From: Cytophagales bacterium
Lineage (GTDB): Bacteria; Bacteroidota; Bacteroidia; Cytophagales; Cyclobacteriaceae
DNA: 64,000 nucleotides
Reading direction: 5' to 3'
Assembly: GCA_022360055.1 (NCBI GenBank)
Contig: JAKSDO010000021.1
Location: forward strand, 1-64,000
The notes under the pieces were generated by a model that saw only the letters and a program-made list of their open reading frames with translations, did no database searches and had not been told where the DNA came from. This document shows positions 1-64,000 of the stretch, one piece after another (within the stretch, counting starts at the first letter, position 1; each line of letters opens with the position of its first letter). The translations under genes and the position numbers were made by a program.

Positions 1-55
1 ACATTGTATAAGCGTCATTAAAACGACCGCTTATACTAGACCGTTGAAGCAGACC
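1..55 (+). repeat. attC-like imperfect palindrome, left end cut by window
   Basis: Seen: a perfect 9-bp inverted repeat, GTATAAGCG (6-14) against CGCTTATAC (28-36), followed by ACCGTTGAAGC. The same layout (palindrome, then a GTT-containing box, then a gene start within tens of bases) recurs at 650-701 and 2484-2541. The left outer box would lie before base 1. Reading it as a recombination site is inference. Confidence 0.4.
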
Positions 56-61
56 AACAAA

Positions 62-643
62 ATGCAGAAACAAGATATTGAAACATTTTGTCCTAAGAAC
101 CAGGCAGATTGGCGAAAATGGTTAGAAAAAAATCATCAGTCAAAACAATCTGTTTGGCTTATCTATTTTAAATCATCAACAAAAGTTCCTTCTGTTAGTT
201 GGAGTGAAGCAGTTGATGAAGCACTTTGCTTTGGGTGGATAGATAGCACTAAAAAGACTATTGACAAAGAAAGGTATATGCAATATTTCAGCAGAAGAAA
301 ACCTGATAGCACATGGTCAAAAGTAAACAGAGAAAAAGTTGCCAAACTCATCCAAAACAACCTAATGACAAAAGCAGGTTTTGACAGCATAGAAACTGCT
401 AAACAAAATGGGACATGGTTAATAATGGATGATGTTGAAAAATTGATTATACCGGAGGATTTAAAAATTGCATTGAATAAAAATGAAAGTTCAATGCAAT
501 TTTTTCAGAGCCAGCCAAAATCAATTAAAAAAGCAATGTTACATTGGGTTGTAATTGCTAAAAGAATTGAAACAAGAAAGAAGAGAATTGCAGAAATAGC
601 ACGATTGGCTGCCAAAGGAATAAGACCAAATCAATTTAGATAA
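62..643 (+). CDS. YdeI/OmdA (OmpD-associated) family protein
   Basis: A 193-residue protein of the YdeI/OmdA family, sometimes labelled bacteriocin-protection protein. The biochemical role is not settled. Recognition rests on the early EALCFGWID block (about residues 53-61), the middle YFSRRKPDSTWSKVN stretch, and the basic C-terminal helix ending AAKGIRPNQF. There is no signal peptide or membrane segment, so it should be cytoplasmic. I start at ATG 62; a TTG at 44 is in frame but lies inside the flanking palindrome. The gene stands alone between two attC-like repeats on an AT-rich strip, which suggests acquisition as a cassette. Family call fairly sure, function unknown. Confidence 0.8.
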   Translation: MQKQDIETFCPKNQADWRKWLEKNHQSKQSVWLIYFKSSTKVPSVSWSEAVDEALCFGWIDSTKKTIDKERYMQYFSRRKPDSTWSKVNREKVAKLIQNNLMTKAGFDSIETAKQNGTWLIMDDVEKLIIPEDLKIALNKNESSMQFFQSQPKSIKKAMLHWVVIAKRIETRKKRIAEIARLAAKGIRPNQFR

Positions 644-649
644 AAAAAC

Positions 650-701
650 GGCTTACAAAGGCTAAAACGGCAATAGCCCCTATGCGGCCAGACCGTTAGC
701 C
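650..701 (+). repeat. attC-like imperfect palindrome between cassettes
   Basis: Seen: outer boxes GGCTTAC (650-656) and GTTAGCC (695-701) pair at six of seven positions and enclose a GC-rich, partly self-complementary core. The site lies 6 bases after the stop of the YdeI-like gene and 19 bases before the WYL regulator start. A GTTAGCC-type right box resembles integron attC right ends; function is inferred. Confidence 0.45.
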
Positions 702-720
702 ACAAACAGAACAAATGTAA

Positions 721-1422
721 ATGGAAGAAAAAGAGAAACCAAGACTTTCAAGACTAACCGCTATTCTTACTCAACTACAATCCAAAAGAATTATCACAGC
801 AAAACAACTTGCTGAAAGACATAATGTAAGTGTAAGAACTATTTATCGAGATATACGAACACTCGAAAAATCAGGAATACCTATCATAACCGAAGAAGGT
901 AAAGGCTATTCTATTATGGAAGGATACCACCTTCCACCTGTTCTTTTTACAGAAGCCGAAGCTAATGCTCTAATCACGATAGAACAATTAGCGATAAAAA
1001 ACAAGGACTTGTCATTAGTTGAAAACATTTCAAATGCATTAGAAAAAATAAAAGCCATTTTAAGATGCTCTCAAAAAAGTAATGCGGATTTGTTAGTGGA
1101 TAGAATTTATTTTGGCGGGAATAATAGTGAAAAGAAGACAAGTAACAACTTAATGATGATTCAATCTGCAATCACGCAATATAGAATCTTAACAATTGAA
1201 TATTATTCTTCAGAAAACAATCGGACATCACGAGATATTGAGCCTTTTGCGATCTATAGTATTCATGGAAACTTCTTGCTAATTGCCTTTTGCCGTTTAC
1301 GAAACGATTTTAGACACTTTAGAATCGATTTTATTGAGAACCTTATCACTAAAAGCGAAACATTTCGTCCTCACAATATGACCATAAAAGAATATTTTGA
1401 AAAATATGTAAAAAATCAATAG
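721..1422 (+). CDS. WYL-domain transcriptional regulator (YafY-like)
   Basis: A 233-residue DNA-binding regulator. Residues about 10-60 form an HTH_11/DeoR-like winged helix (AKQLAERHNVSVRTIYRDIR is the recognition region). A linker follows, then a WYL-type ligand-binding domain at about 150-205, where SRDIEPFAIYSIHGNFLLIA is characteristic. WYL proteins usually repress or activate neighbouring genes in response to a ligand that binds the WYL fold; the ligand here is unknown. The next gene starts 69 bases downstream, and a perfect TGACA-N6-TGTCA inverted repeat lies directly after this stop codon, making that gene the likely target. Both probably sit on one cassette. Confidence 0.88.
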   Translation: MEEKEKPRLSRLTAILTQLQSKRIITAKQLAERHNVSVRTIYRDIRTLEKSGIPIITEEGKGYSIMEGYHLPPVLFTEAEANALITIEQLAIKNKDLSLVENISNALEKIKAILRCSQKSNADLLVDRIYFGGNNSEKKTSNNLMMIQSAITQYRILTIEYYSSENNRTSRDIEPFAIYSIHGNFLLIAFCRLRNDFRHFRIDFIENLITKSETFRPHNMTIKEYFEKYVKNQ

Positions 1423-1428
1423 TACCCT

Positions 1429-1444
1429 TGACATATCTCTGTCA
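1429..1444. promoter_or_regulatory. Candidate operator TGACA-N6-TGTCA
   Basis: Seen: TGACA (1429-1433) and TGTCA (1440-1444) are exact reverse complements separated by six bases. The repeat starts 7 bases after the WYL regulator stop and lies 12 bases upstream of a TACATTTG promoter element. A dimeric winged-helix regulator encoded next door is the natural candidate to bind it (inference). Confidence 0.5.
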
Positions 1445-1455
1445 CAGCGTGAATT

Positions 1456-1463
1456 TACATTTG
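1456..1463 (+). promoter_or_regulatory. Bacteroidota -7 element (TACATTTG) for the DUF4345 gene
   Basis: TACATTTG matches the TAnnTTTG -7 consensus used by the primary sigma factor of Bacteroidota. It lies 28 bases before the ATG at 1492. A TTG at 1428-1430 could be the -33 element but is somewhat far (25-base spacer) and overlaps the TGACA/TGTCA palindrome. Confidence 0.5.
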
Positions 1464-1491
1464 CGGAAGTATTAATCAAAAAAAATTAAAA

Positions 1492-1878
1492 ATGGAAATT
1501 ATCAGCATTGTTATTTTATCGTTATCAAGCCTTTTGTTAATCTTTGTCGGTGTGATGAGATTGAGCAATCCAATAAAAACTTACTTGAAAAACTCAGGAA
1601 TAAAACTTGAAAACGATACTAGTTTACTAAATGAAATGCGAGGAGTAGCTGCTGTAATGCTTTGTGTAGGAATCATTGTTCTTTTTGGAACATTTACAGA
1701 AAGACTAACTTTCACTTCGCACTTTGTCGCATCACTCATATTTATAGGTTTTGTGATTGGCAGGCTAATTAGTTTAAAAACTGACGGAAAACCTAGTAAG
1801 CAAATTACTCAGGGAATTTTATTTGAACTTATATTAGGTGCAGCAAATGTTTTCTGCTTAATGAATATTTGGATATAA
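1492..1878 (+). CDS. Small membrane protein, DUF4345-like
   Basis: A 128-residue protein with four predicted membrane segments: the N-terminal ISIVILSLSSLLLIFVGVM, then hydrophobic stretches near residues 50-65, 75-92 and 107-125. The arrangement, with a soluble loop NPIKTYLKNSGIKLEND and the motif NEMRGVAAVML after it, fits the DUF4345 family, whose role is unknown. It sits 69 bases downstream of a WYL regulator with a palindrome and a TAnnTTTG element between them, so it is probably the regulated gene. The cassette ends in a hairpin terminator. Confidence 0.65.
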   Translation: MEIISIVILSLSSLLLIFVGVMRLSNPIKTYLKNSGIKLENDTSLLNEMRGVAAVMLCVGIIVLFGTFTERLTFTSHFVASLIFIGFVIGRLISLKTDGKPSKQITQGILFELILGAANVFCLMNIWI

Positions 1879-1890
1879 ATAGTAAAACTA

Positions 1891-2032
1891 TGCCAGTGGC
1901 TAACAATGTATACAAAAAATAGCTCACTAAGTGCAAAGCATTAAGTTTTGCACTTTTTTATTGCCTTAGGTTGAGCAAATGAAAATTTAGCTTCTTAACA
2001 CGCTACTTTTATATACGAAGCCGTTATGGGCA
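1891..2032 (+). repeat. Long attC-like element enclosing a terminator
   Basis: Seen: the left end TGCC...GGCTAAC (1891-1904) and right end GTTATGGGCA (2023-2032) are partly complementary, and CAATGTATAC near 1905 faces TATACG near 2013. A terminator hairpin occupies the loop. It separates the DUF4345 gene from the VOC gene. The pairing is weaker than at 2484-2541. Confidence 0.35.
1929..1959 (+). terminator. Rho-independent terminator after the WYL/DUF4345 unit
   Basis: AAGTGCAAA (1929-1937) pairs perfectly with TTTGCACTT (1947-1955) around a 9-base loop and runs into a T tract (1954-1959). Confidence 0.75.
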
Positions 2033-2084
2033 GGGAAGAAAAGAAAATTGGTACTAAGCAAATTCCCAAAAAACACAAGTAAAG

Positions 2085-2474
2085 ATGATAAAGTCCGACC
2101 CGATTATTGCCGTAAAAGATGTTGAAAAGACCTCAAAATGGTATCAATCCCTTTTGGGATGCAAAAGTATACATGGTGGAAGTGAATTTGACATATTGGT
2201 AGATGAACATGATGAAGTAATCATTTGTTTGCATAAGTGGGGCGAACATCAACATCCTACAATGATGAATCAAAAAATTATGCCTGGTAATGGTCTGCTA
2301 CTTTATTTCAGGACAAATCAGTTGGAAACGATTAGAAAAAATGCGGAATATGTCGGAAGTAAACTTGAAGAAGAAATTCATATAAATCCGAATACAAGAA
2401 AAAAGGAATTTTCTTTGAGAGATCCTGACGGATACTACTTGACTATTACTGAGTATCATAACTACGAAGGATAA
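2085..2474 (+). CDS. VOC superfamily protein (glyoxalase/bleomycin-resistance fold)
   Basis: A 129-residue cytoplasmic protein built as one vicinal-oxygen-chelate domain. IAVKDVEKTSKWYQSLLGC is the opening beta-alpha unit; IHINPNTRKKEFSLRDPDGYYLTITEY is the closing strand carrying the family-typical RDPDGYYL motif. Members bind a metal and act as lyases, dioxygenases or drug-binding proteins; which applies cannot be read from sequence. A single gene between attC-like repeats, consistent with cassette carriage. The start at ATG 2085 is the only one that keeps the first strand intact. Confidence 0.8.
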   Translation: MIKSDPIIAVKDVEKTSKWYQSLLGCKSIHGGSEFDILVDEHDEVIICLHKWGEHQHPTMMNQKIMPGNGLLLYFRTNQLETIRKNAEYVGSKLEEEIHINPNTRKKEFSLRDPDGYYLTITEYHNYEG

Positions 2475-2483
2475 ATTGAAGAA

Positions 2484-2541
2484 GCCCATAACGCAATGTA
2501 AAAATGCATTGTAAACGCATTTTACACTAAACGTTGCGGGC
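2484..2541 (+). repeat. attC-like imperfect palindrome (best copy)
   Basis: Seen: outer boxes GCCCATAACG (2484-2493) and CGTTGCGGGC (2532-2541) pair except for the central two bases. Inside, TGTAAAAATGC (2497-2507) pairs with GCATTTTACA (2517-2526) leaving one unpaired A. Length 58 bp, AAC/GTT outer boxes and an extrahelical base are hallmarks of integron attC sites. It follows the VOC gene by 9 bases. No integrase gene is present in the window. Confidence 0.55.
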
Positions 2542-2596
2542 AATTAAAAAAATCGATGAAACGTAATCAACTGTTTAAGGAATATAAACCCAGCCC

Positions 2597-2930
2597 TTAA
2601 GTAAAATTGAAAACGACGCTTTTGTCCTTTCAAGACCTGACTTTTTATACAAAACGCACAAATTTGAATGACGTGGTCTTGTGTATTTATTTGATTTACA
2701 GATTATTATAAAAACACGTCATCAGTAGGCTCCTACCTTATCATCTCGAGTTCCCACCCTGTCATCTCGACGTCAGGAGAGATCTGATTGTCTTATACAC
2801 ACAGACAAGTTGCTTCCCATTGTCCCAGCTTTATATACTGTCATTTCAGCGAAGCGGAGAGATCTGGCTTACTTAGTGGGGTGATCCAGTGTCGATTGAA
2901 CCGGATTTCTCACAAAGTTCGAAATAACAC
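2597..2930. repeat. Dispersed intergenic repeat, copy 1 (interrupted)
   Basis: Segment 2597-2640 matches 31419-31460 (TTAAGTAAAATT then GACG and TTTTGTC). Segment 2785-2930 matches 40689-40832, sharing CTGATTGTCTT, CAGACAAG, GGAGAGATCTGGCTTA and GATTTCTCAC at the same order and spacing. Copies also occur at 31419-31562. Between the two segments copy 1 carries about 140 bases not shared. Confidence 0.65.
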
Positions 2931-3012
2931 GTTGGTTAGTGATAAACTCGAAATTTGGGTATATTTAACGCGTAACTGACGGTTATGCGAAACCGTTACA
3001 AGCAAGCATAAA

Positions 3013-4107
3013 ATGAAGAACATTTTAATTTTTACAATTTCGTTCACAATATTGATTTCCTGTCAAAATAAGTCAGAAAGTGATGGATATATCATTCAGG
3101 GAACTGCTAAAAATGTATCTGATAACACCAAAATATTATTGTATCTATATCCGAAAACAAATGTGGTCTTTGATTCCGCTATTGTAGTAAATGGAGAATT
3201 TAATTTTAAAGGGAAAGTCAACCGCCCAACGTTAGCTCATTTAAGAATAATAAGCAGTAGGGATAACAAAACTTTCTGGTTGGAGAACAACAAAATTAAA
3301 ATCAGTGGAGAAAAGGGAAAACTTTCGAACGCGCGAATAAACGGTTCCAAAACACAGAAAGAATCCGAACTACTGTTAGAAAGAAAAGATTCCATTTTTA
3401 AGGAGATGAAAAAACTAGAAGCACTGGTAACAGATAGCAACCGCGATTCTCTATTTGTCATTTATGAACAAATGCAAAATGTAGAGATTGATATCAACAA
3501 GAAATTCATCCGGGATTATCCAGATTCCTATGAAAGCCTTACTCGTCTGAATTGGTCAAAAGAACGGATAGGAAGCGAAGGAACGGCCAAATTGTTTTCA
3601 CAATTAAATGCCAGATTGCATTCCACTGAAGAAGGACAAGCCATAGAATTATTTATAACCAAGAACAAAGATTTAAATATCGGAGACAAATTTGTTGATT
3701 TCGAACAACCCGATATCAATGGAAAAATGGTGAAACTTTCGAAAACAAAAGGAAGGTACACCCTTATTGAGTTTTGGGCTTCCTGGTGTGGTCCCTGCAG
3801 AAGTTTCAACCCGGAACTGGTTGAGCAATATGAGTTATACAACGATAAAGGATTTGAAATCTTTGGGGTTTCACTGGATACCGACATAAAAAAATGGGAA
3901 AAGGCCGTGAAAAAAGATGGATTACCCTGGAAAAATGTAAGTGATTTAAAAGGAGGTGATAATGAAGCCGCCATGATATATGGAGTTCGAGATATCCCGG
4001 ATAATTTCTTAATCGATGAAAATGGTATAATCATTGCCCGCTTTATACGGGGAGAAGAATTGGAAAAGAAACTCAAAGAATTATTCGACAATAATGCCAG
4101 CTTGTAA
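3013..4107 (+). CDS. TlpA-like thioredoxin lipoprotein with DUF4369 N-terminus
   Basis: A 364-residue exported thiol-disulfide protein. The N-terminus is a lipoprotein signal with lipobox LISC (Cys17), so it should be anchored on the periplasmic side of a membrane. Residues about 25-125 form the DUF4369 beta domain common in Bacteroidota. A helical linker follows, then an AhpC/TSA-thioredoxin domain from about 225 with the active-site pair in WCGPC (Cys259 and Cys262). The family reduces or resuscitates periplasmic disulfides, often under oxidative stress. It is monocistronic, with a nested palindrome downstream. Family call firm, physiological partner unknown. Confidence 0.88.
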   Translation: MKNILIFTISFTILISCQNKSESDGYIIQGTAKNVSDNTKILLYLYPKTNVVFDSAIVVNGEFNFKGKVNRPTLAHLRIISSRDNKTFWLENNKIKISGEKGKLSNARINGSKTQKESELLLERKDSIFKEMKKLEALVTDSNRDSLFVIYEQMQNVEIDINKKFIRDYPDSYESLTRLNWSKERIGSEGTAKLFSQLNARLHSTEEGQAIELFITKNKDLNIGDKFVDFEQPDINGKMVKLSKTKGRYTLIEFWASWCGPCRSFNPELVEQYELYNDKGFEIFGVSLDTDIKKWEKAVKKDGLPWKNVSDLKGGDNEAAMIYGVRDIPDNFLIDENGIIIARFIRGEELEKKLKELFDNNASL

Positions 4108-4111
4108 TAAT

Positions 4112-4222
4112 GGCTATAAGTATTGCTTGTTCTCGCATGCACTGAAAATTCCGCAGGGATTTTCAGCCTGGTGTGTACGTACTTGTGAATGTTCGTGCCA
4201 ACCCGCACAACTACTCATAGCC
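4112..4222 (+). repeat. Nested imperfect palindrome between TlpA-like and AraC genes
   Basis: Outer arms GGCTATAAGTATTG (4112-4125) and CAACTACTCATAGCC (4208-4222) pair with one mismatch and one bulge. Inside, CTGAAAATTCC (4142-4152) pairs with GGATTTTCAG (4157-4166) with one extra T. It resembles the attC-like elements upstream but lacks clear AAC/GTT boxes. Confidence 0.4.
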
Positions 4223-4259
4223 GAGACCGCTGTGCTTCACTTAGGAAAAACAAACATTA

Positions 4260-5075
4260 ATGAATTATCAAACCTTTCAGCCCCACCCGGATTTAGAATC
4301 GCTAATTAGTTGTTATTGGACTTTGGAAGTGCCTGCAACAGATGATGCTCAAAGACAACGAATAATTCCTGACGGCACAATCGAAATGGCATTTATACTT
4401 GGAGATGACATAAAACGATATACTACCGAAGATAATTTCATTCTACAACCTCGTTCAATGGTACTGGGACAAACTATTGAACCTTTTTATATAGAACCGG
4501 CAGGATATGTCAACACATTTGCAATCCGTTTTTATCCATACGGGTTTGCCAATTTCGTAACTGTGCCTATCAGAACGTTGGCAAACAAGGAGACACCCAT
4601 AGAAATGTTATTTGGAGAAGAAACCGCCAAAAAATTAGAACAGGAAATAATTCAGGCAACCGATGCCAAACAAAGAATAGAGATAATCGAACGTTTTCTT
4701 CTGAAGAAACTAAGCGAACCGTCAACGGTCGACAATATTGTTAAAACAACCATAGATGCACTCTTATCAACAAAGGGAAGTACATCTATAAGTAATATTC
4801 TTAAAGAAGATTTATCCAAAAGAAGGCAACTTGAGAGAAAATTCGCGAGACAAATAGGTATCAGTCCTAAACAGTTAGGTAAAGTAATTCGATTACAAAG
4901 TGCTCTGAAAATGTTGCTTAACGAAGAAGGAGAAAACCTGACTAACATTGCTTATGAAAGTGAATACTACGACCAGGCACATTTTATCAAAGACTTTAAG
5001 GAGTTTACCGGAATTAGCCCCAAAGAGTTTCTAGGGAATGAAAATATGACGCTTTCTTCCGTTTTCTACAAATGA
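4260..5075 (+). CDS. AraC-family transcriptional regulator (DUF6597-type N-terminus)
   Basis: A 271-residue soluble regulator. Residues 1-110 match the N-terminal sensor domain found in many Bacteroidota AraC proteins (PHPDLESLISCYWTLEVP, IPDGTIEMAFILGD, FAIRFYPYGFANF). The C-terminal 100 residues are a double helix-turn-helix AraC domain ending SEYYDQAHFIKDFKEFTGISPKEF, the usual signature. The effector is unknown. A secreted VOC-domain gene starts 76 bases downstream on the same strand and is a likely target. Confidence 0.88.
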   Translation: MNYQTFQPHPDLESLISCYWTLEVPATDDAQRQRIIPDGTIEMAFILGDDIKRYTTEDNFILQPRSMVLGQTIEPFYIEPAGYVNTFAIRFYPYGFANFVTVPIRTLANKETPIEMLFGEETAKKLEQEIIQATDAKQRIEIIERFLLKKLSEPSTVDNIVKTTIDALLSTKGSTSISNILKEDLSKRRQLERKFARQIGISPKQLGKVIRLQSALKMLLNEEGENLTNIAYESEYYDQAHFIKDFKEFTGISPKEFLGNENMTLSSVFYK

Positions 5076-5120
5076 AATGAGCGTGTCGCATTTTTACAAT
5101 TTCGTTGCTCAGTGGTAATA

Positions 5121-5128
5121 TAATTTTG
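5121..5128 (+). promoter_or_regulatory. -7 element (TAATTTTG) for the secreted VOC gene
   Basis: Exact TAnnTTTG match 23 bases before the ATG at 5152. No convincing -33 TTTG lies at the usual distance. The gene can be transcribed separately from the AraC regulator. Confidence 0.45.
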
Positions 5129-5151
5129 CCTCAACATTTTAATTGAGAAAC

Positions 5152-5628
5152 ATGAAGAGAACAATACTCGGTATTTCTACAGCAATATTAGTCCTGAGCT
5201 TTGTTGCTTTTAATAATAAAAACAATTCAAATTCAACCTTAAATCAAAGTACAAAAGACATGAACAGTTATATTTCCATTTTTGAAATTCCGGCAACAGA
5301 TATTTCACGAGCAATCGAATTTTATCAGGCAATTTTAGAGATTAAAATTGAGAAAATGGATTTCCCAGGCATGGAAATGGGCTTACTGCCATATGAAGGA
5401 CAGATGGTCACCGGCGTTATAATGAAAGTAGAAGGATTCCAACCTTCGGCAGATGGAGTAACCGTATACCTAAATGGCGGGGACAACCTTCAGGTAATTC
5501 TTGATAAAGTCGAGAAAAATGGTGGAAAAATCATTGTTCCCAAAACACCTCATGCTGATGAAAGTGGGTATTTCGCAATGTTTCTTGATTCGGAAGGCAA
5601 TAAAATGGGATTACATTCGCCTAATTGA
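5152..5628 (+). CDS. Exported VOC (glyoxalase-like) protein
   Basis: A 158-residue protein from ATG 5152 (an in-frame TTG at 5143 adds three residues and is less likely). Residues 1-21 form a hydrophobic signal or anchor (TILGISTAILVLSFVAF). After an Asn-rich spacer the VOC domain begins near residue 38: ISIFEIPATDISRAIEFYQAIL is the opening unit and GYFAMFLDSEGNKMGLHS the closing one. Most relatives are cytoplasmic; an export signal on this fold is uncommon. Its place after an AraC regulator suggests inducible expression. Substrate unknown. Confidence 0.78.
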   Translation: MKRTILGISTAILVLSFVAFNNKNNSNSTLNQSTKDMNSYISIFEIPATDISRAIEFYQAILEIKIEKMDFPGMEMGLLPYEGQMVTGVIMKVEGFQPSADGVTVYLNGGDNLQVILDKVEKNGGKIIVPKTPHADESGYFAMFLDSEGNKMGLHSPN

Positions 5629-5658
5629 TTGAAGGAAAAAGCGAAGGGCATAAAAGCG

Positions 5659-5690
5659 AAAGCGGTTCGGGTGCAAACTTGAACCGCTTT
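5659..5690 (+). terminator. Hairpin terminator after the VOC gene
   Basis: AAAGCGGTTC (5659-5668) pairs perfectly with GAACCGCTTT (5681-5690) around a 12-base loop; further flanking AAGCG/CGCTT can extend the stem. The T tract is short. Confidence 0.55.
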
Positions 5691-5876
5691 TGCGCTTAAA
5701 TAAATGTTATCCATATTGTACTATTCAAAGGAGTTAACCAATGATACAAGGCTAAAAACAAGAAAAGGCGAACCTGGAATTAGCTCGACTTTATATTTTT
5801 ACTCCTCAAAAATCAATTTTCAAGGAAGGCCTAAGGTAGTAATCAAGCATAGGTTCGTATCCCTTTCTTCATACGT

Positions 5877-6392
5877 TTAGTTCGTTTTTTCGATCAAAGA
5901 ATTACTCATTTTTAGAATTGACTTTTTTGCCCCGGATGACAAAGAGTCTAAATATTGGCTTTGAGTAAAGTATGCTATTTCATTGGATAATTCGGGATAC
6001 CGTTTCGCTATTTTAGCGATCAGCTTGAAAGCATTAAATCGAACGGATGGCTTTTTATGTATCTTTTCCCAAACATCTACACAGATGTCGAAAAGAATCC
6101 CTTCGTTCTCCCGGGCGAGCTCCATTTTCTGAAGAATGATGAATAGTTCCCGCTGTTGCGCATCACTCTTTGAGGGGATTGTTTCAATTAACCTGCTGAT
6201 ATGGCCTTTCAAGCGTGGGTCGTTTTCTTCCATACAACTCCATAATAACCAGGATGCTCTCCATGAATATGGCAGCTTATCCGAGGTCGCCAACTCTATC
6301 AGTACATCAAAATCCTCCGGATGAGCGGCAATGTAAGACACCATTGCTGCTTTGTTATAGTTTGTCAGGATATATTCTACATCCGCTTTCAA
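5877..6392 (-). CDS. HEAT-repeat-like protein of unknown function
   Basis: A 171-residue all-helical cytoplasmic protein. Successive amphipathic helices (FDVLIELATSDKLPYSWRASWLLW, LKGHISRLIETI, QRELFIILQKMELA, VRFNAFKLIAKIAKRYPEL) have the spacing of HEAT/ARM repeats and suggest a protein-binding scaffold. No catalytic motif is seen. The start is a TTG only 8 bases after the stop of the upstream membrane-protein gene, so translation is probably coupled. I do not recognise a named family. Confidence 0.6.
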   Translation of the reverse strand: MKADVEYILTNYNKAAMVSYIAAHPEDFDVLIELATSDKLPYSWRASWLLWSCMEENDPRLKGHISRLIETIPSKSDAQQRELFIILQKMELARENEGILFDICVDVWEKIHKKPSVRFNAFKLIAKIAKRYPELSNEIAYFTQSQYLDSLSSGAKKSILKMSNSLIEKTN

Positions 6393-6400
6393 TCCCGGTT

Positions 6401-6787
6401 TTATTTTTTATTTGTCAATGCTACACCGATCATTATACTCATTACGGGCATAACAATATACCTCAATCCGATTTGAAGAAAATAATCCGCAACAGACATA
6501 CCCGACATGGGAATTAATATAAATAAATCTAAAAGGATATTTATGACCAACCAAGTCATGCCGACATAAATTCCTTCTTTCAAATAACCGGTATCGATTT
6601 TCTTAAAGTACGATATTAAAAGGATAGCTCCTGAAATTGAGCCAACTATGATCATTATGGTTTTAAAAAAGAAAATATCAATTCTTAAACCCCCTTCTTT
6701 GGTGTAAAAAAAGAATGACGTGACAAATGGTATTAACCATGCCAAAAATCCGTACAAAACGTTTCTAATGTGTTTATTCATTTTCAT
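6401..6787 (-). CDS. Four-helix membrane protein of unknown function
   Basis: A 128-residue protein with four hydrophobic segments: residues about 9-28, 42-62, 74-93 and 103-123, joined by short loops. A second Met two codons in is an equally good start. It is the first gene of a two-gene unit with the HEAT-like protein (8-base gap). No family motif is recognisable. Confidence 0.6.
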   Translation of the reverse strand: MKMNKHIRNVLYGFLAWLIPFVTSFFFYTKEGGLRIDIFFFKTIMIIVGSISGAILLISYFKKIDTGYLKEGIYVGMTWLVINILLDLFILIPMSGMSVADYFLQIGLRYIVMPVMSIMIGVALTNKK

Positions 6788-6965
6788 AATCGCTATATTA
6801 AATTGTGAGTAAGATCAAAGTTTTCAATTATCGTGTTTCCATTTTTTTGTAAAGAAAACATGCTTTGGTGTCAACCTTATGTCAGTATGTCTGAAAAGCT
6901 TTTATTAATTGCTTTGCTTTTCCCATTACGGACTCTTTCCGAATATCTATTGCTTAGTCATCTGA

Positions 6966-7763
6966 TTAGCTGCCCATCAGGTACTGAAGCCAATAGTTTA
7001 CCTCTTGAATATGCTGTAGGTAATTTGTGATTGATTCGGGTAAACCCTCCTTTTTCTCAAGTTTGGATACAAATTTCTCCACATCTGCAATCGATGCAAA
7101 CACCCCATCATTTATAAGAATTTCTGACATGTATCTGGCAATAAATATCATATCCGAAATTTTAAATTCCGGATGATATTGCACCCCAAAGAATTCCGAA
7201 TTTTTATTTTTTATGGTTAAAGCCTGAACTTTTGAATGACTATTTCCCGCCAATATGGTTGAGTTTTCCGGTAGATCTACGACCTCATCCATATGAATGC
7301 AAAGCGCACTGTACGGCTTGTTTCTCCCTTGAAGATAAGGGGTCCTTTTCCCCGCTTCAGTTAATTCAACAGGGGCACTAATTCCAAATTCTCTCCCTTT
7401 CGGGCAAGCGCTTACCTTTCCGCCGGCAACAACTACGGCAAGCTGTAACCCCCAGCAACTGCCATAAAAGGGCACACCGCTCACGAACACGTCTTCCGTG
7501 AAGGTAAGTTGTTGTTGAACGCATGAAACCGGATCATTTACATATAGCGAACTCCCCGTCCACAATATCCCGTCAAACTTTCTAAGGGATTTGACCGAAG
7601 GCAACACGGCATCATCGTCTGCCGGAAATGCAACCTCCAAATGCGCATCAGGTCGTAGTAATTTCAGCATAGTCATAAACCGCTTATGATATGGAACGCC
7701 TCCATATTTTTCTCGCTTTTGCCAGATTTCCCGGCTATTACCTTCGACGATCAGCAGATGCAT
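6966..7763 (-). CDS. Class I glutamine amidotransferase-like hydrolase (putative gamma-glutamylglycine hydrolase)
   Basis: A 265-residue single-domain class I amidotransferase. The nucleophile is the Cys of GSCWGLQ and the catalytic His-Glu pair is in VQYHPE. There is no synthetase domain, so it acts alone as a gamma-glutamyl hydrolase, as IpuF- and PuuD-type enzymes do. It is the last gene of a five-gene operon and starts 8 bases after the alcohol dehydrogenase stop. The order fits hydrolysis of gamma-glutamylglycine to glutamate and glycine as the final step. The fold is certain; the substrate is inferred from neighbours. Confidence 0.72.
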   Translation of the reverse strand: MHLLIVEGNSREIWQKREKYGGVPYHKRFMTMLKLLRPDAHLEVAFPADDDAVLPSVKSLRKFDGILWTGSSLYVNDPVSCVQQQLTFTEDVFVSGVPFYGSCWGLQLAVVVAGGKVSACPKGREFGISAPVELTEAGKRTPYLQGRNKPYSALCIHMDEVVDLPENSTILAGNSHSKVQALTIKNKNSEFFGVQYHPEFKISDMIFIARYMSEILINDGVFASIADVEKFVSKLEKKEGLPESITNYLQHIQEVNYWLQYLMGS

Positions 7764-7771
7764 ATACCCGA

Positions 7772-8941
7772 CTAAAGCATGTCTAAGTTACCTTTGAGTG
7801 CAGCCATAAATAATTCTTGTAAATCCGCAGCGCTTACAGGTTTGGCATTCGTAGGGGTTGAAGGGTCATGAAACGCCATTGCACCTATTTTCTCAGCATG
7901 CTCATCGTCAATCCCGACTTCATTTAGGCTGTACGGGATTTTGAGTTGCTCCCTTAAGTTTATGATCAGATTGATGATTGCATTTGCGCCGGCATCATTA
8001 AGTTCCAATACTTTACTCAGATGAATCATTTTTTCTTCAATCGCGGATGCGTTTTGCTTTAATCCGTATGGTAGCAATATAGAATTTGCCAGGCCATGTT
8101 GAATATTATAAAGAGCACCTAATTGATGAGCTACAGAGTGAATGGAACCTAATCCTTTTTGAAAAGCCACGGCGGCCATCGAAGAAGCGGTTAACATTTG
8201 CCCTCTCGCTTCCAGATCAGATCCGTCATAAAAAGCAATTGGCAGATTTTTCAAAATCATTCTGATTGCCTCAATGGCAATTCCATCGGCCATAGGATGG
8301 TACCCCGGTGCGCAATAAGCTTCCGTAGCATGAACCAATGCATCAATTCCTGTCCAGGCAGTGATGTTCGGTGGTAATCCTACAGTTAATTCCGGATCTT
8401 CCAGTATAATCGATGGCAGCATTTTAGGATGGAATATGATTTTTTTACTGCGTTGATTTTCATCTAATATTACTGCCGCCCGTCCTACCTCCGACCCGGT
8501 GCCGGCCGTAGTGGGAATTGCAATGACAGGAGCAATTCCGTTGACATCCGCATGCGTCCAGTTATCCCCAATATCTTCGAAATCCCATAATGAATGCTTT
8601 TGACCTGACATAAAGGCAATAGATTTTGCAGCATCCAATGCAGAGCCCCCGCCAAAAGCAATCACACCATCGTGATTGTTCTCTTGATAAAATGAAACCC
8701 CCTCTGTTACGTTTCTCCCGGTCGGATTGCCCTGAACATTACTGAAAATATCGAATTTTGTATTGCCGGATCTCAATAAATCTGTCGTCGCAGTTGTAAT
8801 GTCCAAATTGATTAAATCTTCATCGGTCACAAAAAGCGGATGCCGCATTCCCAGCTCCGCGCAAGCCTTTGTGAGTTCATTTATTCGCCCATTTCCAAAC
8901 CAAATTGTAGTTGGAAAATGCCAGTTTGTTTTTTGTGGCAT
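7772..8941 (-). CDS. Iron-containing alcohol dehydrogenase
   Basis: A 389-residue type III (iron) alcohol dehydrogenase. FGGGSALDAAKSIAFM binds the NAD phosphates. GTGSEVG and GIDALVHATEAYC are family blocks, and metal-ligand histidines lie in IHSVAHQLG and IQHGLANS. Classical gamma-glutamyl polyamine pathways do not need an alcohol dehydrogenase, whereas a substrate with a primary hydroxyl does. In this operon it would oxidise gamma-glutamylethanolamide to the aldehyde. It lies between the aldehyde dehydrogenase (15-base gap) and the amidotransferase (8-base gap). Confidence 0.85.
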   Translation of the reverse strand: MPQKTNWHFPTTIWFGNGRINELTKACAELGMRHPLFVTDEDLINLDITTATTDLLRSGNTKFDIFSNVQGNPTGRNVTEGVSFYQENNHDGVIAFGGGSALDAAKSIAFMSGQKHSLWDFEDIGDNWTHADVNGIAPVIAIPTTAGTGSEVGRAAVILDENQRSKKIIFHPKMLPSIILEDPELTVGLPPNITAWTGIDALVHATEAYCAPGYHPMADGIAIEAIRMILKNLPIAFYDGSDLEARGQMLTASSMAAVAFQKGLGSIHSVAHQLGALYNIQHGLANSILLPYGLKQNASAIEEKMIHLSKVLELNDAGANAIINLIINLREQLKIPYSLNEVGIDDEHAEKIGAMAFHDPSTPTNAKPVSAADLQELFMAALKGNLDML

Positions 8942-8956
8942 AATGTATTACTCTGA

Positions 8957-10345
8957 TTATTTCTTTATTCGAAGGTGATATGATTTTGCATGAGTGACAT
9001 GTTGATATCCCAATCCTGAAAGTGTGATACCTCTTCCGGTATTTTTCACACCGGTCCACGCAAGCGCAGGATCCAAATAATCACAACGATTCATGAATAA
9101 TGTTCCGGTTTCAATTTGCTTTCCAAGATCACGGGCAATGGTTTTATCTTCCGTCCATAAAGAAGCGGTAAGTCCGTATTTTGAGTCATTCATCAATTTT
9201 ATAGCTTCAGCATCGGAATCTACCTGCATAATGCCGACCACCGGCCCAAAGCTTTCTTCAGTCATTACCTCCATTTTGTGGTCAACATTTATCAATACTT
9301 GTGGAGCGAGGTAGGCCGTACCCTCCTCCGACGCCTTAAAATGCGACTCGTCAATAAGCGCCTTGCCGCCTTGCCGAACAGCATTGTTAATCTGCTTGCG
9401 AACATAATCTGCAGCGATTGTTTTTACCATTGGCCCCAGGCTGGTTTCAGGATCGATCGGATTTCCCAATACATATTTCCTGGTCAGATCGACAAAACCG
9501 TCAACAAATTGCCTGTATATTTTCTTGTGCACATAAATACGTTCTATGCCACAACAAGACTGACCACTGTTAAAAAAGGAACCATCAACCAGGTTGTTTA
9601 TTGAAAACTCCAGGTTAGCATCTTCCCGCACATATGCCGGATCCTTGCCTCCCAGCTCAAGTCCGCATGAAACAAATTTATCTGTCAATGATTTTTGAAT
9701 GGCCACACCTCCTTCAACGGAACCGGTAAAAAAAACACCATTTACATCAGGATCTCTGATTAACAAGGAAGTATTTTGATGATTTAAATGTAATATTTGA
9801 AAAACTCCTTCTGGTAAACCTGCTGTACCGGCTGCTTTGCGATAGCGTTCTGCAACCAGTGGTGTTTGGGTTGAATGCTTCAAAATGACTGAATTCCCGG
9901 CTACCAGTGCAGGAACGATCGCATTTACGGAAGTCAAATATGGATAATTCCACGGACTCAAAACAGCGATAACACCAAGTGGAACATGTTCTATCCACCG
10001 CTCGAATCCATCCTTTTCCTCTGGTTTGTATGCATCTAGCGCACTCTCGGCGATGCGCAGCATATATCGAGCCCGCTCCTCAAAACCATTGATTTCTCCG
10101 GGGGTTTGACTAAGCGGCCTTCCCATTTGCCAGGTGATCTCCTCAGCAATATCATCCTTATCATCAACGATGGCATCTACAAATCTTGAAACATACTTTA
10201 TCCGCTCTGACAATGACATGGATGACCAGGAAGATTGTGCTTTATGAGCTAATTTTACCGTATGTTCGACATCTTTGCGGTCGTTCCGGGTATAGGAATA
10301 ATAATGAGACCCATCAATTGGAGTTATGATCCGAATATCAGACAT
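8957..10345 (-). CDS. NAD(P)-dependent aldehyde dehydrogenase
   Basis: A 462-residue ALDH-superfamily enzyme. The general-base Glu lies in GLELGGKDPAYV and the catalytic Cys in FFNSGQSCCGIERI; LSPWNYPYLTSVNAIVPALVAGN is the N-terminal cofactor region and EESFGPVVGI the C-terminal family block. In this operon it should oxidise the gamma-glutamyl aldehyde to the acid, the counterpart of PuuC in putrescine use. It starts 9 bases after the ligase stop. Family certain, substrate inferred. Confidence 0.85.
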   Translation of the reverse strand: MSDIRIITPIDGSHYYSYTRNDRKDVEHTVKLAHKAQSSWSSMSLSERIKYVSRFVDAIVDDKDDIAEEITWQMGRPLSQTPGEINGFEERARYMLRIAESALDAYKPEEKDGFERWIEHVPLGVIAVLSPWNYPYLTSVNAIVPALVAGNSVILKHSTQTPLVAERYRKAAGTAGLPEGVFQILHLNHQNTSLLIRDPDVNGVFFTGSVEGGVAIQKSLTDKFVSCGLELGGKDPAYVREDANLEFSINNLVDGSFFNSGQSCCGIERIYVHKKIYRQFVDGFVDLTRKYVLGNPIDPETSLGPMVKTIAADYVRKQINNAVRQGGKALIDESHFKASEEGTAYLAPQVLINVDHKMEVMTEESFGPVVGIMQVDSDAEAIKLMNDSKYGLTASLWTEDKTIARDLGKQIETGTLFMNRCDYLDPALAWTGVKNTGRGITLSGLGYQHVTHAKSYHLRIKK

Positions 10346-10354
10346 ACTATTCTT

Positions 10355-11710
10355 TTAAATGATTTCGAAATATCTTTCTATTTGCCAATCTGTGATTGCC
10401 TTTCTTTGTTGCTGATCTTCCCACTCCCTGGTATATGCGTAATGATCTACAAATTGCGCTCCAAACAATTCTTTGGCAGGAATTGACGACCTCAGGCGGG
10501 ATGCCGATTCCGTCAGTGTAGCGGGCAGCTTTAATTTTTTGGGGTATTGCTTTACATATGCATTCCCGGAGACAGGCCGATCGGGTTCGATTTTGTTTTC
10601 GATGCCCCATAATCCTGAACCGATGGCTGCGGCAAATGCTAAATACGGGTTAATATCTGCAGCACAAATACGGTACTCAATGCGTTGTGATTTTGAGCTT
10701 CCTGGAATTACCCGTATTGCGCAAGTGCGATTGTCTATTCCCCATGATGCCGCTGTCGGCGCCCAAAATCCGGGAATGAGTCTTGTATAACTGTTGCACG
10801 ATGAAGCTACCATTGATAGAAACTCCGGCATAAGCTGCTGTTGACCGCCGATAAACCATCGCATGGTATCAGAGATGTTTTGATCGTTATCTTTATTGTA
10901 AAAGGCTGCAGAGCCATCTCCATTTTGCAAAGATATGTGCAGGTGACCGGATTGCCCGGGATAATCCGATGACCATTTTGCCATGAAAGTTGCCATCAGA
11001 TCATTCTGCCGGGCCAGCACTTTCATAAAAGTTTTGAACAATATAGCATCGTCCGCAGCCTTAAGCGCATCGCAATGTTGAAGAGCTGCTTCAAGGACGC
11101 CCGGACCCGTTTCCGTATGCAATCCTTCGATCGGCATGTCCATATCACTGGCCATTTGCATGATTTGATGATATAAATCCGCATGACTTGAGCTCCTCAG
11201 AATGGAATAGCCAAAATTGCCTGGTGTAAACGTATTTAATTTTCGATATCCTTTTTCTTTTATCCCCCTGGGAGTTTCATCAAACAGAAAAAATTCAAAT
11301 TCTGTGGCTGCTGTTGCTGAAAGATTGTGATTGCTTAATCTTTTTAAGACGCTTTTTAATACGGATCGGGGGCAAATCTCACGGGCTTCGTTTTTTGAAA
11401 AATCAGCCAGAAATAAAACCGAAAGATCATTTTCGGTGGGCAATCTGCGACAGCTTTCAGGGTCAAGGTGCGCCCAGGCATCAGGAAAAGCTGTGCGCCA
11501 TCCGGTAAACGAATCTTTGTCGTACAACATATCATTTGAATCCCAACCAAATATAACATCACAAAACCCGAATCCGTTTTCCAATACGGAATTAAGTTTG
11601 TTTTTATGAATGTATTTTCCGCGCATCACCCCGTCACAGTCCGTTACACCGATTTTAATATTTTGTATCTGATGATCTTCAATAAACTGTTTAGCGTTTT
11701 GGATATCCAT
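10355..11710 (-). CDS. Glutamine-synthetase-like gamma-glutamyl-amine ligase
   Basis: A 451-residue GS-fold enzyme in the PuuA/GlnT/gamma-glutamylethanolamide-synthetase branch. Metal-binding blocks are visible: TEFEFFLF, ETGPGVLEAAL, GHLHISL, and EYRICAADINPYL near the active site. The flap that reads GYEAP in true glutamine synthetase, with the Glu that deprotonates ammonium, reads GFWAP here. That argues for an amine substrate. With an ethanolamine-type permease upstream and an alcohol dehydrogenase downstream, the best guess is ATP-dependent ligation of glutamate to ethanolamine. Other small hydroxy-amines remain possible. Confidence 0.78.
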   Translation of the reverse strand: MDIQNAKQFIEDHQIQNIKIGVTDCDGVMRGKYIHKNKLNSVLENGFGFCDVIFGWDSNDMLYDKDSFTGWRTAFPDAWAHLDPESCRRLPTENDLSVLFLADFSKNEAREICPRSVLKSVLKRLSNHNLSATAATEFEFFLFDETPRGIKEKGYRKLNTFTPGNFGYSILRSSSHADLYHQIMQMASDMDMPIEGLHTETGPGVLEAALQHCDALKAADDAILFKTFMKVLARQNDLMATFMAKWSSDYPGQSGHLHISLQNGDGSAAFYNKDNDQNISDTMRWFIGGQQQLMPEFLSMVASSCNSYTRLIPGFWAPTAASWGIDNRTCAIRVIPGSSKSQRIEYRICAADINPYLAFAAAIGSGLWGIENKIEPDRPVSGNAYVKQYPKKLKLPATLTESASRLRSSIPAKELFGAQFVDHYAYTREWEDQQQRKAITDWQIERYFEII

Positions 11711-11827
11711 CTATGTTTCGTTAGTAAAACTTGACTTAATAAATTTCTTTTTGAAATTACATTTAATTCTTATCTGATTTTAACTGTTTTTTGCTTTTAT
11801 AAAATCATGAAACTTTCATTTTATTCA

Positions 11828-13315
11828 TCAATTTCTTCCCTCTTTGCTTATCGCAAATTCTTCTTCCGGAGAAAGTATTAAACGATGCCGGCCTCTTAAT
11901 CCAAAGTATAGCAACCCGACTATTAAATATCCTATTGCGCTAAAGACCGCAATTCGATAGGCTACATCCTGTAATTGATAATAAATTGTAACCAAAGCGA
12001 TTATTATTGTGATCCAGGCACCGGTTTTTCCAAGCGGGCTTATGTACGGCCTCTCTAAATTTGGTCTGTTTATTCGCAATAACAGAAATGACACACTTTG
12101 TAATACGTATGAAAGCATGGCGCTGAAAACGGCCATATTTAACAGAGCGCCTCCTATAAAAATTTCACTTTTCTCGGTTCCGGCCAAAAAACGTGTTAGC
12201 ATCAATACGGCAAATCCAATTGCGGAGCCGGTAATTATGGCGGCATATGGCGTTTTACGCTTGCTCTGCGTGACCGATAGAATTGTAGGAAAATAGCCCG
12301 CTCTTGATAACGAATAGATTTGTCTTCCAAATGCAAAAATAATGGTGTGAAAAGAAGCGATCAATCCGATTACAGCTACCAGTGTCAGTCCTTTTGCAGT
12401 GCCGGAGCCGTACAGTATTTTAAAGCCATCAAGTAATGGCTCACCCGATTGGGACAGCGCGTATGCTCCTAACGGTATGGAAGAATTTAGCCATAATATC
12501 ATGAATGCTGAAATAATCAGTGTAATCATACCGTAAGTCAATCCCTTTGGCATGTCCTTCTTTGGATCAATAGATTCTTCAGCAGCGAGGGGTAACTGCT
12601 CAATGGCTAAGAACAACCAAACTGCAAACGGCAATGCGCCTAACGCTCCCGCGATTCCGTTAGGTAGAAATTTCCCGTGCCCATCAGGCAGTAATTCCAT
12701 AGCACCACGATCATCTACTTTTATATTCAGCGCATTTGTTGTAAAATCAATATGACCGATCGAGGAAATCCAAAAGACGATCAAACAAAATAAAGCAAGT
12801 ATGGTAACTGTTACAGTGAGCCGAAATGTTAGTTCAACGCCAATAATATTAAGGTTGGTAAAAATTACGTAAAAACCAAACCACCAGTATGGAAGGCTTT
12901 CGGGGCCGGTATCGAATATACCACTCATGTAGGTGCTGATAAAAAAAACAATCACTGCCGGTGTCAATACAAATTCCATATTCTCTACCAGGCCTGTAAA
13001 AAAACCGCCCCAGGGTCCCATGGCCGATCGTGCAAAGGAATATGCCCCGCCAGTGTGTGGTAGAGCCGGAGACATTTCAGCAACACATTGCGTGAGCCCG
13101 ATATACATGACAGCAATCACAATAGTGGCTAAAAACATACCTCCCCAACCTCCTGATGCAAGCCCAAGGTTCCACCCTGAAAAATGTCCGGATATTACCG
13201 CACCTACACCAAGAGCCCAAAGTGACCATACACCGGCATGACGTTTCAACTCGCGGGATTCGAAATATGATTTGTCCTTTCTTTTATAGGAGACACCCTT
13301 TGTCAGGTTATTCAT
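11828..13315 (-). CDS. APC-family amine permease, ethanolamine-permease type
   Basis: A 495-residue inner-membrane transporter with about 12 hydrophobic segments. The N-terminal block GVGAVISGHFSGWNLGL, then LPHTGGAYSFARSAMGPWGG and ENMEFVLTPAVIVFFIS, are close to the Eat/ethanolamine permease branch of the amino acid-polyamine-organocation superfamily. It is the first gene of the minus-strand operon (118 bases before the ligase) and would supply the substrate. Codon usage and GC look like its neighbours. Family firm; ethanolamine specificity inferred from sequence motifs and operon partners. Confidence 0.8.
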   Translation of the reverse strand: MNNLTKGVSYKRKDKSYFESRELKRHAGVWSLWALGVGAVISGHFSGWNLGLASGGWGGMFLATIVIAVMYIGLTQCVAEMSPALPHTGGAYSFARSAMGPWGGFFTGLVENMEFVLTPAVIVFFISTYMSGIFDTGPESLPYWWFGFYVIFTNLNIIGVELTFRLTVTVTILALFCLIVFWISSIGHIDFTTNALNIKVDDRGAMELLPDGHGKFLPNGIAGALGALPFAVWLFLAIEQLPLAAEESIDPKKDMPKGLTYGMITLIISAFMILWLNSSIPLGAYALSQSGEPLLDGFKILYGSGTAKGLTLVAVIGLIASFHTIIFAFGRQIYSLSRAGYFPTILSVTQSKRKTPYAAIITGSAIGFAVLMLTRFLAGTEKSEIFIGGALLNMAVFSAMLSYVLQSVSFLLLRINRPNLERPYISPLGKTGAWITIIIALVTIYYQLQDVAYRIAVFSAIGYLIVGLLYFGLRGRHRLILSPEEEFAISKEGRN

Positions 13316-13478
13316 TTATGCATTGGTCGGTTTATAAATTGATTCCTTTTTCAGCGAACTAACTCTAAATATATTATTTAACAGGAACTATTAAAAAATA
13401 TAAAAAGCTAATTACGGAGTAAAGACAATCCTATGTCCTATAAATTTCTGTATGTTAAGAGTTAAGTATGCGTTAGCA

Positions 13479-13501
13479 TTTCACTTACAGCATAAGTGAA
13501 A
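13479..13501. promoter_or_regulatory. Perfect palindrome TTTCACTTA-N5-TAAGTGAAA
   Basis: Nine-base arms with no mismatch around CAGCA. No T tract follows on either strand, so an operator is more likely than a terminator. It lies 164 bases upstream of the permease start and 463 bases upstream of the TolC start. Its target is unknown. Confidence 0.35.
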
Positions 13502-13896
13502 CCGTAGCCTTCCCCAATACGAATCAAAGATTGATAAAAAAAATGCGCTAAAAAGCAGGTATGCATTAAAGTAATACGAGATGAATAAGAATTAAAATGA
13601 TTGAAAATCAACGGAATATGAAAGACCGAATATCTGATTTAATGGTCGAAATTCCGAAACAGCTCGGTTTAATCTAATCGGGTACGTCGCTTGGCCCTTA
13701 AACGGACGATGTTGAATTCATGATCTCGGCAATTAGCTTTTCCAGCCGCGCTCAAAACCACCACTTCTTTACAGGAGCAAAATTTCCCGGTTGCCCCAAC
13801 GAATCTCCCCCAAGCTTATCCGGGTACATGAATAGCTGCCTGATTTAAGTATTGGGATGAGTACGGTTTTGCCTTGGGTAAGGTTTCTTTTTTTGG

Positions 13897-13910
13897 GTAA
13901 CCCAGGTTAC
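13897..13910. promoter_or_regulatory. Crp/Fnr-type operator GTAAC-N4-GTTAC (efflux operon)
   Basis: GTAAC (13897-13901), CCAG, GTTAC (13906-13910). The same half-sites with the same four-base spacer occur at 20966-20979 upstream of the cyclase gene. In both places the -7 element begins exactly 23 bases after the last operator base, which centres the site near -40 of the inferred start, the usual place for an activator that touches RNA polymerase. The Crp/Fnr regulator gene at 20189 lies between the two sites. Confidence 0.65.
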
Positions 13911-13932
13911 AAAGTTCCGCTTATTGCCCCTT

Positions 13933-13940
13933 TACTTTTG
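13933..13940 (+). promoter_or_regulatory. -7 element (TACTTTTG) of the efflux operon
   Basis: Exact TAnnTTTG match 24 bases before the TolC ATG, and 23 bases after the end of the GTAAC/GTTAC palindrome. No clear -33 TTTG is present, fitting an activator-dependent promoter. Confidence 0.6.
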
Positions 13941-13963
13941 CCCGAAAAATAGAAGAAAACGAA

Positions 13964-15274
13964 ATGAAAAAATGGATAGGCGCGATGGTGCTTTATTGGA
14001 TGGTCAGCCATCAGATATGGGCGCAAGATACCATCACAGTTTACAAAAGCGATCTCATCCCAAAATTGATGGATCGGAACAAGACGCTGAAAATTGCTAA
14101 TCAAGAAGCCGAAATGGCCAGGTCGGACTATAATCAGTCCAAAGCTTTATACCTGCCATCGATCACTGTATCTCATACGGCCATATTCACAAACAATCCC
14201 TTGATGGCATTTGGGTCAAAACTGAACCAGCAAAAATTGACCGAAGAAGACTTTGATCCGGCACTGCTGAATGATCCGGACCAGGTCGAAAACTACGCTA
14301 CGGATATCATGGTGCAACAGCCTTTATTAAATCTGGATGGCATTCAGATGCGAAAAGCCGCCAAAGTACAATCCGAGGCTATGGCTTTAAAAGCAGATCG
14401 AACCAGGGAATATCTGGAATTTGAAGTATTAAATGCTTATATGCAATTGCAACTGGCTTATGAAGCGGTAAAGGTGCTGAAAAAAGCGAAAAGCACAGCG
14501 CTATCCGGAGTTAAGTTTGTTCAAGACTATTACGATCAGGGATTACTCAAGAAAACGGATCTGCTGTCTGTTCAGGTTCGATCCGGGGAAGTTGAAAATC
14601 GGCTGAGCTATGCAATCAGTAGCGTTAAAAATAGCTCTGATTACCTGGCGATGTTGCTGGGCGAAAACTTGACCGAAAGTGTTTACATTCCGGAAGACCG
14701 GCTCATTGACAGCATGAACGTACAGGTTTTTGAAGGCGCCGTACCTGCCCGGCGCAAAGACATTATGGCCAAGGAGATGGCTGTAGATGCGTATGGCAGT
14801 ATGCTGAATGCCAGTAGATTCAAGATGTTACCCAGAATCAATGCGTTTGGCAACTACCAGTTGTTTGATGACGTGCTCTTTGGATTTAATGCCTCAGGAT
14901 ACACGGTAGGAGTGAGTCTTTCATGGGCGTTGTTTGATGGAAACAAATCGGCCGGCCAGCAGCAAAAGGCCCGCGCAGCGTACGAGAAAGCACAAGTTGA
15001 AAACAGCCAATACAAGGAGAAAGAACAACTTGAGCTCAACAAGGCCGGAAGACGACTGTCCGATGCCGGAAGAAAGGTAGAGCTGGCTTTAATATCTCTT
15101 AACCAATCGGCTGAAAACTACAGAATTACAAGTGACCGTTTCAGGGAAGGGCTTGAAAAAACCACCGATTACCTGCAGTCAGAGACTACGGTCTTTCAAA
15201 AAGAACTGGAGTACAAGCAGGCAATATTTGAATACAATTTAACGATAGAATACCTCAAATTTTTAACCAAATAG
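13964..15274 (+). CDS. TolC-family outer-membrane efflux channel
   Basis: A 436-residue outer-membrane efflux protein. An N-terminal signal peptide ends at about residue 21 (HQIWAQ). Two OEP repeats of long helices follow, with the usual RSDYNQSKALYLPSI opening and VGVSLSWALFDGNKSAGQQ in the second repeat. It trimerises to form the exit duct of a tripartite pump. The next gene (adaptor) starts one base after its stop, so the three pump genes are one transcript. Its promoter carries the GTAAC-N4-GTTAC palindrome. Confidence 0.92.
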   Translation: MKKWIGAMVLYWMVSHQIWAQDTITVYKSDLIPKLMDRNKTLKIANQEAEMARSDYNQSKALYLPSITVSHTAIFTNNPLMAFGSKLNQQKLTEEDFDPALLNDPDQVENYATDIMVQQPLLNLDGIQMRKAAKVQSEAMALKADRTREYLEFEVLNAYMQLQLAYEAVKVLKKAKSTALSGVKFVQDYYDQGLLKKTDLLSVQVRSGEVENRLSYAISSVKNSSDYLAMLLGENLTESVYIPEDRLIDSMNVQVFEGAVPARRKDIMAKEMAVDAYGSMLNASRFKMLPRINAFGNYQLFDDVLFGFNASGYTVGVSLSWALFDGNKSAGQQQKARAAYEKAQVENSQYKEKEQLELNKAGRRLSDAGRKVELALISLNQSAENYRITSDRFREGLEKTTDYLQSETTVFQKELEYKQAIFEYNLTIEYLKFLTK

Positions 15275-15275
15275 A

Positions 15276-16349
15276 ATGGAAAAAGTAAGAATAATAATAG
15301 CGTTATTGATCGTCGCGCTTAGCTATGGTTGCGGAGGCAACACGGACGAACAGGCAGCTTTTGATTTAGCGGCAATAAAGGTGAAAGTGGCTAAAGCAAA
15401 GCTTACATCTGCCAATAGTTTTATCAATGTCAGCGGTAAAGTGGAGGCCGTCAATAGTGCCAATCTGAGTACAAGAATGATGGGAAATGTGAAATCGCTT
15501 CGCGTCAAAGTGGGTGATCAGGTAAAAAAGGGGCAGTCCGTACTGATCCTGAACAGCGCCGATCTCCTGGCGAAGAAATCACAGGTGGAAGCCGGGATCA
15601 ACCAGGCTACAAGTGCATTGAAAAATGCAGAGAAGGACTACAACCGGTTCAGGACACTATTCGAAAAAGGAAGCGCATCAGAAAAGGAACTGGACGATAT
15701 GACCACTCGGTACGAAATGGCAAAAGCACAGCTTGAGGCAGCCAGGCAGATGGAGAATGAGGTTAATGCCCAGTTTACCTACACGCATATCCGGGCTCCG
15801 TTTCACGGGATTGTGACCAACACATTTGTCAAAGAAGGCGACCTGGCCAATCCGGGGATGCCTCTGGCAACGGTGGAGGGAACCGGTAGCTATCAGGCGA
15901 CCCTGATGGTTGCCGAATCTCACATATCAAAGGTCGATCAGGATGCACCGGCCCTGGTATTGGTGAAATCGACAGGTAAAAGACTGAAAGGTACGATCAC
16001 CGAAATCAGCCGGTCATCTAAAAATACCGGTGGCCAGTATCTGGTAAAAATTGACCTTGAACACACGGGGGATGACATCCTGTCCGGCATGTTTGTCAAT
16101 GCGCAGTTGACATCCAAAGAAGCACCGCTGACCCATCTGCTGATGATCCCGGAAAAATCTCTGGTAAAAAGAGGGCAGTTGAATGGTGTATATACCATCG
16201 ATGACAACAATACGGCCATCTTGCGGTGGCTGAGAACCGGAAAAAATGAAGATGGAATGGTACAGATTCTATCCGGATTATCACTTGGTGAATCTTACAT
16301 CATCTCGGCAGACGGAAAGCTTTTTAACGGAGCCAAAGTATCATTGTAA
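15276..16349 (+). CDS. RND efflux periplasmic adaptor (MFP/HlyD family) lipoprotein
   Basis: A 357-residue membrane-fusion protein. The signal sequence ends in LSYGC (Cys19), predicting lipid attachment to the inner membrane. Next come the barrel-sandwich/lipoyl halves (GNVKSLRVKVGDQVKKGQSV and FTYTHIRAPFHGIVTNTFVKEGD), a helical hairpin between them (about 95-150), and C-terminal beta-barrel and membrane-proximal domains. It couples the RND pump to the TolC duct. Gaps are 1 base to tolC and 30 bases to the pump gene. Confidence 0.92.
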   Translation: MEKVRIIIALLIVALSYGCGGNTDEQAAFDLAAIKVKVAKAKLTSANSFINVSGKVEAVNSANLSTRMMGNVKSLRVKVGDQVKKGQSVLILNSADLLAKKSQVEAGINQATSALKNAEKDYNRFRTLFEKGSASEKELDDMTTRYEMAKAQLEAARQMENEVNAQFTYTHIRAPFHGIVTNTFVKEGDLANPGMPLATVEGTGSYQATLMVAESHISKVDQDAPALVLVKSTGKRLKGTITEISRSSKNTGGQYLVKIDLEHTGDDILSGMFVNAQLTSKEAPLTHLLMIPEKSLVKRGQLNGVYTIDDNNTAILRWLRTGKNEDGMVQILSGLSLGESYIISADGKLFNGAKVSL

Positions 16350-16379
16350 TCTTTCCCTTATCACAAAAAAAAGAAGCAA

Positions 16380-19300
16380 ATGCAGGAAGGAATATCAGGT
16401 AAAATAGCCAACTTTTTCATTCACTCGAAGCTCACCATTTTACTGATGGTGGCGCTCATGATTATCGGTATCTACAGCTCTTTTCTTATTCCGAGAGAAG
16501 AGGAACCCCAGATTAATGTCCCGATGGCCGATATCATGGTTGGTTATCCGGGAGCTACTCCAACCGAATTGGAGAGTCGCATTGTGGAGCCGCTGGAAAA
16601 AGTAGTGGCAAATATTAAAGGGGTAGAGCATATTCATAGCATCGTCATGAATGGTCAGGCGGTGATGGTCATCCAGTTTTATGTGGGGGAAGACATAGAG
16701 CGCTCCTATGTCAAATTGTACGACGAGCTCATGAAAAATCAGCACCTCATCCCTGCGGGCGCTTTCGCCCCGGTAGTCAAGACCCGGTCCATTGATGACG
16801 TCCCAATGCTTGGATTGACGCTTTGGAGCGAAAACTACGACGACTTCCAATTGCGGCAGGTGGCCGAGGAACTGACTACCGAAATAGAGAAAGTGAAAGA
16901 CGTAGCGATTACGAGGGAAATAGGAGGGAGGACCCGTCAGGTCAAGATCATTCTTGACAAAACGAAGATGGCTGAAAATGGGATCGACCCCCTTGGTGTG
17001 ATGCAACTCCTGAAAGCCAGCAACAGCAGCTCGCAATCGGGGAGGTTCAACCTGGGAGACGAAGAGTTTCTGGTGACAACCGGCAAGTTTCTTGGCACCA
17101 TTGAAGATGTAGAAAAAATAGTGGTGGGTGTAAACAAAAACCTGCCGGTCTATTTACATCAGGTTGCCACCATTACCGATGGTCCCGCTAGCCCAAAGGA
17201 TTATGTGTCCATCGGGTTTGGCAGGACGAACGAGCGATTCGAAGATTACCCGGGTGAATTTATGGCAGTAACCATCTCGGTTGCCAAGGTCAAAGGTGCC
17301 GATGCCATGAAAATTGCTGAAAAGATCATTGAACGCGTGGATATGCTCCGAAAGGACTTGATCCCGGATGATATCCATGTTGAAGTTACCAGAAACTATG
17401 GAGAAACGGCCTCTCACAAAGTAGGTGAGCTATTGCTGCATCTGGGCGTTGCAATTCTCGCAGTGACCGTACTGGTGATGCTGGCCATGGGCTGGCGAGG
17501 TGGCCTGGTCGTTTTCTTTTCAGTGCCGCTTACGTTTGCCCTCACACTTTTCAGCTACTATTTATTAGGCTATACTTTAAACCGCATAACGCTCTTTGCG
17601 CTGGTATTTGTGGTGGGTATCGTGGTAGACGACAGCATCATCATAGCAGAAAATATGCACCGGCACTTCAGGTCCCGCAGGCTTCCGTTCAAGCAGGCAG
17701 CCATTTTCGCCATCAACGAAGTGGGCAATCCCACCATCCTGGCCACCTTTACAGTCATTGCGGCCATACTGCCCATGGCTTTTGTTTCCGGAATGATGGG
17801 CCCTTACATGAGCCCTATGCCGATCGGAGCCTCCATCGCCATGATGTTGTCGTTGTTTGTCGCGCTCACCGTAACACCCTATCTGGGGTACCATTTTCTA
17901 CAGGAAAAAGAGAAACACGAAAATCAAAAGGGTCACACCCATAAGGAAACAACGATCTACAGAATCTACAAAACCGTCGAAAAGCCGTTTCTGGAAAGCG
18001 GAACAAAAAGATGGGCCATGTTGGGGATCACCGTACTGCTCCTGGTGGGAGCTGTTTCCATGTTTTTCACTAAGTCGGTGGCGGTAAAGATGCTGCCCTT
18101 TGACAATAAAAATGAATTTCAGGTGGTGATCGATATGCCGGAAGGCACCACACTTGAGCGCACGGCCGTAGTGACCAAAGAAATTGCTCAATACCTCTCA
18201 ACGGTACCGGAGGTAGTCAGTTATCAAAACTATGTCGGCACCTCTGCTCCGATCACCTTCAATGGCCTTGTGCGCCATTATGACCTTAGGGGTGGGAGTA
18301 ATATGGCGGATATCCAGGTGAACCTGTTGCACAAAGAACACCGGAATGATGCGAGTCATGATCTCGCAAAGAGGGTGCGACCCGAAGTGCAGCGAATCGC
18401 AGCGAAGTATGGAGCGAATGTAAAAATTGTAGAGGTGCCGCCAGGACCACCGGTGCTTTCCACCCTAGTAGCGGAGATCTATGGTCCGGACTATCGCCAG
18501 CAGATCGGGGTGGCCGAACAGGTAAAGGACCTATTGATCCATACGCCGGATGTAGTAGATGTGGACTGGACGGTGGAGAGCGGTCAGACAGAATACACCT
18601 TTGAGGTGGACAAGGAAAAAGCCATGATGTACGGGATCGTACCTCAGCAGATCGTGGGAAACATCAGCTACCTGCTCGGTGAATTTCCTGTCACCAATTT
18701 TTACGATGAGCGGGCGAATGCACCGGTTCCGATCGTAATGGCATTACCTGATGCGGCAAAATCAAGCCTGGGTGATATTCAAAATCTCAAGGTGCGGGGA
18801 ATGCAGGGCAATATGGTAGCGATAAGTGACCTTGTAGAGGTAAGAACAGATACCCTGAAAGCGACCGTTTACAGGAAAGATCAGAAGCGTGTGGTGTACG
18901 TGATGGCCGATATGGCGGGCAATCTTGAAAGCCCTGCTTATGCCATATTGGGCATGACCGAAAAGCTTGAAAACCTCGACCTTCCGAACGGTTACTCGAT
19001 CAGCGAACTCTATCTCAACCAGCCGGAGGACGAATCAAATTTTGCCGTAAAGTGGGATGGCGAATGGCAAATCACCCTTGAAGTCTTCAGAGACCTGGGG
19101 GTAGCATTTCTGGTTGTGATAATCATCATCTACATGCTGATCGTCGGCTGGTTCCAAAACTTCAAGACGCCCATCATCATGATGATCGCCATACCGCTTT
19201 CATTGGTAGGGATCGTTTTGGGCCATTGGTTGTTGGGCGCGTTTTTCACGGCTACATCCTTCATCGGGATGATTGCACTTGCCGGAGTAATGGTCAGAAA

Positions 19301-19583
19301 CTCCGTGCTGTTGATCGACTTTATAGAGATAAGGCTCAATGAGAGAGTGCCTTTGAAACAAGCCATCATCGATGCCGGCGCCGTCAGAACTACTCCGATC
19401 CTTCTCACGACCGGGGCTGTTGTGATTGGTGCTTCCATCATCCTCTTTGATCCGATCTTCCAGGGATTGGCCATTTCATTGGTCGCAGGCGCCATTGTCT
19501 CTACCCTGCTAACGCTCATAGTGGTCCCATTGATTTACTACATGGTCGAAGGGAAAATGAAGGTGCAAAAGAAAAATAACTAA
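16380..19583 (+). CDS. RND-family inner-membrane efflux pump
   Basis: A 1067-residue AcrB-fold proton antiporter with 12 membrane helices and two large periplasmic loops. The first TM is near residues 15-32 and helices 2-6 lie around 345-505. The proton-relay aspartates are in GIVVDDSIIIAEN. The C-terminal half repeats the plan with GMIALAGVMVRNSVLLIDFIE. The DD in TM4 fits organic-compound exporters better than the CzcA/CusA metal type, though the PII-like gene downstream is reminiscent of metal RND operons. Substrate unknown. Confidence 0.92.
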   Translation: MQEGISGKIANFFIHSKLTILLMVALMIIGIYSSFLIPREEEPQINVPMADIMVGYPGATPTELESRIVEPLEKVVANIKGVEHIHSIVMNGQAVMVIQFYVGEDIERSYVKLYDELMKNQHLIPAGAFAPVVKTRSIDDVPMLGLTLWSENYDDFQLRQVAEELTTEIEKVKDVAITREIGGRTRQVKIILDKTKMAENGIDPLGVMQLLKASNSSSQSGRFNLGDEEFLVTTGKFLGTIEDVEKIVVGVNKNLPVYLHQVATITDGPASPKDYVSIGFGRTNERFEDYPGEFMAVTISVAKVKGADAMKIAEKIIERVDMLRKDLIPDDIHVEVTRNYGETASHKVGELLLHLGVAILAVTVLVMLAMGWRGGLVVFFSVPLTFALTLFSYYLLGYTLNRITLFALVFVVGIVVDDSIIIAENMHRHFRSRRLPFKQAAIFAINEVGNPTILATFTVIAAILPMAFVSGMMGPYMSPMPIGASIAMMLSLFVALTVTPYLGYHFLQEKEKHENQKGHTHKETTIYRIYKTVEKPFLESGTKRWAMLGITVLLLVGAVSMFFTKSVAVKMLPFDNKNEFQVVIDMPEGTTLERTAVVTKEIAQYLSTVPEVVSYQNYVGTSAPITFNGLVRHYDLRGGSNMADIQVNLLHKEHRNDASHDLAKRVRPEVQRIAAKYGANVKIVEVPPGPPVLSTLVAEIYGPDYRQQIGVAEQVKDLLIHTPDVVDVDWTVESGQTEYTFEVDKEKAMMYGIVPQQIVGNISYLLGEFPVTNFYDERANAPVPIVMALPDAAKSSLGDIQNLKVRGMQGNMVAISDLVEVRTDTLKATVYRKDQKRVVYVMADMAGNLESPAYAILGMTEKLENLDLPNGYSISELYLNQPEDESNFAVKWDGEWQITLEVFRDLGVAFLVVIIIIYMLIVGWFQNFKTPIIMMIAIPLSLVGIVLGHWLLGAFFTATSFIGMIALAGVMVRNSVLLIDFIEIRLNERVPLKQAIIDAGAVRTTPILLTTGAVVIGASIILFDPIFQGLAISLVAGAIVSTLLTLIVVPLIYYMVEGKMKVQKKNN

Positions 19584-19592
19584 ATAATCACA

Positions 19593-19904
19593 ATGAAATT
19601 ATTAATAATCACAGCAGTAAGCACATTTGAGAAACCCATAAAAAGTGCGCTGAAAAAAGCGCATGTAAATGCTTTTTCCTATACCAGGGTGACGGGTTAC
19701 AAAAACATAAGTGATCAGCCGCAAAACGAGAATTGGTTCTCTTCCAACATTGGCGAACACGAATCAATACTCTTTTATGTCTTCTTACAGGATGAATTGG
19801 TAGACCGGGTTAATGAGAACATAAATGCCCTGAACAAACAGGAAGAATCAAACTCTAAAATTCATGTAGCTGTTGTCGATATTTTGAAACATAACGAATT
19901 TTGA
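19593..19904 (+). CDS. Small PII-like protein of the efflux operon (DUF3240-like)
   Basis: A 103-residue soluble protein. Its beta-alpha-beta layout (MKLLIITAVSTFEKPIKSALKKAHVNAFSYTRVTGY, then SILFYVFLQDELVDRVNENINAL and IHVAVVDI) resembles the ferredoxin-like trimeric PII fold. Short PII-like proteins of the DUF3240 type are known beside RND pumps of the Cus/Czc kind. It starts 9 bases after the pump stop and ends one base before the next gene, so it is co-transcribed and may sense a ligand or gate the pump. Assignment rests on fold pattern and context. Confidence 0.55.
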   Translation: MKLLIITAVSTFEKPIKSALKKAHVNAFSYTRVTGYKNISDQPQNENWFSSNIGEHESILFYVFLQDELVDRVNENINALNKQEESNSKIHVAVVDILKHNEF

Positions 19905-19905
19905 T

Positions 19906-20091
19906 ATGAGAGCGAGATTAATCAATGGAATAGCAGGCAGTTTTATTCTAATCAGTGTCTTACTTGGCATTTACATACACCAAAACTGGTTGTGGTTTAC
20001 TGCTTTTGTGGGAGTCAACCTCATCCAATATTCCTTTTCAAGGTGGTGTTTGATGGATCGCATACTGAAATCTCTGGGGGTAAAAGAATAG
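19906..20091 (+). CDS. DUF2892-like small inner-membrane protein
   Basis: A 61-residue protein with two membrane segments (INGIAGSFILISVLLGIYI and WLWFTAFVGVNLIQYSF) followed by a polar tail CLMDRILKSLGVK. This is the DUF2892 plan, normally with a Cys and the ILKKLG tail. Its role is unknown; relatives often accompany rhodanese, redox or metal genes. It follows the PII-like gene by one base and ends 97 bases before the Crp/Fnr gene, closing the efflux operon. Confidence 0.72.
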   Translation: MRARLINGIAGSFILISVLLGIYIHQNWLWFTAFVGVNLIQYSFSRWCLMDRILKSLGVKE

Positions 20092-20188
20092 GAGGATTGC
20101 AAAAATAACGGTCGTCAGAATCCACCGGTCGATATGATCTTCTGCGATTATTTGTCAACTGGTTTTTATTGCTTTAATTTGTCGTACA

Positions 20189-20818
20189 GTGCAAAAATTA
20201 ATCTCAGAAATATTTATCCGGGCCGGTTTTCACCAGAAGCTTATCGATGAGATCTCATTGGCCGGAAGAGGCAAGCGTGCAGAGCCCGGAGAAGTGGTGA
20301 TAAGCCCGTATGATGATAAAAGGGAAATTCCCATCCTGCTCAAAGGCTTATTGAAAGTATCAAGTATTGATGAGGATGGTAACGAGCTGTTTTTGTATTA
20401 CCTGGGGGGCGGAGAAATATGTCCCATGTCACTGGCATGTTGCATCAATGGAGAAGGAGCTTTGTTCAGCCTTGTAGCCGAAGAATCCTCCAGCTTATGG
20501 ATGATACCTGCCGAAGGTCTGGATTCCTGGATGGAAAAATACCCGGATTTTCGTAAATACGTGATGGCATCTTATCAAATGAGATTTCAGGAATTGATGT
20601 CTACCATAGATAGTCTGGTTTTTCACGACCTGAAGGAGCGGCTCCTGAACTACCTGCTGGATACGAAACAGGCTACCGGTTCTTACATCATTAACAAGAC
20701 GCATCAGCAAATTGCCAATGAATTGAATAGCTCCAGAGTGGTCATTTCCAGATTACTTAAGAAGTTTGAAAAGGAACATATCATCGAGCAGCATCGAAAC
20801 CAGATAGAAATACTTTAA
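20189..20818 (+). CDS. Crp/Fnr-family transcriptional regulator
   Basis: A 209-residue regulator from a GTG start. Residues about 25-120 form a cyclic-nucleotide-binding-type beta-roll, the long dimer helix runs near 118-145, and the winged helix lies at about 165-205 (THQQIANELNSSRVVISRLLKKFE). A Cys cluster, CPMSLACC (Cys78, 84, 85), sits where related redox-sensitive members carry Cys residues, so a thiol or metal signal is possible as well as a nucleotide. It lies between the efflux operon and a nucleotide cyclase gene, each with an identical palindrome upstream; I infer that it controls both. Confidence 0.88.
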   Translation: MQKLISEIFIRAGFHQKLIDEISLAGRGKRAEPGEVVISPYDDKREIPILLKGLLKVSSIDEDGNELFLYYLGGGEICPMSLACCINGEGALFSLVAEESSSLWMIPAEGLDSWMEKYPDFRKYVMASYQMRFQELMSTIDSLVFHDLKERLLNYLLDTKQATGSYIINKTHQQIANELNSSRVVISRLLKKFEKEHIIEQHRNQIEIL

Positions 20819-20898
20819 AGATGGTATTCTTTGGGGTTTGCACATCGATAACCGCAGTCCACTATTGATGTATTCTTCAGGTTCCCCGCTACCGGAAC

Positions 20899-20932
20899 CC
20901 AACAAATGATTATTTTTTCAATCATTTGTTGG
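20899..20932. terminator. Perfect 13-bp inverted repeat after the Crp/Fnr gene
   Basis: CCAACAAATGATT (20899-20911) pairs exactly with AATCATTTGTTGG (20920-20932) around an 8-base T-rich loop. It lies 80 bases after the regulator stop and 34 bases before the GTAAC/GTTAC site. There is no external T tract, so a terminator is only one reading; an operator or mRNA-stabilising hairpin would also fit. Confidence 0.45.
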
Positions 20933-20965
20933 ATTTACAGGTATATGTCGGAATGCAGGCAATGG

Positions 20966-20979
20966 GTAACCTGAGTTAC
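20966..20979. promoter_or_regulatory. Crp/Fnr-type operator GTAAC-N4-GTTAC (cyclase gene)
   Basis: GTAAC (20966-20970), CTGA, GTTAC (20975-20979). The arms extend to seven perfect bases, GGGTAAC (20964-20970) and GTTACCC (20975-20981). Half-sites and spacer match the site at 13897, and the -7 element again begins 23 bases after the last operator base. Confidence 0.65.
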
Positions 20980-21001
20980 CCAATTCTGCGAAAGATTATT
21001 C

Positions 21002-21009
21002 TAGGTTTG
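21002..21009 (+). promoter_or_regulatory. -7 element (TAGGTTTG) of the cyclase gene
   Basis: Exact TAnnTTTG match, 55 bases before the ATG at 21064. Because promoter and operator lie inside the longest open frame, the cyclase must start downstream of them. Confidence 0.6.
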
Positions 21010-21063
21010 TATCCGATTTGTTCTTATGATATATCCGGTGTTCATTGTTTACGAGATTTTTTT

Positions 21064-22107
21064 ATGGCTAGAAATGGCAACAGTTTAAATCTTCAAGCTT
21101 TAAGAATCTTATCTATCTGGACAATAGCAGGCCTGCTCATGTTTTTTTTCGAAATCGTTTTTCGGCTTTCATTTGATGTCCGCGAAGGCGTTTTTTTCAG
21201 TGTGCTAACAAATGTTCTCCCTCCGGTTGTGTTCGGATACCCGTTTGCTGTGATAGAGCTTAAGTTACAGGGGAGAAAATCCGTTTTTTCGTTTGGCGGA
21301 ATGATTGCTTTTCGGGGATTGATCTACCTGTGTGGGATTTTTTTATCTTACAGCGTAACCAAGATGGTGATTCTTGCATTTGATAATAATGCTTTCTTAG
21401 GCAACTATTTTGAGTTGAGATTCACCATTCTATGGGGAGTTTTCTTGGTGGTTTTTCTTGTGATAAGCAGTATCATTCATCATTTTGACCAGCAGCAGCT
21501 CTTGTCCTGGTTGCATGGCAAGTACCATCAGCCAGTTCAGGAAGAGCGGATCTTCCTGTTTTTAGATATCAATGATTCTACAAAAATTGCGGAAAGAATT
21601 GGTTCCGGCAGGTACTTTCGTTTTCTGGACGATTTTCATTCGATCGTAGAAAAGTCCATTTCGAAATACCATGGGGAGCTCTTCCAGTATGTAGGAGATG
21701 AAGTAGTTATTTCCTGGAAAGCGAGAAAAGGAATACTGCGGCCAAATTCCATTGAGCTGTTTTTTGAGATCACGACCATTCTAAGACAAAGGGCCGGTTT
21801 GTTCATGGACAAGTATGGCTATGCTCCGTCCGTGAAAGGCGCTGTACACATTGGAGAGGTGACTAAAGGTGTGCTCGGCAAAAAGAAAAAGGATTTTGCA
21901 TTTGCCGGGGATGTTCTCAATTCGACCGCACGGATGTATAAAATTTGCAAGCAAGAAGACGTGCCATTGGTAATATCACAAGACTTACTTGTGCGATTCG
22001 ATTCGCTGAAAAAGTATAATCCCTGCCCGTATGGCTATTTTGAGCCGAGAGGTAAAGAGGATAAAATTTTTATCTATTCCTTATCCCAGTCGCTCAGTTA
22101 TAAATAG
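21064..22107 (+). CDS. Membrane class III adenylate/guanylate cyclase-like protein
   Basis: A 347-residue protein. About five hydrophobic segments fill residues 10-140 and a class III catalytic domain follows (about 160-340). Both metal-binding aspartates are present (Asp168 in LFLDIND, Asp212 in YVGDEV), as are the transition-state Asn286 and Arg290 (NSTAR). The two purine-specifying positions differ from adenylate cyclases: Gln208 where Lys is expected and Ala279 where Asp is expected. Base specificity therefore cannot be called. I start at ATG 21064, downstream of the promoter and operator; an upstream frame to 20926 is open but would include them. It probably makes the ligand for a nearby Crp-like protein (inference). 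Confidence 0.82.
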   Translation: MARNGNSLNLQALRILSIWTIAGLLMFFFEIVFRLSFDVREGVFFSVLTNVLPPVVFGYPFAVIELKLQGRKSVFSFGGMIAFRGLIYLCGIFLSYSVTKMVILAFDNNAFLGNYFELRFTILWGVFLVVFLVISSIIHHFDQQQLLSWLHGKYHQPVQEERIFLFLDINDSTKIAERIGSGRYFRFLDDFHSIVEKSISKYHGELFQYVGDEVVISWKARKGILRPNSIELFFEITTILRQRAGLFMDKYGYAPSVKGAVHIGEVTKGVLGKKKKDFAFAGDVLNSTARMYKICKQEDVPLVISQDLLVRFDSLKKYNPCPYGYFEPRGKEDKIFIYSLSQSLSYK

Positions 22108-22565
22108 GGACCACAGGCGGCTTGATTACTCTTAACCTTCCTCCAATTTCTAATTTTCCGAATTACTAGTACAGGATCATTTTCATGTGATTTGATATCT
22201 TGTCCAGAGATATCTGATATGAACTCCATATATCGGAATCGATCGGTATCAAAAATTAAGCAGGATTTAGTTTTTTGTTTTGACCCACCAAATCTTTTAG
22301 CCCCCATGAAAATACCAAATTCAAAAGGCATATTGAAACTTGGTAACCCATTAATATTAAGCTGAGTCCTTGAAATGTCGTGGATGCCTAAATCACTGTC
22401 CTCAATTATATCGTAAATTTTGTCAAGTCTAATTTGAGAGCCATCATCAATTTCCATGGCGCATCTAGGCTTACAACCACAGAAATAAATTGCAAAAAGA
22501 ATTGAATCGAAAATGTTAGAATAATCTTCATCGAAAGGACAATTAATGAATATGTTTCTATTCAT
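22098..22565 (-). CDS. NCPFDEDY-family protein, possible nucleotide-binding/TIR-like fold
   Basis: A 155-residue soluble protein. It opens with a strand and the motif NIFINCPFDEDY, then AMEIDDGSQIRLDKIYDII, SDLGIHDISRTQLN, FNMPFEFGIFMGAKRFGG and RYMEFISDISGQDI. I recognise the motif set as an uncharacterised family; the alternating strand-helix plan with an early acidic loop suggests a TIR- or nucleoside-deoxyribosyltransferase-like Rossmann fold (inference). The C-terminus ends abruptly after RKIRNWRKVKSN and overlaps the convergent cyclase gene by 10 bases, so it may be shortened. It starts 3 bases after the DUF2188 gene. AT-rich and accessory in character. Confidence 0.6.
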   Translation of the reverse strand: MNRNIFINCPFDEDYSNIFDSILFAIYFCGCKPRCAMEIDDGSQIRLDKIYDIIEDSDLGIHDISRTQLNINGLPSFNMPFEFGIFMGAKRFGGSKQKTKSCLIFDTDRFRYMEFISDISGQDIKSHENDPVLVIRKIRNWRKVKSNQAACGPYL

Positions 22566-22568
22566 TTG

Positions 22569-22860
22569 TTACTTTCTTTCTGACATTGCTATTGCAATGG
22601 AATTTCTAACATTTTTGCCTTTTAGCCTTCTTTTTACATTAGCTGATCTGATTCTACGTCCTTTCGCAAATCTTCGTCCATTAGAAACGACTGAAGATAT
22701 CCTGCCATCTTGAGTAATGAATAACAATTGATTTATTTTCGGCTTGAGCAATTTTTCTTGCCTTTTCAATCGCAGATTTTTTTGTGTCAAAGATTAGAGG
22801 TGGATCTACTCCTATAATTTCCCATCCATTGCCTTGATATACTACGTGATAGTTCTCCAT
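22569..22860 (-). pseudogene. DUF2188 gene broken by a one-base frameshift
   Basis: From ATG 22860 the frame encodes MENYHVVYQGNGWEIIG and a KSAIEKARKIAQAENKSIVIH helix-strand unit, the DUF2188 pattern. DUF2188 proteins continue after IVIH with a DGRI-type strand. Here the sequence leaves frame at about 22713-22719, and the expected QDGRISSVVSNGRRF appears in the next frame, running to 22569. Dropping one T restores a protein of about 96 residues with a basic tail. Either a real frameshift, a recoding site or a sequence error. It shares an operon with the NCPFDEDY gene. Confidence 0.6.
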
Positions 22861-23223
22861 CCTGTACTTAATTTTCACTGTCTGAATATAAGAATTTAAC
22901 GTAAAATTTCACCACTGAGGTTCGGATTGCTTTTTGTCGCTAATACTATGGAATGAGTATCAATACTGTTTCGCGAAATTCTCAGTCTTCCGTTGCGGCT
23001 TTTATACTTTAGCTTTAAAGTCGTCCTTAGTCTTTAAGGAGGCGATATGGTTCATTCCACATGGTAGTGCAACAGTTTTGCTTACCGTCGGGAGTATTGG
23101 AAATAAAATAGTTGAAGTTAATGTAACAGAGGCTTAGTTCGCTTTATTTTCTATATTTAGGGCTTGGGTGATAAAGCGTATTATGTTTTTTATTTATCCC
23201 AACCTCGACATAAATCTAACTGA
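22861..23223. other. Intergenic region before the AraC membrane regulator
   Basis: 363 bases. A small open frame at 22934-23137 has no recognisable motif and no TAnnTTTG promoter, so I do not call it. I see no terminator or repeat. Confidence 0.5.
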
Positions 23224-24381
23224 TTGGATAGCGAAGAAATATATTTCAATTTAAATCCGGTCAATTTTTTTATCATTTCCGGATTGTTTCAGAATTTTAT
23301 ACTTACGGGAATTCTACTATTCCGAAGAGGGGACAGACCGCTTGCAAACAAACTCATATCTTTGACGATATGCATTGTGAATTTGCATCTGACCTACTTA
23401 ATGGTGCTGGACACCAACCTGGATAATTTTTACCCTTCCTTACTTTGGATTCCCTATTCATACATTACGGCTGTCGGCCCGCTGATATACTTCTATACAA
23501 AAGCCCTTACGAATACAGGTTTCAGTCTTTCGGATGTAAGCATCAAACATTTTGTGCCGGTAATCATTGAATTTTTATTGCAGGCCGTTCAGGTAATTCA
23601 CAGTATTCAGGATGACCAACTTTATTATAATACACCGCTTTACTTTTATGCGACACCAATATCCTATCTGTGGGCTGCCGGATCAATTCTGTTCTATCTG
23701 CACTTATCACTCAAGACAATTAATAACCATGAAGCCTGGGTCTTGAAAAATTTCTCCAACCTTAAGGAGATAACATTGAATTGGTTAAAAAAACTGATCG
23801 TCTATTATCGACTGTTATGGATGGTCTGGGTGCCGTTTGTGACAACATTTTTGTTGTTTTTTAGGTTTCAGCTTCAATATCTTTCAATTGTTCTTGTCCT
23901 CTATTTCCTGATGCTGATTTTGACCTATCTGACACTTTGGATCGGTCTGGAGGGTTTAAAAAATGGAAATCTTATTTTTCTTAAACCGAATGAAGAAAAA
24001 ACATCCAATAAAAATTTCAGGAAGCTGACCAGGTCTGAAATACAGGATTACATTAACAAAATAATTCAATTGATGAATCAAGAGCGGGTGTACCTAAATG
24101 AAAATCTAAGCCTTAAGGAACTTGCGGTACAACTGAAGGCAGATCCCAACTTGATTTCATTCATTTTGAACAATCACATGGACAGAAACTTTTATGATTT
24201 TATAAACAATTATAGAATCGAAGAAGTAATAAAAAAACTAAATGATCCTTCATTCAAGCACCTTACGCTGCTAGGCATCGCAATGGAATCGGGTTTCAAT
24301 TCCAAAACTACATTTAACAGAGTTTTCAAACAGGTGACCGGAATGACTCCATCCGAATTTCAAAAAGGGCAGATAAAATAA
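23224..24381 (+). CDS. AraC-family regulator with membrane N-terminus
   Basis: A 385-residue protein. The N-terminal 250 residues contain about seven hydrophobic segments (from FFIISGLFQNFILTGILLF to a last one near FLMLILTYLTLWIGL). The C-terminal 100 residues are an AraC double helix-turn-helix (LSLKELAVQLKADPNLISFIL and GIAMESGFNSKTTFNRVFKQVTGMTPSEF). This build occurs widely in Bacteroidota; the membrane part is thought to sense an extracytoplasmic signal. The start is TTG 23224, the only one that keeps the first segment. A secreted hydrolase gene begins 93 bases downstream and is the likely target. Confidence 0.85.
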   Translation: MDSEEIYFNLNPVNFFIISGLFQNFILTGILLFRRGDRPLANKLISLTICIVNLHLTYLMVLDTNLDNFYPSLLWIPYSYITAVGPLIYFYTKALTNTGFSLSDVSIKHFVPVIIEFLLQAVQVIHSIQDDQLYYNTPLYFYATPISYLWAAGSILFYLHLSLKTINNHEAWVLKNFSNLKEITLNWLKKLIVYYRLLWMVWVPFVTTFLLFFRFQLQYLSIVLVLYFLMLILTYLTLWIGLEGLKNGNLIFLKPNEEKTSNKNFRKLTRSEIQDYINKIIQLMNQERVYLNENLSLKELAVQLKADPNLISFILNNHMDRNFYDFINNYRIEEVIKKLNDPSFKHLTLLGIAMESGFNSKTTFNRVFKQVTGMTPSEFQKGQIK

Positions 24382-24474
24382 AAGATCAAAAGAAGTTCCA
24401 TCCCTCATTCTGGTACGCTTAAAAATGCTTCATTTCATTGTTTTGAATAAAATTTCGAACAAAACAATAAAACG

Positions 24475-25494
24475 ATGAGCAGATTATTAGTCCTTCTATT
24501 TATCCTTTCCTCTCTAACTTGTGTTGGACAAAAAGCAAAAAACAATGGTGACGAAACCTTGATAGATAAAGTTTTGGCTGACCCTTCGTCCCGCGAAATA
24601 AAAAAGGTACTTTCGGACCTCCGAAAGCAAGACTTATCTCCTAAAAAGGTAAGCATTCACGATTCCATTGTGCTTTCGAATACAAACAGATTATATATAC
24701 TTTCTCATTCGGTGGGAGGAAATAAGCACTACGGCGCGGTAATAATTCCCGATCGCGACCGGATAAGAAAGATGCCGGTTCTCATCTTGGCAACTGGCGG
24801 CGACGGAATGCATACTCAATTTGACATCACTCAGGATTTTAATCACCGCGCAGTCCGGTTCCCGGATTTTATCGGGGCTAATTTGGATGATAAGTTTATC
24901 ATTGTAATACCGTCGTTCCGGGGGCAACAACTCATAATCGGTGATAAGAAATATCAATCGGAAGGAAATGTTGGTGATGCATTTGACGGGGCTGCTAATG
25001 ACGCCATAGCTTTTTTAAATGTAGCCCTCGAAACTTTTAGTCAGGCTGATAAGGAACGCATAGCGATTTGTGGAGGGAGCAGAGGGGGCACCGTAGCTTT
25101 GCTGGCTTCCTCGAGAGATAAGCGGATAAAAAGAACGATTGTTATCGCTGCCCCTACGGACATGAAATCCCTTTATTTATTATATCCGGATCAGTTTAAG
25201 TTACTTTTCTTCAATGATCTAATACAAGGGAAAATCACAGAAGATGAGGCAAGAAAAAAGTTTATATCCGGCTCCCCGATTTATTTTACCGGGGAATTGC
25301 CGATTGTGCAGCTTCACCACGATAAGCGCGATCCATTTGTGCCGGTGGAATTTGCCGAAAGACTGGCGGGCAGCATGTCGGAAAATGGAAAAGATATTGA
25401 CGTTTACTTTTATGATGAAGGCATTCACGGGTTTTGGAATGATGAGGTATTTTGGCGGCGCGTACAGCAATTTATTCGCCCGTTAACGGAATGA
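24475..25494 (+). CDS. Secreted alpha/beta hydrolase (prolyl-oligopeptidase/dienelactone-hydrolase type)
   Basis: A 339-residue exported hydrolase. A signal peptide (LLVLLFILSSLTCVGQ) is followed by an alpha/beta fold. The nucleophile elbow is GGSRGG, the acid is in HHDKRDPFVPVEFAERL and the catalytic His in EGIHGFWND, giving a full Ser-Asp-His triad in the right order. It may cleave esters or peptides in the periplasm; substrate unknown. Possible regulation by the preceding AraC protein. Confidence 0.82.
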   Translation: MSRLLVLLFILSSLTCVGQKAKNNGDETLIDKVLADPSSREIKKVLSDLRKQDLSPKKVSIHDSIVLSNTNRLYILSHSVGGNKHYGAVIIPDRDRIRKMPVLILATGGDGMHTQFDITQDFNHRAVRFPDFIGANLDDKFIIVIPSFRGQQLIIGDKKYQSEGNVGDAFDGAANDAIAFLNVALETFSQADKERIAICGGSRGGTVALLASSRDKRIKRTIVIAAPTDMKSLYLLYPDQFKLLFFNDLIQGKITEDEARKKFISGSPIYFTGELPIVQLHHDKRDPFVPVEFAERLAGSMSENGKDIDVYFYDEGIHGFWNDEVFWRRVQQFIRPLTE

Positions 25495-25614
25495 AAGGCC
25501 ATACGACTATACCTTTATATTTCCATCCACCGGAATTGTCAAATTTAAAATATATAGTACTCCTATACTGGGCATAAAAAGGTTATAATTTTTTTGTATG
25601 CTGTATCGATTTGT

Positions 25615-26299
25615 TCAGGGACAGAAAAATAAAGAAACATAACCCGGTATCTTTGATTTTTCACTGACTTTGAAAATGTTAAACTCTTCTTTTTTGATTG
25701 AGGATGATTTGCCTATTAACTCCAATATTTTTTCCGCACTTGATAGCTCTTCTCCAGCATCAACTCTTATTTCAAAATCTGCCGGTTTCCCAAAATTTTT
25801 TCTCCGAGTCACTGACTCTGCTAAGTATCTGACTCTAATTTGACCGGAAAATCCGTTTTGTTTAAACAAATGTTCAATTTCTTTGGCTAATCGCTCTCCA
25901 GTAAATCCGGAGTTCTCACACCAAAAAAAGATCGAAGTTCCAAGTCTTCCATTTTGATTTACCATTATCTTTTGGAGGAGTAACTTTGGGATTTTTTTGA
26001 ACCTCTTCATTCTCAAATACTTTAACTTCTCCGGTTTCCAATACATCAAGAAATCCAGGTTTTAATTTTTCGTTAGCCATTGATTTTACGATGACTTTAA
26101 TGGCTAAAATTCTTTTCTCGTTTTCAGATTCAAGTGCTTCAATTACGGATTCATAAATTCTGAAGTTTAATTCTCGTTCACTTTCTTTTTCGGCTAACTC
26201 GGTATTGAATTTACCAACAAGATAAGTGTTGTAAGCCACCAACAATCCAGTCAAGATGGTAAGCAAATTAGAAATTGTGGTCAAACTTATATTTTTCAC
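25615..26299 (-). pseudogene. Membrane-anchored protein split by a frameshift at a T7 tract
   Basis: Frame 1 (start 26299) encodes an N-terminal membrane segment (LTTISNLLTILTGLLVAYNTYLVG), a Glu-rich helical region and a linker rich in Lys and Pro, then stops at 25916. Frame 2, open from 26049 to 25615, continues with FWCENSGFTGERLAKEIEHLF and a strand-helix domain (QIRVRYLAESV, ADFEIRVDAGEELSSAEKILELI). A run of seven T on the coding strand (25923-25929) lies just before the frame 1 stop; one T fewer joins the two into about 227 residues. No family recognised. Slippage, phase variation or sequence error are all possible. Confidence 0.5.
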
Positions 26300-26856
26300 G
26301 ATTTATCAATGGGTTTTTAATTAGACGTATGGCTAATCGCAATTGACTTTTATACCCTTATCATTGACAACATGAGTATGATCGATCTTGCGACGGTTAA
26401 TTCCTATAATCCTAGGACGAAAATATCTGAGTGTAAAAACTAATAAAATACCCAACCTTGGGTATTTTTTGATTGGAAGAGGAGTTTGTTCGAGACACTC
26501 ACGAACTAAAGTTCATCAATTGACACAAAATCAGTTGTATAATCAAATTTTTTCTGAGCTTCAGAGTATTTCCATGTGCATCTCTTTTGTTAATATTAAA
26601 CAAGGTCATGTATTTCGACAGAACGTTGTCATAAAATTGAAGTAGTCCTTTACCCCATTTGCAACCAGTGCGAAGCACGGCAACAGAAGGTAAGTCAAAT
26701 TATTGAATGAAGAATGAATGAATAAGATGGAGAAGATGCAAGAATGAAATGAAAGGGCACATGTTGCAAACGGCGCGCAAGTTATGGGCTGCAATCACGC
26801 GCCGGTTTTGGAATGTTGCTTTGTGTTATCTCCCGGTCATTTGAAAGAAGAAGAAC
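26300..26856. other. Intergenic stretch with terminator and short repeats
   Basis: 557 bases with no gene I can support. It holds a plus-strand terminator-like hairpin (26447-26470) with no called gene in front of it, and an inverted repeat TTTGCAAC (26657-26664) against GTTGCAAA (26764-26771) followed by GTTATGGGC. A GCGCCGGTT block near 26799 recurs at 27282. An unannotated small RNA upstream of the hairpin is possible but not shown. Confidence 0.45.
26447..26470 (+). terminator. Terminator-like hairpin
   Basis: AATACCCAA (26447-26455) pairs with TTGGGTATT (26458-26466) and is followed by T residues. The two-base loop means the innermost pairs must open. No plus-strand gene is identified immediately upstream. 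Confidence 0.45.
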
Positions 26857-27276
26857 TTACCACTCCACCTGTTTTTTGGGTTTATATACGGGAGTAGGCT
26901 CAGGATCAAATGAGCTGTCAAAATCACGGTAATAACTGTCTAACTTCCTGTGTGGGTACTTCCGGATAAGCAACATATGCTCCTGTATCAACTTCGTCAA
27001 ACCCGGTCCGGCCCATAGTCCGTATTGAATTTCCTGCGGATACCTTTCTGCAGGGTCGTGGTAAATGTTGTACAACTCGTAAAAGTGAAAATCCGGATTT
27101 CTTGGTTTCAGGCTGATCTTAAGCTGATCCTTCCGCAAGGCCTCCAGTTTTTCCCTGTTATAATGGAAAATGTAGTCGCGTCTTCCTTTACCTTCTCCTA
27201 ATAAAAGCAATCCACTTTGATCAATACCATCGATAACCCGCTCACGTGATTGCATCGCATTCCATTCGCGCGCCAA
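26857..27276 (-). pseudogene. Sulfatase C-terminal remnant
   Basis: The 139-residue open frame matches only the end of an arylsulfatase-type enzyme: VIDGIDQSGLLLLGEGKGRRDYIFHY is the typical late block, then FYELYNIYHDPAERYPQ. Full sulfatases are about 450-600 residues; the formylglycine motif (C/S-x-P-x-R), metal ligands and export signal are all missing. A short GCGCCGGTT block lies on both sides (26799-26807 and 27282-27290), which may mark the rearrangement that removed the rest. Confidence 0.7.
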
Positions 27277-27304
27277 TGATTGCGCCGGTTATGGATACTG
27301 CCGG

Positions 27305-27796
27305 TTATTCCAAAGGCAATTCTCTTCCCTGCAAGGGACGAGCGGTAAGATGATATTTTTCAATTGTTCGAAGGCATGCATTCCATCTTAGTATTGCATC
27401 ATCATCGTCATCCTCACTCAACTCATCTGCTTTTTGAAAAGCTTCCATAGCTTCATTCAGCCACTCGTAAGCATCGTGCTGGCTGTTTGGAAGCCCGCGG
27501 TAAAGTGAGGTTTTGGCTTGACGTTCAAGGATGATCCCTTTAAGGTAAATGCGACTGAATTCGTCTTTAATTCTGGGCAAAAGTTCATTGGGACTATTGC
27601 TTGAAACACCATGACCAAATTGATCCGTCAATGTGAGAACAAGCATCTTAATTGCCTCCTGGTTGTCCGGTTCGAGTTCCAGAATATCGCGACATATACT
27701 CTCTGCCTCAATAGGATTGTTCAATAATCGGTATCTCTCAACTTTTTGTAAAGCCCTGGGAATGCCTTGCTTGCTGATTGGTTTTAATTTATTCAT
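27305..27796 (-). CDS. TPR-like protein
   Basis: A 163-residue helical protein from ATG 27796 (further upstream starts add unrelated residues). ALQKVERYRLLNNPIEAESICRDILELEPDNQEAIKMLVLTLTDQ is a tetratricopeptide unit of the Sec24-like or bacterial TPR type, and YEWLNEAMEAFQKADELSEDDDDDAILRWNACLRTIEKY is a second. No export signal. Probably a protein-interaction scaffold; partner unknown. It lies 82 bases downstream of the frd operon on the same strand and could be read through from it. Confidence 0.7.
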   Translation of the reverse strand: MNKLKPISKQGIPRALQKVERYRLLNNPIEAESICRDILELEPDNQEAIKMLVLTLTDQFGHGVSSNSPNELLPRIKDEFSRIYLKGIILERQAKTSLYRGLPNSQHDAYEWLNEAMEAFQKADELSEDDDDDAILRWNACLRTIEKYHLTARPLQGRELPLE

Positions 27797-27878
27797 GACC
27801 GATTTAATTTTAGTAAGTAGATGAATATGCACTCTATACAAGTTATGATTCTAACAGTTAATATCCAATGGACAATGC

Positions 27879-28226
27879 TTAGTAATTCCATAAAGAATAA
27901 GAAGCAAATGCAACAATTGTTATTGCCGATCCATAGCATAAAATGGCGATTATATATTTGAATCGATGAAGTTGAAGGCCTTCATACAGTGTAAATCTGA
28001 AACGATGCGCCCAGTGAAACAGCGACAATGAGATTATTGCCAAAAGTACAAGTCTGACCGACAATGGTTCAAATATTCCGTAAATATGCTCGTAACTGGG
28101 GATATCAATCCATCCAAAAGGGATCGCTAGACCGATAATTATTGAAAGTACCGGTAGAAACAAGGCTGAAATTGCTCCGCCTGCCCCAAACAAGGACCAC
28201 CAAAACGGTTCAACGTGAGATTTCAT
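27879..28226 (-). CDS. frdD: Fumarate reductase membrane anchor FrdD
   Basis: A 115-residue inner-membrane subunit with three membrane helices. The opening HVEPFWWSLFGAGGAISALFLPVL is the FrdD hallmark, and FEPLSVRLVLLAIISLSLFHWAHRFR matches the second helix and the conserved HxxHR-like region. Together with FrdC it binds menaquinol and holds the catalytic FrdAB dimer to the membrane; in this class the anchor carries no heme. It starts 15 bases after frdC. Confidence 0.88.
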   Translation of the reverse strand: MKSHVEPFWWSLFGAGGAISALFLPVLSIIIGLAIPFGWIDIPSYEHIYGIFEPLSVRLVLLAIISLSLFHWAHRFRFTLYEGLQLHRFKYIIAILCYGSAITIVAFASYSLWNY

Positions 28227-28241
28227 AATTCGAATCCACTT

Positions 28242-28646
28242 TCAATATAAAAGAAACCGACCGACAATTATTGAAATTACAATCCATCCGGCATAATTAG
28301 ATAACATGATTACAATGCCCGGGATACGATATTTCCCAAACTTCACAACCATAGCTTTGGGAGCGAGGTTAAACCATGTGACGCTATGAAAAATTAATCC
28401 AAGCAGTGAAATAATACTAAGCCAAATCAGTATGGGAGATTTCATGAGCTTAATAAATTCATAATAGGATTCTTCTCCCTGTGATATTGCACCGATCAGC
28501 AATAGTAAAATGATGGCAAAATATGCGACACCCAAACTGGTCAATTCGCGCATTACAAAGATAATATGGCTTGTACGACGCGTCCACCAAAGAATGGGCA
28601 TCTCTTTTTTATAGGATTTACCCGAGGATTTTGTTGTATTAGTCAT
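28242..28646 (-). CDS. frdC: Fumarate reductase membrane anchor FrdC
   Basis: A 134-residue inner-membrane subunit. WWTRRTSHIIFVMRELTSLGVAYFAIILLLLI is the FrdC first helix with its conserved MRELTS motif; two more helices follow, with FHSVTWFNLAPKAMVV between them. I start at ATG 28646, 7 bases after the frdB stop; the longer frame upstream runs through frdB. Length is close to the 131 residues of the E. coli subunit. Confidence 0.9.
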   Translation of the reverse strand: MTNTTKSSGKSYKKEMPILWWTRRTSHIIFVMRELTSLGVAYFAIILLLLIGAISQGEESYYEFIKLMKSPILIWLSIISLLGLIFHSVTWFNLAPKAMVVKFGKYRIPGIVIMLSNYAGWIVISIIVGRFLLY

Positions 28647-28653
28647 ATTCAAG

Positions 28654-29397
28654 CTATTTATCCTTTGCCCATGGCAATAAAAGATTTTTCCACCAGGTAT
28701 TGGCGCCATGCACTTTGTAGCGTTGGATTGCACCGGCCGGATCAACCTTCTTGGGACACACTTTGGAGCAGTCACCGATAAAGGTGCACTGCCACATGCC
28801 CGATTCATCACTTAGTGCATCCATGCGCGCGCTATTTCCATGATCACGGTTATCCATGTTATATCGCTGGGCCAGTGCAATAACGGCCGGTCCTGTAAAC
28901 TCGGGTTCCAAACCGTAGACGGGACACGCAGAATAGCACAGCATGCAATTAATACACATACTGTATTGCTTAAAATCTGCCAACTGATCCGGCGTTTGTT
29001 TATATTCTTCGATTGCAGGATCTTCCTGTTCGCGGATGATCCAGGGTTTTACACGTTTGAGCTTTTCCAGAAAATCACGCATATCAATCACTAAATCCCG
29101 GACAACAGGAAAATTCTCCAATGGTTCGATGCGAACAGGTCCGGGAATGAGATTTTCCAAAAAGGCAGCACATGTTAATACCGGCTTTTCATTCACCATC
29201 ATACCACAACTCCCACATATACCCATCCGGCAGGACCAACGGTAGGATAATGTACCGTCAATATGGTCTTTAATATAGTTCAATGCATCGAGAATTACCC
29301 AGTCTCTTTGCAATGGGATCATGTATTTCTGAAAAGAAGGTTCCGAATTATCGTCCGGCCTATATCTGAATACTTCTAGCGTTATTTTATCAGCCAT
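28654..29397 (-). CDS. frdB: Fumarate reductase iron-sulfur subunit FrdB
   Basis: A 247-residue electron-transfer subunit with three cluster motifs. [21 protein letters not shown] binds [2Fe-2S], [12 protein letters not shown] the [4Fe-4S], and [17 protein letters not shown] the [3Fe-4S]. The last motif is nearly the enterobacterial FrdB form. It passes electrons from menaquinol at the FrdCD anchor to the flavin of FrdA. The gene starts 11 bases after frdA. Confidence 0.93.
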
Positions 29398-29408
29398 TTT
29401 TCCGGGAA

Positions 29409-31157
29409 TTATTTTCCATATATTCTTTCACCTGGCGGCCATTTTGTGATCGCGACAGGTTGATACTTAATTTCAGGAGCCCCATTTTTATTTCTGTATG
29501 CAAGACTATGGGAGAGGTAATTTGCATCATCCCGGTTTTTGAAATCAGAACGCTGATGCGATCCTCTTGATTCTTTTCTAAATAATGCCGACTGGATGAC
29601 TGATTCGGCAATATCCAATAAGCAGGAAAGCTCAAGTGATCCCACTAATTCGGTGTTAAACGTTTTGCTTGTATCGGAAATTCGCAAGTTCTTAAATTTA
29701 CTTTTTAGTTCCTGGATTTCATTTTGAGCATCGGACAATGCAACTTCCGTGCGGTAAATGCCGGCTCCGTTTTCCATAACATGATGCATGGCCTTTCGTA
29801 TGTCAACAATTTTTTCCGTTCCTCCGGTTCTGTTAAGAAATTGCTTGTTCAACCTTTTCAATTCATTCTTATAAAGGAAATCTAATCCCTTGCTCGATCC
29901 GTTTTGATTTAATGCGAAATTTGCCGCGCTTTCGCCTGCTCTGGCGCCGAAGACCAAAAGTTCGGTAAGTGAATTGGATCCTAACCTGTTTGCCCCATTA
30001 ATACTCACACAAGCACATTCACCTGCTGCAAACAAGCCGGAGAGAGCCGTAGCGCCATGGATATCCGTATCAATGCCCCCCATCATATAATGAACCACGG
30101 GTCTGACGGGGATCATCTCTTTTATCGGATCAATATTTTCGTACTTCAGACATAATTCTCTTACAAAAGGCAGCTTTTCATTGATGATCTTTTTACCTAA
30201 ATGGCGTAGATCCAAATGAACATAATCTCCGTACGGACCTTCCAGTGTCTGCCCCTTTTCACGTTCCTGTACGAAAGCTTGAGAAAGGCGATCCCTGGGA
30301 CCAAGTTCCATCGAACGCAAAACAGGCCTTGGTTCGGGTTTTCCCAAATCGTAGTCCTGCAAGTAGCGATAACCATTTTTGTTGAGAAGGTGACCGCCTT
30401 CAGCTCTGCAAGCTTCTGTTATCAGTATACCGGTAAACGGTAATCCCGTAGGATGATACTGCACAAATTCCATGTCTTTTAGTGGGACTCCGGCGCGATA
30501 CGCAATTGCCATACCATCGCCTGTTTTAATATTGGCATTGGTTGTGAAGGGGAATACTTTGCCGGCTCCTCCGGAACAAATTATCACGGATTTTGCTTTT
30601 ATGGCGGCTATCTGGCCTGTGGATATCTCCAGTGCGACTGCGCCCTGGCAGCGGCCATCATCCACAAGCAGTCTTGTGACAAACCATTCGTCGAATCGCT
30701 GAATCTGACTGTATTTTAAAGAGGTTTGAAAAAGTGTATGTAACATATGAAAGCCTGTTTTGTCTGCAGCAAACCAGGTCCGCTTTTTTTTCATGCCTCC
30801 AAAAGGGCGAACGGCTACCTTGCCATCTTTTTGCCTGCTCCAGGGACACCCCCAATGTTCCAGCCGGATCATTTCCTTCGGCGCCTCGCGAACAAAAATT
30901 TCAACCGCATCCTGATCGGTCATCCAGTCGCCTCCGGATATCGTGTCATAAGCATGATCGTCTAAAGAGTCATTGTCTTTGATCACTGCAGCAGCGCCAC
31001 CTTCCGCCGAAACGGTATGGCTTCGCATGGGATATACTTTACTTATAATTGAAATTTTGAGTTTGGGATCTTTTTCGGATACGGCAATAGCAGCGCGCAG
31101 GCCGGCACCGCCGGCACCAATAATCAGAACATCTGATTCGTAAGAAATGTGGTCCAT
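29409..31157 (-). CDS. frdA: Fumarate reductase flavoprotein subunit FrdA
   Basis: A 582-residue FAD subunit. The dinucleotide fold is at the N-terminus ([16 protein letters not shown]), the His that binds FAD covalently is in [10 protein letters not shown], and substrate or catalytic residues lie around [16 protein letters not shown] and HYMMGGID. It reduces fumarate to succinate as a terminal step of anaerobic respiration. First gene of frdABCD. Gene order and anchors are of the enterobacterial type; most Bacteroidota instead use a single diheme cytochrome b anchor. Confidence 0.93.
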
Positions 31158-31290
31158 AGTTACATTTCAGATTAATAATTCTCACGAAATCGTCCTTGTT
31201 ACTACAATATAATAAAAAAAGACATAATGTAATAGATAACCGCGGACAAGTAACCGGACGTTCCTGCCCGGAAAAGCCGCGGTAAAAGTC

Positions 31291-31351
31291 GCGGAAGTAA
31301 CTTCCGCTCTAGTGTTGCTTCCCTCATCCCTGCAGCGGAAGTTACTTCCGC
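31291..31351. repeat. REP-like palindromes GCGGAAGT-N-ACTTCCGC (two copies)
   Basis: Two 17-base perfect palindromes with a single central base, at 31291-31307 and 31335-31351. Three more perfect copies lie at 40623-40639, 40943-40959 and 41032-41048, and each is followed by CT(C/T)TAGTG or a close form. Confidence 0.7.
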
Positions 31352-31387
31352 TTTGGTGTTGGAAATAATCTGTTAGGATGTGTCGTG

Positions 31388-31412
31388 GTAGCAAATGCGT
31401 GCTGGTCATAGC
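31388..31412. repeat. Short dispersed block, also at 40499-40523
   Basis: GTAGCAAATGCGTGC is identical in both places and the following ten bases differ at three positions. It precedes the larger repeat block in both intergenic regions. Confidence 0.6.
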
Positions 31413-31418
31413 TCGTGT

Positions 31419-31562
31419 TAAGTAAAATTAAAAGCGACGTTTTTGTCATTTCGAGGCTCCTACCTTGTCATCTCGACGTCCGGAGAGATCTGGCTTATTC
31501 GTGGTGGCCCGGTGTTGATTGAACCGGATTTCTCACTCCGTTACCGAAATGACACTTTTTAT
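31419..31562. repeat. Dispersed intergenic repeat, copy 2
   Basis: Shares TTAAGTAAAATT and TTTTGTC with 2597-2640. TCATCTCGACGTCCGGAGAG, then ATCTGGCTTATTCGTGGTG, is identical at 40748. GATTTCTCACTCCGTT and GGCACTTTTT/GACACTTTTT ends are also shared with 40807-40836. Confidence 0.7.
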
Positions 31563-31761
31563 TTAATACTGAGCAGTGAGTAAATGATCACTTGAATTTT
31601 GATGACGATGAAGAATTGCGGAATATTTAGTTGCGCATGTGAAAATCACCATTTGTTTTTTTATGATTGATGCCGGATTGCCCCGACCTTATTCTCGATT
31701 ATTACGATTTATTCTGAAAATCTTCATTAATTTGTATTTTTCTCCGAATGAATAGATTGAG

Positions 31762-32379
31762 ATGGAAAGACCAATATCCTTAGAGGTATTATTAAAGAAA
31801 TTTATAGAATCAAACGATCAATTTGCCTTTCGTCAAATATTCGAGAGATTATACCCTTCGCTCGAAAATCTTGCCTTTAATTTTACACATAACAAATCGC
31901 TATCCGAAGATATCGTGATGGAGATATTTGAAAAATTCTGGCGGAACAGATTAAAACACCATGGAATAAAAAATCTGCACGCATATTTATATACCTCGGT
32001 GCGCAATCATGCTATCGATCACATGAAAAGAAAGAAAGACCTCATCAATATAAATATTGATCCATCCGAGGTAAAGGAATATTTCACTAAGCGATCACCG
32101 GAAAAGATATTGCTCGAAGAAGAGCTTTTTGAATTGGTAAATAAAGCCATCGAAGAATTGCCTCAAAAAAGCAGAATGGTTTACAGGATGTTGAAAGAAG
32201 AAGGATTAAAATACAGGGAAGTCGCGGAATTGTTGGATATATCTCCTAAAACGGTCGATTATCACATTCACCTTGCCATGCAAAAAATAAGAAATCAGAT
32301 AAGAATTTATCTTGAAGAGAACTCCGGAAGATCCAATTTAAGCGTAATCAAACTTGCCTTCATGTTTTTCTGCATATAG
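31762..32379 (+). CDS. FecI-like ECF sigma factor
   Basis: A 205-residue sigma-70 family protein. Region 2 is at about 25-95 (FAFRQIFERLYPSLENLAFNFTHNKSLSEDIVMEIFEKFW) and region 4 at about 130-185 (PQKSRMVYRMLKEEGLKYREVAELLDISPKTVDYHIH). It directs transcription when released by its anti-sigma partner, the FecR protein encoded 126 bases downstream. Its target is the susC-susD pair that follows, by analogy with Bacteroides ECF loci. Confidence 0.92.
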   Translation: MERPISLEVLLKKFIESNDQFAFRQIFERLYPSLENLAFNFTHNKSLSEDIVMEIFEKFWRNRLKHHGIKNLHAYLYTSVRNHAIDHMKRKKDLININIDPSEVKEYFTKRSPEKILLEEELFELVNKAIEELPQKSRMVYRMLKEEGLKYREVAELLDISPKTVDYHIHLAMQKIRNQIRIYLEENSGRSNLSVIKLAFMFFCI

Positions 32380-32504
32380 ATAATTTTTTTTCAAAGCTAA
32401 TTAGCTGTATTTCAGTAAGTTTCTCGTATTTATATATTTTTTTTATTATATCCCCGGGAAGTTGGGGCTGCCTGTCGTCATATATATAAAGACGTAATGC
32501 AGGT

Positions 32505-33560
32505 ATGGCCGAAGAACAAGAAATCAATATTGCAATTTTCAAGTACCTCTCGGGTCAGGCTGATTATTCGGAAAGTATACTGGTAAGGGAGTGGATAAGT
32601 GAATCGAACAAGAATAAACAGGAATTTGACCTGATACGAAAACACTACGAACAATACGACCTTGTCCTGGAATCCACAGATGTGGAAAGCAAGTATGATG
32701 TCTTTTTATCGAGAATAAATCAGGCGAAACAACCTGATATTATCCTGCCTCATGAAACTCCTGGGAAAAATCACGGAATTTTCTGGCGTTACGGGATTGC
32801 GGCAGCTATCATAGCGTTTATTACGACGACCTACGTGTTGTTTGGAGATAAACTCTTTAATGCTCCCGTGCAATCTGATTTGGCGGAAGAACCGCAAATG
32901 TCTTATAGTGAAACAAGACTCGGTCAAAAATCTCATATTCGACTTCCCGATGGTTCCGAAGTCTGGCTGAATTCCGGATCCGGCATATCTTTTCCAAAAT
33001 ACTTTTCAAGTTCAATCAGGGAAGTCTCTATGACCGGAGAAGGCTTTTTTGAAGTGGTCCACGATGCCAAAAGGCCTTTTATTGTAAGTACGCCTAATTT
33101 TAAGACCGAAGTATTGGGGACTTCATTTAATATCATGGCATACAAAGATGAGGCCTTGCACAAAGTATCTTTGGTGTCGGGCAAGATCAAAGTACATGCA
33201 ATGCCAACTGATGATATGGGAGACTCGTCCAAAAATACCTTTATTCTCAATCCTGGTTATGAACTGAAGTTTAATCACGTAAATGGTGAGATAAAAGAAC
33301 AGGACTTTAATGTTTTTTCGGTGATATCATGGAAAGAAGGCACATTGGTTTTTGAAGAAGACAGCTTTGATCAAATGGCGATTAAAATAGAGCGGTGGTA
33401 CGGAATAAAGGTAAAAAAGATGGGGAATGCGCCGTCTGATTTTATTGTTACAGGAGAATATGCCAACGAGAATTTGACCAATCTTCTTGAGTCTTTGCGA
33501 TTCGGGAGAAACTTTAAATACGAATTAAAGCATGATCATTTAATCATTAATTTCAATTAA
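32505..33560 (+). CDS. FecR-family anti-sigma factor
   Basis: A 351-residue single-span inner-membrane protein. Residues 1-85 are the cytoplasmic sigma-binding part, one membrane helix follows (about 90-112, IAAAIIAFITTTYVLFG), then the FecR periplasmic domain (GQKSHIRLPDGSEVWLNSGS, REVSMTGEGFFEVVHD, VLGTSFNI) and a C-terminal DUF4974 domain. It relays the signal from the STN domain of the SusC-like transporter to the ECF sigma factor. Confidence 0.92.
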   Translation: MAEEQEINIAIFKYLSGQADYSESILVREWISESNKNKQEFDLIRKHYEQYDLVLESTDVESKYDVFLSRINQAKQPDIILPHETPGKNHGIFWRYGIAAAIIAFITTTYVLFGDKLFNAPVQSDLAEEPQMSYSETRLGQKSHIRLPDGSEVWLNSGSGISFPKYFSSSIREVSMTGEGFFEVVHDAKRPFIVSTPNFKTEVLGTSFNIMAYKDEALHKVSLVSGKIKVHAMPTDDMGDSSKNTFILNPGYELKFNHVNGEIKEQDFNVFSVISWKEGTLVFEEDSFDQMAIKIERWYGIKVKKMGNAPSDFIVTGEYANENLTNLLESLRFGRNFKYELKHDHLIINFN

Positions 33561-33598
33561 ACAGGGAGGTATATGACCATATAGCACAAAATAAAAAA

Positions 33599-33690
33599 GC
33601 CCGTGATATACAAGGTATCTCACAGGCCCAAGATCTCATGAATTCCCATGGCCTTCTTGCAGGTTAGCCACGGGTTCAATCAAATCTTTA
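33599..33690 (+). promoter_or_regulatory. Structured leader upstream of susC
   Basis: GCCCGTGATAT (33599-33609) can pair with ATCTCACAGGC (33617-33627) with two mismatches, followed by CCATGGCC and AGCCACGGG segments that can pair with each other. No T tract follows, so it may be an mRNA leader structure and not a terminator. It fills the fecR-susC gap. Confidence 0.35.
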
Positions 33691-33714
33691 TTTAACTTAA
33701 TAATATTCAAATTT

Positions 33715-36700
33715 ATGAAAAATAAATTATTACGACTACTGTTTATGGTATCGAGATACGCAATTTTCGGTTTTGCACTACAGGCCATGTTTTTAACTGT
33801 TGCGATAGCATATTCATCCGAAGCACAGGCGATTAAAAGTGTTAAAGAGCATAGAGCGGAATTTCATTTTAACAATACTGCGCTCAAAGATGTGCTAAAT
33901 GATATCGAGGGAAAAACGGATTACCGGTTTACCTTTTACAGTGCTGATTTGGACCACAACATCACATTCTCTTTAGACCGGCAAACACTGAGCATTGCCG
34001 ACCTTCTGATTCAACTATCGGAGGACTACAATTTAGCTTTTAAACAGGTAAACAATAACATCACGATCAGGCGTCTGCAACAAAAAAGGAAGGCTAATAA
34101 GCCCAAACTGGAGATTGTGATTCAGGGTAGAACGATTACAGGGAAAGTTACATCTGAGGAAGATCAATCAGGTCTGCCCGGTGTAAATGTTCTTATAAAG
34201 GGAACAGGACAGGGAACCGTAACGGATGTGGAGGGCAATTTCGCAATTGATGTAGCGGATGAAAATGCCATTCTGGTTTTTAGTTATGTAGGCTATGTTG
34301 TTGAGGAGGTTGCCGTCGGAAATCAGTCTGTAATTGATATTTCGCTTGTTCCTGATCTCACCGCATTGGATGAGATTGTAGTTATTGGTTATGGAACTCA
34401 GAAAAAATCCGATCTTACGGGTGCCGTGACAACACTTGATGGTGAAGCTTTTAAAAATGACGCCATTCAAAGCTCTTCACTGGCTCTTCAGGGCAGGGTT
34501 GCCGGTGTCAGGGTTGTTAACAACGGAGGAAGGCCGGGAGCAGGCGCTACCATCCGGATTCGCGGTACAACCACAAGAAATAACAACGAACCTTTAATCG
34601 TAATTGATGGACAGATCGTTGACAGCGGCCTGGGATTTTTAAATCCGAATGATATCGAATCAATGACCGTGTTGAAAGACGCATCTGCGGCGGCGATTTA
34701 TGGCTCGAGGGCCGCAGCAGGTGTTATCTTAATAACAACCAAAAGAGGTATTGAAGGTAAGCCTGAAATTGAATTCAGCACGTATTACACGTTCGATAAA
34801 TTGACGAATAAACTCGATATGTTGAATACGGAAGAGTATATGCAGGTGAATACGGAGTGGTTTACAAATGCAGGTCTGACCCCTTCCTTTGTTACGCCCG
34901 ATGTGGTTGCCGATACGGATTGGCAAGACGAAATCTTCAGGACAGGTTCACAGCAGAATTATCACCTTTCAATCCGCGGAGGGAACGACAGGTTTCTTTA
35001 TGGTATACAGGGAGGCTATTTCCATCAAGAGGGTTTGATAAAGAACTCATCTCTTGACCGGTATAATTTCAGGTTTAACAATGACCTGAAGGTTAATGAT
35101 AAGTTGAAATTAACCAGTTCAATAGATGTCAGCTATGCCAAAGGGAACCAAACTTCGGATGGAGACGTGGTAACCCGGGCATTGCAATATCCCCCGAATG
35201 TAGCTGCCGCCGATGCCAATGGCGATTTGGTGTTTTCCGGATACACACTTGAACATCCGCTGGTTATCCTGGAAAATAACCGGCCGATAGATGACAATCT
35301 AAGAGCTCTCGGAAATCTGTTGTTGGAGTATGAATTTATCGAAGGACTTAAACTGAAAAGTTTTTTAGGGTTGGAATATCAAACAACCGGTCTTACGGAT
35401 TTCAGACCTAAAGTAAGTTATCCTCAGGATCCTGCTCAGGTGAACGAAACTCCTTTTGCAAGGTTGACAAAGCAACCAACCAAAAGATTCATCTGGAGCT
35501 GGGATAATCTTTTAAGCTATAGCCGTTCATTTGGAGATCACAATATGTCAGTTATGATTGGGCATACGGCACAAAGCAGCATCTATGAATTTTATCAGTT
35601 GCAAGCGAGGGACTTTATGTCTAATCATCCAAACCTTCATGTTATTGATGCTACATTGGCCCCGGATGAAGTAACAGGGAATAATAATATCTCCGAATGG
35701 GCGCTTGCTTCGGTGATCGGTCGATTGACCTATGACTATAAAAACAAGTATTTGTTTTCCGCAAGCTTCAGGCAAGACAGATCTTCCAGAATACATCCCG
35801 ATTACAGGGATGCCTTCTTCCCTTCATTTTCCGGAGGTTGGGTAATGAGTGAAGAGTCATTCTTTAATGTTGATTTTATTGACAGATTGAAAATCCGCGG
35901 AGGTTGGGGGCAAATCGGTAATGAGCGCAGCGGAGACGATTATCCGTATCAGGCAACTGTTGCGGTTGGCGCGCCCAACACGAGAGCGTCATGGTATCGT
36001 GATTCCGATGGCGCCAATGCCATATTTGGCGGTGTGATTCATACGGGGGCGGTGTTCAACAGGATCGTGAATAAAGCCCTGAAGTGGGAAACCACCACCA
36101 CCAAAAACATTGCGCTTGACCTGGCTATGTTTGGCAATTCGGTGTTGCTGACGACGGATTTCTTTATTAAGGATACGGAAGGGATCATTACCGTACCTCC
36201 GATGCCTGCTTATTTTGGTCTACCAGCCTCCTACCAAAATGAATCGAATATCCGCAATACGGGCATAGAGATCGAGTTCACTTACAGAAAAGAATTTGGT
36301 GAATTCAGCTTCGAGATTAGTCCGAATTACACATATATCAAAAATGAAATCATTACCCTAAGCGAAGCGGAAGATGCAGTAGATGCCAGTATTGGCAAAT
36401 CAAGAGTGGGAAGGCCTTACAGCACGCACAGTATCGGATGGATTGCCGACGGTATATTCCAAAACCAGGCAGAAGTAGATGCTCATGCATTTCAACAAAC
36501 GGGCACCGCCCCTGGCGATATCAGATATAAGGACCTCAATGGGGACAATGTTATTGATGAAAAAGACAGGGATTGGATCGGTGTGGAGGTTGCCCCTCAT
36601 AACTATGGCGTAAGTATAATCATGGAATATAAAAACTTTGACCTGAATTTACTGGGTGTAGGTCAAATGGGAGGAGAGACACGTTGGAATCCGGGATTCA

Positions 36701-37059
36701 GTTATCATAACATGAAGCGCCCCTATGAGATCACCGGTGGATTTATCCGAAATAGGTGGCATGGTGAAGGAACAAGTAACTCATTGCCTCGCTTGGTTTC
36801 CGGCGATCCCAATAATAATGAACGTTTTTCTACCCTGTATTTGGAATCGAGTGATTACTTCAGGATACAGAATATACAGCTTGGATATAATTTCTCGAAT
36901 GAGATTCTGAACAAACTGAAACTCTCCAGGCTGAGATTTTATGTAGCTGGTCAAAACCTCTTCACAATTACTAATTTTAATGGATACGATCCGCAAACAG
37001 GCTATGGAGGATACCCTGTCCCCGCATCTGTTTACTTCGGACTTAATGTATCATTCTAA
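33715..37059 (+). CDS. SusC/RagA-type TonB-dependent transporter with STN domain
   Basis: A 1114-residue outer-membrane transporter. A signal peptide ends near residue 38 (SSEAQA). Residues about 45-115 are a secretin/STN domain that talks to FecR. A carboxypeptidase-like beta sandwich follows (ITGKVTSEEDQSGLPGVNVLIKGT, about 141-215), then the TonB-box/plug region (VVIGYGTQKKSDLTGAV, about 222-345) and a 22-strand barrel to the C-terminus. It imports an oligosaccharide or other ligand captured by the SusD partner. The substrate cannot be read from sequence. Confidence 0.95.
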   Translation: MKNKLLRLLFMVSRYAIFGFALQAMFLTVAIAYSSEAQAIKSVKEHRAEFHFNNTALKDVLNDIEGKTDYRFTFYSADLDHNITFSLDRQTLSIADLLIQLSEDYNLAFKQVNNNITIRRLQQKRKANKPKLEIVIQGRTITGKVTSEEDQSGLPGVNVLIKGTGQGTVTDVEGNFAIDVADENAILVFSYVGYVVEEVAVGNQSVIDISLVPDLTALDEIVVIGYGTQKKSDLTGAVTTLDGEAFKNDAIQSSSLALQGRVAGVRVVNNGGRPGAGATIRIRGTTTRNNNEPLIVIDGQIVDSGLGFLNPNDIESMTVLKDASAAAIYGSRAAAGVILITTKRGIEGKPEIEFSTYYTFDKLTNKLDMLNTEEYMQVNTEWFTNAGLTPSFVTPDVVADTDWQDEIFRTGSQQNYHLSIRGGNDRFLYGIQGGYFHQEGLIKNSSLDRYNFRFNNDLKVNDKLKLTSSIDVSYAKGNQTSDGDVVTRALQYPPNVAAADANGDLVFSGYTLEHPLVILENNRPIDDNLRALGNLLLEYEFIEGLKLKSFLGLEYQTTGLTDFRPKVSYPQDPAQVNETPFARLTKQPTKRFIWSWDNLLSYSRSFGDHNMSVMIGHTAQSSIYEFYQLQARDFMSNHPNLHVIDATLAPDEVTGNNNISEWALASVIGRLTYDYKNKYLFSASFRQDRSSRIHPDYRDAFFPSFSGGWVMSEESFFNVDFIDRLKIRGGWGQIGNERSGDDYPYQATVAVGAPNTRASWYRDSDGANAIFGGVIHTGAVFNRIVNKALKWETTTTKNIALDLAMFGNSVLLTTDFFIKDTEGIITVPPMPAYFGLPASYQNESNIRNTGIEIEFTYRKEFGEFSFEISPNYTYIKNEIITLSEAEDAVDASIGKSRVGRPYSTHSIGWIADGIFQNQAEVDAHAFQQTGTAPGDIRYKDLNGDNVIDEKDRDWIGVEVAPHNYGVSIIMEYKNFDLNLLGVGQMGGETRWNPGFSYHNMKRPYEITGGFIRNRWHGEGTSNSLPRLVSGDPNNNERFSTLYLESSDYFRIQNIQLGYNFSNEILNKLKLSRLRFYVAGQNLFTITNFNGYDPQTGYGGYPVPASVYFGLNVSF

Positions 37060-37070
37060 ACCGGAAAATT

Positions 37071-38570
37071 ATGAAAATCAAATATTTAATAACAAGCATT
37101 ACGATACTCCTTTATACGGGATGTAGCGATGAATTTCTGGATAAACAGCCTTATGGGGCAAGTTCTTCGGAATTGTTTTTTCAAACCGAGCAAGATGCGA
37201 TTTTAGGAATAAATGCGGTATACGATGAAATGCAGGGATATAAAACGGCTGCTTATGAAACCAAAGCCAATGGCTATGACTGCCCGGGCCTGATGTGGGG
37301 GCAAAGCGTACGGGAACATTCCGATTTAACGAACCTGTTTGGGAAAATAAGGATTTTTACGATTACACCGGTCGACGGTGGGGTTGTCGGCGCTCTTTGG
37401 AACCGTTCTTATATTGGTATACAGCGGGTAAACCAGGTGATCGAAAATGTTCCGGCGATTGAGAATATGGATCAGGCACTACAGGAAAGGATCCTAGGGG
37501 AAGCCTACTTTTTGAGGGCGTATTTTTATCATTATCTGTATTTATGGTTTGGAGGAGTTCCGATCATTGACCGGCCTTTGGACCCGACGGATGAAGCGAG
37601 TTATGTGATTCCACGCGCCTCGAAAGAAGAGATGCTGAATTTTATCGCAGATGATTTGGTGGAAGCAGAAAAGCGATTACCCGAAAGCTATACCGGCGAA
37701 GATGTCGGAAGGGCAACGGCCGGCGCTGCCAAGACCTTGTTGACCAAAGTATTGCTGTGGCAAAAGGATTATTCGTCGGCGCTCACAAAGATTAAAGAGG
37801 TTGAAGGTATGGGGTATGCCTTGGTCGACGACTATGCCAGCTTGTTTGACGGAACTAATGAAAATAGCAGCGAATCTGTTTTTGAGTTTCAGTTTGAGGC
37901 CATTGTAGGACAGGATGAAGGGTCAATACTCAGCCTGTTTTACGGACCTAATGGCGAAGGATTTGTACCGACCGGAGGTTGGGGTTGGGTAAGACCCTTA
38001 CCGGATATGGTTGAAGAATATGAAGACGGAGATTCAAGGTTAACGGCAAGTGTATTTCAAATTGGAGATACATTTACCAAAGCTGACGGTACCGTTAAAG
38101 TTTTCCAGGATTTGGTGGGAGGGACCGGATATGCCGTCCGGAAATATGTTGTGGATCCTCCGACAGGGGCTACCGTAAGATTGAACTACGGGCCTCAAAA
38201 CTTTCATGAGATCCGCTATGCGGAGGTTATTCTTTTACATGCCGAAGCATTGTTGAGAAATGATCAAAAAGACCTGGCGATCGCAGAAATCAATAGAATT
38301 AGGGCAAGACCAAGTGTAAACCTTCCGTTGCTTGACGCATCAGCAATGAGCATGGACGATGCATGGGATGCTCTTGTTCATGAATTCAGGGTTGAATTTG
38401 CGTTTGAAGCGAAATTCGGTTACGCTTTAAGGCGGTGGGGGATTGTCGATCAATTCCATGCGGAGAAAGGACTGACGGACTACGATCCGGATAAGCATAA
38501 GGTACTTCCAATCCCTCAGGACCAGATTGATTTCTCCAAAGGGACTTTGGAACAAAACCCGGGTTATTAA
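37071..38570 (+). CDS. SusD/RagB-type surface lipoprotein
   Basis: A 499-residue lipoprotein (lipobox LLYTGC near residue 18) with the SusD plan: a helical TPR-like core starting SDEFLDKQPYG, FFQTEQDAILGINAVYDEM, ILGEAYFLRAYFYHYLYLWFGGVPII, and the C-terminal LPIPQDQID...NPGY ending. It forms the lid on the SusC-like barrel and binds ligand outside the cell. The gene starts 11 bases after susC and is followed by a strong hairpin. Confidence 0.95.
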   Translation: MKIKYLITSITILLYTGCSDEFLDKQPYGASSSELFFQTEQDAILGINAVYDEMQGYKTAAYETKANGYDCPGLMWGQSVREHSDLTNLFGKIRIFTITPVDGGVVGALWNRSYIGIQRVNQVIENVPAIENMDQALQERILGEAYFLRAYFYHYLYLWFGGVPIIDRPLDPTDEASYVIPRASKEEMLNFIADDLVEAEKRLPESYTGEDVGRATAGAAKTLLTKVLLWQKDYSSALTKIKEVEGMGYALVDDYASLFDGTNENSSESVFEFQFEAIVGQDEGSILSLFYGPNGEGFVPTGGWGWVRPLPDMVEEYEDGDSRLTASVFQIGDTFTKADGTVKVFQDLVGGTGYAVRKYVVDPPTGATVRLNYGPQNFHEIRYAEVILLHAEALLRNDQKDLAIAEINRIRARPSVNLPLLDASAMSMDDAWDALVHEFRVEFAFEAKFGYALRRWGIVDQFHAEKGLTDYDPDKHKVLPIPQDQIDFSKGTLEQNPGY

Positions 38571-38588
38571 TGCAATTAAAATCTCGTA

Positions 38589-38630
38589 ACAAAAAGAAGT
38601 GCCAGGGCGAGGTACTTCTTTTTGTATTTT
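38589..38630 (+). terminator. Hairpin terminator between susD and the GH9-like gene
   Basis: ACAAAAAGAAGTGCC (38589-38603) pairs with GGTACTTCTTTTTGT (38611-38625) with one G-T pair, followed by ATTTT. It lies in the gap before the next gene, so transcription into the GH9-like gene is probably attenuated. Confidence 0.7.
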
Positions 38631-38643
38631 AAAATTCCTCAAT

Positions 38644-40401
38644 ATGAAAATAACAGTAATTATTCCTTTTTTGGTGATTTCCTTAATTGTTCACGCTCTT
38701 GCTTCCGATGAATCGGGAGAGTTGAATGGCAGCATATTATATACCCGGATAGGCTATGATCTGGATTCCGACAAACGGATTATTATCAGGAGCAAATCGG
38801 AAGGCTATATTGAGGGCACAACCAGTTTTGAGCTTTTTAATGAGGACGGTAAAGTGGTCTTTTCAGGTAAGGTGGTGCCATGGGGAAGAAAATGGAATGA
38901 ATTCTGGTGGATCGCCGACTTCAGCGAATTTGTGAATTCCGGAGTTTATACGTGTTCCGTAAAAATTACGGATGGCCTGAAATTGGAGACAAAGCCATTT
39001 AAAATATCATCTGACCTGCTGTGGAATGATACGTGGGAAACCGTTGCCATAGAACAATTGGAAGGCCGTGTGGAATTAAGGAAGAAGAATTATACAAAGC
39101 ACGGACCGGCTCATGCGGAAGGAGGGGGATGGCAGGATTGCGGGGGTTATCTGAGGGAGGTGAACAGTCATGCAACGATGCTTAACGGATTGTTTGACGT
39201 GCTTGAATTTTCGGGAGACAGAATTGACCAGGATGAAAAAGAAGAAATCATGAGTCAGATGATTATTGGGCTGGACTATATCGCATTTTGTCAGGATAAA
39301 GCGGCAGAGCTTGGAAAAGGTGAGGGGGCAATTATACACGAATGGCCCAAACATACGAATGTAATTACAGGCGATGTGATTAAAGGTGCGTTATGCTTTG
39401 CCAGGGCGGCAAAGGTATTCGAATCTGCAAATTCAGAAAAAGCAAAAGAGTATCTGGAGCGAGCCCAAAAATCATTCAGTTTTATGGATAAAAATGGGCC
39501 GATTCACCACAGCGGCGGAACCGATTTCCATGGAACCGTACAACCCGATGATGGATTCAACCCAGTCATCCACGGTGCCCCGAAAGGTTTTGTCCGCCCT
39601 GTAGAGTGGAAGACCCGTGACCTCGTTATGATGTCCTGGGCTGCCCTGGAACTTTCCGGGGAAGAACCCTACAAAGAAAAAGCAATTGCTTATGCAAAGC
39701 AGGTCATCGACCGGCAAATCAGCAAAAATGAACCGGAAGGCGATTTTTACGGACATTTCAAAGCGTATGCCTCAGCCGGGCATACGGAAAAAGCCTGGGA
39801 ACACCATCATATGGGGTATGATGCTGGAGCTACCTTTCCTCACTACATTATTCCAATAATTCAATTAACACAAAAATACCCCGACCATCCGGATCAAAAG
39901 AAATGGGGCCAGGCCATAAAAGATTTTGCTTATGGATATTTTCTGCCCGCCTGCTCGGATAATCCGTTTTACTTGCTGCCAATGGGATATTATAAGGATG
40001 AAGGCCTGCTTGTGTTTAGCGGACTGTGGCATGGAATGAATGGCGCTTATGGTTCAGCGGCGGCGCTTGCCCTTGAATTATGGAATTTTACCGGCGACGA
40101 GAAATTTAAAAGTATTGCAACCGGAAACCTGCAGTGGATTGCCGGATTAAATTCGGGAATTGAAGAAGATGGGACATATGTATCGAAGAGCATGATCTAT
40201 GGTCTCGGCGATGAATTTATCGGGAGTTGGACTAAAATTCCCGGAACAATTTGTAATGGTTTTGAATCGGACCGGCAGTTTCATGTGGAGGCTCCTAAAA
40301 AATCAACCGATGGGCCGAATGTCTTTACCGACGAAGGTTGGATCACCCATTCGGGAGGTTGGCTCAGCGCCATTAGCCGTTTGAATAAGCCCCCAAAATA
40401 G
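38644..40401 (+). CDS. GH9-like glycoside hydrolase with N-terminal Ig-like domain
   Basis: A 585-residue exported protein from ATG 38644 (signal IIPFLVISLIVHALA). Residues about 25-125 resemble the CelD N-terminal Ig domain (GYDLDSDKRIIIRS, FSGKVV, GVYTCSVKI). The rest has the helical (alpha/alpha)6 plan of family 9. The catalytic loop reads GGWQDCGGYLREVN, where active GH9 enzymes read GGWYDAGDYGK; the second Asp, the usual base, is Gly here. A C-terminal Glu is present (TDEGWITHSGGWLSAI). It may be a divergent enzyme or a binding protein. It lies 74 bases after susD. Confidence 0.72.
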   Translation: MKITVIIPFLVISLIVHALASDESGELNGSILYTRIGYDLDSDKRIIIRSKSEGYIEGTTSFELFNEDGKVVFSGKVVPWGRKWNEFWWIADFSEFVNSGVYTCSVKITDGLKLETKPFKISSDLLWNDTWETVAIEQLEGRVELRKKNYTKHGPAHAEGGGWQDCGGYLREVNSHATMLNGLFDVLEFSGDRIDQDEKEEIMSQMIIGLDYIAFCQDKAAELGKGEGAIIHEWPKHTNVITGDVIKGALCFARAAKVFESANSEKAKEYLERAQKSFSFMDKNGPIHHSGGTDFHGTVQPDDGFNPVIHGAPKGFVRPVEWKTRDLVMMSWAALELSGEEPYKEKAIAYAKQVIDRQISKNEPEGDFYGHFKAYASAGHTEKAWEHHHMGYDAGATFPHYIIPIIQLTQKYPDHPDQKKWGQAIKDFAYGYFLPACSDNPFYLLPMGYYKDEGLLVFSGLWHGMNGAYGSAAALALELWNFTGDEKFKSIATGNLQWIAGLNSGIEEDGTYVSKSMIYGLGDEFIGSWTKIPGTICNGFESDRQFHVEAPKKSTDGPNVFTDEGWITHSGGWLSAISRLNKPPK

Positions 40402-40498
40402 GAACGATTAAAACACCGTTAATAGCTCTTTGAATTGAATGAAGGTCAGGTAAAGAGCGTATAAATATTCAATATCCGGGATTAATCCGCTCGCCCGC

Positions 40499-40523
40499 GT
40501 AGCAAATGCGTGCCGGTTATGGC
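40499..40523. repeat. Short dispersed block, also at 31388-31412
   Basis: GTAGCAAATGCGTGC identical to 31388-31402, then CGGTTATGGC against TGGTCATAGC. Confidence 0.6.
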
Positions 40524-40530
40524 CAATTAT

Positions 40531-40640
40531 TGGAATAGCTATTCTCTTGTTCCCGGAGCGGAACTTAGTTCCGTGTCGAAGCCGGAGGGAGGGACTTACA
40601 TGTCAGGAAATGCTGCGAAGCCGCGGAAGTAACTTCCGCT
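40531..40640. repeat. 110-bp direct repeat, first copy
   Basis: Matches 40851-40960 at a constant offset of 320 bases without gaps and with about nine substitutions. It begins TGGAATAGCTATTCTCTTG and ends in the GCGGAAGTAACTTCCGC palindrome (40623-40639). Confidence 0.8.
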
Positions 40641-40688
40641 TTAGTGTGGGGAAAAAGCTGCTGAAGTAACTTCTGCATTCGTGGGAGA

Positions 40689-40840
40689 CTGATTGTCTTG
40701 TTCACGCAGACAAGCCGATCCATCCTGTCTCAGCTTTTTTATACTGTCATCTCGACGTCCGGAGAGATCTGGCTTATTCGTGGTGTCCTGGTGTCGATTA
40801 AATCAGATTTCTCACTCCGTTCGAAATGGCACTTTTTACT
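40689..40840. repeat. Dispersed intergenic repeat, copy 3
   Basis: Matches 2785-2930 across CTGATTGTCTT, CAGACAAG, AGCTTT, ATACTGTCAT, GGAGAGATCTGGCTTA and GTGTCGATT, and matches 31468-31562 closely. It sits between the two copies of the 110-bp direct repeat. Confidence 0.7.
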
Positions 40841-40850
40841 TAACACTTCT

Positions 40851-40960
40851 TGGAATAGCTATTCTCTTGTTCCCGGAGCGAAACTTGGTTCCGTGCCAAA
40901 GCTGGAGGGAGGGACTTACATGTCAGGAAATGCCGCGAAGTCGCGGAAGTAACTTCCGCT
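40851..40960. repeat. 110-bp direct repeat, second copy
   Basis: Second copy of 40531-40640, ending in the palindrome at 40943-40959. A further isolated palindrome follows at 41032-41048. Confidence 0.8.
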
Positions 40961-41155
40961 CTATACATAGACGACATAATGGTGGAAGACTTTGCCTGTC
41001 CGGGAATGATATGGGAAAGCCGCGGAAGTAACTTCCGCTCTAGTGTTGGAAACAAGTAATTTCTGCTTTAGTCTTGGGGCCAATTATGGGAAGTCTTGTA
41101 TCCGGAAACGACCGGAATACCGGCGCCGGATCGAACAGGTTTCCCGCACGACCGG

Positions 41156-42301
41156 TCAGACGACGACCATCGAACGGTCAATTTCCTCCGCCCATTTCAA
41201 TAAGCCTCCTTTAAGGTTAAATACATTTTCAAATCCACGACTTACCAGCATCTTCACAGCTTTCCCGCTGCGTGTGCCACTGCGGCAAATTACAATGTTT
41301 TTTTCCGCGGAGCTGATTTCGTGCAGTCGATCCCCTAAGGTGCCGAGCGGCAATAAAATTCCACCCAGATTGCCTGCTTCAAATTCGTGGGGTTCCCGTA
41401 CATCAATGATCCGGACTTGTCCGGATTGGTTTTTAAGCAAAGCATGAAGCGCTTTTGCCGTGATCTCCGGGATGTCATCGGAGTTCAAAACGCCACAAAA
41501 GTCTTCATAATCAATCAACTCGGTGATCGGCTGAACATCCGGGTTTTTGCTGATCTTCATAATGCGTGTTTCAAAACTTAATGCATCGAAAACAAACAAC
41601 TTCCCGGCCAGAGGGGCTCCGACGCCGGTAAGGACCTTGATCACCTCGCTTGCCTGGAAACTTCCGATGATTCCCGGAAGAACTCCGAGAACACCACCTT
41701 CGGCACAGTTCGGAACCAATCCGGGAGGTGGCGGCGTTGGAAAAATATCCCTGTACTGAGGACCGGTCGATCCGTCTTCATATTGGAAATTAAATACCGA
41801 GACCTGTCCCTCAAATCTGAAAATCGAGCCGTGAACATTGGTTTTATTCAAAAGTACGCAAGCGTCGTTTACCAAATAACGGGTGGGAAAATTATCTGTC
41901 CCGTCGGCGACGACATCGTAATCTTTCAGGATATCCATTGCATTCCGGGAGGTAAGTTTGGTTTCGTACAACCGGAATTCAATATGCGGGTTGAGTCTTG
42001 AAAGCTTTTGAATGGCAACTTTTGCTTTGGATTTGCCAACATCATCTTCGGTAAACAAAACCTGCCTTTGCAGGTTCGAAACGTCGACAACATCAAAATC
42101 GACAATTCCGATCGTCCCGACTCCGGCAGCGGTCAGATACAATAGCATCGGGCAGCCGAGCCCGCCTGCCCCGACAACGAGCACCTTTGATTTTTTTAAC
42201 TTGCGTTGTCCCCGGATATTGAACTCCGGAAGGACCAGATGCCGGCTGTACCTTTGTAACTCTTCCTTTGAAAATTGAAAACCGTCCATATCCGATGCCA
42301 C
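41156..42301 (-). CDS. ThiF/MoeB-family adenylyltransferase with rhodanese domain
   Basis: A 381-residue two-domain enzyme of the MoeZ/Uba4 build. Residues about 10-250 form the E1-like fold: the nucleotide loop VLVVGAGGLGCPMLLYL, the DFDVVDVSNLQRQ acidic loop, ADGTDNFPTRYLVND and the Cys of PNCAEGGVLGVLPG. Residues about 275-375 are a rhodanese with active Cys in ICRSGTRSG. It adenylates and thiolates the C-terminal Gly-Gly of MoaD/ThiS-like proteins. Both zinc Cys pairs usual in MoeB are absent: QYRDIF stands where CYRC is expected and NPDVQPI where CPVCG is expected. Stand-alone gene. Confidence 0.85.
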   Translation of the reverse strand: MASDMDGFQFSKEELQRYSRHLVLPEFNIRGQRKLKKSKVLVVGAGGLGCPMLLYLTAAGVGTIGIVDFDVVDVSNLQRQVLFTEDDVGKSKAKVAIQKLSRLNPHIEFRLYETKLTSRNAMDILKDYDVVADGTDNFPTRYLVNDACVLLNKTNVHGSIFRFEGQVSVFNFQYEDGSTGPQYRDIFPTPPPPGLVPNCAEGGVLGVLPGIIGSFQASEVIKVLTGVGAPLAGKLFVFDALSFETRIMKISKNPDVQPITELIDYEDFCGVLNSDDIPEITAKALHALLKNQSGQVRIIDVREPHEFEAGNLGGILLPLGTLGDRLHEISSAEKNIVICRSGTRSGKAVKMLVSRGFENVFNLKGGLLKWAEEIDRSMVVV

Positions 42302-42347
42302 GACAATTTATAAATAATGAACCGGATAACAGATAAAATAGTTTCGG

Positions 42348-43544
42348 TTAATTAAGCCTTTTTAAAGCCAGCTCCGACACCGTATTTCCTATGGACAAGG
42401 ATGAGGTCGCAGCGGGAGAAGGAGCATTGCATACGTTCACCGCAAATTCATTTTCATAGATCAGAAAATCATCGCTGAGCGCTCCGGACCTTTCGCATGC
42501 CTGGGCGCGTATTCCGGCGCCGCCGGTCTCAAGATCTCCTTTTTGAATTTCGGGAATTAACTGTTGCAGCGCTTTGGTAAACGCGCGTTTGGAAAACGAG
42601 CGGTACATTTCTCCGAACCCGGTGGACCAGTATTTTGAAGCCACCTTCTGAAACCCTGGCCAAAGAAGGATCTCCGCCAGCTCCGGAAAATCTATATGAA
42701 GCTTTTTGTAACCCTCCCGGGCAAAAGCTAAAACAGCATTGGGGCCCGCCTCGATACCTCCGTTGATCATTCTTGTAAAATGCACGCCCAGAAACGGGAA
42801 GGCCGGATCCGGAACCGGATATATTAAATGGTTTACGAGGTATTGCTTCTCTTTCTTGATTTTATAGTATTCTCCACGGAACGGAATGATCTTCACATTT
42901 ACATTTTGCCCTGTCATTTTTGCTACCTTGTCGGAATACAAACCGGCGCAATTGACGAGCAGTTTACATTCGTAGGACGATTCGGATGTTTCTACGACGA
43001 CGGAGTTTTTGCCGGGTACGATCTTCAAAACTTTTTCATTCGTATGAATTTCCCCGCCAAGCTTTTTTATGTTTTCCGCATACTTTAAAGAAACCTCTTT
43101 AAAATCGATGATCCCGGTTTCCGGAACTTTGATCCCTTTGATCCCATTGACATAAGGCTCGATCTCTTTTAATTCTTCCTCCGAGATTTTTTTTATTCCT
43201 TTTAAACCATTCTGATTTCCACGCTCGTACAAATTTTCCAGCGCGTTTAATTGCCTTTCATTTGTTGCAACGATGACCTTACCGCACAATTCGTACCGGA
43301 TATTCTCCCGATCGCAGAATTCGATGAGTTGCCGGTATCCCTCTCTGCAGTTTACGGCTTTTAAGCTTCCGGGTTTATAGTAGATCCCCGAGTGAATGAC
43401 TCCGCTGTTATTCCCGGTTTGATGCGCGCTTAGTTCCGATTCCTTTTCAAGTAACAATAGATTTGTTCCAGGTTTTTTCTCAAGAATTTTCAGGGCAGTT
43501 GCTAAACCTACTATTCCGCCCCCGATAATGATTACCTCTGGCAT
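42348..43544 (-). CDS. lhgO: L-2-hydroxyglutarate oxidase
   Basis: A 398-residue FAD oxidoreductase of the DadA/LhgO group. EVIIIGGGIVGLATALKILEKKPG is the FAD-binding N-terminus. AHQTGNNSGVIHSGIYYKPGSLKAVNC is strongly diagnostic of LhgO, as is IPFRGEYYKI and the C-terminal GGAGIRAQACERSG. It oxidises L-2-hydroxyglutarate to 2-oxoglutarate, feeding electrons to the quinone pool, and repairs a side product of malate and lactate dehydrogenases. It lies back to back with a CoA-transferase gene (192-base divergent gap). Confidence 0.9.
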   Translation of the reverse strand: MPEVIIIGGGIVGLATALKILEKKPGTNLLLLEKESELSAHQTGNNSGVIHSGIYYKPGSLKAVNCREGYRQLIEFCDRENIRYELCGKVIVATNERQLNALENLYERGNQNGLKGIKKISEEELKEIEPYVNGIKGIKVPETGIIDFKEVSLKYAENIKKLGGEIHTNEKVLKIVPGKNSVVVETSESSYECKLLVNCAGLYSDKVAKMTGQNVNVKIIPFRGEYYKIKKEKQYLVNHLIYPVPDPAFPFLGVHFTRMINGGIEAGPNAVLAFAREGYKKLHIDFPELAEILLWPGFQKVASKYWSTGFGEMYRSFSKRAFTKALQQLIPEIQKGDLETGGAGIRAQACERSGALSDDFLIYENEFAVNVCNAPSPAATSSLSIGNTVSELALKRLN

Positions 43545-43736
43545 ACCGATATTTTTATTTTAAGATGACGCTAATTTATTAGAAATCTTTTTGGCTTTTC
43601 TAGAATTTCCGGGCGAAATTAATCAATTTTTCAATATTTTTTAAAACATGATAATTCTCATATTATCTGGAACGGAAAACGAGTACTTTCGCGGCTGAAA
43701 ATTTGAATCACATCACCATTAATATTTGTTTCCGAA

Positions 43737-45032
43737 ATGATAAAGTTCACAAGTGCAGAAGAAGCAGTAAAAGTAATCAAATCCAATGACCGGGTTCATC
43801 TGAGCAGTGTTGCGGTAACGCCGCATCATCTGATCAATGCTATGGTGGCAAGAGGTAAAAACAAAGAATTTGAAAATGTAAGAATTCAACATATTCATAC
43901 CGAAGGCCCGGCACCATATGCCGATAGAGCATTGGAAGGAATATTTCAATTGGAATCGTTTTTTGTAGGAGGGAACGTAAGAAAGCAGACTCAGGCCGGA
44001 TACGCAGACTATATTCCCGTATTCCTGAGTGAAACGCAAAAGCTTATTCGTCAGGGTTATCTCAATGTAAACGTAGCCATGGTGATGGCATCGCCTCCTG
44101 ACAGGCATGGTTTTGTTTCCCTCGGAACATCGGTAGACGCAACCCTGGCGGCCATCGAAGAGGCGGACATAGTAATTGCCCAGATCAACAAACATGTACC
44201 CAGAGCGTGGGGTGATGCCATGATAAGCATTCGCGATATTGACTATTTCGTGGAGTACGATGAGCCGCTTTATATTCATCATAACGCGCCGCTTACCGAA
44301 ACAGAGATTGCCATCGGGAAAAATGTCGCCAGCCTCGTTGAAGACGGCGCCTGTCTGCAGATGGGAATCGGGGGGATTCCGAATGCCGTACTGGCAGAAC
44401 TTGGCAATCATAAAAACCTCGGAGTGCATACCGAAATGTTCTCGGACGGATTGTTGCCATTGGTAGAGAGCGGTGTGGTAAACTGCAGGGAAAAACAAAT
44501 CGATAAAGGCAAAATCGTTGCTTCCTTCCTCATGGGGTCGAAGGAAGTCTATGATTTTATCGATGATAATCCGATGGTAGCCATGATGGATGTGGCTCAT
44601 ACCAACGGAATACATGTGATCCGAAAAAACAAAAAAGTTACGGCCATAAACTCGGCCTTATCGGTCGACCTCACCGGACAGGTGTGTGCGGATTCGATAG
44701 GAACTACGTTTTATTCGGGCGTGGGAGGACAAATAGATTTTATCCGAGGTGCAGGTCATTCCGAGGGAGGTAAGCCAATAATTGCCATGCCATCGGTGAC
44801 GGCAAAAGGTATTTCCAAAATTACGCCGACATTGATGCAAGGAGCCGGAGTTGTAACCACAAGGGCCAATATGCACTGGCTGGTTACCGAGCACGGAAAG
44901 GTGAATCTATACGGTAAAACACTCCAGGAAAGGGCCAGAAGAATTATATCCATAGCGCATCCGGATCATCAGGAAAGCCTGGAGAAGGCTGCTTTTGAAC
45001 GATTTGGAAGCCATTTCCATTTTACGGCCTAG
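43737..45032 (+). CDS. Acetyl-CoA hydrolase/4-hydroxybutyrate CoA-transferase family protein
   Basis: A 431-residue class I-type CoA-transferase (AbfT/Cat family). Motifs include VALTPHH-like VAVTPHHLINAMV, ASPPDRHGFVSLGTSVD, GIGGIPNAVLAEL, HTEMFSDG, and GVGGQIDFIRGAGHSEGGKPIIAMPS near the CoA site. It moves CoA between acetyl-CoA and short carboxylates. In 4-hydroxybutyrate CoA-transferase the covalent Glu lies in a block like the one here that reads CADSIG, with Asp at that position as in many Bacteroidota sequences; exact donor and acceptor are unclear. Ends in a good terminator. Confidence 0.85.
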   Translation: MIKFTSAEEAVKVIKSNDRVHLSSVAVTPHHLINAMVARGKNKEFENVRIQHIHTEGPAPYADRALEGIFQLESFFVGGNVRKQTQAGYADYIPVFLSETQKLIRQGYLNVNVAMVMASPPDRHGFVSLGTSVDATLAAIEEADIVIAQINKHVPRAWGDAMISIRDIDYFVEYDEPLYIHHNAPLTETEIAIGKNVASLVEDGACLQMGIGGIPNAVLAELGNHKNLGVHTEMFSDGLLPLVESGVVNCREKQIDKGKIVASFLMGSKEVYDFIDDNPMVAMMDVAHTNGIHVIRKNKKVTAINSALSVDLTGQVCADSIGTTFYSGVGGQIDFIRGAGHSEGGKPIIAMPSVTAKGISKITPTLMQGAGVVTTRANMHWLVTEHGKVNLYGKTLQERARRIISIAHPDHQESLEKAAFERFGSHFHFTA

Positions 45033-45373
45033 AAATCCGGGAGCGACAAAAAGACAGAGGCTGTTTGGCCATCAAACGGCCTTTTTTAATACCCCGGCGA
45101 GGTACCGTTCGATGGCCTCCTGAGGCGTAATGCGGGTACCTGCGTTCCCTGCCGCATTTCCGGCTTTGTCCGGTCCTTTTCTCCGCAATGAATGTGCGGC
45201 GGGCTTCTCAAATATTTCCGCATCTGATCGCATGACGTTTTTAATAAGAATACGCGACCGGAGGCATTTGAGGTCCGGCAAAAAGTCTCAGCTTCCGAAT
45301 TGAGACCTATTTCAACCCGGTATCAGGGCAACGTCAGCGCCTTTCGCATGAAGTACAGCAGGAAAGGAACAGG
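45033..45373. other. Intergenic region between convergent genes
   Basis: 341 bases. Apart from the terminator at its left end I see only a short GTCTCA/TGAGAC hairpin near 45287-45308. A 69-codon frame on the minus strand (45072-45281) ends inside the terminator stem and is not called. Confidence 0.5.
45059..45087 (+). terminator. Rho-independent terminator of the CoA-transferase gene
   Basis: GGCTGTTTG (45059-45067) pairs with CAAACGGCC (45073-45081) with one G-T pair and a 5-base loop, followed by six T. Confidence 0.8.
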
Positions 45374-46459
45374 TTAATTGCCAAAATTATATATGGTGGT
45401 GTTCGGATAAAAAGCGCCGATACTAAACCAGTACGCCATGAAAGAAGTCGCCTTAAGCAACCTGGATCCTTTATCCGGCCCTTCGATTACATTTCCGAAC
45501 AAGTCATAACCGTTTCCGCCGGTGTCGCTAAATACGATTTGATTGCCGGAACCTGACGCTACCGTATAATTCTGTTGCGCTCCATTCAGCATGTTTTCAA
45601 AAGCAATAATGAAGTTCTTTTCTTTATTCCCGATGATGACGATGTCCTTCCCGTCTACATTATCCGTAATGATATTTGTGCCGCCTTCAAACTCCTTAAA
45701 TTGATAAACCCGGGCTTTCTCATTTTCAATTACCGCCAATACCCGTTCTTTTGCCGGAATTCGTTCATCCATACGGTTTACGGGAAAAAGCAGCGCATTG
45801 TGGTTGGTTCGGTAGTCGCCGTAGGGATAAAGTCTGTAATTTCTGCTGAACCCCGTATTGGTATTCACGACAGTGCTGTTCGGGAACATCATTTTCCATG
45901 TTCCCCAGGTAGTTTCAATGACGGTGAATGTTGAAACTCTCGACCCTTTTAACGTACCGTTTACACAACTGAGGCTGATTTGGCACCAGTTGCTGTCCGT
46001 GTATCGATCATAGGGGATAAGATTGGAATTATACAACAGGCCACTCACCCCGAAGGTGGTCTCAATTCCTGCTATTTCGCGATTCCAACCGATTCCGGTT
46101 CCGGTGAGCGGGCAGTAGGTAACGGCAATTTTTGATCCGTTCAAATCGTCGTTTATAATTTCATGCCAATCGAGAATTTTATGCGGATAGGCCCGATAGT
46201 TGCCATTCCAACTGAACCCGACCACAAGATCATCGTCGGATAAATATGAAATTTCGTTGATGGCCGAGGTCTGAGGCTGATCCAAAGCGGGAATTCCATC
46301 TTTTCCCGGCCCCCCGTCAAATACCTGCCCTTCGGGAATAAGCCAATCCGCGCTGCTGCCGATGCCCCCGGAATTGGTTCCCTGAGGATTTTGATTTTGC
46401 GAATTGCATGAATACAACAGCAGACCCATGAAGAAGAATAAGGAGATAACTTTTCGCAT
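45374..46459 (-). CDS. DUF3179 lipoprotein
   Basis: A 361-residue exported protein. The lipobox LLLYSC (about Cys18) predicts lipid anchoring. The mature part is a DUF3179 domain, recognised by VVGFSWNGNYRAYPHKILDWHEIIND, VTYCPLTGTGIGWNR and GVSGLLYNSNLIPYDR. Its conserved Cys and His (TYCPLTGT, DWHE) suggest metal or heme binding, but the family has no established function. It follows the outer-membrane barrel gene by 11 bases, so the two are one unit. Confidence 0.85.
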   Translation of the reverse strand: MRKVISLFFFMGLLLYSCNSQNQNPQGTNSGGIGSSADWLIPEGQVFDGGPGKDGIPALDQPQTSAINEISYLSDDDLVVGFSWNGNYRAYPHKILDWHEIINDDLNGSKIAVTYCPLTGTGIGWNREIAGIETTFGVSGLLYNSNLIPYDRYTDSNWCQISLSCVNGTLKGSRVSTFTVIETTWGTWKMMFPNSTVVNTNTGFSRNYRLYPYGDYRTNHNALLFPVNRMDERIPAKERVLAVIENEKARVYQFKEFEGGTNIITDNVDGKDIVIIGNKEKNFIIAFENMLNGAQQNYTVASGSGNQIVFSDTGGNGYDLFGNVIEGPDKGSRLLKATSFMAYWFSIGAFYPNTTIYNFGN

Positions 46460-46470
46460 GATGTCGATAT

Positions 46471-47445
46471 TTAAAGCTTCAATAATTCATTTTTCCGGTT
46501 GAATTTTACGAATACCCCAACATTCAGTCTATATGTCGGGGAGAGTTGTGTGCCCGTTACGTTCGCGTAGAGCGGAACCTCAAAAGCGGCATTGAATGCG
46601 AGATTTTGAGAGATGTTGTAACCCAGGCTCGGGGCAAGGAAGATCCATTCTCCGCCGGTGTTCGGCATATTGAGGTCGTTAAACCTGTCGGTCAGTGCCT
46701 TTCGGTATCTTAAGAAAAGCGTTGCGTCAAGAATGCTTTTCCAAACCGGGAAATTGTCATTTAACGACACCAACACCTGAAGCTCATTCCCAAATTGGTA
46801 GGTCTGGTCGGTCAGGTACTTGTTGTTCTTGCCTTTCAGGCTGTAGATAACGGTGGATGCGATGTTGAAATTTGGTCTGAAATTAAATTTATAGAGACCG
46901 TTTATCCAAAACAGCCCGTCCCAGGAGCCGCTCCCGGGTTGTAAATCGGCATTTAGGGGAATGCCGTCCCGGCGGGTGAAGTCTGTCTTCCCGGTAGGAA
47001 TTTTTGGGCCGGCGGCGGCGGTAACCAGCACCTTACTCCGGTCGGGATCTGAAAATGTATATTTGATCAAAAGGGCCGCATCCCCGATTCCACCGGTAGA
47101 AACGTAATCCGTATTATCAAACTGCCGGATGGTTCTTTCTTGCTTCACATAAGAGAGGAGCAGGTCTGCGGAAAACCTTTTACTTATGGAATAACCGGTT
47201 TGAAATAAGACCGACTGGGTGATTCGTTCCCTTGCATCGTCGTCCAATACTTCCGTACCTTCTTTTAATGTTTTGAGGACGTTGATGTCATAGCTGAGGC
47301 TAAACTGCCATGTGCCCGAACTGCCGTAGGGCATTCCGAGATTTCCTGAAATGGGGACGCCGCCCGAACAGCACGTTTGGCCGTAAAGGCTGCCCGAAAT
47401 CGCCAGAAAACAGATTGCAATAATAAGCGCCTTGAAAGTTGACAT
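46471..47445 (-). CDS. Outer-membrane beta-barrel protein with Cys-Cys N-terminus
   Basis: A 324-residue protein from ATG 47445. A signal peptide (FKALIIAICFLAISGSLYGQ) is followed by TCCSGGVPIS, then amphipathic beta strands to the end (WQFSLSYDIN, FSADLLLSYVKQERTI, GDAALLIKYTF, LAFNAAFEVPLYAN, YRLNVGVFVKFN). The build suggests a 10-12 stranded barrel related to transporter-like Phenol_MetA_deg proteins. The Cys pair right after the cleavage site could bind metal. Co-transcribed with the DUF3179 lipoprotein. Confidence 0.68.
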   Translation of the reverse strand: MSTFKALIIAICFLAISGSLYGQTCCSGGVPISGNLGMPYGSSGTWQFSLSYDINVLKTLKEGTEVLDDDARERITQSVLFQTGYSISKRFSADLLLSYVKQERTIRQFDNTDYVSTGGIGDAALLIKYTFSDPDRSKVLVTAAAGPKIPTGKTDFTRRDGIPLNADLQPGSGSWDGLFWINGLYKFNFRPNFNIASTVIYSLKGKNNKYLTDQTYQFGNELQVLVSLNDNFPVWKSILDATLFLRYRKALTDRFNDLNMPNTGGEWIFLAPSLGYNISQNLAFNAAFEVPLYANVTGTQLSPTYRLNVGVFVKFNRKNELLKL

Positions 47446-47477
47446 ATCTAAAAGTAGGTGGTTTTGCCTTAACAATG

Positions 47478-47493
47478 TGTCAATAATTTGACA
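47478..47493. promoter_or_regulatory. Palindrome TGTCAA-N4-TTGACA upstream of the barrel/DUF3179 unit
   Basis: Perfect six-base arms around TAAT. On the minus strand a TACTTTTA element (47456-47449) begins 23 bases from the edge of the inner GTCAA/TTGAC core, the spacing seen at the two GTAAC/GTTAC sites. The inferred transcript would be nearly leaderless, so this is weaker than those. Confidence 0.35.
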
Positions 47494-47672
47494 ACTGGGA
47501 TTTGATTGTGTCCCTTTTCAGACTTCCGCCCGATGCGGATCCCGGAACGGATTAATCCGCCGCTGAAAAGTAGTCTTATTTTGCTTTGACAAGTAATATT
47601 TAATGAAGTGGAATGTTGCTGCATGGATCATCAGCGAAAATGATTTTTTACTTTTTATAAATCCAAATAATA

Positions 47673-49475
47673 ATGACAGAAAACAATATTCGTGGAAACA
47701 GACTGAGAGGGGCACGGCCAAAAGTTGGAATCCGGCCTGCAATTGATGCCCGGTTGGGAGGAATCCGGGAATCTTTGGAAGCCATTACCATGGAGATGGC
47801 CCGGGAGGTAGCCGGTTTGATCACAAGTTCGTTAAGGCATCCGGACGGTAGTCCGGTCGAATGTGTTATCGCCGATACGACCATAGGAAGAGTGGCGGAA
47901 GCAGCTATGTGCGAAGAGAAATTCGAAAAGCAGGGTGTAGGTGTTTCTTTGACCGTAACCCCTTGCTGGTGCTACGGCAGTGAGACGATGGATACGAATG
48001 TGACCAGGCCAAAGGCAATCTGGGGTTTTAACGGCACGGAACGCCCCGGGGCGGTGTATCTGGCCGCAACGCTTGCGGGACACAATCAAAAAGGACTGCC
48101 GGCATTCGGTATATATGGGCGGGACGTACAGGATGCCGGAGATAAAACGATCCCCGGAGATGTACGATCGAAGATCCTGAGTTTTGTAAAAGCGGGTCTG
48201 GCAGTGGCCACTATGAAGAACAAATCGTATCTGTCGATAGGCTCCGTTTCCATGGGCATCGCCGGCTCCATAGTGAACAACGATTTTTTCGAGGATTACC
48301 TGGGGATGCGATGTGAAAATGTAGACATGACTGAAGTAGCCAGAAGAGTGGAAAATGGAATTTATGACCATGATGAATATCACAGGGCCATTAAATGGGT
48401 AAAAGCGCATTGTAAGGAAGGAAAGGATTACAATCCGATTGAGGAACAGCGCACCTCCGAAGAAAAGGAAAAGGAATGGGAATATGTGGTGAAAATGACG
48501 TTGGCTGTGCGGGATCTGATGATCGGAAACGAAAAACTGGCTGAGCTCGGATACGGTGAGGAGGCTTTGGGACACAATGCGATCATCTCCGGGTTTCAGG
48601 GGCAGCGTCAGTGGACCGATTACCTGCCAAACGGCGACTTTCTGGAAGCGATCCTGAACAGCTCCTTCGACTGGAACGGAATCCGGCAGGCATTTATCGT
48701 AGCTACTGAAAATGATAGTTTGAATGGAGTAAGTATGCTTTTTGGTCATCTGATTAACAACTGTGCACAAATTTTTAGCGATGTAAGGACGTATTGGAGT
48801 CCGCGGGCCGTCGAGCGCGTGACCGGCTGGAAACCGGAGGATCTGGCAAAAGACGGCTTTATTCATCTGATAAATTCGGGCTCCTCGGCGCTCGATGGCA
48901 CCGGAACACAAAGCATCGACGGGAAACCGGTGATGAAGCCCTGCTATGAGATTTCCGAAGAAGAGAAACAGTTATGCCTGGATAATACCAAATGGCCGCC
49001 GGCCATGTATGAATATTTCAGGGGCGGGGGCTTTTCGTCACAATTTAGGACAAGAGGCGGTATGCCCCTTACCATGTGCAGAATAAACCTGGTAAAAGGC
49101 GTAGGCCCGGTAATGCAAATAGCCGAGGGATGGACCGTAGAATTGCCGGAAGAAGTGCATAAGGTCCTGGACGAGCGAACAAACCCGACCTGGCCGACAA
49201 CGTGGTTTGTGCCGAGAACAAACGGTCAGGGCCCTTTTAAGGACGTGTATTCGGTTATGGCAAACTGGGGGGCAAATCACGGAGCATTCAGTTACGGGCA
49301 TTATGGCGCCGAACTGATTACCTTATGTGCCATGCTGAGGATTCCGGTAAACATGCACAATGTGGAAGAAGACAGGATCTTTCGCCCAAGCGCCTGGAAT
49401 ATGCTCGGGATGGATCCCGAGGGATCGGATTTCAGAGCGTGCAAAAATTTCGGTCCGCTGTATTCTAAAAATTAA
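47673..49475 (+). CDS. fucI: L-fucose isomerase
   Basis: A 600-residue cytoplasmic ketol isomerase, close to the usual 590. [23 protein letters not shown] is the FucI opening, and [15 protein letters not shown] and [15 protein letters not shown] are typical. The metal and catalytic residues lie in [15 protein letters not shown] and near [17 protein letters not shown]. It converts L-fucose (and often D-arabinose) to the ketose. No fucose kinase, aldolase or permease is adjacent, so the pathway partners must be elsewhere. Confidence 0.93.
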
Positions 49476-49497
49476 TTTTTTCATATCCGGCAATATA

Positions 49498-49530
49498 AAA
49501 GCGCCTTATTCGGGGCGCTTTCTTTTTTTT
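49498..49530 (+). terminator. Rho-independent terminator after fucI
   Basis: AAAGCGCC (49498-49505) pairs with GGCGCTTT (49514-49521), followed by C and eight T. Confidence 0.85.
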
Positions 49531-49579
49531 AACAAAAAAATACTTCATTTTAGTTGAATACAAAACCGAGATCCCATTC

Positions 49580-51067
49580 ATGAAAAAATACGTCATTGCC
49601 CTAGATGCCGGAACCACTTCGAATCGCGCGGTCGTGTTTGACAAAGATTTGAATATACGGGGAATTTCACAGCAGGAATTTCAACAATATTATCCAAAGC
49701 CCGGCTGGGTAGAACACGACGCTGTCGAAATATGGCAGACCCAATTAAAGGTTTTGAAAGATGTCTTTGCCGAAAATGGCATTTCCCGAAATGATGTGGC
49801 CGCCATCGGTATTACCAATCAGCGGGAAACCACCGTCATTTGGGACAGATCTACGGGGAAACCCATTTCAAATGCAATTGTCTGGCAGGACAGACGTACC
49901 GCAGAATTTTGTGAGCAGTTGAAGCGCGCCGGACATGGAAACAAAATAAGGGAGAAAACAGGATTGGTGATCGATGCATATTTTTCCGGGACAAAGATAA
50001 AATGGATCCTGGATCATGTGGAAGGCGCAAGGGAGCGGGCCGAACGGGGAGAACTGGCATTTGGCACGGTAGAGACCTGGCTGGTTTGGAATTTGACCAA
50101 AGGTAAACTGCACATTACCGATGTCTCAAACGCCAGCAGAACCATGTTGTTTGACATAAATGCGCTGGAGTGGGATGACGAATTGTTGGATTTGATGAGA
50201 ATTCCACGGAATTTATTGCCCGAGGCCGTTCATTCGTCCGATGTGTATGGCGTCGTAGCCGGGGATATCCTCCCGGGAAATATTCCGATCTCGGGAATGA
50301 CCGGGGATCAGCAGGCCTCTCTTTTTGGGCAGTTGTGCTTTGAAAAAGGGATGGTCAAAAACACCTATGGTACGGGGTGTTTTGTAATGATGAATACCGG
50401 AGACAAACCTGAGTTGAGCTCCGAAAAATTGATTTCAACCATTGGGTGGAAGATCGGGAGCTCGATTCAATATGCTGCAGAGGGAAGTATTTTCATCGGA
50501 GGAGCCCTGGTGCAATGGCTGAGAGACAATCTCGGGCTGGTAGACACTGCGCCTGAGGTTGAAACGTTGGCGAGGCAGGTCGAAGATAACGGAGGTGTGG
50601 TGGTGGTGCCCGCTTTTGCGGGCTTAGGCGCTCCCCATTGGGATCAATTTGCCCGGGGGACGATCTTTGGAATCACGAGAGCTACTTTGCCGGCACATAT
50701 TGCCCGGGCGACGCTCGAGGCGATCGCCTTGCAGGTAAAGGACGCAATCGATGCAATGGTGGAAGCTTCCGGCGCTGAAATTAAGCACCTGAAGGTTGAC
50801 GGAGGCGCTTCGGTAAACGATTTATTGATGCAAATTCAGGCGGATCTCCTGCGGAGTAATGTGGTAAGGCCTCAAATTACCGAGACGACGGCATTGGGGG
50901 CGGCCCTTCTTGCCGGCCTGGCTGTGAATTTTTGGAAGGATTACGGCGATATCGAATCGCGATGGCATATTGACAAGACGTTTACTCCACAAAATTCCGA
51001 TGTAAACGACCTTTTGAGGTATTGGGAAAAAGCAATGGAGCGAACGAAAAACTGGATTGACAATTAA
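49580..51067 (+). CDS. glpK: Glycerol kinase
   Basis: A 495-residue FGGY-family kinase. The N-terminal phosphate loop is DAGTTSNRAVVFD; IWQDRRTAEFCEQL and GMTGDQQASLFGQ are family blocks, and GTGCFVMMNTG and the C-terminal KVDGGASVNDLLMQIQADLL complete the fold. It phosphorylates glycerol with ATP to sn-glycerol 3-phosphate. It is followed after 11 bases by glpD, giving a two-gene glycerol operon without a glpF facilitator or a local regulator. Confidence 0.95.
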   Translation: MKKYVIALDAGTTSNRAVVFDKDLNIRGISQQEFQQYYPKPGWVEHDAVEIWQTQLKVLKDVFAENGISRNDVAAIGITNQRETTVIWDRSTGKPISNAIVWQDRRTAEFCEQLKRAGHGNKIREKTGLVIDAYFSGTKIKWILDHVEGARERAERGELAFGTVETWLVWNLTKGKLHITDVSNASRTMLFDINALEWDDELLDLMRIPRNLLPEAVHSSDVYGVVAGDILPGNIPISGMTGDQQASLFGQLCFEKGMVKNTYGTGCFVMMNTGDKPELSSEKLISTIGWKIGSSIQYAAEGSIFIGGALVQWLRDNLGLVDTAPEVETLARQVEDNGGVVVVPAFAGLGAPHWDQFARGTIFGITRATLPAHIARATLEAIALQVKDAIDAMVEASGAEIKHLKVDGGASVNDLLMQIQADLLRSNVVRPQITETTALGAALLAGLAVNFWKDYGDIESRWHIDKTFTPQNSDVNDLLRYWEKAMERTKNWIDN

Positions 51068-51078
51068 GCGATAGTAAT

Positions 51079-52641
51079 ATGGATCGAAACGAAATGTTGA
51101 ACCGCCTGCAAAAGGTGAACGAATGGGATATTATTATTATCGGAGGTGGCGCAAGCGGTTTGGGCACTGCTGTGGATGCGGCTTCCAGGGGGTTTAAAAC
51201 GTTGTTACTGGAGCAAAATGATTTTGCGAAAGGAACCTCCAGCCGAAGTACGAAGTTGGTGCATGGAGGTGTGAGGTACCTGCAACAGGGAGACATTTCC
51301 CTGGTGCTGGAGGCCCTTCGGGAGCGCGGTTTGATGCTTCAAAATGCTCCGCATCTGGTAAGGAATCAATCTTTCATAATTCCGAATTATGAATGGTGGG
51401 GCGGGCCTTTCTATACGATAGGCTTAAAAATGTACGATATGATGGCAGGGAAACTGGGATTGGGGCCTTCAAAAAGCTTGTCTTTGGAAGAAACCGTTAA
51501 GTCGATTCCGACATTGGTAAAAGACGGCCTCCGGGGAGGAGTTATATATCACGATGGGCAATTTGATGACGCGCGGATGGCGGTCAGCCTGGCCATGACC
51601 TGTGCGGATTACGGAGGTGCCGTTTTAAACTACATGGAAGTTAAGGGATTGTTGAAAAACGATGAAAACCTCGTCGAGGGTGTTGAAGCGTGGGATATCG
51701 AAAACAGGAAAAGTTATCGATTAAAAGCGAGATCGGTCATAAATGCGACAGGCGTCTGGGCTGATCGGATCATGCAATTGGATGACCCGGACGCAAAAGA
51801 TATGATCAGGCCGAGCCAGGGAGTGCATTTGGTGCTTGATAAATCCTTTTTGCAGAGCAAGCATGCGATCATGATCCCCCATACCAGCGACGGCCGGGTT
51901 CTGTTTGCGGTCCCCTGGCATCACCGGGTGATCGTCGGGACTACAGACACCCTGGTAGACAGCGCGGAGCTCGAACCACGGGCATTGGAAGAAGAAATTG
52001 AGTTTATTTTAAGCACGGCCGGGACCTACTTAAACAAGATCCCAACCAGAAAAGATGTGAAAAGTATTTTTGCCGGATTGCGGCCACTTGCCGCGCCTCA
52101 GGGCGATGAAAAATCCACAAAAGAAATATCCCGGCACCACAAGGTATTGATTTCGCTTTCGGGATTGATAACACTGACCGGCGGGAAGTGGACCACCTAT
52201 CGTAAGATGGGAGAGGATGCCGTAGATAAAGCGATTTTACTTGCCGGGTTGCCCGAACGAAAATCCATCACAGAGAATCTGATGATCCATTCTTACAGCC
52301 AAAACGTCTCCCTCGATGATCCGAAAAGTGTGTACGGGACGGATATCCGGATGCTTGAAAATATTGTTGACGAAGATCCGGACAATGGGGGGGTATTGAG
52401 TGAAGAGTTGCAAATCAGCAAGGCTCAACTTATTTTGGCGGTCCGGGAAGAAATGGCCAGAACGGTCGAAGATTTCCTGGCCAGAAGAACCAGGGCATTA
52501 TTCCTGGACGCCAGGGAAAGTATAAAAATGTGCCGTCCTGTCGCTGAAATTATGGCGAAAGAATTAGGGTTTGACCACGCGTGGATAAACGATCAGGTCG
52601 AACAATTTACGGATTTGGCCCGGGGCTATTTACTGGATTGA
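51079..52641 (+). CDS. glpD: FAD-dependent glycerol-3-phosphate dehydrogenase
   Basis: A 520-residue respiratory enzyme. IIIIGGGASGLGTAVDAASRG binds FAD, FAKGTSSRSTKLVHGGVRYLQQGD is the GlpD signature, and FAVPWHHRVIVGTTDT and ITLTGGKWTTYRKMGEDAVD are conserved later blocks. A C-terminal DAO_C helical cap ends the protein. It oxidises glycerol 3-phosphate to dihydroxyacetone phosphate and reduces quinone at the membrane surface. Second gene of the glycerol operon. Confidence 0.95.
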   Translation: MDRNEMLNRLQKVNEWDIIIIGGGASGLGTAVDAASRGFKTLLLEQNDFAKGTSSRSTKLVHGGVRYLQQGDISLVLEALRERGLMLQNAPHLVRNQSFIIPNYEWWGGPFYTIGLKMYDMMAGKLGLGPSKSLSLEETVKSIPTLVKDGLRGGVIYHDGQFDDARMAVSLAMTCADYGGAVLNYMEVKGLLKNDENLVEGVEAWDIENRKSYRLKARSVINATGVWADRIMQLDDPDAKDMIRPSQGVHLVLDKSFLQSKHAIMIPHTSDGRVLFAVPWHHRVIVGTTDTLVDSAELEPRALEEEIEFILSTAGTYLNKIPTRKDVKSIFAGLRPLAAPQGDEKSTKEISRHHKVLISLSGLITLTGGKWTTYRKMGEDAVDKAILLAGLPERKSITENLMIHSYSQNVSLDDPKSVYGTDIRMLENIVDEDPDNGGVLSEELQISKAQLILAVREEMARTVEDFLARRTRALFLDARESIKMCRPVAEIMAKELGFDHAWINDQVEQFTDLARGYLLD

Positions 52642-52663
52642 TTTTTAATTCATATAAAATCAA
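52638..52663. terminator. Bidirectional hairpin between convergent glpD and BNR gene
   Basis: TTGATTTT (52638-52645) pairs exactly with AAAATCAA (52656-52663). The stem covers both stop codons and can end transcripts from either side. Confidence 0.5.
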
Positions 52664-53738
52664 CGCTGTACACCATGGGCAGATTATTGTTCAGGCAATT
52701 CCAGCTCTCGCCGTGGTCGTCGGATAAATACAAATTCCCGGTAGTCGTGCCAAAAGCCAATGTCTCTTCATCCTGGTCCAGGGCATGACGATACGTGATG
52801 TCAAACGAGTGGCCCTGCGGCAGACCTTTTCTAAAGGTATCCCAGGTTTTGCCACCGTCTTCGGTACGGCATACACACAGAGAATTATCTATGGCCACCC
52901 GGATTTCATCGCTTATTGCGGGAACCACCCAGGCCACATTTTCATTGTTTGAATCGGCCGCAATGGCGAAGCCAAAATTAGCTTCACCAGTCTCGTCGGA
53001 TATGTTTTTCCAGTTTTCGCCTCCGTCGGAAGACCGGAAAATACCACAGTGATTTTGCTGCCACATGACCTCGAAGTTTGAATCGCAAGCCACCAGTAAA
53101 TGAGGATCCTGCCCGACTTCCGCATGAGGGTCCGGGAGAAAATCCGCAGTCAATCCTTTGTTTTTGGGATTCCAGGTCTTTCCTCCGTCCGTGGTTTCGA
53201 AAACCCCCGCGCAAGAGATCCCGACATATATGCGATCCGGATTATGAGGGTCGATCAGGATTGAATGAATTCCGGGGTGATCTCTTCCTCCTCCAAACCA
53301 GTGATTTTTCCTGGACGGATGATCCCATAGGCCCCGGTTTAACTCGAATGTGCTTCCGTTGTTGTCGCTCGTAAAAAGCCCTCCCGGCTCCGTTCCGATA
53401 AGCAATTTGGAGGATTGTCCGTTGCTCATACTTGCCATCGCCCAAAGGTACCTGAGACTTGCCGGAACGCCTTCCTTTATTTCTTCGCCTTCCGGATATT
53501 TGGGAGCAGCTACTTCTTCCCAGGTGGCGCCTTTGTCAAACGACCTGTGGAGCTTGTTCCCCCAATGCCCGTGATCCAGGCAGGCCCACCAGGTGCCGGT
53601 CAATGCATCAACATAAGATATAGATACCGGAAGGCCCAGGAATTCCACCTTCCGGAATACCCATTTATCGGTTGCCGCTTTATCGTAAATGACAAGGCCT
53701 TTTCTTGTGCCGATTAGCAACGTGCTCTTTTTAGACAT
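52650..53738 (-). CDS. BNR/Asp-box beta-propeller protein
   Basis: A 362-residue soluble propeller with six Asp-box loops (S/T-x-D-x-G-x-x-W/F): SFDKGATWEEV, TSDNNGSTFEL, TTDGGKTWNPK, SSDGGENWKNI, TEDGGKTWDTF and SDDHGESWNCL. Annotation pipelines often label such proteins glycosyl hydrolase or sortilin-like, but sialidase catalytic residues and a signal peptide are absent, so it should be cytoplasmic. It starts 24 bases after the stop of a MoaD/ThiS-like gene, forming a two-gene unit. Function unknown. Confidence 0.82.
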   Translation of the reverse strand: MSKKSTLLIGTRKGLVIYDKAATDKWVFRKVEFLGLPVSISYVDALTGTWWACLDHGHWGNKLHRSFDKGATWEEVAAPKYPEGEEIKEGVPASLRYLWAMASMSNGQSSKLLIGTEPGGLFTSDNNGSTFELNRGLWDHPSRKNHWFGGGRDHPGIHSILIDPHNPDRIYVGISCAGVFETTDGGKTWNPKNKGLTADFLPDPHAEVGQDPHLLVACDSNFEVMWQQNHCGIFRSSDGGENWKNISDETGEANFGFAIAADSNNENVAWVVPAISDEIRVAIDNSLCVCRTEDGGKTWDTFRKGLPQGHSFDITYRHALDQDEETLAFGTTTGNLYLSDDHGESWNCLNNNLPMVYSVDFI

Positions 53739-53762
53739 GAGATTTATTACTTTAAATGTTGA

Positions 53763-54035
53763 TTATCCGCCGCTAAGTGCCTGCATTATAAATATTCTGT
53801 CCTGTGCCGCGATATTATCTCCGAGCCCAATGCGATCGAGAATCATATTTTCATTGATGAAGATATTTACATGATCTCTCAACGTATTCTGATCATCTAC
53901 GATATAATTTTTTATGCCTGGGAAAAATTTATTGACTTCATCGACAAGTTGGGCAATTGTCCCGGCTTTCACGCTGGTCTCCTTTAGATCCGGATAGAAT
54001 CGTTTTAGATTGGACGTAAATTGTACAGTTGGCAT
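53763..54035 (-). CDS. MoaD/ThiS-like ubiquitin-fold sulfur carrier
   Basis: A 90-residue protein with the beta-grasp plan: VQFTSNLKRFYPDLKETSVKAG, a helix IAQLVDEVNKFFPGIKNYI, HVNIFINENMI and a last strand DRIFIMQALSGG. The C-terminal Gly-Gly is the site that E1-like enzymes adenylate and thiolate. It is not beside molybdopterin, thiamin or tungsten genes; its only partner is the BNR propeller downstream. The MoeB-rhodanese protein encoded at 41156 is a candidate activator. Carrier role firm by fold, pathway unknown. Confidence 0.82.
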   Translation of the reverse strand: MPTVQFTSNLKRFYPDLKETSVKAGTIAQLVDEVNKFFPGIKNYIVDDQNTLRDHVNIFINENMILDRIGLGDNIAAQDRIFIMQALSGG

Positions 54036-54246
54036 GGTTCACTTTCAAGCAGGAAGTAATGTAGCAAAACCTGAGGTCATAGAAAAGTTATTTTGGCAAA
54101 AGCCGCTTGTGCAAAATGAATCGGCTTGTATGATATATTAAAATAATTATATTTTTTCTTGATATATTAATTAATTAGTACTAACATTGTACATACATCT
54201 CGCCGAGCACACGGACTAAATACTTCTGCTCTTTTTATCACGGATA

Positions 54247-55905
54247 ATGGATCGGTTAAAAACATTTTTGAGCTTAATATCGAATATTGGAGTGGATCCG
54301 AATTCAACGGCCATTAGCCGGAGGGAGGTTTGGCTTTCCAACAAGTTTTGTCTTCTCTTCGTTTTTTTGACCGCGTTTGGGATCTTCCGGAGCATGCTCA
54401 ATGAAATTTATTCCGCTTCCCTGGGATTCGGCGTATTACTCATTTTTTTGCTCGGTGCATTTTTTTTGAATAGGAAAGGAAAATCCGTTATCGTCAGATT
54501 TGGTCTGGCGGTTCTTCCTCATTTTTTTCTTTTGTTGCCAGATGCGACGGGCAATGTCGGGACACCTGAAAGCTTCCCGGTGTATTCGTTTGTTTTGCTC
54601 GGACTTACCGTGATTCCGTTAGTGCTTTTTTATGATCGTAAGAGCCACAACATATTGTTGTTGGCATTATCAATTAATTTACTGTTTGTAATATTTTTTG
54701 ATGTAATGATTTATTGGATACACGGCAATAGCGGTGATATTAATTTGTTGGAAAATAACTATGTCCATTACAAGCTGCCGCAAATCGTATTGTGGATCGT
54801 GATCGTATGTGCGTTCCAGTATGTAAAGGGAGTATTGGCCGGATCCGAAAATCAGCTTCAAATAATTTCACATAACTTACGGGAGCTGAACCAAACAGTT
54901 GGCAAACAAAACAAAGAGCTCGACGCAAAGGACGATGCGCTGTCTGAGTACGAGACCAAAGTTGAAAAGCAGAGGATGAAGCTGGCCTCAAAAAAGAATG
55001 AACTGAAGAATACCAAGATCGAATTGATAAAGTCGATTGATAAACTCAGGAAAGCGAAAGAAACGATTGATCTGAAGGAAGCGGAGGCCGAGGACGTTTT
55101 AAATGCATTAAATGAAAATTATCTGGTTGCGCAGTATGATTTGAACGGTAAGTTACAAAGCATCAGTACAAAGGTAATCGAATTGTTAGGAGCCCTTCAT
55201 GATGAACATTTTCATCAAATCAGGCCGGTAATAGAAGGAGCTGACGACAAGAACAATAAATCGCCAAATGGTAAAGTCTTTGAGGGCATTTGGAATAAAA
55301 TACTGGGAGGGGAGGCTCAAAGCATTGATTTGGATTATCAATCCAATGGAAGAACCTTAACGCTGGCAACCACGTTTGCCGCGCTATTCGACGCAAGCAA
55401 AAAGCCATACAAAATATTGACCATAGGGCACGATGTTTCCGAGCTCAAGGAAAAAAATGAGAAATTGGATAAGATAAATGCGGAGCTCAAGGAGAGGATT
55501 TTTGAAATAAGCCAGAAAAACGAACTGCTGAGTTTCCAGCAAAGCGAGATATTTGATAAAAGCGAGGAGTTGCATCGGCAAAAGGAAGAGATTCAGGCGA
55601 TTAACAGGTCGCTGGAGCAAAGAGTAAAAGAAAGAACCAAACTGTTGGAGGATCGAAACAAACAGCTCACGGAATTTGCATTTATTAATTCCCATATATT
55701 GAGGTCACCGGTTTCAACAATGATGGGACTTATTAACCTGTTGAATTATCCCAGGTCGCCCGAAGAAGAACTGCAGGTGTACGAGCACCTGAAAACTACC
55801 GCCCTGAAACTGGATGACGTAGTCCAGAAAATACACCGTGCAATTGAGAACGGCCTGCATTTTGACCGGGGAGATCTGAGTTCCGGGCTCGACAGCCGCC
55901 CATGA
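54247..55905 (+). CDS. Histidine-kinase-like membrane protein lacking the ATPase domain
   Basis: A 552-residue protein. Residues about 30-200 hold five or six membrane helices. A coiled coil follows (about 205-285, LNQTVGKQNKELDAKDDALSEYE and on), a PAS-like domain (about 290-410, with ILTIGHDVSELKEKNEKL at its end), a second coiled coil (about 410-475), then a DHp-like helix pair FAFINSHILRSPVSTMMGLINLL with the phosphoacceptor His483. The protein stops about 70 residues later, without the N, G1 or G2 boxes of an HATPase_c domain. The next gene is convergent and begins 8 bases on. It may be a truncated kinase or a scaffold phosphorylated by another kinase. Confidence 0.78.
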   Translation: MDRLKTFLSLISNIGVDPNSTAISRREVWLSNKFCLLFVFLTAFGIFRSMLNEIYSASLGFGVLLIFLLGAFFLNRKGKSVIVRFGLAVLPHFFLLLPDATGNVGTPESFPVYSFVLLGLTVIPLVLFYDRKSHNILLLALSINLLFVIFFDVMIYWIHGNSGDINLLENNYVHYKLPQIVLWIVIVCAFQYVKGVLAGSENQLQIISHNLRELNQTVGKQNKELDAKDDALSEYETKVEKQRMKLASKKNELKNTKIELIKSIDKLRKAKETIDLKEAEAEDVLNALNENYLVAQYDLNGKLQSISTKVIELLGALHDEHFHQIRPVIEGADDKNNKSPNGKVFEGIWNKILGGEAQSIDLDYQSNGRTLTLATTFAALFDASKKPYKILTIGHDVSELKEKNEKLDKINAELKERIFEISQKNELLSFQQSEIFDKSEELHRQKEEIQAINRSLEQRVKERTKLLEDRNKQLTEFAFINSHILRSPVSTMMGLINLLNYPRSPEEELQVYEHLKTTALKLDDVVQKIHRAIENGLHFDRGDLSSGLDSRP

Positions 55906-55912
55906 ACCGGGA

Positions 55913-56623
55913 TTACCTGGAGGAGCTATCGCTCACCCAATAAATGGCATTCTTCACAAGCGCTCTGTAGTCGACATTTTTATAGGCATGCCGGTCATGT
56001 CCGGACTGCAAATAAACAATGCGGGAATTACCATAAACATGGCACCAGGCAATCGTTTCCGTGCTTTCCGGGTGGTTGGTTTTCAGAAGGGGGGTAACGC
56101 TTTCATTGACTATGAAACTTCCGTAAACTTCATCGAGAATTTGAAAATCTTCAAAATCGCGAGTTACCGGGTGTTTCGGATCTACAATGCGAACATCAAT
56201 GTTTACATCGTGTTTGTAGGTTGATTTTGGGGCTTCAACGGTTTTTTCCAGTAAATATTTACCACCGATAATATTCTTGAACTCGGGCCAATCCTGGTAG
56301 GATACGAGGGCGTGATGCAGAAAGACCATACCTGTACCCTGATCCAGGGCCTTGAGATAAGCTTTTTTTTGAGCATCCGTAATGGATTGGATCATATCAT
56401 AGAACACGATGGCGTCGTACTCCCGGAGCTCACCGGTCTCAATCATCTCATTGCCTTGGGGTTGGACCAAATGTTTGTATTCCATGGCATCAAAAGATTC
56501 AAAAATTTCAAAAAATTCCTGTTCTTCAAAATCATGCCCTCCTGTTATTACGAGGACGGAGGTTTGCGCCATTGCATAAGAGCAGCAATGAAAAACCAGG
56601 GATACGGCTATCGGAATTCTCAT
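55913..56623 (-). CDS. ThuA-domain protein, exported
   Basis: A 236-residue protein from ATG 56623 with a signal peptide (IAVSLVFHCCSYAMAQ). The mature part is a ThuA/trehalose-utilisation-type amidotransferase-like fold: VLVITGGHDFEEQEFFEIFES, YDAIVFYDMIQSITDAQKKAYL, GMVFLHHALVSYQDWPEF, WCHVYGNSRIVYLQSGHD. The family is common in Bacteroidota secreted sugar-metabolism loci, and its reaction is not established. It stands alone, convergent with the kinase-like gene. Confidence 0.82.
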   Translation of the reverse strand: MRIPIAVSLVFHCCSYAMAQTSVLVITGGHDFEEQEFFEIFESFDAMEYKHLVQPQGNEMIETGELREYDAIVFYDMIQSITDAQKKAYLKALDQGTGMVFLHHALVSYQDWPEFKNIIGGKYLLEKTVEAPKSTYKHDVNIDVRIVDPKHPVTRDFEDFQILDEVYGSFIVNESVTPLLKTNHPESTETIAWCHVYGNSRIVYLQSGHDRHAYKNVDYRALVKNAIYWVSDSSSR

Positions 56624-56696
56624 GGGGGTTAAATTAATGCGCAACCGACAAAAAAAATAGAAAATCGGCAAATAAATTGTATTTGTATTAAAGCAT

Positions 56697-56801
56697 ATGG
56701 AAAGAAAGATTTATTTCGGAAGCGATGTGATATTTATTGTGGCAGCGGCCCTTTTGGGGGGCATAAATGGCGTTGTCTTTATATTATTGAGAACTAGTTA
56801 A
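56697..56801 (+). CDS. Possible 34-residue membrane peptide
   Basis: ATG 56697 opens a 34-codon frame with one hydrophobic segment (VIFIVAAALLGGINGVVFILL) flanked by basic ends (MERK and RTS). It is divergent from the ThuA gene. The length and charge pattern suit a small single-pass membrane protein, but there is no exact TAnnTTTG and no family match I can name. Confidence 0.3.
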   Translation: MERKIYFGSDVIFIVAAALLGGINGVVFILLRTS

Positions 56802-57024
56802 TTATATTTCCTCATTGGCGAACAAATTCATAAACAAATTTGGCGATAACGGGTTTAAATCCCGATGGATATTTTTTCGACTCCGTACTTGGAGTGTGTT
56901 GCCCTATGGCAAGAGTGTAGATAATTGACAAAAGTCGAGAGGTAAACGGCGAATAATCCCGATAATATTACATTCAACTTTATGGGATTGATGAAGTAAA
57001 ATATATCCGTAGTAATAATACTGA

Positions 57025-57032
57025 TAATTTTG
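57025..57032 (+). promoter_or_regulatory. -7 element (TAATTTTG) for the first PKD lipoprotein
   Basis: Exact TAnnTTTG match, 38 bases before the GTG start at 57071. No clear -33 element. Confidence 0.45.
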
Positions 57033-57070
57033 AGTTCCAGATATAAATTGTTGACCAAAACTAGAAATTC

Positions 57071-57844
57071 GTGAATCGTAAATTTGTTGAAAAATTTTTA
57101 ACCTCAGTCTTAATTATAACTATTTTATTGACCGCATGCAGTGAAAAAGATCCGCTGCCTTTGTCAAGCGCTTCATTTGAAGTGTCTACGGTGTCTCCCG
57201 AGGTATTCAATGAGATAAAATTTGAGAATCTAAGTACAAACGCCACTTCGTATGAATGGGATTTTGGCGACGGTTCGGAAAAATCTACCGAAAAGGCGCC
57301 AAGGCATACATATGAAGAATCCGCGGAATTCATTGTAACGCTAAAGGCATTTACCCAAGATAATCAGGTAAGTACCGAAACGCAGGTAGTAAGAGTTGGA
57401 GAAAGGTATCTGACCGGGATGTATTTCGCAAATATCAACATGAAGGATGCAGAGGGCAATCCTTGGGATGACGACGGTTCAGGCCCGGACGTCCTGATGC
57501 AACTCGGACCGAGCGATTTTGAGCAGGAGGAAGAAATTGTGGGTTTTTTCCAGGATTCCATTCAGACCGAAGATTTTGAAACTGCCTTCGGCATTTCGGT
57601 CTCGAATCTGTTACCGGAGGATTATATGCTTACAAACAAAGAGTTTTTTATCCTGCTGGAGGAAGTTGATACGGTGGAAAACGAAGCGGTTTTTACGCCT
57701 ATGATCGAATTAAGATTTAATCCGGTCGTGGTAGACGGTGAAGCGATTACGGAAGTAAAAAGAGCCGACGGAAGCGGAGATTTGACGCTTCCTTTCATCA
57801 CCACGGACGAATATCATTTTTTCCTGCAGTTTGAAATACGCTAG
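57071..57844 (+). CDS. PKD-domain lipoprotein, first of a tandem pair
   Basis: A 257-residue surface lipoprotein from a GTG start. The lipobox is ILLTAC (Cys22), followed by SEKDPLP. Residues about 30-110 form a PKD domain (FENLSTNATSYEWDFGDGS). The second half contains EGNPWDDDGSGPDVLMQLG, shared with the next gene, and ends in beta strands. PKD domains mediate protein or glycan contacts outside the cell. The partner and role are unknown. Confidence 0.78.
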   Translation: MNRKFVEKFLTSVLIITILLTACSEKDPLPLSSASFEVSTVSPEVFNEIKFENLSTNATSYEWDFGDGSEKSTEKAPRHTYEESAEFIVTLKAFTQDNQVSTETQVVRVGERYLTGMYFANINMKDAEGNPWDDDGSGPDVLMQLGPSDFEQEEEIVGFFQDSIQTEDFETAFGISVSNLLPEDYMLTNKEFFILLEEVDTVENEAVFTPMIELRFNPVVVDGEAITEVKRADGSGDLTLPFITTDEYHFFLQFEIR

Positions 57845-58017
57845 AGAGAATACGCACCACAACCGTTAGGGAATATTTCGCTTTAGCGCCGGAATTTCGA
57901 TCGCATTTAGGCAGTTTATGTATTTTCCAGGACAAATAAAATTGAATTGACCGGGAGAAATAATTGAAATAATCAATATATTGAGGTTTAAAAATGTCTT
58001 AATCTAATTTATAATTG

Positions 58018-58770
58018 ATGAAAAAGTTCTATTTCTCCAAAGTAACATTTGCATTACTATTTGCCTCCCTTTTGTATTTTGCGTGCGATAAAACCGACCC
58101 TTTGCCCGAATCCAAGGCGGGGTTTGAAGTGCAAAATGCAGATGAGCTTGAAAGGAATATTCCGGTACAGTTCATTAATCAAAGTACCAATGCAGCTACT
58201 TTTAAGTGGGATTTCGGCGATGGCAATGCCGATTCTCTGAATATCTCTCCAACGCATGTTTATGAGCAGGAAGGAACATATGACGTCACCTTAACTGCCA
58301 TCACCCAGGACGGCCAGACAAGTACCGAAACCAAAACCATAGAGATCCGGAAACGGGTATTAGTGGCCTTTAGCGTTGTTAACATCAGTTTTGTCGATCA
58401 GGATGGAAATCCATGGGATGATGATGGCACCGGACCTGATTTAATATTTGTTTTTGGAGCGCAAAGTGCGGATATCGAGGATTTGATATTTACGGATACC
58501 ACAAAAAATCTTACACCGGCGGATTTGCCCCTGGAGTGGTCTTTTTCCGAAGGTTCCGGTCTTGAATTGACCAACGAGCTTCATGATTTGGTCCTGCTCG
58601 ATGCGGATCCGGAAAAACCGGAAGACCCTAAATACGATGTTATGTTTGGCATTGAAATGAATCCAATTAACTATCCTTTTGCCGTTAAAGGTGATGACAA
58701 CAGTGGATTGTTGCAGGTTTCAATTGGCGGATTTGCGATCGACCTGTTTGTGACGTTTGAGTTGCAATGA
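58018..58770 (+). CDS. PKD-domain lipoprotein, second of a tandem pair
   Basis: A 250-residue paralogue of the preceding gene from ATG 58018. It has a lipobox-like LLYFAC (about Cys23), then DKTDPLPESKAGFEV, a PKD domain (FINQSTNAATFKWDFGDGN) and the shared motif DGNPWDDDGTGPDLIFVFG. The two proteins align along their whole length but have clearly diverged, indicating an old tandem duplication. The gap of 173 bases allows separate transcription. Confidence 0.78.
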   Translation: MKKFYFSKVTFALLFASLLYFACDKTDPLPESKAGFEVQNADELERNIPVQFINQSTNAATFKWDFGDGNADSLNISPTHVYEQEGTYDVTLTAITQDGQTSTETKTIEIRKRVLVAFSVVNISFVDQDGNPWDDDGTGPDLIFVFGAQSADIEDLIFTDTTKNLTPADLPLEWSFSEGSGLELTNELHDLVLLDADPEKPEDPKYDVMFGIEMNPINYPFAVKGDDNSGLLQVSIGGFAIDLFVTFELQ

Positions 58771-58822
58771 TTGGAGATTAATTAAAGAACTAACTGTCGT
58801 ATTTAAAATATTTTTTATCAAA

Positions 58823-58899
58823 TCCTTCAAGGTTTGCTATAAATTATCTCCAAGGATAACTTTGGATCACATATATTAGTTAACCGAAACCTTGGAGGA
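58823..58899. terminator. Long inverted repeat between convergent genes
   Basis: TCCTTCAAGGTTT (58823-58835) pairs with AAACCTTGGAGGA (58887-58899) with one mismatch. The 51-base interior contains a further CCAA...TTGG pairing. It could end transcription from both sides; the large loop makes this uncertain. Confidence 0.4.
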
Positions 58900-58933
58900 T
58901 TAACGATTTATTCTCTAAATACGATTGCCCCGG

Positions 58934-61900
58934 CTAAAAACCGATAATAAGTCTCATATTACCGAACTTCCCTCCCTGTCTCAATACAAGGTTATATACC
59001 CCGGCAGGTAAGGACCGCAAAGAAACGGGTTCTGTGATCGACTCCGAATTTTTACGGAAATAGTGGTCGTACACCTTGTTGCCCAGAAGATCATAAACCG
59101 TCATATCCACCTGCCCCAGATATTCATTGCGAATATCGATCGTAAATTCGCCAGATGTCGGGTTTGGATAGATACTAAAGTTGATGTCGGATGAAAGATC
59201 GGATAAGGAGGTAACCACCGTTGCCTCCGAAAGAAATAAACAATTCTCATCCGCCACGGAAACGTTGTAGGTTCCGGGGTTGGCAATTTCGTATATTCGG
59301 TCGGTCGCCCCGGGGATGGGATTATTGTTGAGATACCATTGGTAGTCTGGGGCAATTACGGACGATGTGAGCCGCGTACCGTTCACATTTATACTTGGCA
59401 CACTCAGCCCGCTCTCATAGTCCTCGATCGTTATTGTTCTGGTTATGGTTTCATTGAACTGCGCATTTCTTACGTTAAAGGTCACTTCGTATTCGCCTTC
59501 AAATCTGAAGTTGTGAAAAGGATTTTGTTCCGTGGAGATATTTTCCTGGGGAAATTGCAAGTTGCCAAAATTCCAGCTCCAGGAGGTTGGAAAGCCGGTA
59601 CTTGTATCTACAAACCGGGTTTCGCCCAGGGCGCAGGGGAATTCAACTTCAAACGAGGGGAATAAGGCATCGTCACAATCGAGCTGGATCCAACCGGTAC
59701 TATTTGCATTTATGTTGCTGTTGTTGCCGGACAGAAAACTTGTATTCCCGGAGACAGATACATTTACTATGTCGAGATAGTCAAAACAAAATCTAATATT
59801 GCTGTTATCGGAAAACAAGGATGCATTTGAAGCTCCCGTTGATTGGATTTCAATCAGGTTCCCGACACTTCCGACAGCTTCAAATGACCTGAGCACCGTT
59901 TGTGTCGTATTTTCATTTAAGAACAATGAGCTGACATCACTCAGCCTTAAGCTATCAAATGTATTGTCCCCGAATAATGAAAGGCTTCCCGAGGTCAGTA
60001 TTTTGTTGAAGGTATTATTCCCGTTGATCGACAGATCGGCATTCTCGATGGACACGTTATGGAAGGTATTGCCATTCCCCGTAATTGATTTTGAAACGTT
60101 GCCGTTCGCATCGGACAGCATCAGGATCGAATTCTCAAAAATCACATTGGGCGCTGCCGAAACATTGATAATATCCAATCCCTCAATAACGGAGCCGGAA
60201 AAATCGACCGTATTTTGATCGTTTAGCGTAGCATTGATGGTAGAGGCGGTAAAGGCGCTGTTTTTTGCAAACAGAGAACTGTTTTCGATTACAAGGTCTT
60301 TGGCGGTGAAGTTATTTTCGAGATTCCATGATCCGTTGATCGACTTAAATTCCAGATTGATGTCGTTAAAGGCCGATTCGGAGACCAGGATCTGGTTGTT
60401 TTTGGAGACGATCCCCTTAAAAGATAATTTGCCGTTGCTGAAGGACAATTTGGCATTTTCATTGTAGATGGAGCCGTCAATATTCAACTCGAACGAGGCG
60501 AGATTAATGGCGCAAGAATCGGTCGAGTAATAATTTATGTTATAGCAATTCGCGTTGGAGGTTAAGTTTATTACATTTACCGGTTCCGTAAATGAGTTGT
60601 TGTCAAAAATCACCGGATTGTTTATGGAGGGCACTGCATTGGCTATATTTCCTCCGCTTGAAAACGACCAGTTGTTTCCGTCATTCCAACCGCCCGACCC
60701 TCCGATCCAGTAAAACTCCGTTAAATCAAGCTCCTGGGAAGAAGTTGTAACGATGAGGGAGAATTTCTGGTTTCCGTTCCGCAATTCATCTTTATGTTTT
60801 ATGACAATTGTATATGCTCCCGGGGCCGGATTGGCAATTTCGATTTTTTCGACATTGTCTCTAAAGTTATCACCAAATGATGCGCCTTTGTCCGGATTTT
60901 CCGGATCCAGCACCCAGGGGAGGTATGCGGTGTTGGACTCGTCATAGATGCGCATATCCAAATCATTGATCAGCATCAAATTAGTCGGATTTAAGCTGAT
61001 GGGGGCGGGGACGCCGGGGACATCTGTCCAGCATATGGTGGCAATGAGCGGTTCGGTCCCGTCGGAATTTACCTTGAATACGACCGAATCATTTTCTGCG
61101 AGATTCAATTCATCGAGAATAAAATCATCGCCGTCGTTCCGAGTAATGATATTGGCCGCTTTATCCACAGCCAATAATCCCCAACCGAATTCGTAATCCG
61201 GACCGGGATTTTTGCCGGCTTCATTGGCCGTATGAACTACCAACCCTTTGAGTGAAGCCGATCTCATATAATTCCCGGAATATAGTTTTGCATAATACTC
61301 CTGCAACAAGGCCAGGCTTCCGGTTGTATTGGGTGCTGACATCGATGTTCCGGATTGCGTTCCGTACTCATCAATTCCACCTGAAAGTGCAGAGAATACA
61401 TCTACGCCAATTGCTGAAATATCCGGTTTTATTCTCCCGTCGTCCGTGGGACCCCAACTGCTGAATTCGCTCATTATTACATCATCCGGGCCGGTATAAT
61501 CTCCGTTAATATGCTCAACTGCACCAATGGTCAAAATATTTTTTGCTACACTTTTGGGTTCCAGGCAATCGTAAGGACCGTCCGGCGGGCGTGTGCCGTC
61601 TCCGATGTCTGTGCGGTCGTTGCCGGCGGATTTTACGATCAGATAATAAGGTGCATTAAACGCAATATCGTCCCACACCCGGCTGTTTGAAGCGTCGTAG
61701 TATCCAAATCTGTAATCTTCGACGTTGCTGACCGAAGGATCTCCAAACCACTGCCAGCCGGTACCTCCGGTGGCGACATCCCATCCTGTTCGCAATCCGT
61801 AAGAGTGATTTGAGATGATCAGTCCGTCCGCCGCTTCATCGGCCATCTCGGAGTTGTCATTATTGAATTCATAGGCAAACATATTGGATTCAAAAGCCAT

Positions 61901-62413
61901 GCCTCTGGCCTGGGGATTTACACCGGCGGCGCCAATGGTCCCCGCGACATGTGTGCCATGATCATCAAACGGTATGTTGTCTTTTATTTCTACCCGGTCA
62001 CCGAATTCCTGATGTTCGACATTCGTAGATCCGCTGTCCCAAATACCGATCACCATATTTTTTCCGGTGAGGTTGAGCGACAATTCCGCGCCGGGACGCA
62101 ACTTGCTTGTCCCGACGTTCTCCGCCGCCAATTGATTGAAGGTCATGTAGTATTCGGGTATGCCGGACGGCATGATCCGGATCAGGGAAACCGTTTTTCC
62201 ATGATCAAAAACCTCTCTGACCAATATATTTCTTTCAAATGCATAGGTCTGTACGGATGTCTGATATTCTTTGTAAATTCTGTCCAGCTCAACCGACAGG
62301 TTTTTTAAATATGCAGCGTTTGTTGCTGTTTTCCACTCCTGCGCAAAGGTATTGTATGCCAATAATAAGATTACCGGCACTGCAAATACATGTATAACCA
62401 AAACTCTCTTCAT
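58934..62413 (-). CDS. Secreted subtilisin-like (S8) protease with T9SS sorting domain
   Basis: An 1159-residue exported protease. A signal peptide ends near AYNTFAQ. The catalytic triad is complete: Asp126 (VIGIWDSG), His152 (DDHGTHVAG) and Ser357 (SGTSMSAP). A proprotein-convertase-like beta domain follows, then about 350 residues of repeated short strands (such as NCYNINYYS, SLFAKNSAFTASTINA, NTFHNVSIENADLSI) that suggest a beta-helix. A PKD-type domain comes next, and a C-terminal type IX sorting domain (INFSIYPNPTSGEFTIDI ... LPAGVYNLVL). It should be secreted or surface-attached. Last gene of a SusD-lipoprotein operon. Confidence 0.92.
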   Translation of the reverse strand: MKRVLVIHVFAVPVILLLAYNTFAQEWKTATNAAYLKNLSVELDRIYKEYQTSVQTYAFERNILVREVFDHGKTVSLIRIMPSGIPEYYMTFNQLAAENVGTSKLRPGAELSLNLTGKNMVIGIWDSGSTNVEHQEFGDRVEIKDNIPFDDHGTHVAGTIGAAGVNPQARGMAFESNMFAYEFNNDNSEMADEAADGLIISNHSYGLRTGWDVATGGTGWQWFGDPSVSNVEDYRFGYYDASNSRVWDDIAFNAPYYLIVKSAGNDRTDIGDGTRPPDGPYDCLEPKSVAKNILTIGAVEHINGDYTGPDDVIMSEFSSWGPTDDGRIKPDISAIGVDVFSALSGGIDEYGTQSGTSMSAPNTTGSLALLQEYYAKLYSGNYMRSASLKGLVVHTANEAGKNPGPDYEFGWGLLAVDKAANIITRNDGDDFILDELNLAENDSVVFKVNSDGTEPLIATICWTDVPGVPAPISLNPTNLMLINDLDMRIYDESNTAYLPWVLDPENPDKGASFGDNFRDNVEKIEIANPAPGAYTIVIKHKDELRNGNQKFSLIVTTSSQELDLTEFYWIGGSGGWNDGNNWSFSSGGNIANAVPSINNPVIFDNNSFTEPVNVINLTSNANCYNINYYSTDSCAINLASFELNIDGSIYNENAKLSFSNGKLSFKGIVSKNNQILVSESAFNDINLEFKSINGSWNLENNFTAKDLVIENSSLFAKNSAFTASTINATLNDQNTVDFSGSVIEGLDIINVSAAPNVIFENSILMLSDANGNVSKSITGNGNTFHNVSIENADLSINGNNTFNKILTSGSLSLFGDNTFDSLRLSDVSSLFLNENTTQTVLRSFEAVGSVGNLIEIQSTGASNASLFSDNSNIRFCFDYLDIVNVSVSGNTSFLSGNNSNINANSTGWIQLDCDDALFPSFEVEFPCALGETRFVDTSTGFPTSWSWNFGNLQFPQENISTEQNPFHNFRFEGEYEVTFNVRNAQFNETITRTITIEDYESGLSVPSINVNGTRLTSSVIAPDYQWYLNNNPIPGATDRIYEIANPGTYNVSVADENCLFLSEATVVTSLSDLSSDINFSIYPNPTSGEFTIDIRNEYLGQVDMTVYDLLGNKVYDHYFRKNSESITEPVSLRSLPAGVYNLVLRQGGKFGNMRLIIGF

Positions 62414-62417
62414 ACTG

Positions 62418-62936
62418 TTAATTGACCGGTTTATAAACCCATTGAGCTATGCCCGGGAATTCCCAAAATGTCTTATCGCCAATTGGAAGGACCAGGGTAT
62501 CTCTGAAGCCATAAATTAATTCATTTTCCGTAAGCCCGGATAATACAAAATCATTACCCCCGATGAATAATGTTGCATTTGCATTTACAATATCCCAGCT
62601 TGTGCGGAATAGCAGATCATCTTCCCCGGGCTCACATTTGTCATTTCCATCCCGTACCTCAAGTTGTTTGCCGTCTCTGAAAAAGATGTATTCATCATCG
62701 AGGGCACAATCCGGGATCCCGTAGATTACATTGGCATTGATATCATCTACCTCCTCATCGTTAAAAATAAACGTAAATGAACTCTGTCGCCAGGATTTGC
62801 TTTCTTCACCGGTAAGCATCAATGAAAAGGTGGCCGGTTTTACCTCATGTTTTTCTTTACACCCGACAAGGAATAAGATTACAAGAAAACTCCAATAGGT
62901 ATATATTGACAATCGCATAAATCTCATTTTACTCAT
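62418..62936 (-). CDS. Small exported lipoprotein of the SusD operon
   Basis: A 172-residue lipoprotein (lipobox LFLVGC, then KEKHEV). The mature part is beta-rich and has a Cys pair (IPDCALDDEYIFF and GNDKCEPGEDDL) that could form a disulfide; FSLMLTGEESKSWRQSSFTFIFND is its opening. No family is recognised; it has the look of a lipocalin-like Bacteroidota surface protein. I start at ATG 62936, which overlaps the upstream stop by 8 bases (translational coupling); ATG 62927 is also possible. The protease gene begins 4 bases after its stop. Confidence 0.65.
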   Translation of the reverse strand: MSKMRFMRLSIYTYWSFLVILFLVGCKEKHEVKPATFSLMLTGEESKSWRQSSFTFIFNDEEVDDINANVIYGIPDCALDDEYIFFRDGKQLEVRDGNDKCEPGEDDLLFRTSWDIVNANATLFIGGNDFVLSGLTENELIYGFRDTLVLPIGDKTFWEFPGIAQWVYKPVN

Positions 62937-63765
62937 TTTTCTTTTTTGCCCGGACCGTTCGGATGGTTTCAGGGCCCGCAATATCGTATGAATATGAGAA
63001 CGTGAGCAGCTCGACCTCCGAATCAAACGTACCCTTACCTTCGGACCTTGTTCTTTCAAGTTGGCTCGCGCCGGCAAGGAACTGCTCGGGAATTTCAAAT
63101 TCTCCTTTGCACAAATCCAGGTTTGCAAATGCAAACAATGTTGAATCGAGACCGGTAAATCCCATCATGTATATGCGGTTATTTGAATTCCAGTCCACCT
63201 CGATATCCACATCATAAATAAACTCGCCATCGTTTTGGTCAAACTCCCAGGTGCCCTCAAATTTTCTGAGATCAACCAGGCAGTCGTCATCTTTAATGGT
63301 TACGGTATGAAACCTCCCATTTATTCCCGTCTCTCCAAAACCGGCCACAAGGCCGTTGTTTACCGCAGTAATGGTAAATTTAATGGTTTTATCCCCGGTG
63401 AGCTCCCGGTTATTTATCGGCTTGAACCGGATTTCCCCGGTATGTTTTCCCACAGGTATAAGCACTCTTTTTTTGTCTCCTTCTTCCAGAATGTAGTCTT
63501 CATTTTCGACAGCGGTGCCACTGACTTCATATTCCACGACGGTGGTATTGTTTTGTGAGGGGGCCGCTATATGCAGTTCAATGACGGCAGATTCATTTTG
63601 GTTGAGATCAAACGGATCGCTGTAATTTTCGAGGATTTCGCTTTCCGTTTCCGTGAACCGGGCATGATACGGGCCCTGAAATGTTATTTCTTCAGCTTTT
63701 TCGCATGAAATAAGGATGACGAAAAATACCGGTATTGCTATTTTGTACATATTCCTCTTCATCAA
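62929..63765 (-). CDS. Calx-beta-like surface lipoprotein
   Basis: A 278-residue lipoprotein (lipobox VILISC, about Cys22). Residues about 50-160 look like a Calx-beta/DUF4843-type Ig domain (VVEYEVSGTAVENEDYIL, GEIRFKPINNRELTGDKTIKFTI), ending with an acidic TIKDDDC. The C-terminal 110 residues form a separate beta domain (WEFDQNDGEFIYDVDIEV). It follows the SusD gene by 7 bases and probably sits on the cell surface with it as a ligand-binding accessory. Confidence 0.72.
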   Translation of the reverse strand: MMKRNMYKIAIPVFFVILISCEKAEEITFQGPYHARFTETESEILENYSDPFDLNQNESAVIELHIAAPSQNNTTVVEYEVSGTAVENEDYILEEGDKKRVLIPVGKHTGEIRFKPINNRELTGDKTIKFTITAVNNGLVAGFGETGINGRFHTVTIKDDDCLVDLRKFEGTWEFDQNDGEFIYDVDIEVDWNSNNRIYMMGFTGLDSTLFAFANLDLCKGEFEIPEQFLAGASQLERTRSEGKGTFDSEVELLTFSYSYDIAGPETIRTVRAKKKNE

Positions 63766-63772
63766 TCTATAT

Positions 63773-64000
63773 TTAATAGCCCGGGTTTTGGGCGTCTTTT
63801 AACGACGGATTATTCGTGATTTCGCGAAATGGAATAGGCCACAGGCGATCTTTTTCAGACCAGTTGCTGGTAAATTCATCCATAACGGCCTGATCTCTTC
63901 CGGTTCTTACCAAATCGTACCATCGGTGCCCTTCAAAGCACAACTCCATCCTGCGCTCGTTTTCTATCACCAGAAGCATTTGATTCTTAGAGGTTCCCTG
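63773..64000 (-). CDS. SusD/RagB-type lipoprotein, C-terminal end (continues beyond window)
   Basis: The last 75 or so residues of a SusD-like protein. ENERRMELCFEGHRWYDLVRTGR and the closing RLWPIPFREITNNPSLKDAQNPGY are the family C-terminus. The frame is open to the window edge, so the rest, and most likely a SusC-like gene before it, lie outside. It shows that the downstream lipoproteins and the subtilase belong to a SusCD-type operon. Confidence 0.88.
   Translation of the reverse strand, partial: QGTSKNQMLLVIENERRMELCFEGHRWYDLVRTGRDQAVMDEFTSNWSEKDRLWPIPFREITNNPSLKDAQNPGY

Follow-up and report, generated by a model that had tools for sequence, protein, structure and literature searches.

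Five intact open-reading frames lie on the minus strand between positions 6966 and 13315 of the window, the 64,000-nucleotide stretch of Cytophagales DNA that was analysed. An earlier sequence-only reading had placed the same genes there and named a family for each, with which the open-reading frame check and the domain matches agree:

11828..13315, minus strand: APC-superfamily permease, Eat-like, proposed ethanolamine importer (TIGR00908, 358.3 bits)
10355..11710, minus strand: GS-like gamma-glutamyl-amine ligase, proposed ethanolamine gamma-glutamylase (gamma-glutamylethanolamide synthetase) (PF00120, Gln-synt_C)
8957..10345, minus strand: aldehyde dehydrogenase (ALDH), proposed gamma-glutamyl-aminoacetaldehyde dehydrogenase yielding gamma-glutamylglycine (PF00171)
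7772..8941, minus strand: iron-containing alcohol dehydrogenase (Fe-ADH), proposed gamma-glutamylethanolamide dehydrogenase (PF00465/PF25137)
6966..7763, minus strand: class I GATase / C26-like hydrolase, proposed gamma-glutamylglycine hydrolase (PF00117 and PF07722)

The last four genes are separated by gaps of 9, 15, and 8 bp, while the permease gene is located 117 bp upstream of the ligase gene, so the tight spacing described by the sequence-only reading is true of four of the five genes and not of the permease. The RNA fold of this 117-bp gap was nothing special (z = 0.34), and the GC content of the operon, 42.8%, is equal to that of the remainder of the window. A perfect inverted repeat, TTTCACTTA-N5-TAAGTGAAA, occurs once in the window, at 13479-13501 upstream of the permease; since nine Bacteroidota relatives showed no counterpart of it ahead of their permease genes, no operator is claimed. 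Among 46 related loci, counting only those selected by their ligase and having at least 5 kb on each side, ALDH genes were present in 41, Fe-ADH genes in 41, and both in 37, a recurrence indicating that the five-gene grouping is not due to chance. The gene set is conserved in Bacteroidota, the group in which the sequence-only reading had proposed to check this, and also in Pseudomonadota, Campylobacterota, and Verrucomicrobiota.

A gamma-glutamylation route for ethanolamine is known from Chromohalobacter salexigens (Csal_0678 region), Agrobacterium (A. tumefaciens C58), and Phaeobacter, where it is encoded by the MED193_10021-10056 'eto' operon (PMC10132767; PMC9397018). Phaeobacter EtoX binds ethanolamine with a Kd of 7.9 uM and none of the other compounds tested, and a Csal_0678-type protein also binds ethanolamine (PMC10132767). 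The sequence-only reading had missed this work, leaving less novelty than it supposed. It had also taken the Fe-ADH to be an addition peculiar to this operon, a claim that does not hold, as a PF00465 Fe-ADH is already listed for C. salexigens (PMC9397018 Table 2) and is induced in Phaeobacter (PMC10132767).

The window ligase comes nowhere near the equivalog cut-off for GlnA or that for gamma-glutamylputrescine synthetase, reaching 203 bits against the putrescine ligase model NF045547, for which the cut-off is 650. One further GS is encoded in the genome by a 742-aa frame elsewhere. In an alignment whose D50-loop part is unreliable, the metal, glutamate, and ATP residues are retained and W316 stands at the flap position E327. 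A GS-like ligase lacking this ammonium-GS flap residue and an operon that also encodes an alcohol and an aldehyde dehydrogenase are features expected of a gamma-glutamylation ethanolamine pathway, and the window operon has both. The amine pocket of the ligase sits between subunits, and a monomer model cannot decide the substrate. An aromatic flap residue is also present in PauA7 (W296) and GlnA4 (F331) (PMC6529630). The flap motif RLxPG[FY]WAPT is common to the window ligase and the EtoX-linked ligases described below and is absent from IpuC, the eto ligases, and the sister clade.

With the eto type represented by the operons of Ruegeria, Paracoccus, and S. meliloti and by the sequence of PDB 5dm3, which we take to be Csal_0679, in place of the MED193 and A. 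tumefaciens proteins, the window ligase was 29-31% identical to eto (Csal_0679-type) ligases and fell in a separate clade, and a joint clade of the window-type and eto sets was rejected (AU p = 3.4e-5). The SDR-associated ligases sampled, 31-36% identical to the window ligase, group with the Csal_0679 type, the GlnA4 sequence itself lying outside this comparison. No assayed member of the window ligase clade was found in the literature searched.

The catalytic motifs of the remaining enzymes are intact: LELGG and GQSC in the ALDH; GIDALVH, HSVAHQLG, and QHG in the Fe-ADH; and GSCWG and YHPE, carrying the Cys, His, and Glu, in the GATase. The ALDH has no second copy of its kind in the genome, where the next closest reaches 29-32%; it is 52-53% identical to ALDHs of eto operons and 54-57% to those of SDR-type clusters, compared with 30-34% to the other ALDHs, and the Fe-ADH is 46-47% identical to its eto counterparts. 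In both trees, the eto copies nest within the window-type clades, and both dehydrogenases are orthologous to those of the eto operons. The AU test that set window-type ALDHs apart from the eto and SDR-type copies simultaneously gave p = 0.0018, and the test for the Fe-ADH was borderline (p = 0.045). The same dehydrogenases thus occur with two separate clades of ligase, indicating that two ligase lineages feed them. The hydrolase is weakly similar to plant gamma-glutamyl peptidase 1. No N-formylglutamate amidohydrolase (FGase, PF05013) was found in the whole genome, and a GATase and an FGase occur together at only 1 of the 46 related loci. We propose that the GATase-type hydrolase replaces the FGase, with gamma-glutamylglycine as its putative substrate.

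The best NCBIfam match of the permease is the ethanolamine permease model TIGR00908, and its score falls just under the curated cut-off of 381.75, which counts against ethanolamine as the substrate. The permease is 41% identical to the Eat protein of P. aeruginosa, whose gene adjoins EutBC and EatR, and 48% identical to a T. roseum 'ethanolamine permease' that itself clears the TIGR00908 cut-off. No pathway genes were found near a Mesorhizobium permease gene whose product is 59% identical.

The strongest evidence for an ethanolamine pathway, as judged from gene neighborhoods, comes from EtoX-linked loci in three species of Thalassospira (L072, L077, and L085), in which genes for an RpiR regulator and a TRAP transporter precede, within a single operon, those for a window-clade ligase, an ALDH, an Fe-ADH, and a GATase. 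Their TRAP proteins are 75-76% (EtoW) and 72-74% (EtoX) identical to those of Ruegeria, and the L072 ligase is 61% identical to the window ligase. The L072 EtoX matches PDB 4uab, the ethanolamine-binding TRAP protein Csal_0678, with 564 bits. EtoX is also encoded nearby at a Dongia locus, and the eto-type operons of Ruegeria, Paracoccus, and S. meliloti hold the same ALDH and Fe-ADH families, 46-53% identical to those of the window. Two observations on relatives count against this reading: the window and Thalassospira GATases are only 39% identical, and L036, a metagenome-assembled genome whose ligase, at 78% identity, makes it the nearest relative found, has no ALDH or Fe-ADH genes between ligase and hydrolase, nor were close copies of either found anywhere in its assembly.

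Taken together, the EtoX-linked relatives, the orthologous dehydrogenases, and a glycine decarboxylase (GDC-P) in the genome make the route from ethanolamine to glycine through gamma-glutamyl intermediates, put forward by the sequence-only reading, the best one, and we consider it likely that the operon serves to bring ethanolamine into the cell and to turn it into glycine and glutamate. We infer every substrate and every reaction in this organism, the specificity for ethanolamine included. The Eat-like permease would take up ethanolamine, which the ligase would join to glutamate at the expense of ATP, giving gamma-glutamylethanolamide. With the amine blocked in this way, the Fe-ADH would oxidize the alcohol to the aldehyde, the ALDH would convert the aldehyde to gamma-glutamylglycine, and the hydrolase would release glycine and recycle glutamate. 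Glycine could then enter the glycine cleavage system. Such a route would need neither a cobalamin enzyme nor a microcompartment, and the expected lack of ethanolamine ammonia-lyase was borne out, as EutB had no match in the organism's own genome.

The proposed pathway is a version of the eto / gamma-glutamylation route already described. The window operon shares with the eto operon the proposed chemistry and the combination of a PF00120 ligase, a PF00465 Fe-ADH, and a PF00171 ALDH, but differs in the clade of its ligase, in having a GATase-type hydrolase rather than a PF05013 formylglutamate amidohydrolase, in having an Eat-like permease rather than the EtoVWX TRAP transporter, which is missing from the window operon, and in having no adjacent RpiR regulator. 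The Streptomyces glnA4 cluster (SCO1611-SCO1615) likewise combines a GS-like ethanolamine ligase, an ALDH, a glutamine-amidotransferase-type hydrolase, and, in some species, a permease, whereas the published cluster has a short-chain dehydrogenase where the window has an Fe-ADH (PMC6529630). The Eat-EutBC route of Pseudomonas aeruginosa shares the related permease and depends on the cobalamin-dependent ammonia-lyase EutBC.

The same chemistry might act mainly on another short amino alcohol, such as 3-aminopropan-1-ol, L-alaninol, 1-amino-2-propanol, or serinol, as part of a broad or shifted amino-alcohol pathway, since the enzyme set requires just an amine and a primary alcohol. Other Bacteroidota (L123, L133, and L135; 37-46% identity) carry a divergent operon with the same five-gene composition, which suggests that specificity variants exist, and the permease score is compatible with such a shift. 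However, the EtoX link in Thalassospira favors ethanolamine, and the window dehydrogenases nest with the eto copies, while the ALDH and Fe-ADH of the divergent operon fall outside the window/eto clades in the trees; we regard another amino alcohol as unlikely. A non-working pathway, whether genes grouped by chance or an operon in decay, could be suggested by the missing dehydrogenases of L036, but it is hard to reconcile with intact frames and catalytic motifs in all five genes and with conservation across four phyla, and we give it almost no credence.

Misassignment of a putrescine-type operon is very improbable. The ligase is homologous to PuuA, and the E. coli Puu pathway (PuuABCD) shares the gamma-glutamylation logic, an ALDH, and a class I amidotransferase-fold hydrolase, but its substrate is a diamine oxidized by PuuB, whereas the window operon has an alcohol dehydrogenase, which makes no sense for putrescine, and neither a PuuB-type oxidase nor a PuuE transaminase among its five genes. 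This gene content and the NF045547 score, far under the putrescine-ligase cut-off, led us to reject a Puu/Pau-like pathway. More distant ligases of the clade (48-50%), from Rhodobacteraceae M382 and Pseudorhizobium, do adjoin genes for a spermidine/putrescine-type ABC transporter, showing that specificity can drift, but the close-clade partners are EtoX and Eat-like and APC permeases, so the operons of this clade are not confined to polyamine-specific partners, a pattern that the sequence-only reading would have counted against ethanolamine. An isopropylamine/alaninol pathway of the Ipu type, which also blocks the amine by gamma-glutamylation, has as little to recommend it. Paenarthrobacter IpuC is 36-39% identical to the window ligase, at least as close as Csal_0679, but it stands on its own strongly supported branch with a different flap motif; the ipuC clusters carry P450, ferredoxin, and SDR genes, none of which occur in the window operon, and the ALDHs near ipuC are just 32% identical to the window ALDH. 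This pathway was rejected on the ligase tree and the partner genes.

Within the favored ethanolamine pathway, the window ligase may represent a second lineage of ethanolamine gamma-glutamylase that evolved apart from Csal_0679/GlnA4, the eto operon being derived by displacement of a window-type ligase with retention of the ALDH and Fe-ADH, a scenario that we judge evenly balanced. The five genes very probably let the bacterium use ethanolamine by this route; the route itself is known from other bacteria, and what differs here from the best-studied version is the lineage of the first enzyme, the importer, and the last enzyme. A very common lipid of bacterial membranes carries ethanolamine as its head group, and if the assignment is right, cobalamin-free use of ethanolamine reaches Bacteroidota, Campylobacterota, and Verrucomicrobiota. 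The window ligase clade would then be missed by searches with Csal_0679/EtoX or GlnA4, so that trait surveys based on EtoX (PMC10132767) would underestimate the trait. The operon would also provide a clean case in which the substrate-selecting enzyme was exchanged and the downstream enzymes were retained.

The operon comprises five minus-strand open reading frames, whose positions are as given in the sequence-only reading and whose family assignments are matched by Pfam and NCBIfam:

11828-13315, minus strand, permease
10355-11710, minus strand, glutamine synthetase (GS)-like ligase
8957-10345, minus strand, aldehyde dehydrogenase (ALDH)
7772-8941, minus strand, iron-dependent alcohol dehydrogenase (Fe-ADH)
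6966-7763, minus strand, class I amidotransferase (GATase)-type protein

Gaps of 9, 15, and 8 bp separate the genes from ligase to amidotransferase-type gene, the permease lies 117 bp upstream of the ligase, and the catalytic motifs of the enzymes are intact. In the proposed pathway, the permease would import an amine, proposed to be ethanolamine, the ligase would gamma-glutamylate it, two oxidations would follow, and hydrolysis of the final intermediate would yield glycine and glutamate. Glycine decarboxylase is present in the window genome (7.5 Mb, 98% complete), which contains no EutB, no PF05013 hydrolase, and no further ALDH exceeding 32% identity to that of the operon; its only PF00120 match besides the operon ligase is a 742-aa frame elsewhere. 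A perfect 9-bp inverted repeat, TTTCACTTA-N5-TAAGTGAAA (13479-13501), precedes the permease start by ~165-185 bp and has a single copy within the window; it was not seen ahead of the permease gene in nine relatives from Bacteroidota.

A gamma-glutamylation route for ethanolamine is already published. In S. coelicolor, GlnA4 has been assayed as a gamma-glutamylethanolamide synthetase, with the later steps to glycine proposed (PMC6529630). For C. salexigens, a PF00120 ligase, PF00465 iron-dependent dehydrogenase, PF00171 ALDH, and PF05013 hydrolase are listed (PMC9397018, Table 2). In Phaeobacter, a single operon of ligase, Fe-ADH, ALDH, and hydrolase content is induced by phosphorylethanolamine, and its TRAP binding protein, EtoX, binds ethanolamine (PMC10132767, which cites Vetting et al. 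for C. salexigens and A. tumefaciens). The alcohol dehydrogenase, previously taken as an addition made by this operon, is therefore part of the known pathway, since the C. salexigens and Phaeobacter operons already have such an enzyme. The suggested conversion of ethanolamine to glycine through gamma-glutamyl intermediates is, judging from sequence comparison, very probably right but not new; the novelty lies in the lineage of the ligase and in how the parts are combined, here in Bacteroidota.

The eto operon of Ruegeria B32 is ordered RpiR regulator, formylglutamate amidohydrolase, three TRAP transporter genes, ligase, ALDH, and Fe-ADH, a layout found also in Paracoccus and, with an APC permease replacing the TRAP genes, in S. 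meliloti. Against the PDB, the Ruegeria binding protein gives a single strong match, 4uab (639 bits), the entry matching EtoX. Identity to these three operons is 52-53% for the window ALDH and 46-47% for its Fe-ADH but only 29-31% for its ligase, which alone would not show that the window's ligase takes the same amine. Three Thalassospira loci (L072, L077, and L085) close most of this gap, because in them a window-clade ligase (61% identical to the window's in L072) lies directly downstream of EtoW (75-76% to Ruegeria) and EtoX (72-74% to Ruegeria; 564 bits to 4uab for L072), followed by ALDH, Fe-ADH, and then the GATase-type hydrolase, as in the window. EtoX is also found nearby in a Dongia locus, and the RpiR and formylglutamate amidohydrolase families are common to eto operons and other alphaproteobacterial window-clade operons.

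The window ligase keeps the metal, glutamate, and ATP residues of GS, with the flap glutamate (E327) replaced by tryptophan (W316), as in PauA7 (W296), while GlnA4 has F331. The window ligase, almost every close relative, and the ligases linked to EtoX carry the flap motif RLxPG[FY]WAPT, in contrast to KRLVEG in a Bacteroidota sister clade, KRTEGG in IpuC, and KRF..GTFAPT in eto ligases. This supports a common specificity within the window clade, although the motif does not itself identify the substrate. As for the permease, its reading as ethanolamine-type keeps some support from 41% identity to P. aeruginosa Eat, encoded beside EutBC, but it scores below the curated cut-off, weaker evidence than had been thought. 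Ethanolamine is probably the main substrate, given the EtoX-linked ligases; another amino alcohol appears unlikely.

The ligase tree resolves the window clade, the Bacteroidota sister clade, IpuC, and the Csal_0679/short-chain dehydrogenase (SDR)-type ligases as four separate, strongly supported groups, and a tree constrained to join window-type and eto ligases is worse by 357 log units (AU p = 3.4e-5). The ALDH and Fe-ADH trees place eto copies inside the window-type clade, beside alphaproteobacterial window-type operons; a window-type ALDH clade of its own that excludes eto and SDR-type copies is rejected (p = 0.0018), and rejection is marginal for Fe-ADH (p = 0.045). Read plainly, these trees suggest that operons sharing one function swapped their ligase but retained their dehydrogenases; which way the swap went is a matter of inference. 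ALDHs of SDR-type clusters are 54-57% identical to the window ALDH despite the short-chain dehydrogenase and other ligase type, which is consistent with one shared aldehyde intermediate.

The window operon is real and conserved. Among 46 loci from named species genomes, chosen by ligase similarity alone and with at least 5 kb on each side, ALDH and Fe-ADH were each present in 41 and occurred together in 37; the loci come from Bacteroidota, Alpha- and Gammaproteobacteria, Campylobacterota, and Verrucomicrobiota. Within Bacteroidota the close form is patchy: no other genome in a sample of 395 from the phylum had a ligase more than 49% identical to the window's, and 3 of 196 family genomes, counting the window's, had one of at least 76%. 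The GATase-type hydrolase was found in 22 of the 46 loci and formylglutamate amidohydrolase in 10, with both in only one (Fisher p = 0.011, uncorrected for relatedness). Gene position and this near-exclusion suggest the hydrolase role of the GATase-type protein, a role in keeping with its weak resemblance to plant gamma-glutamyl peptidase 1.

The nearest ligase found (78%) is in locus L036, which, if it is genome G524 as coordinates suggest, belongs to the window's genus. Here, permease, ligase, and GATase-type hydrolase are adjacent (L036:8415-12224) with ALDH and Fe-ADH absent between them, and no close copy of either was found anywhere in the assembly, reflecting either recent loss or an assembly fault. 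Locus L045 has the same trio, with a 58% ALDH and 42% Fe-ADH on another contig. A divergent operon with the same five functions (permease, ligase, Fe-ADH, C26 hydrolase, and ALDH), 30-46% identical to the window's, occurs at L123:6610-12539, L133:6802-12725, and L135:4930-10911; in L123, a single 699-aa frame covers both hydrolase and ALDH and appears to be a fusion of enzymes that act at successive steps.

Sister-clade ligases (44-48%; Bacteroidota loci L121, L122, L124-L132, L134, and L136) belong to a conserved gene trio, the other two members being a HAD-family hydrolase (~282 aa) and a ~347-aa protein that has no Pfam match, carries the motif ISAKVSTNHVYRI, and looks kinase-like by eye. 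Often near another glutamine synthetase gene, this trio points to a GS-like pathway that is uncharacterised yet common among Bacteroidota. On plasmids of Pseudorhizobium flavum and Rhodobacteraceae M382 (L118, L150, and L141), related ligases (48-50%) accompany an aminotransferase, a polyamine-type ABC transporter, and an N,N-dimethylformamidase-like gene. A formylglutamate amidohydrolase gene adjoins the ligase in M382 and lies further along the plasmid in P. flavum; these clusters may encode a route that gamma-glutamylates a different amine. A compact ligase, SDR, and ethanolamine permease cluster with no adjacent ALDH or hydrolase, on a Thermomicrobium roseum plasmid (L152:3758-7509), is a minimal Chloroflexi-lineage form.
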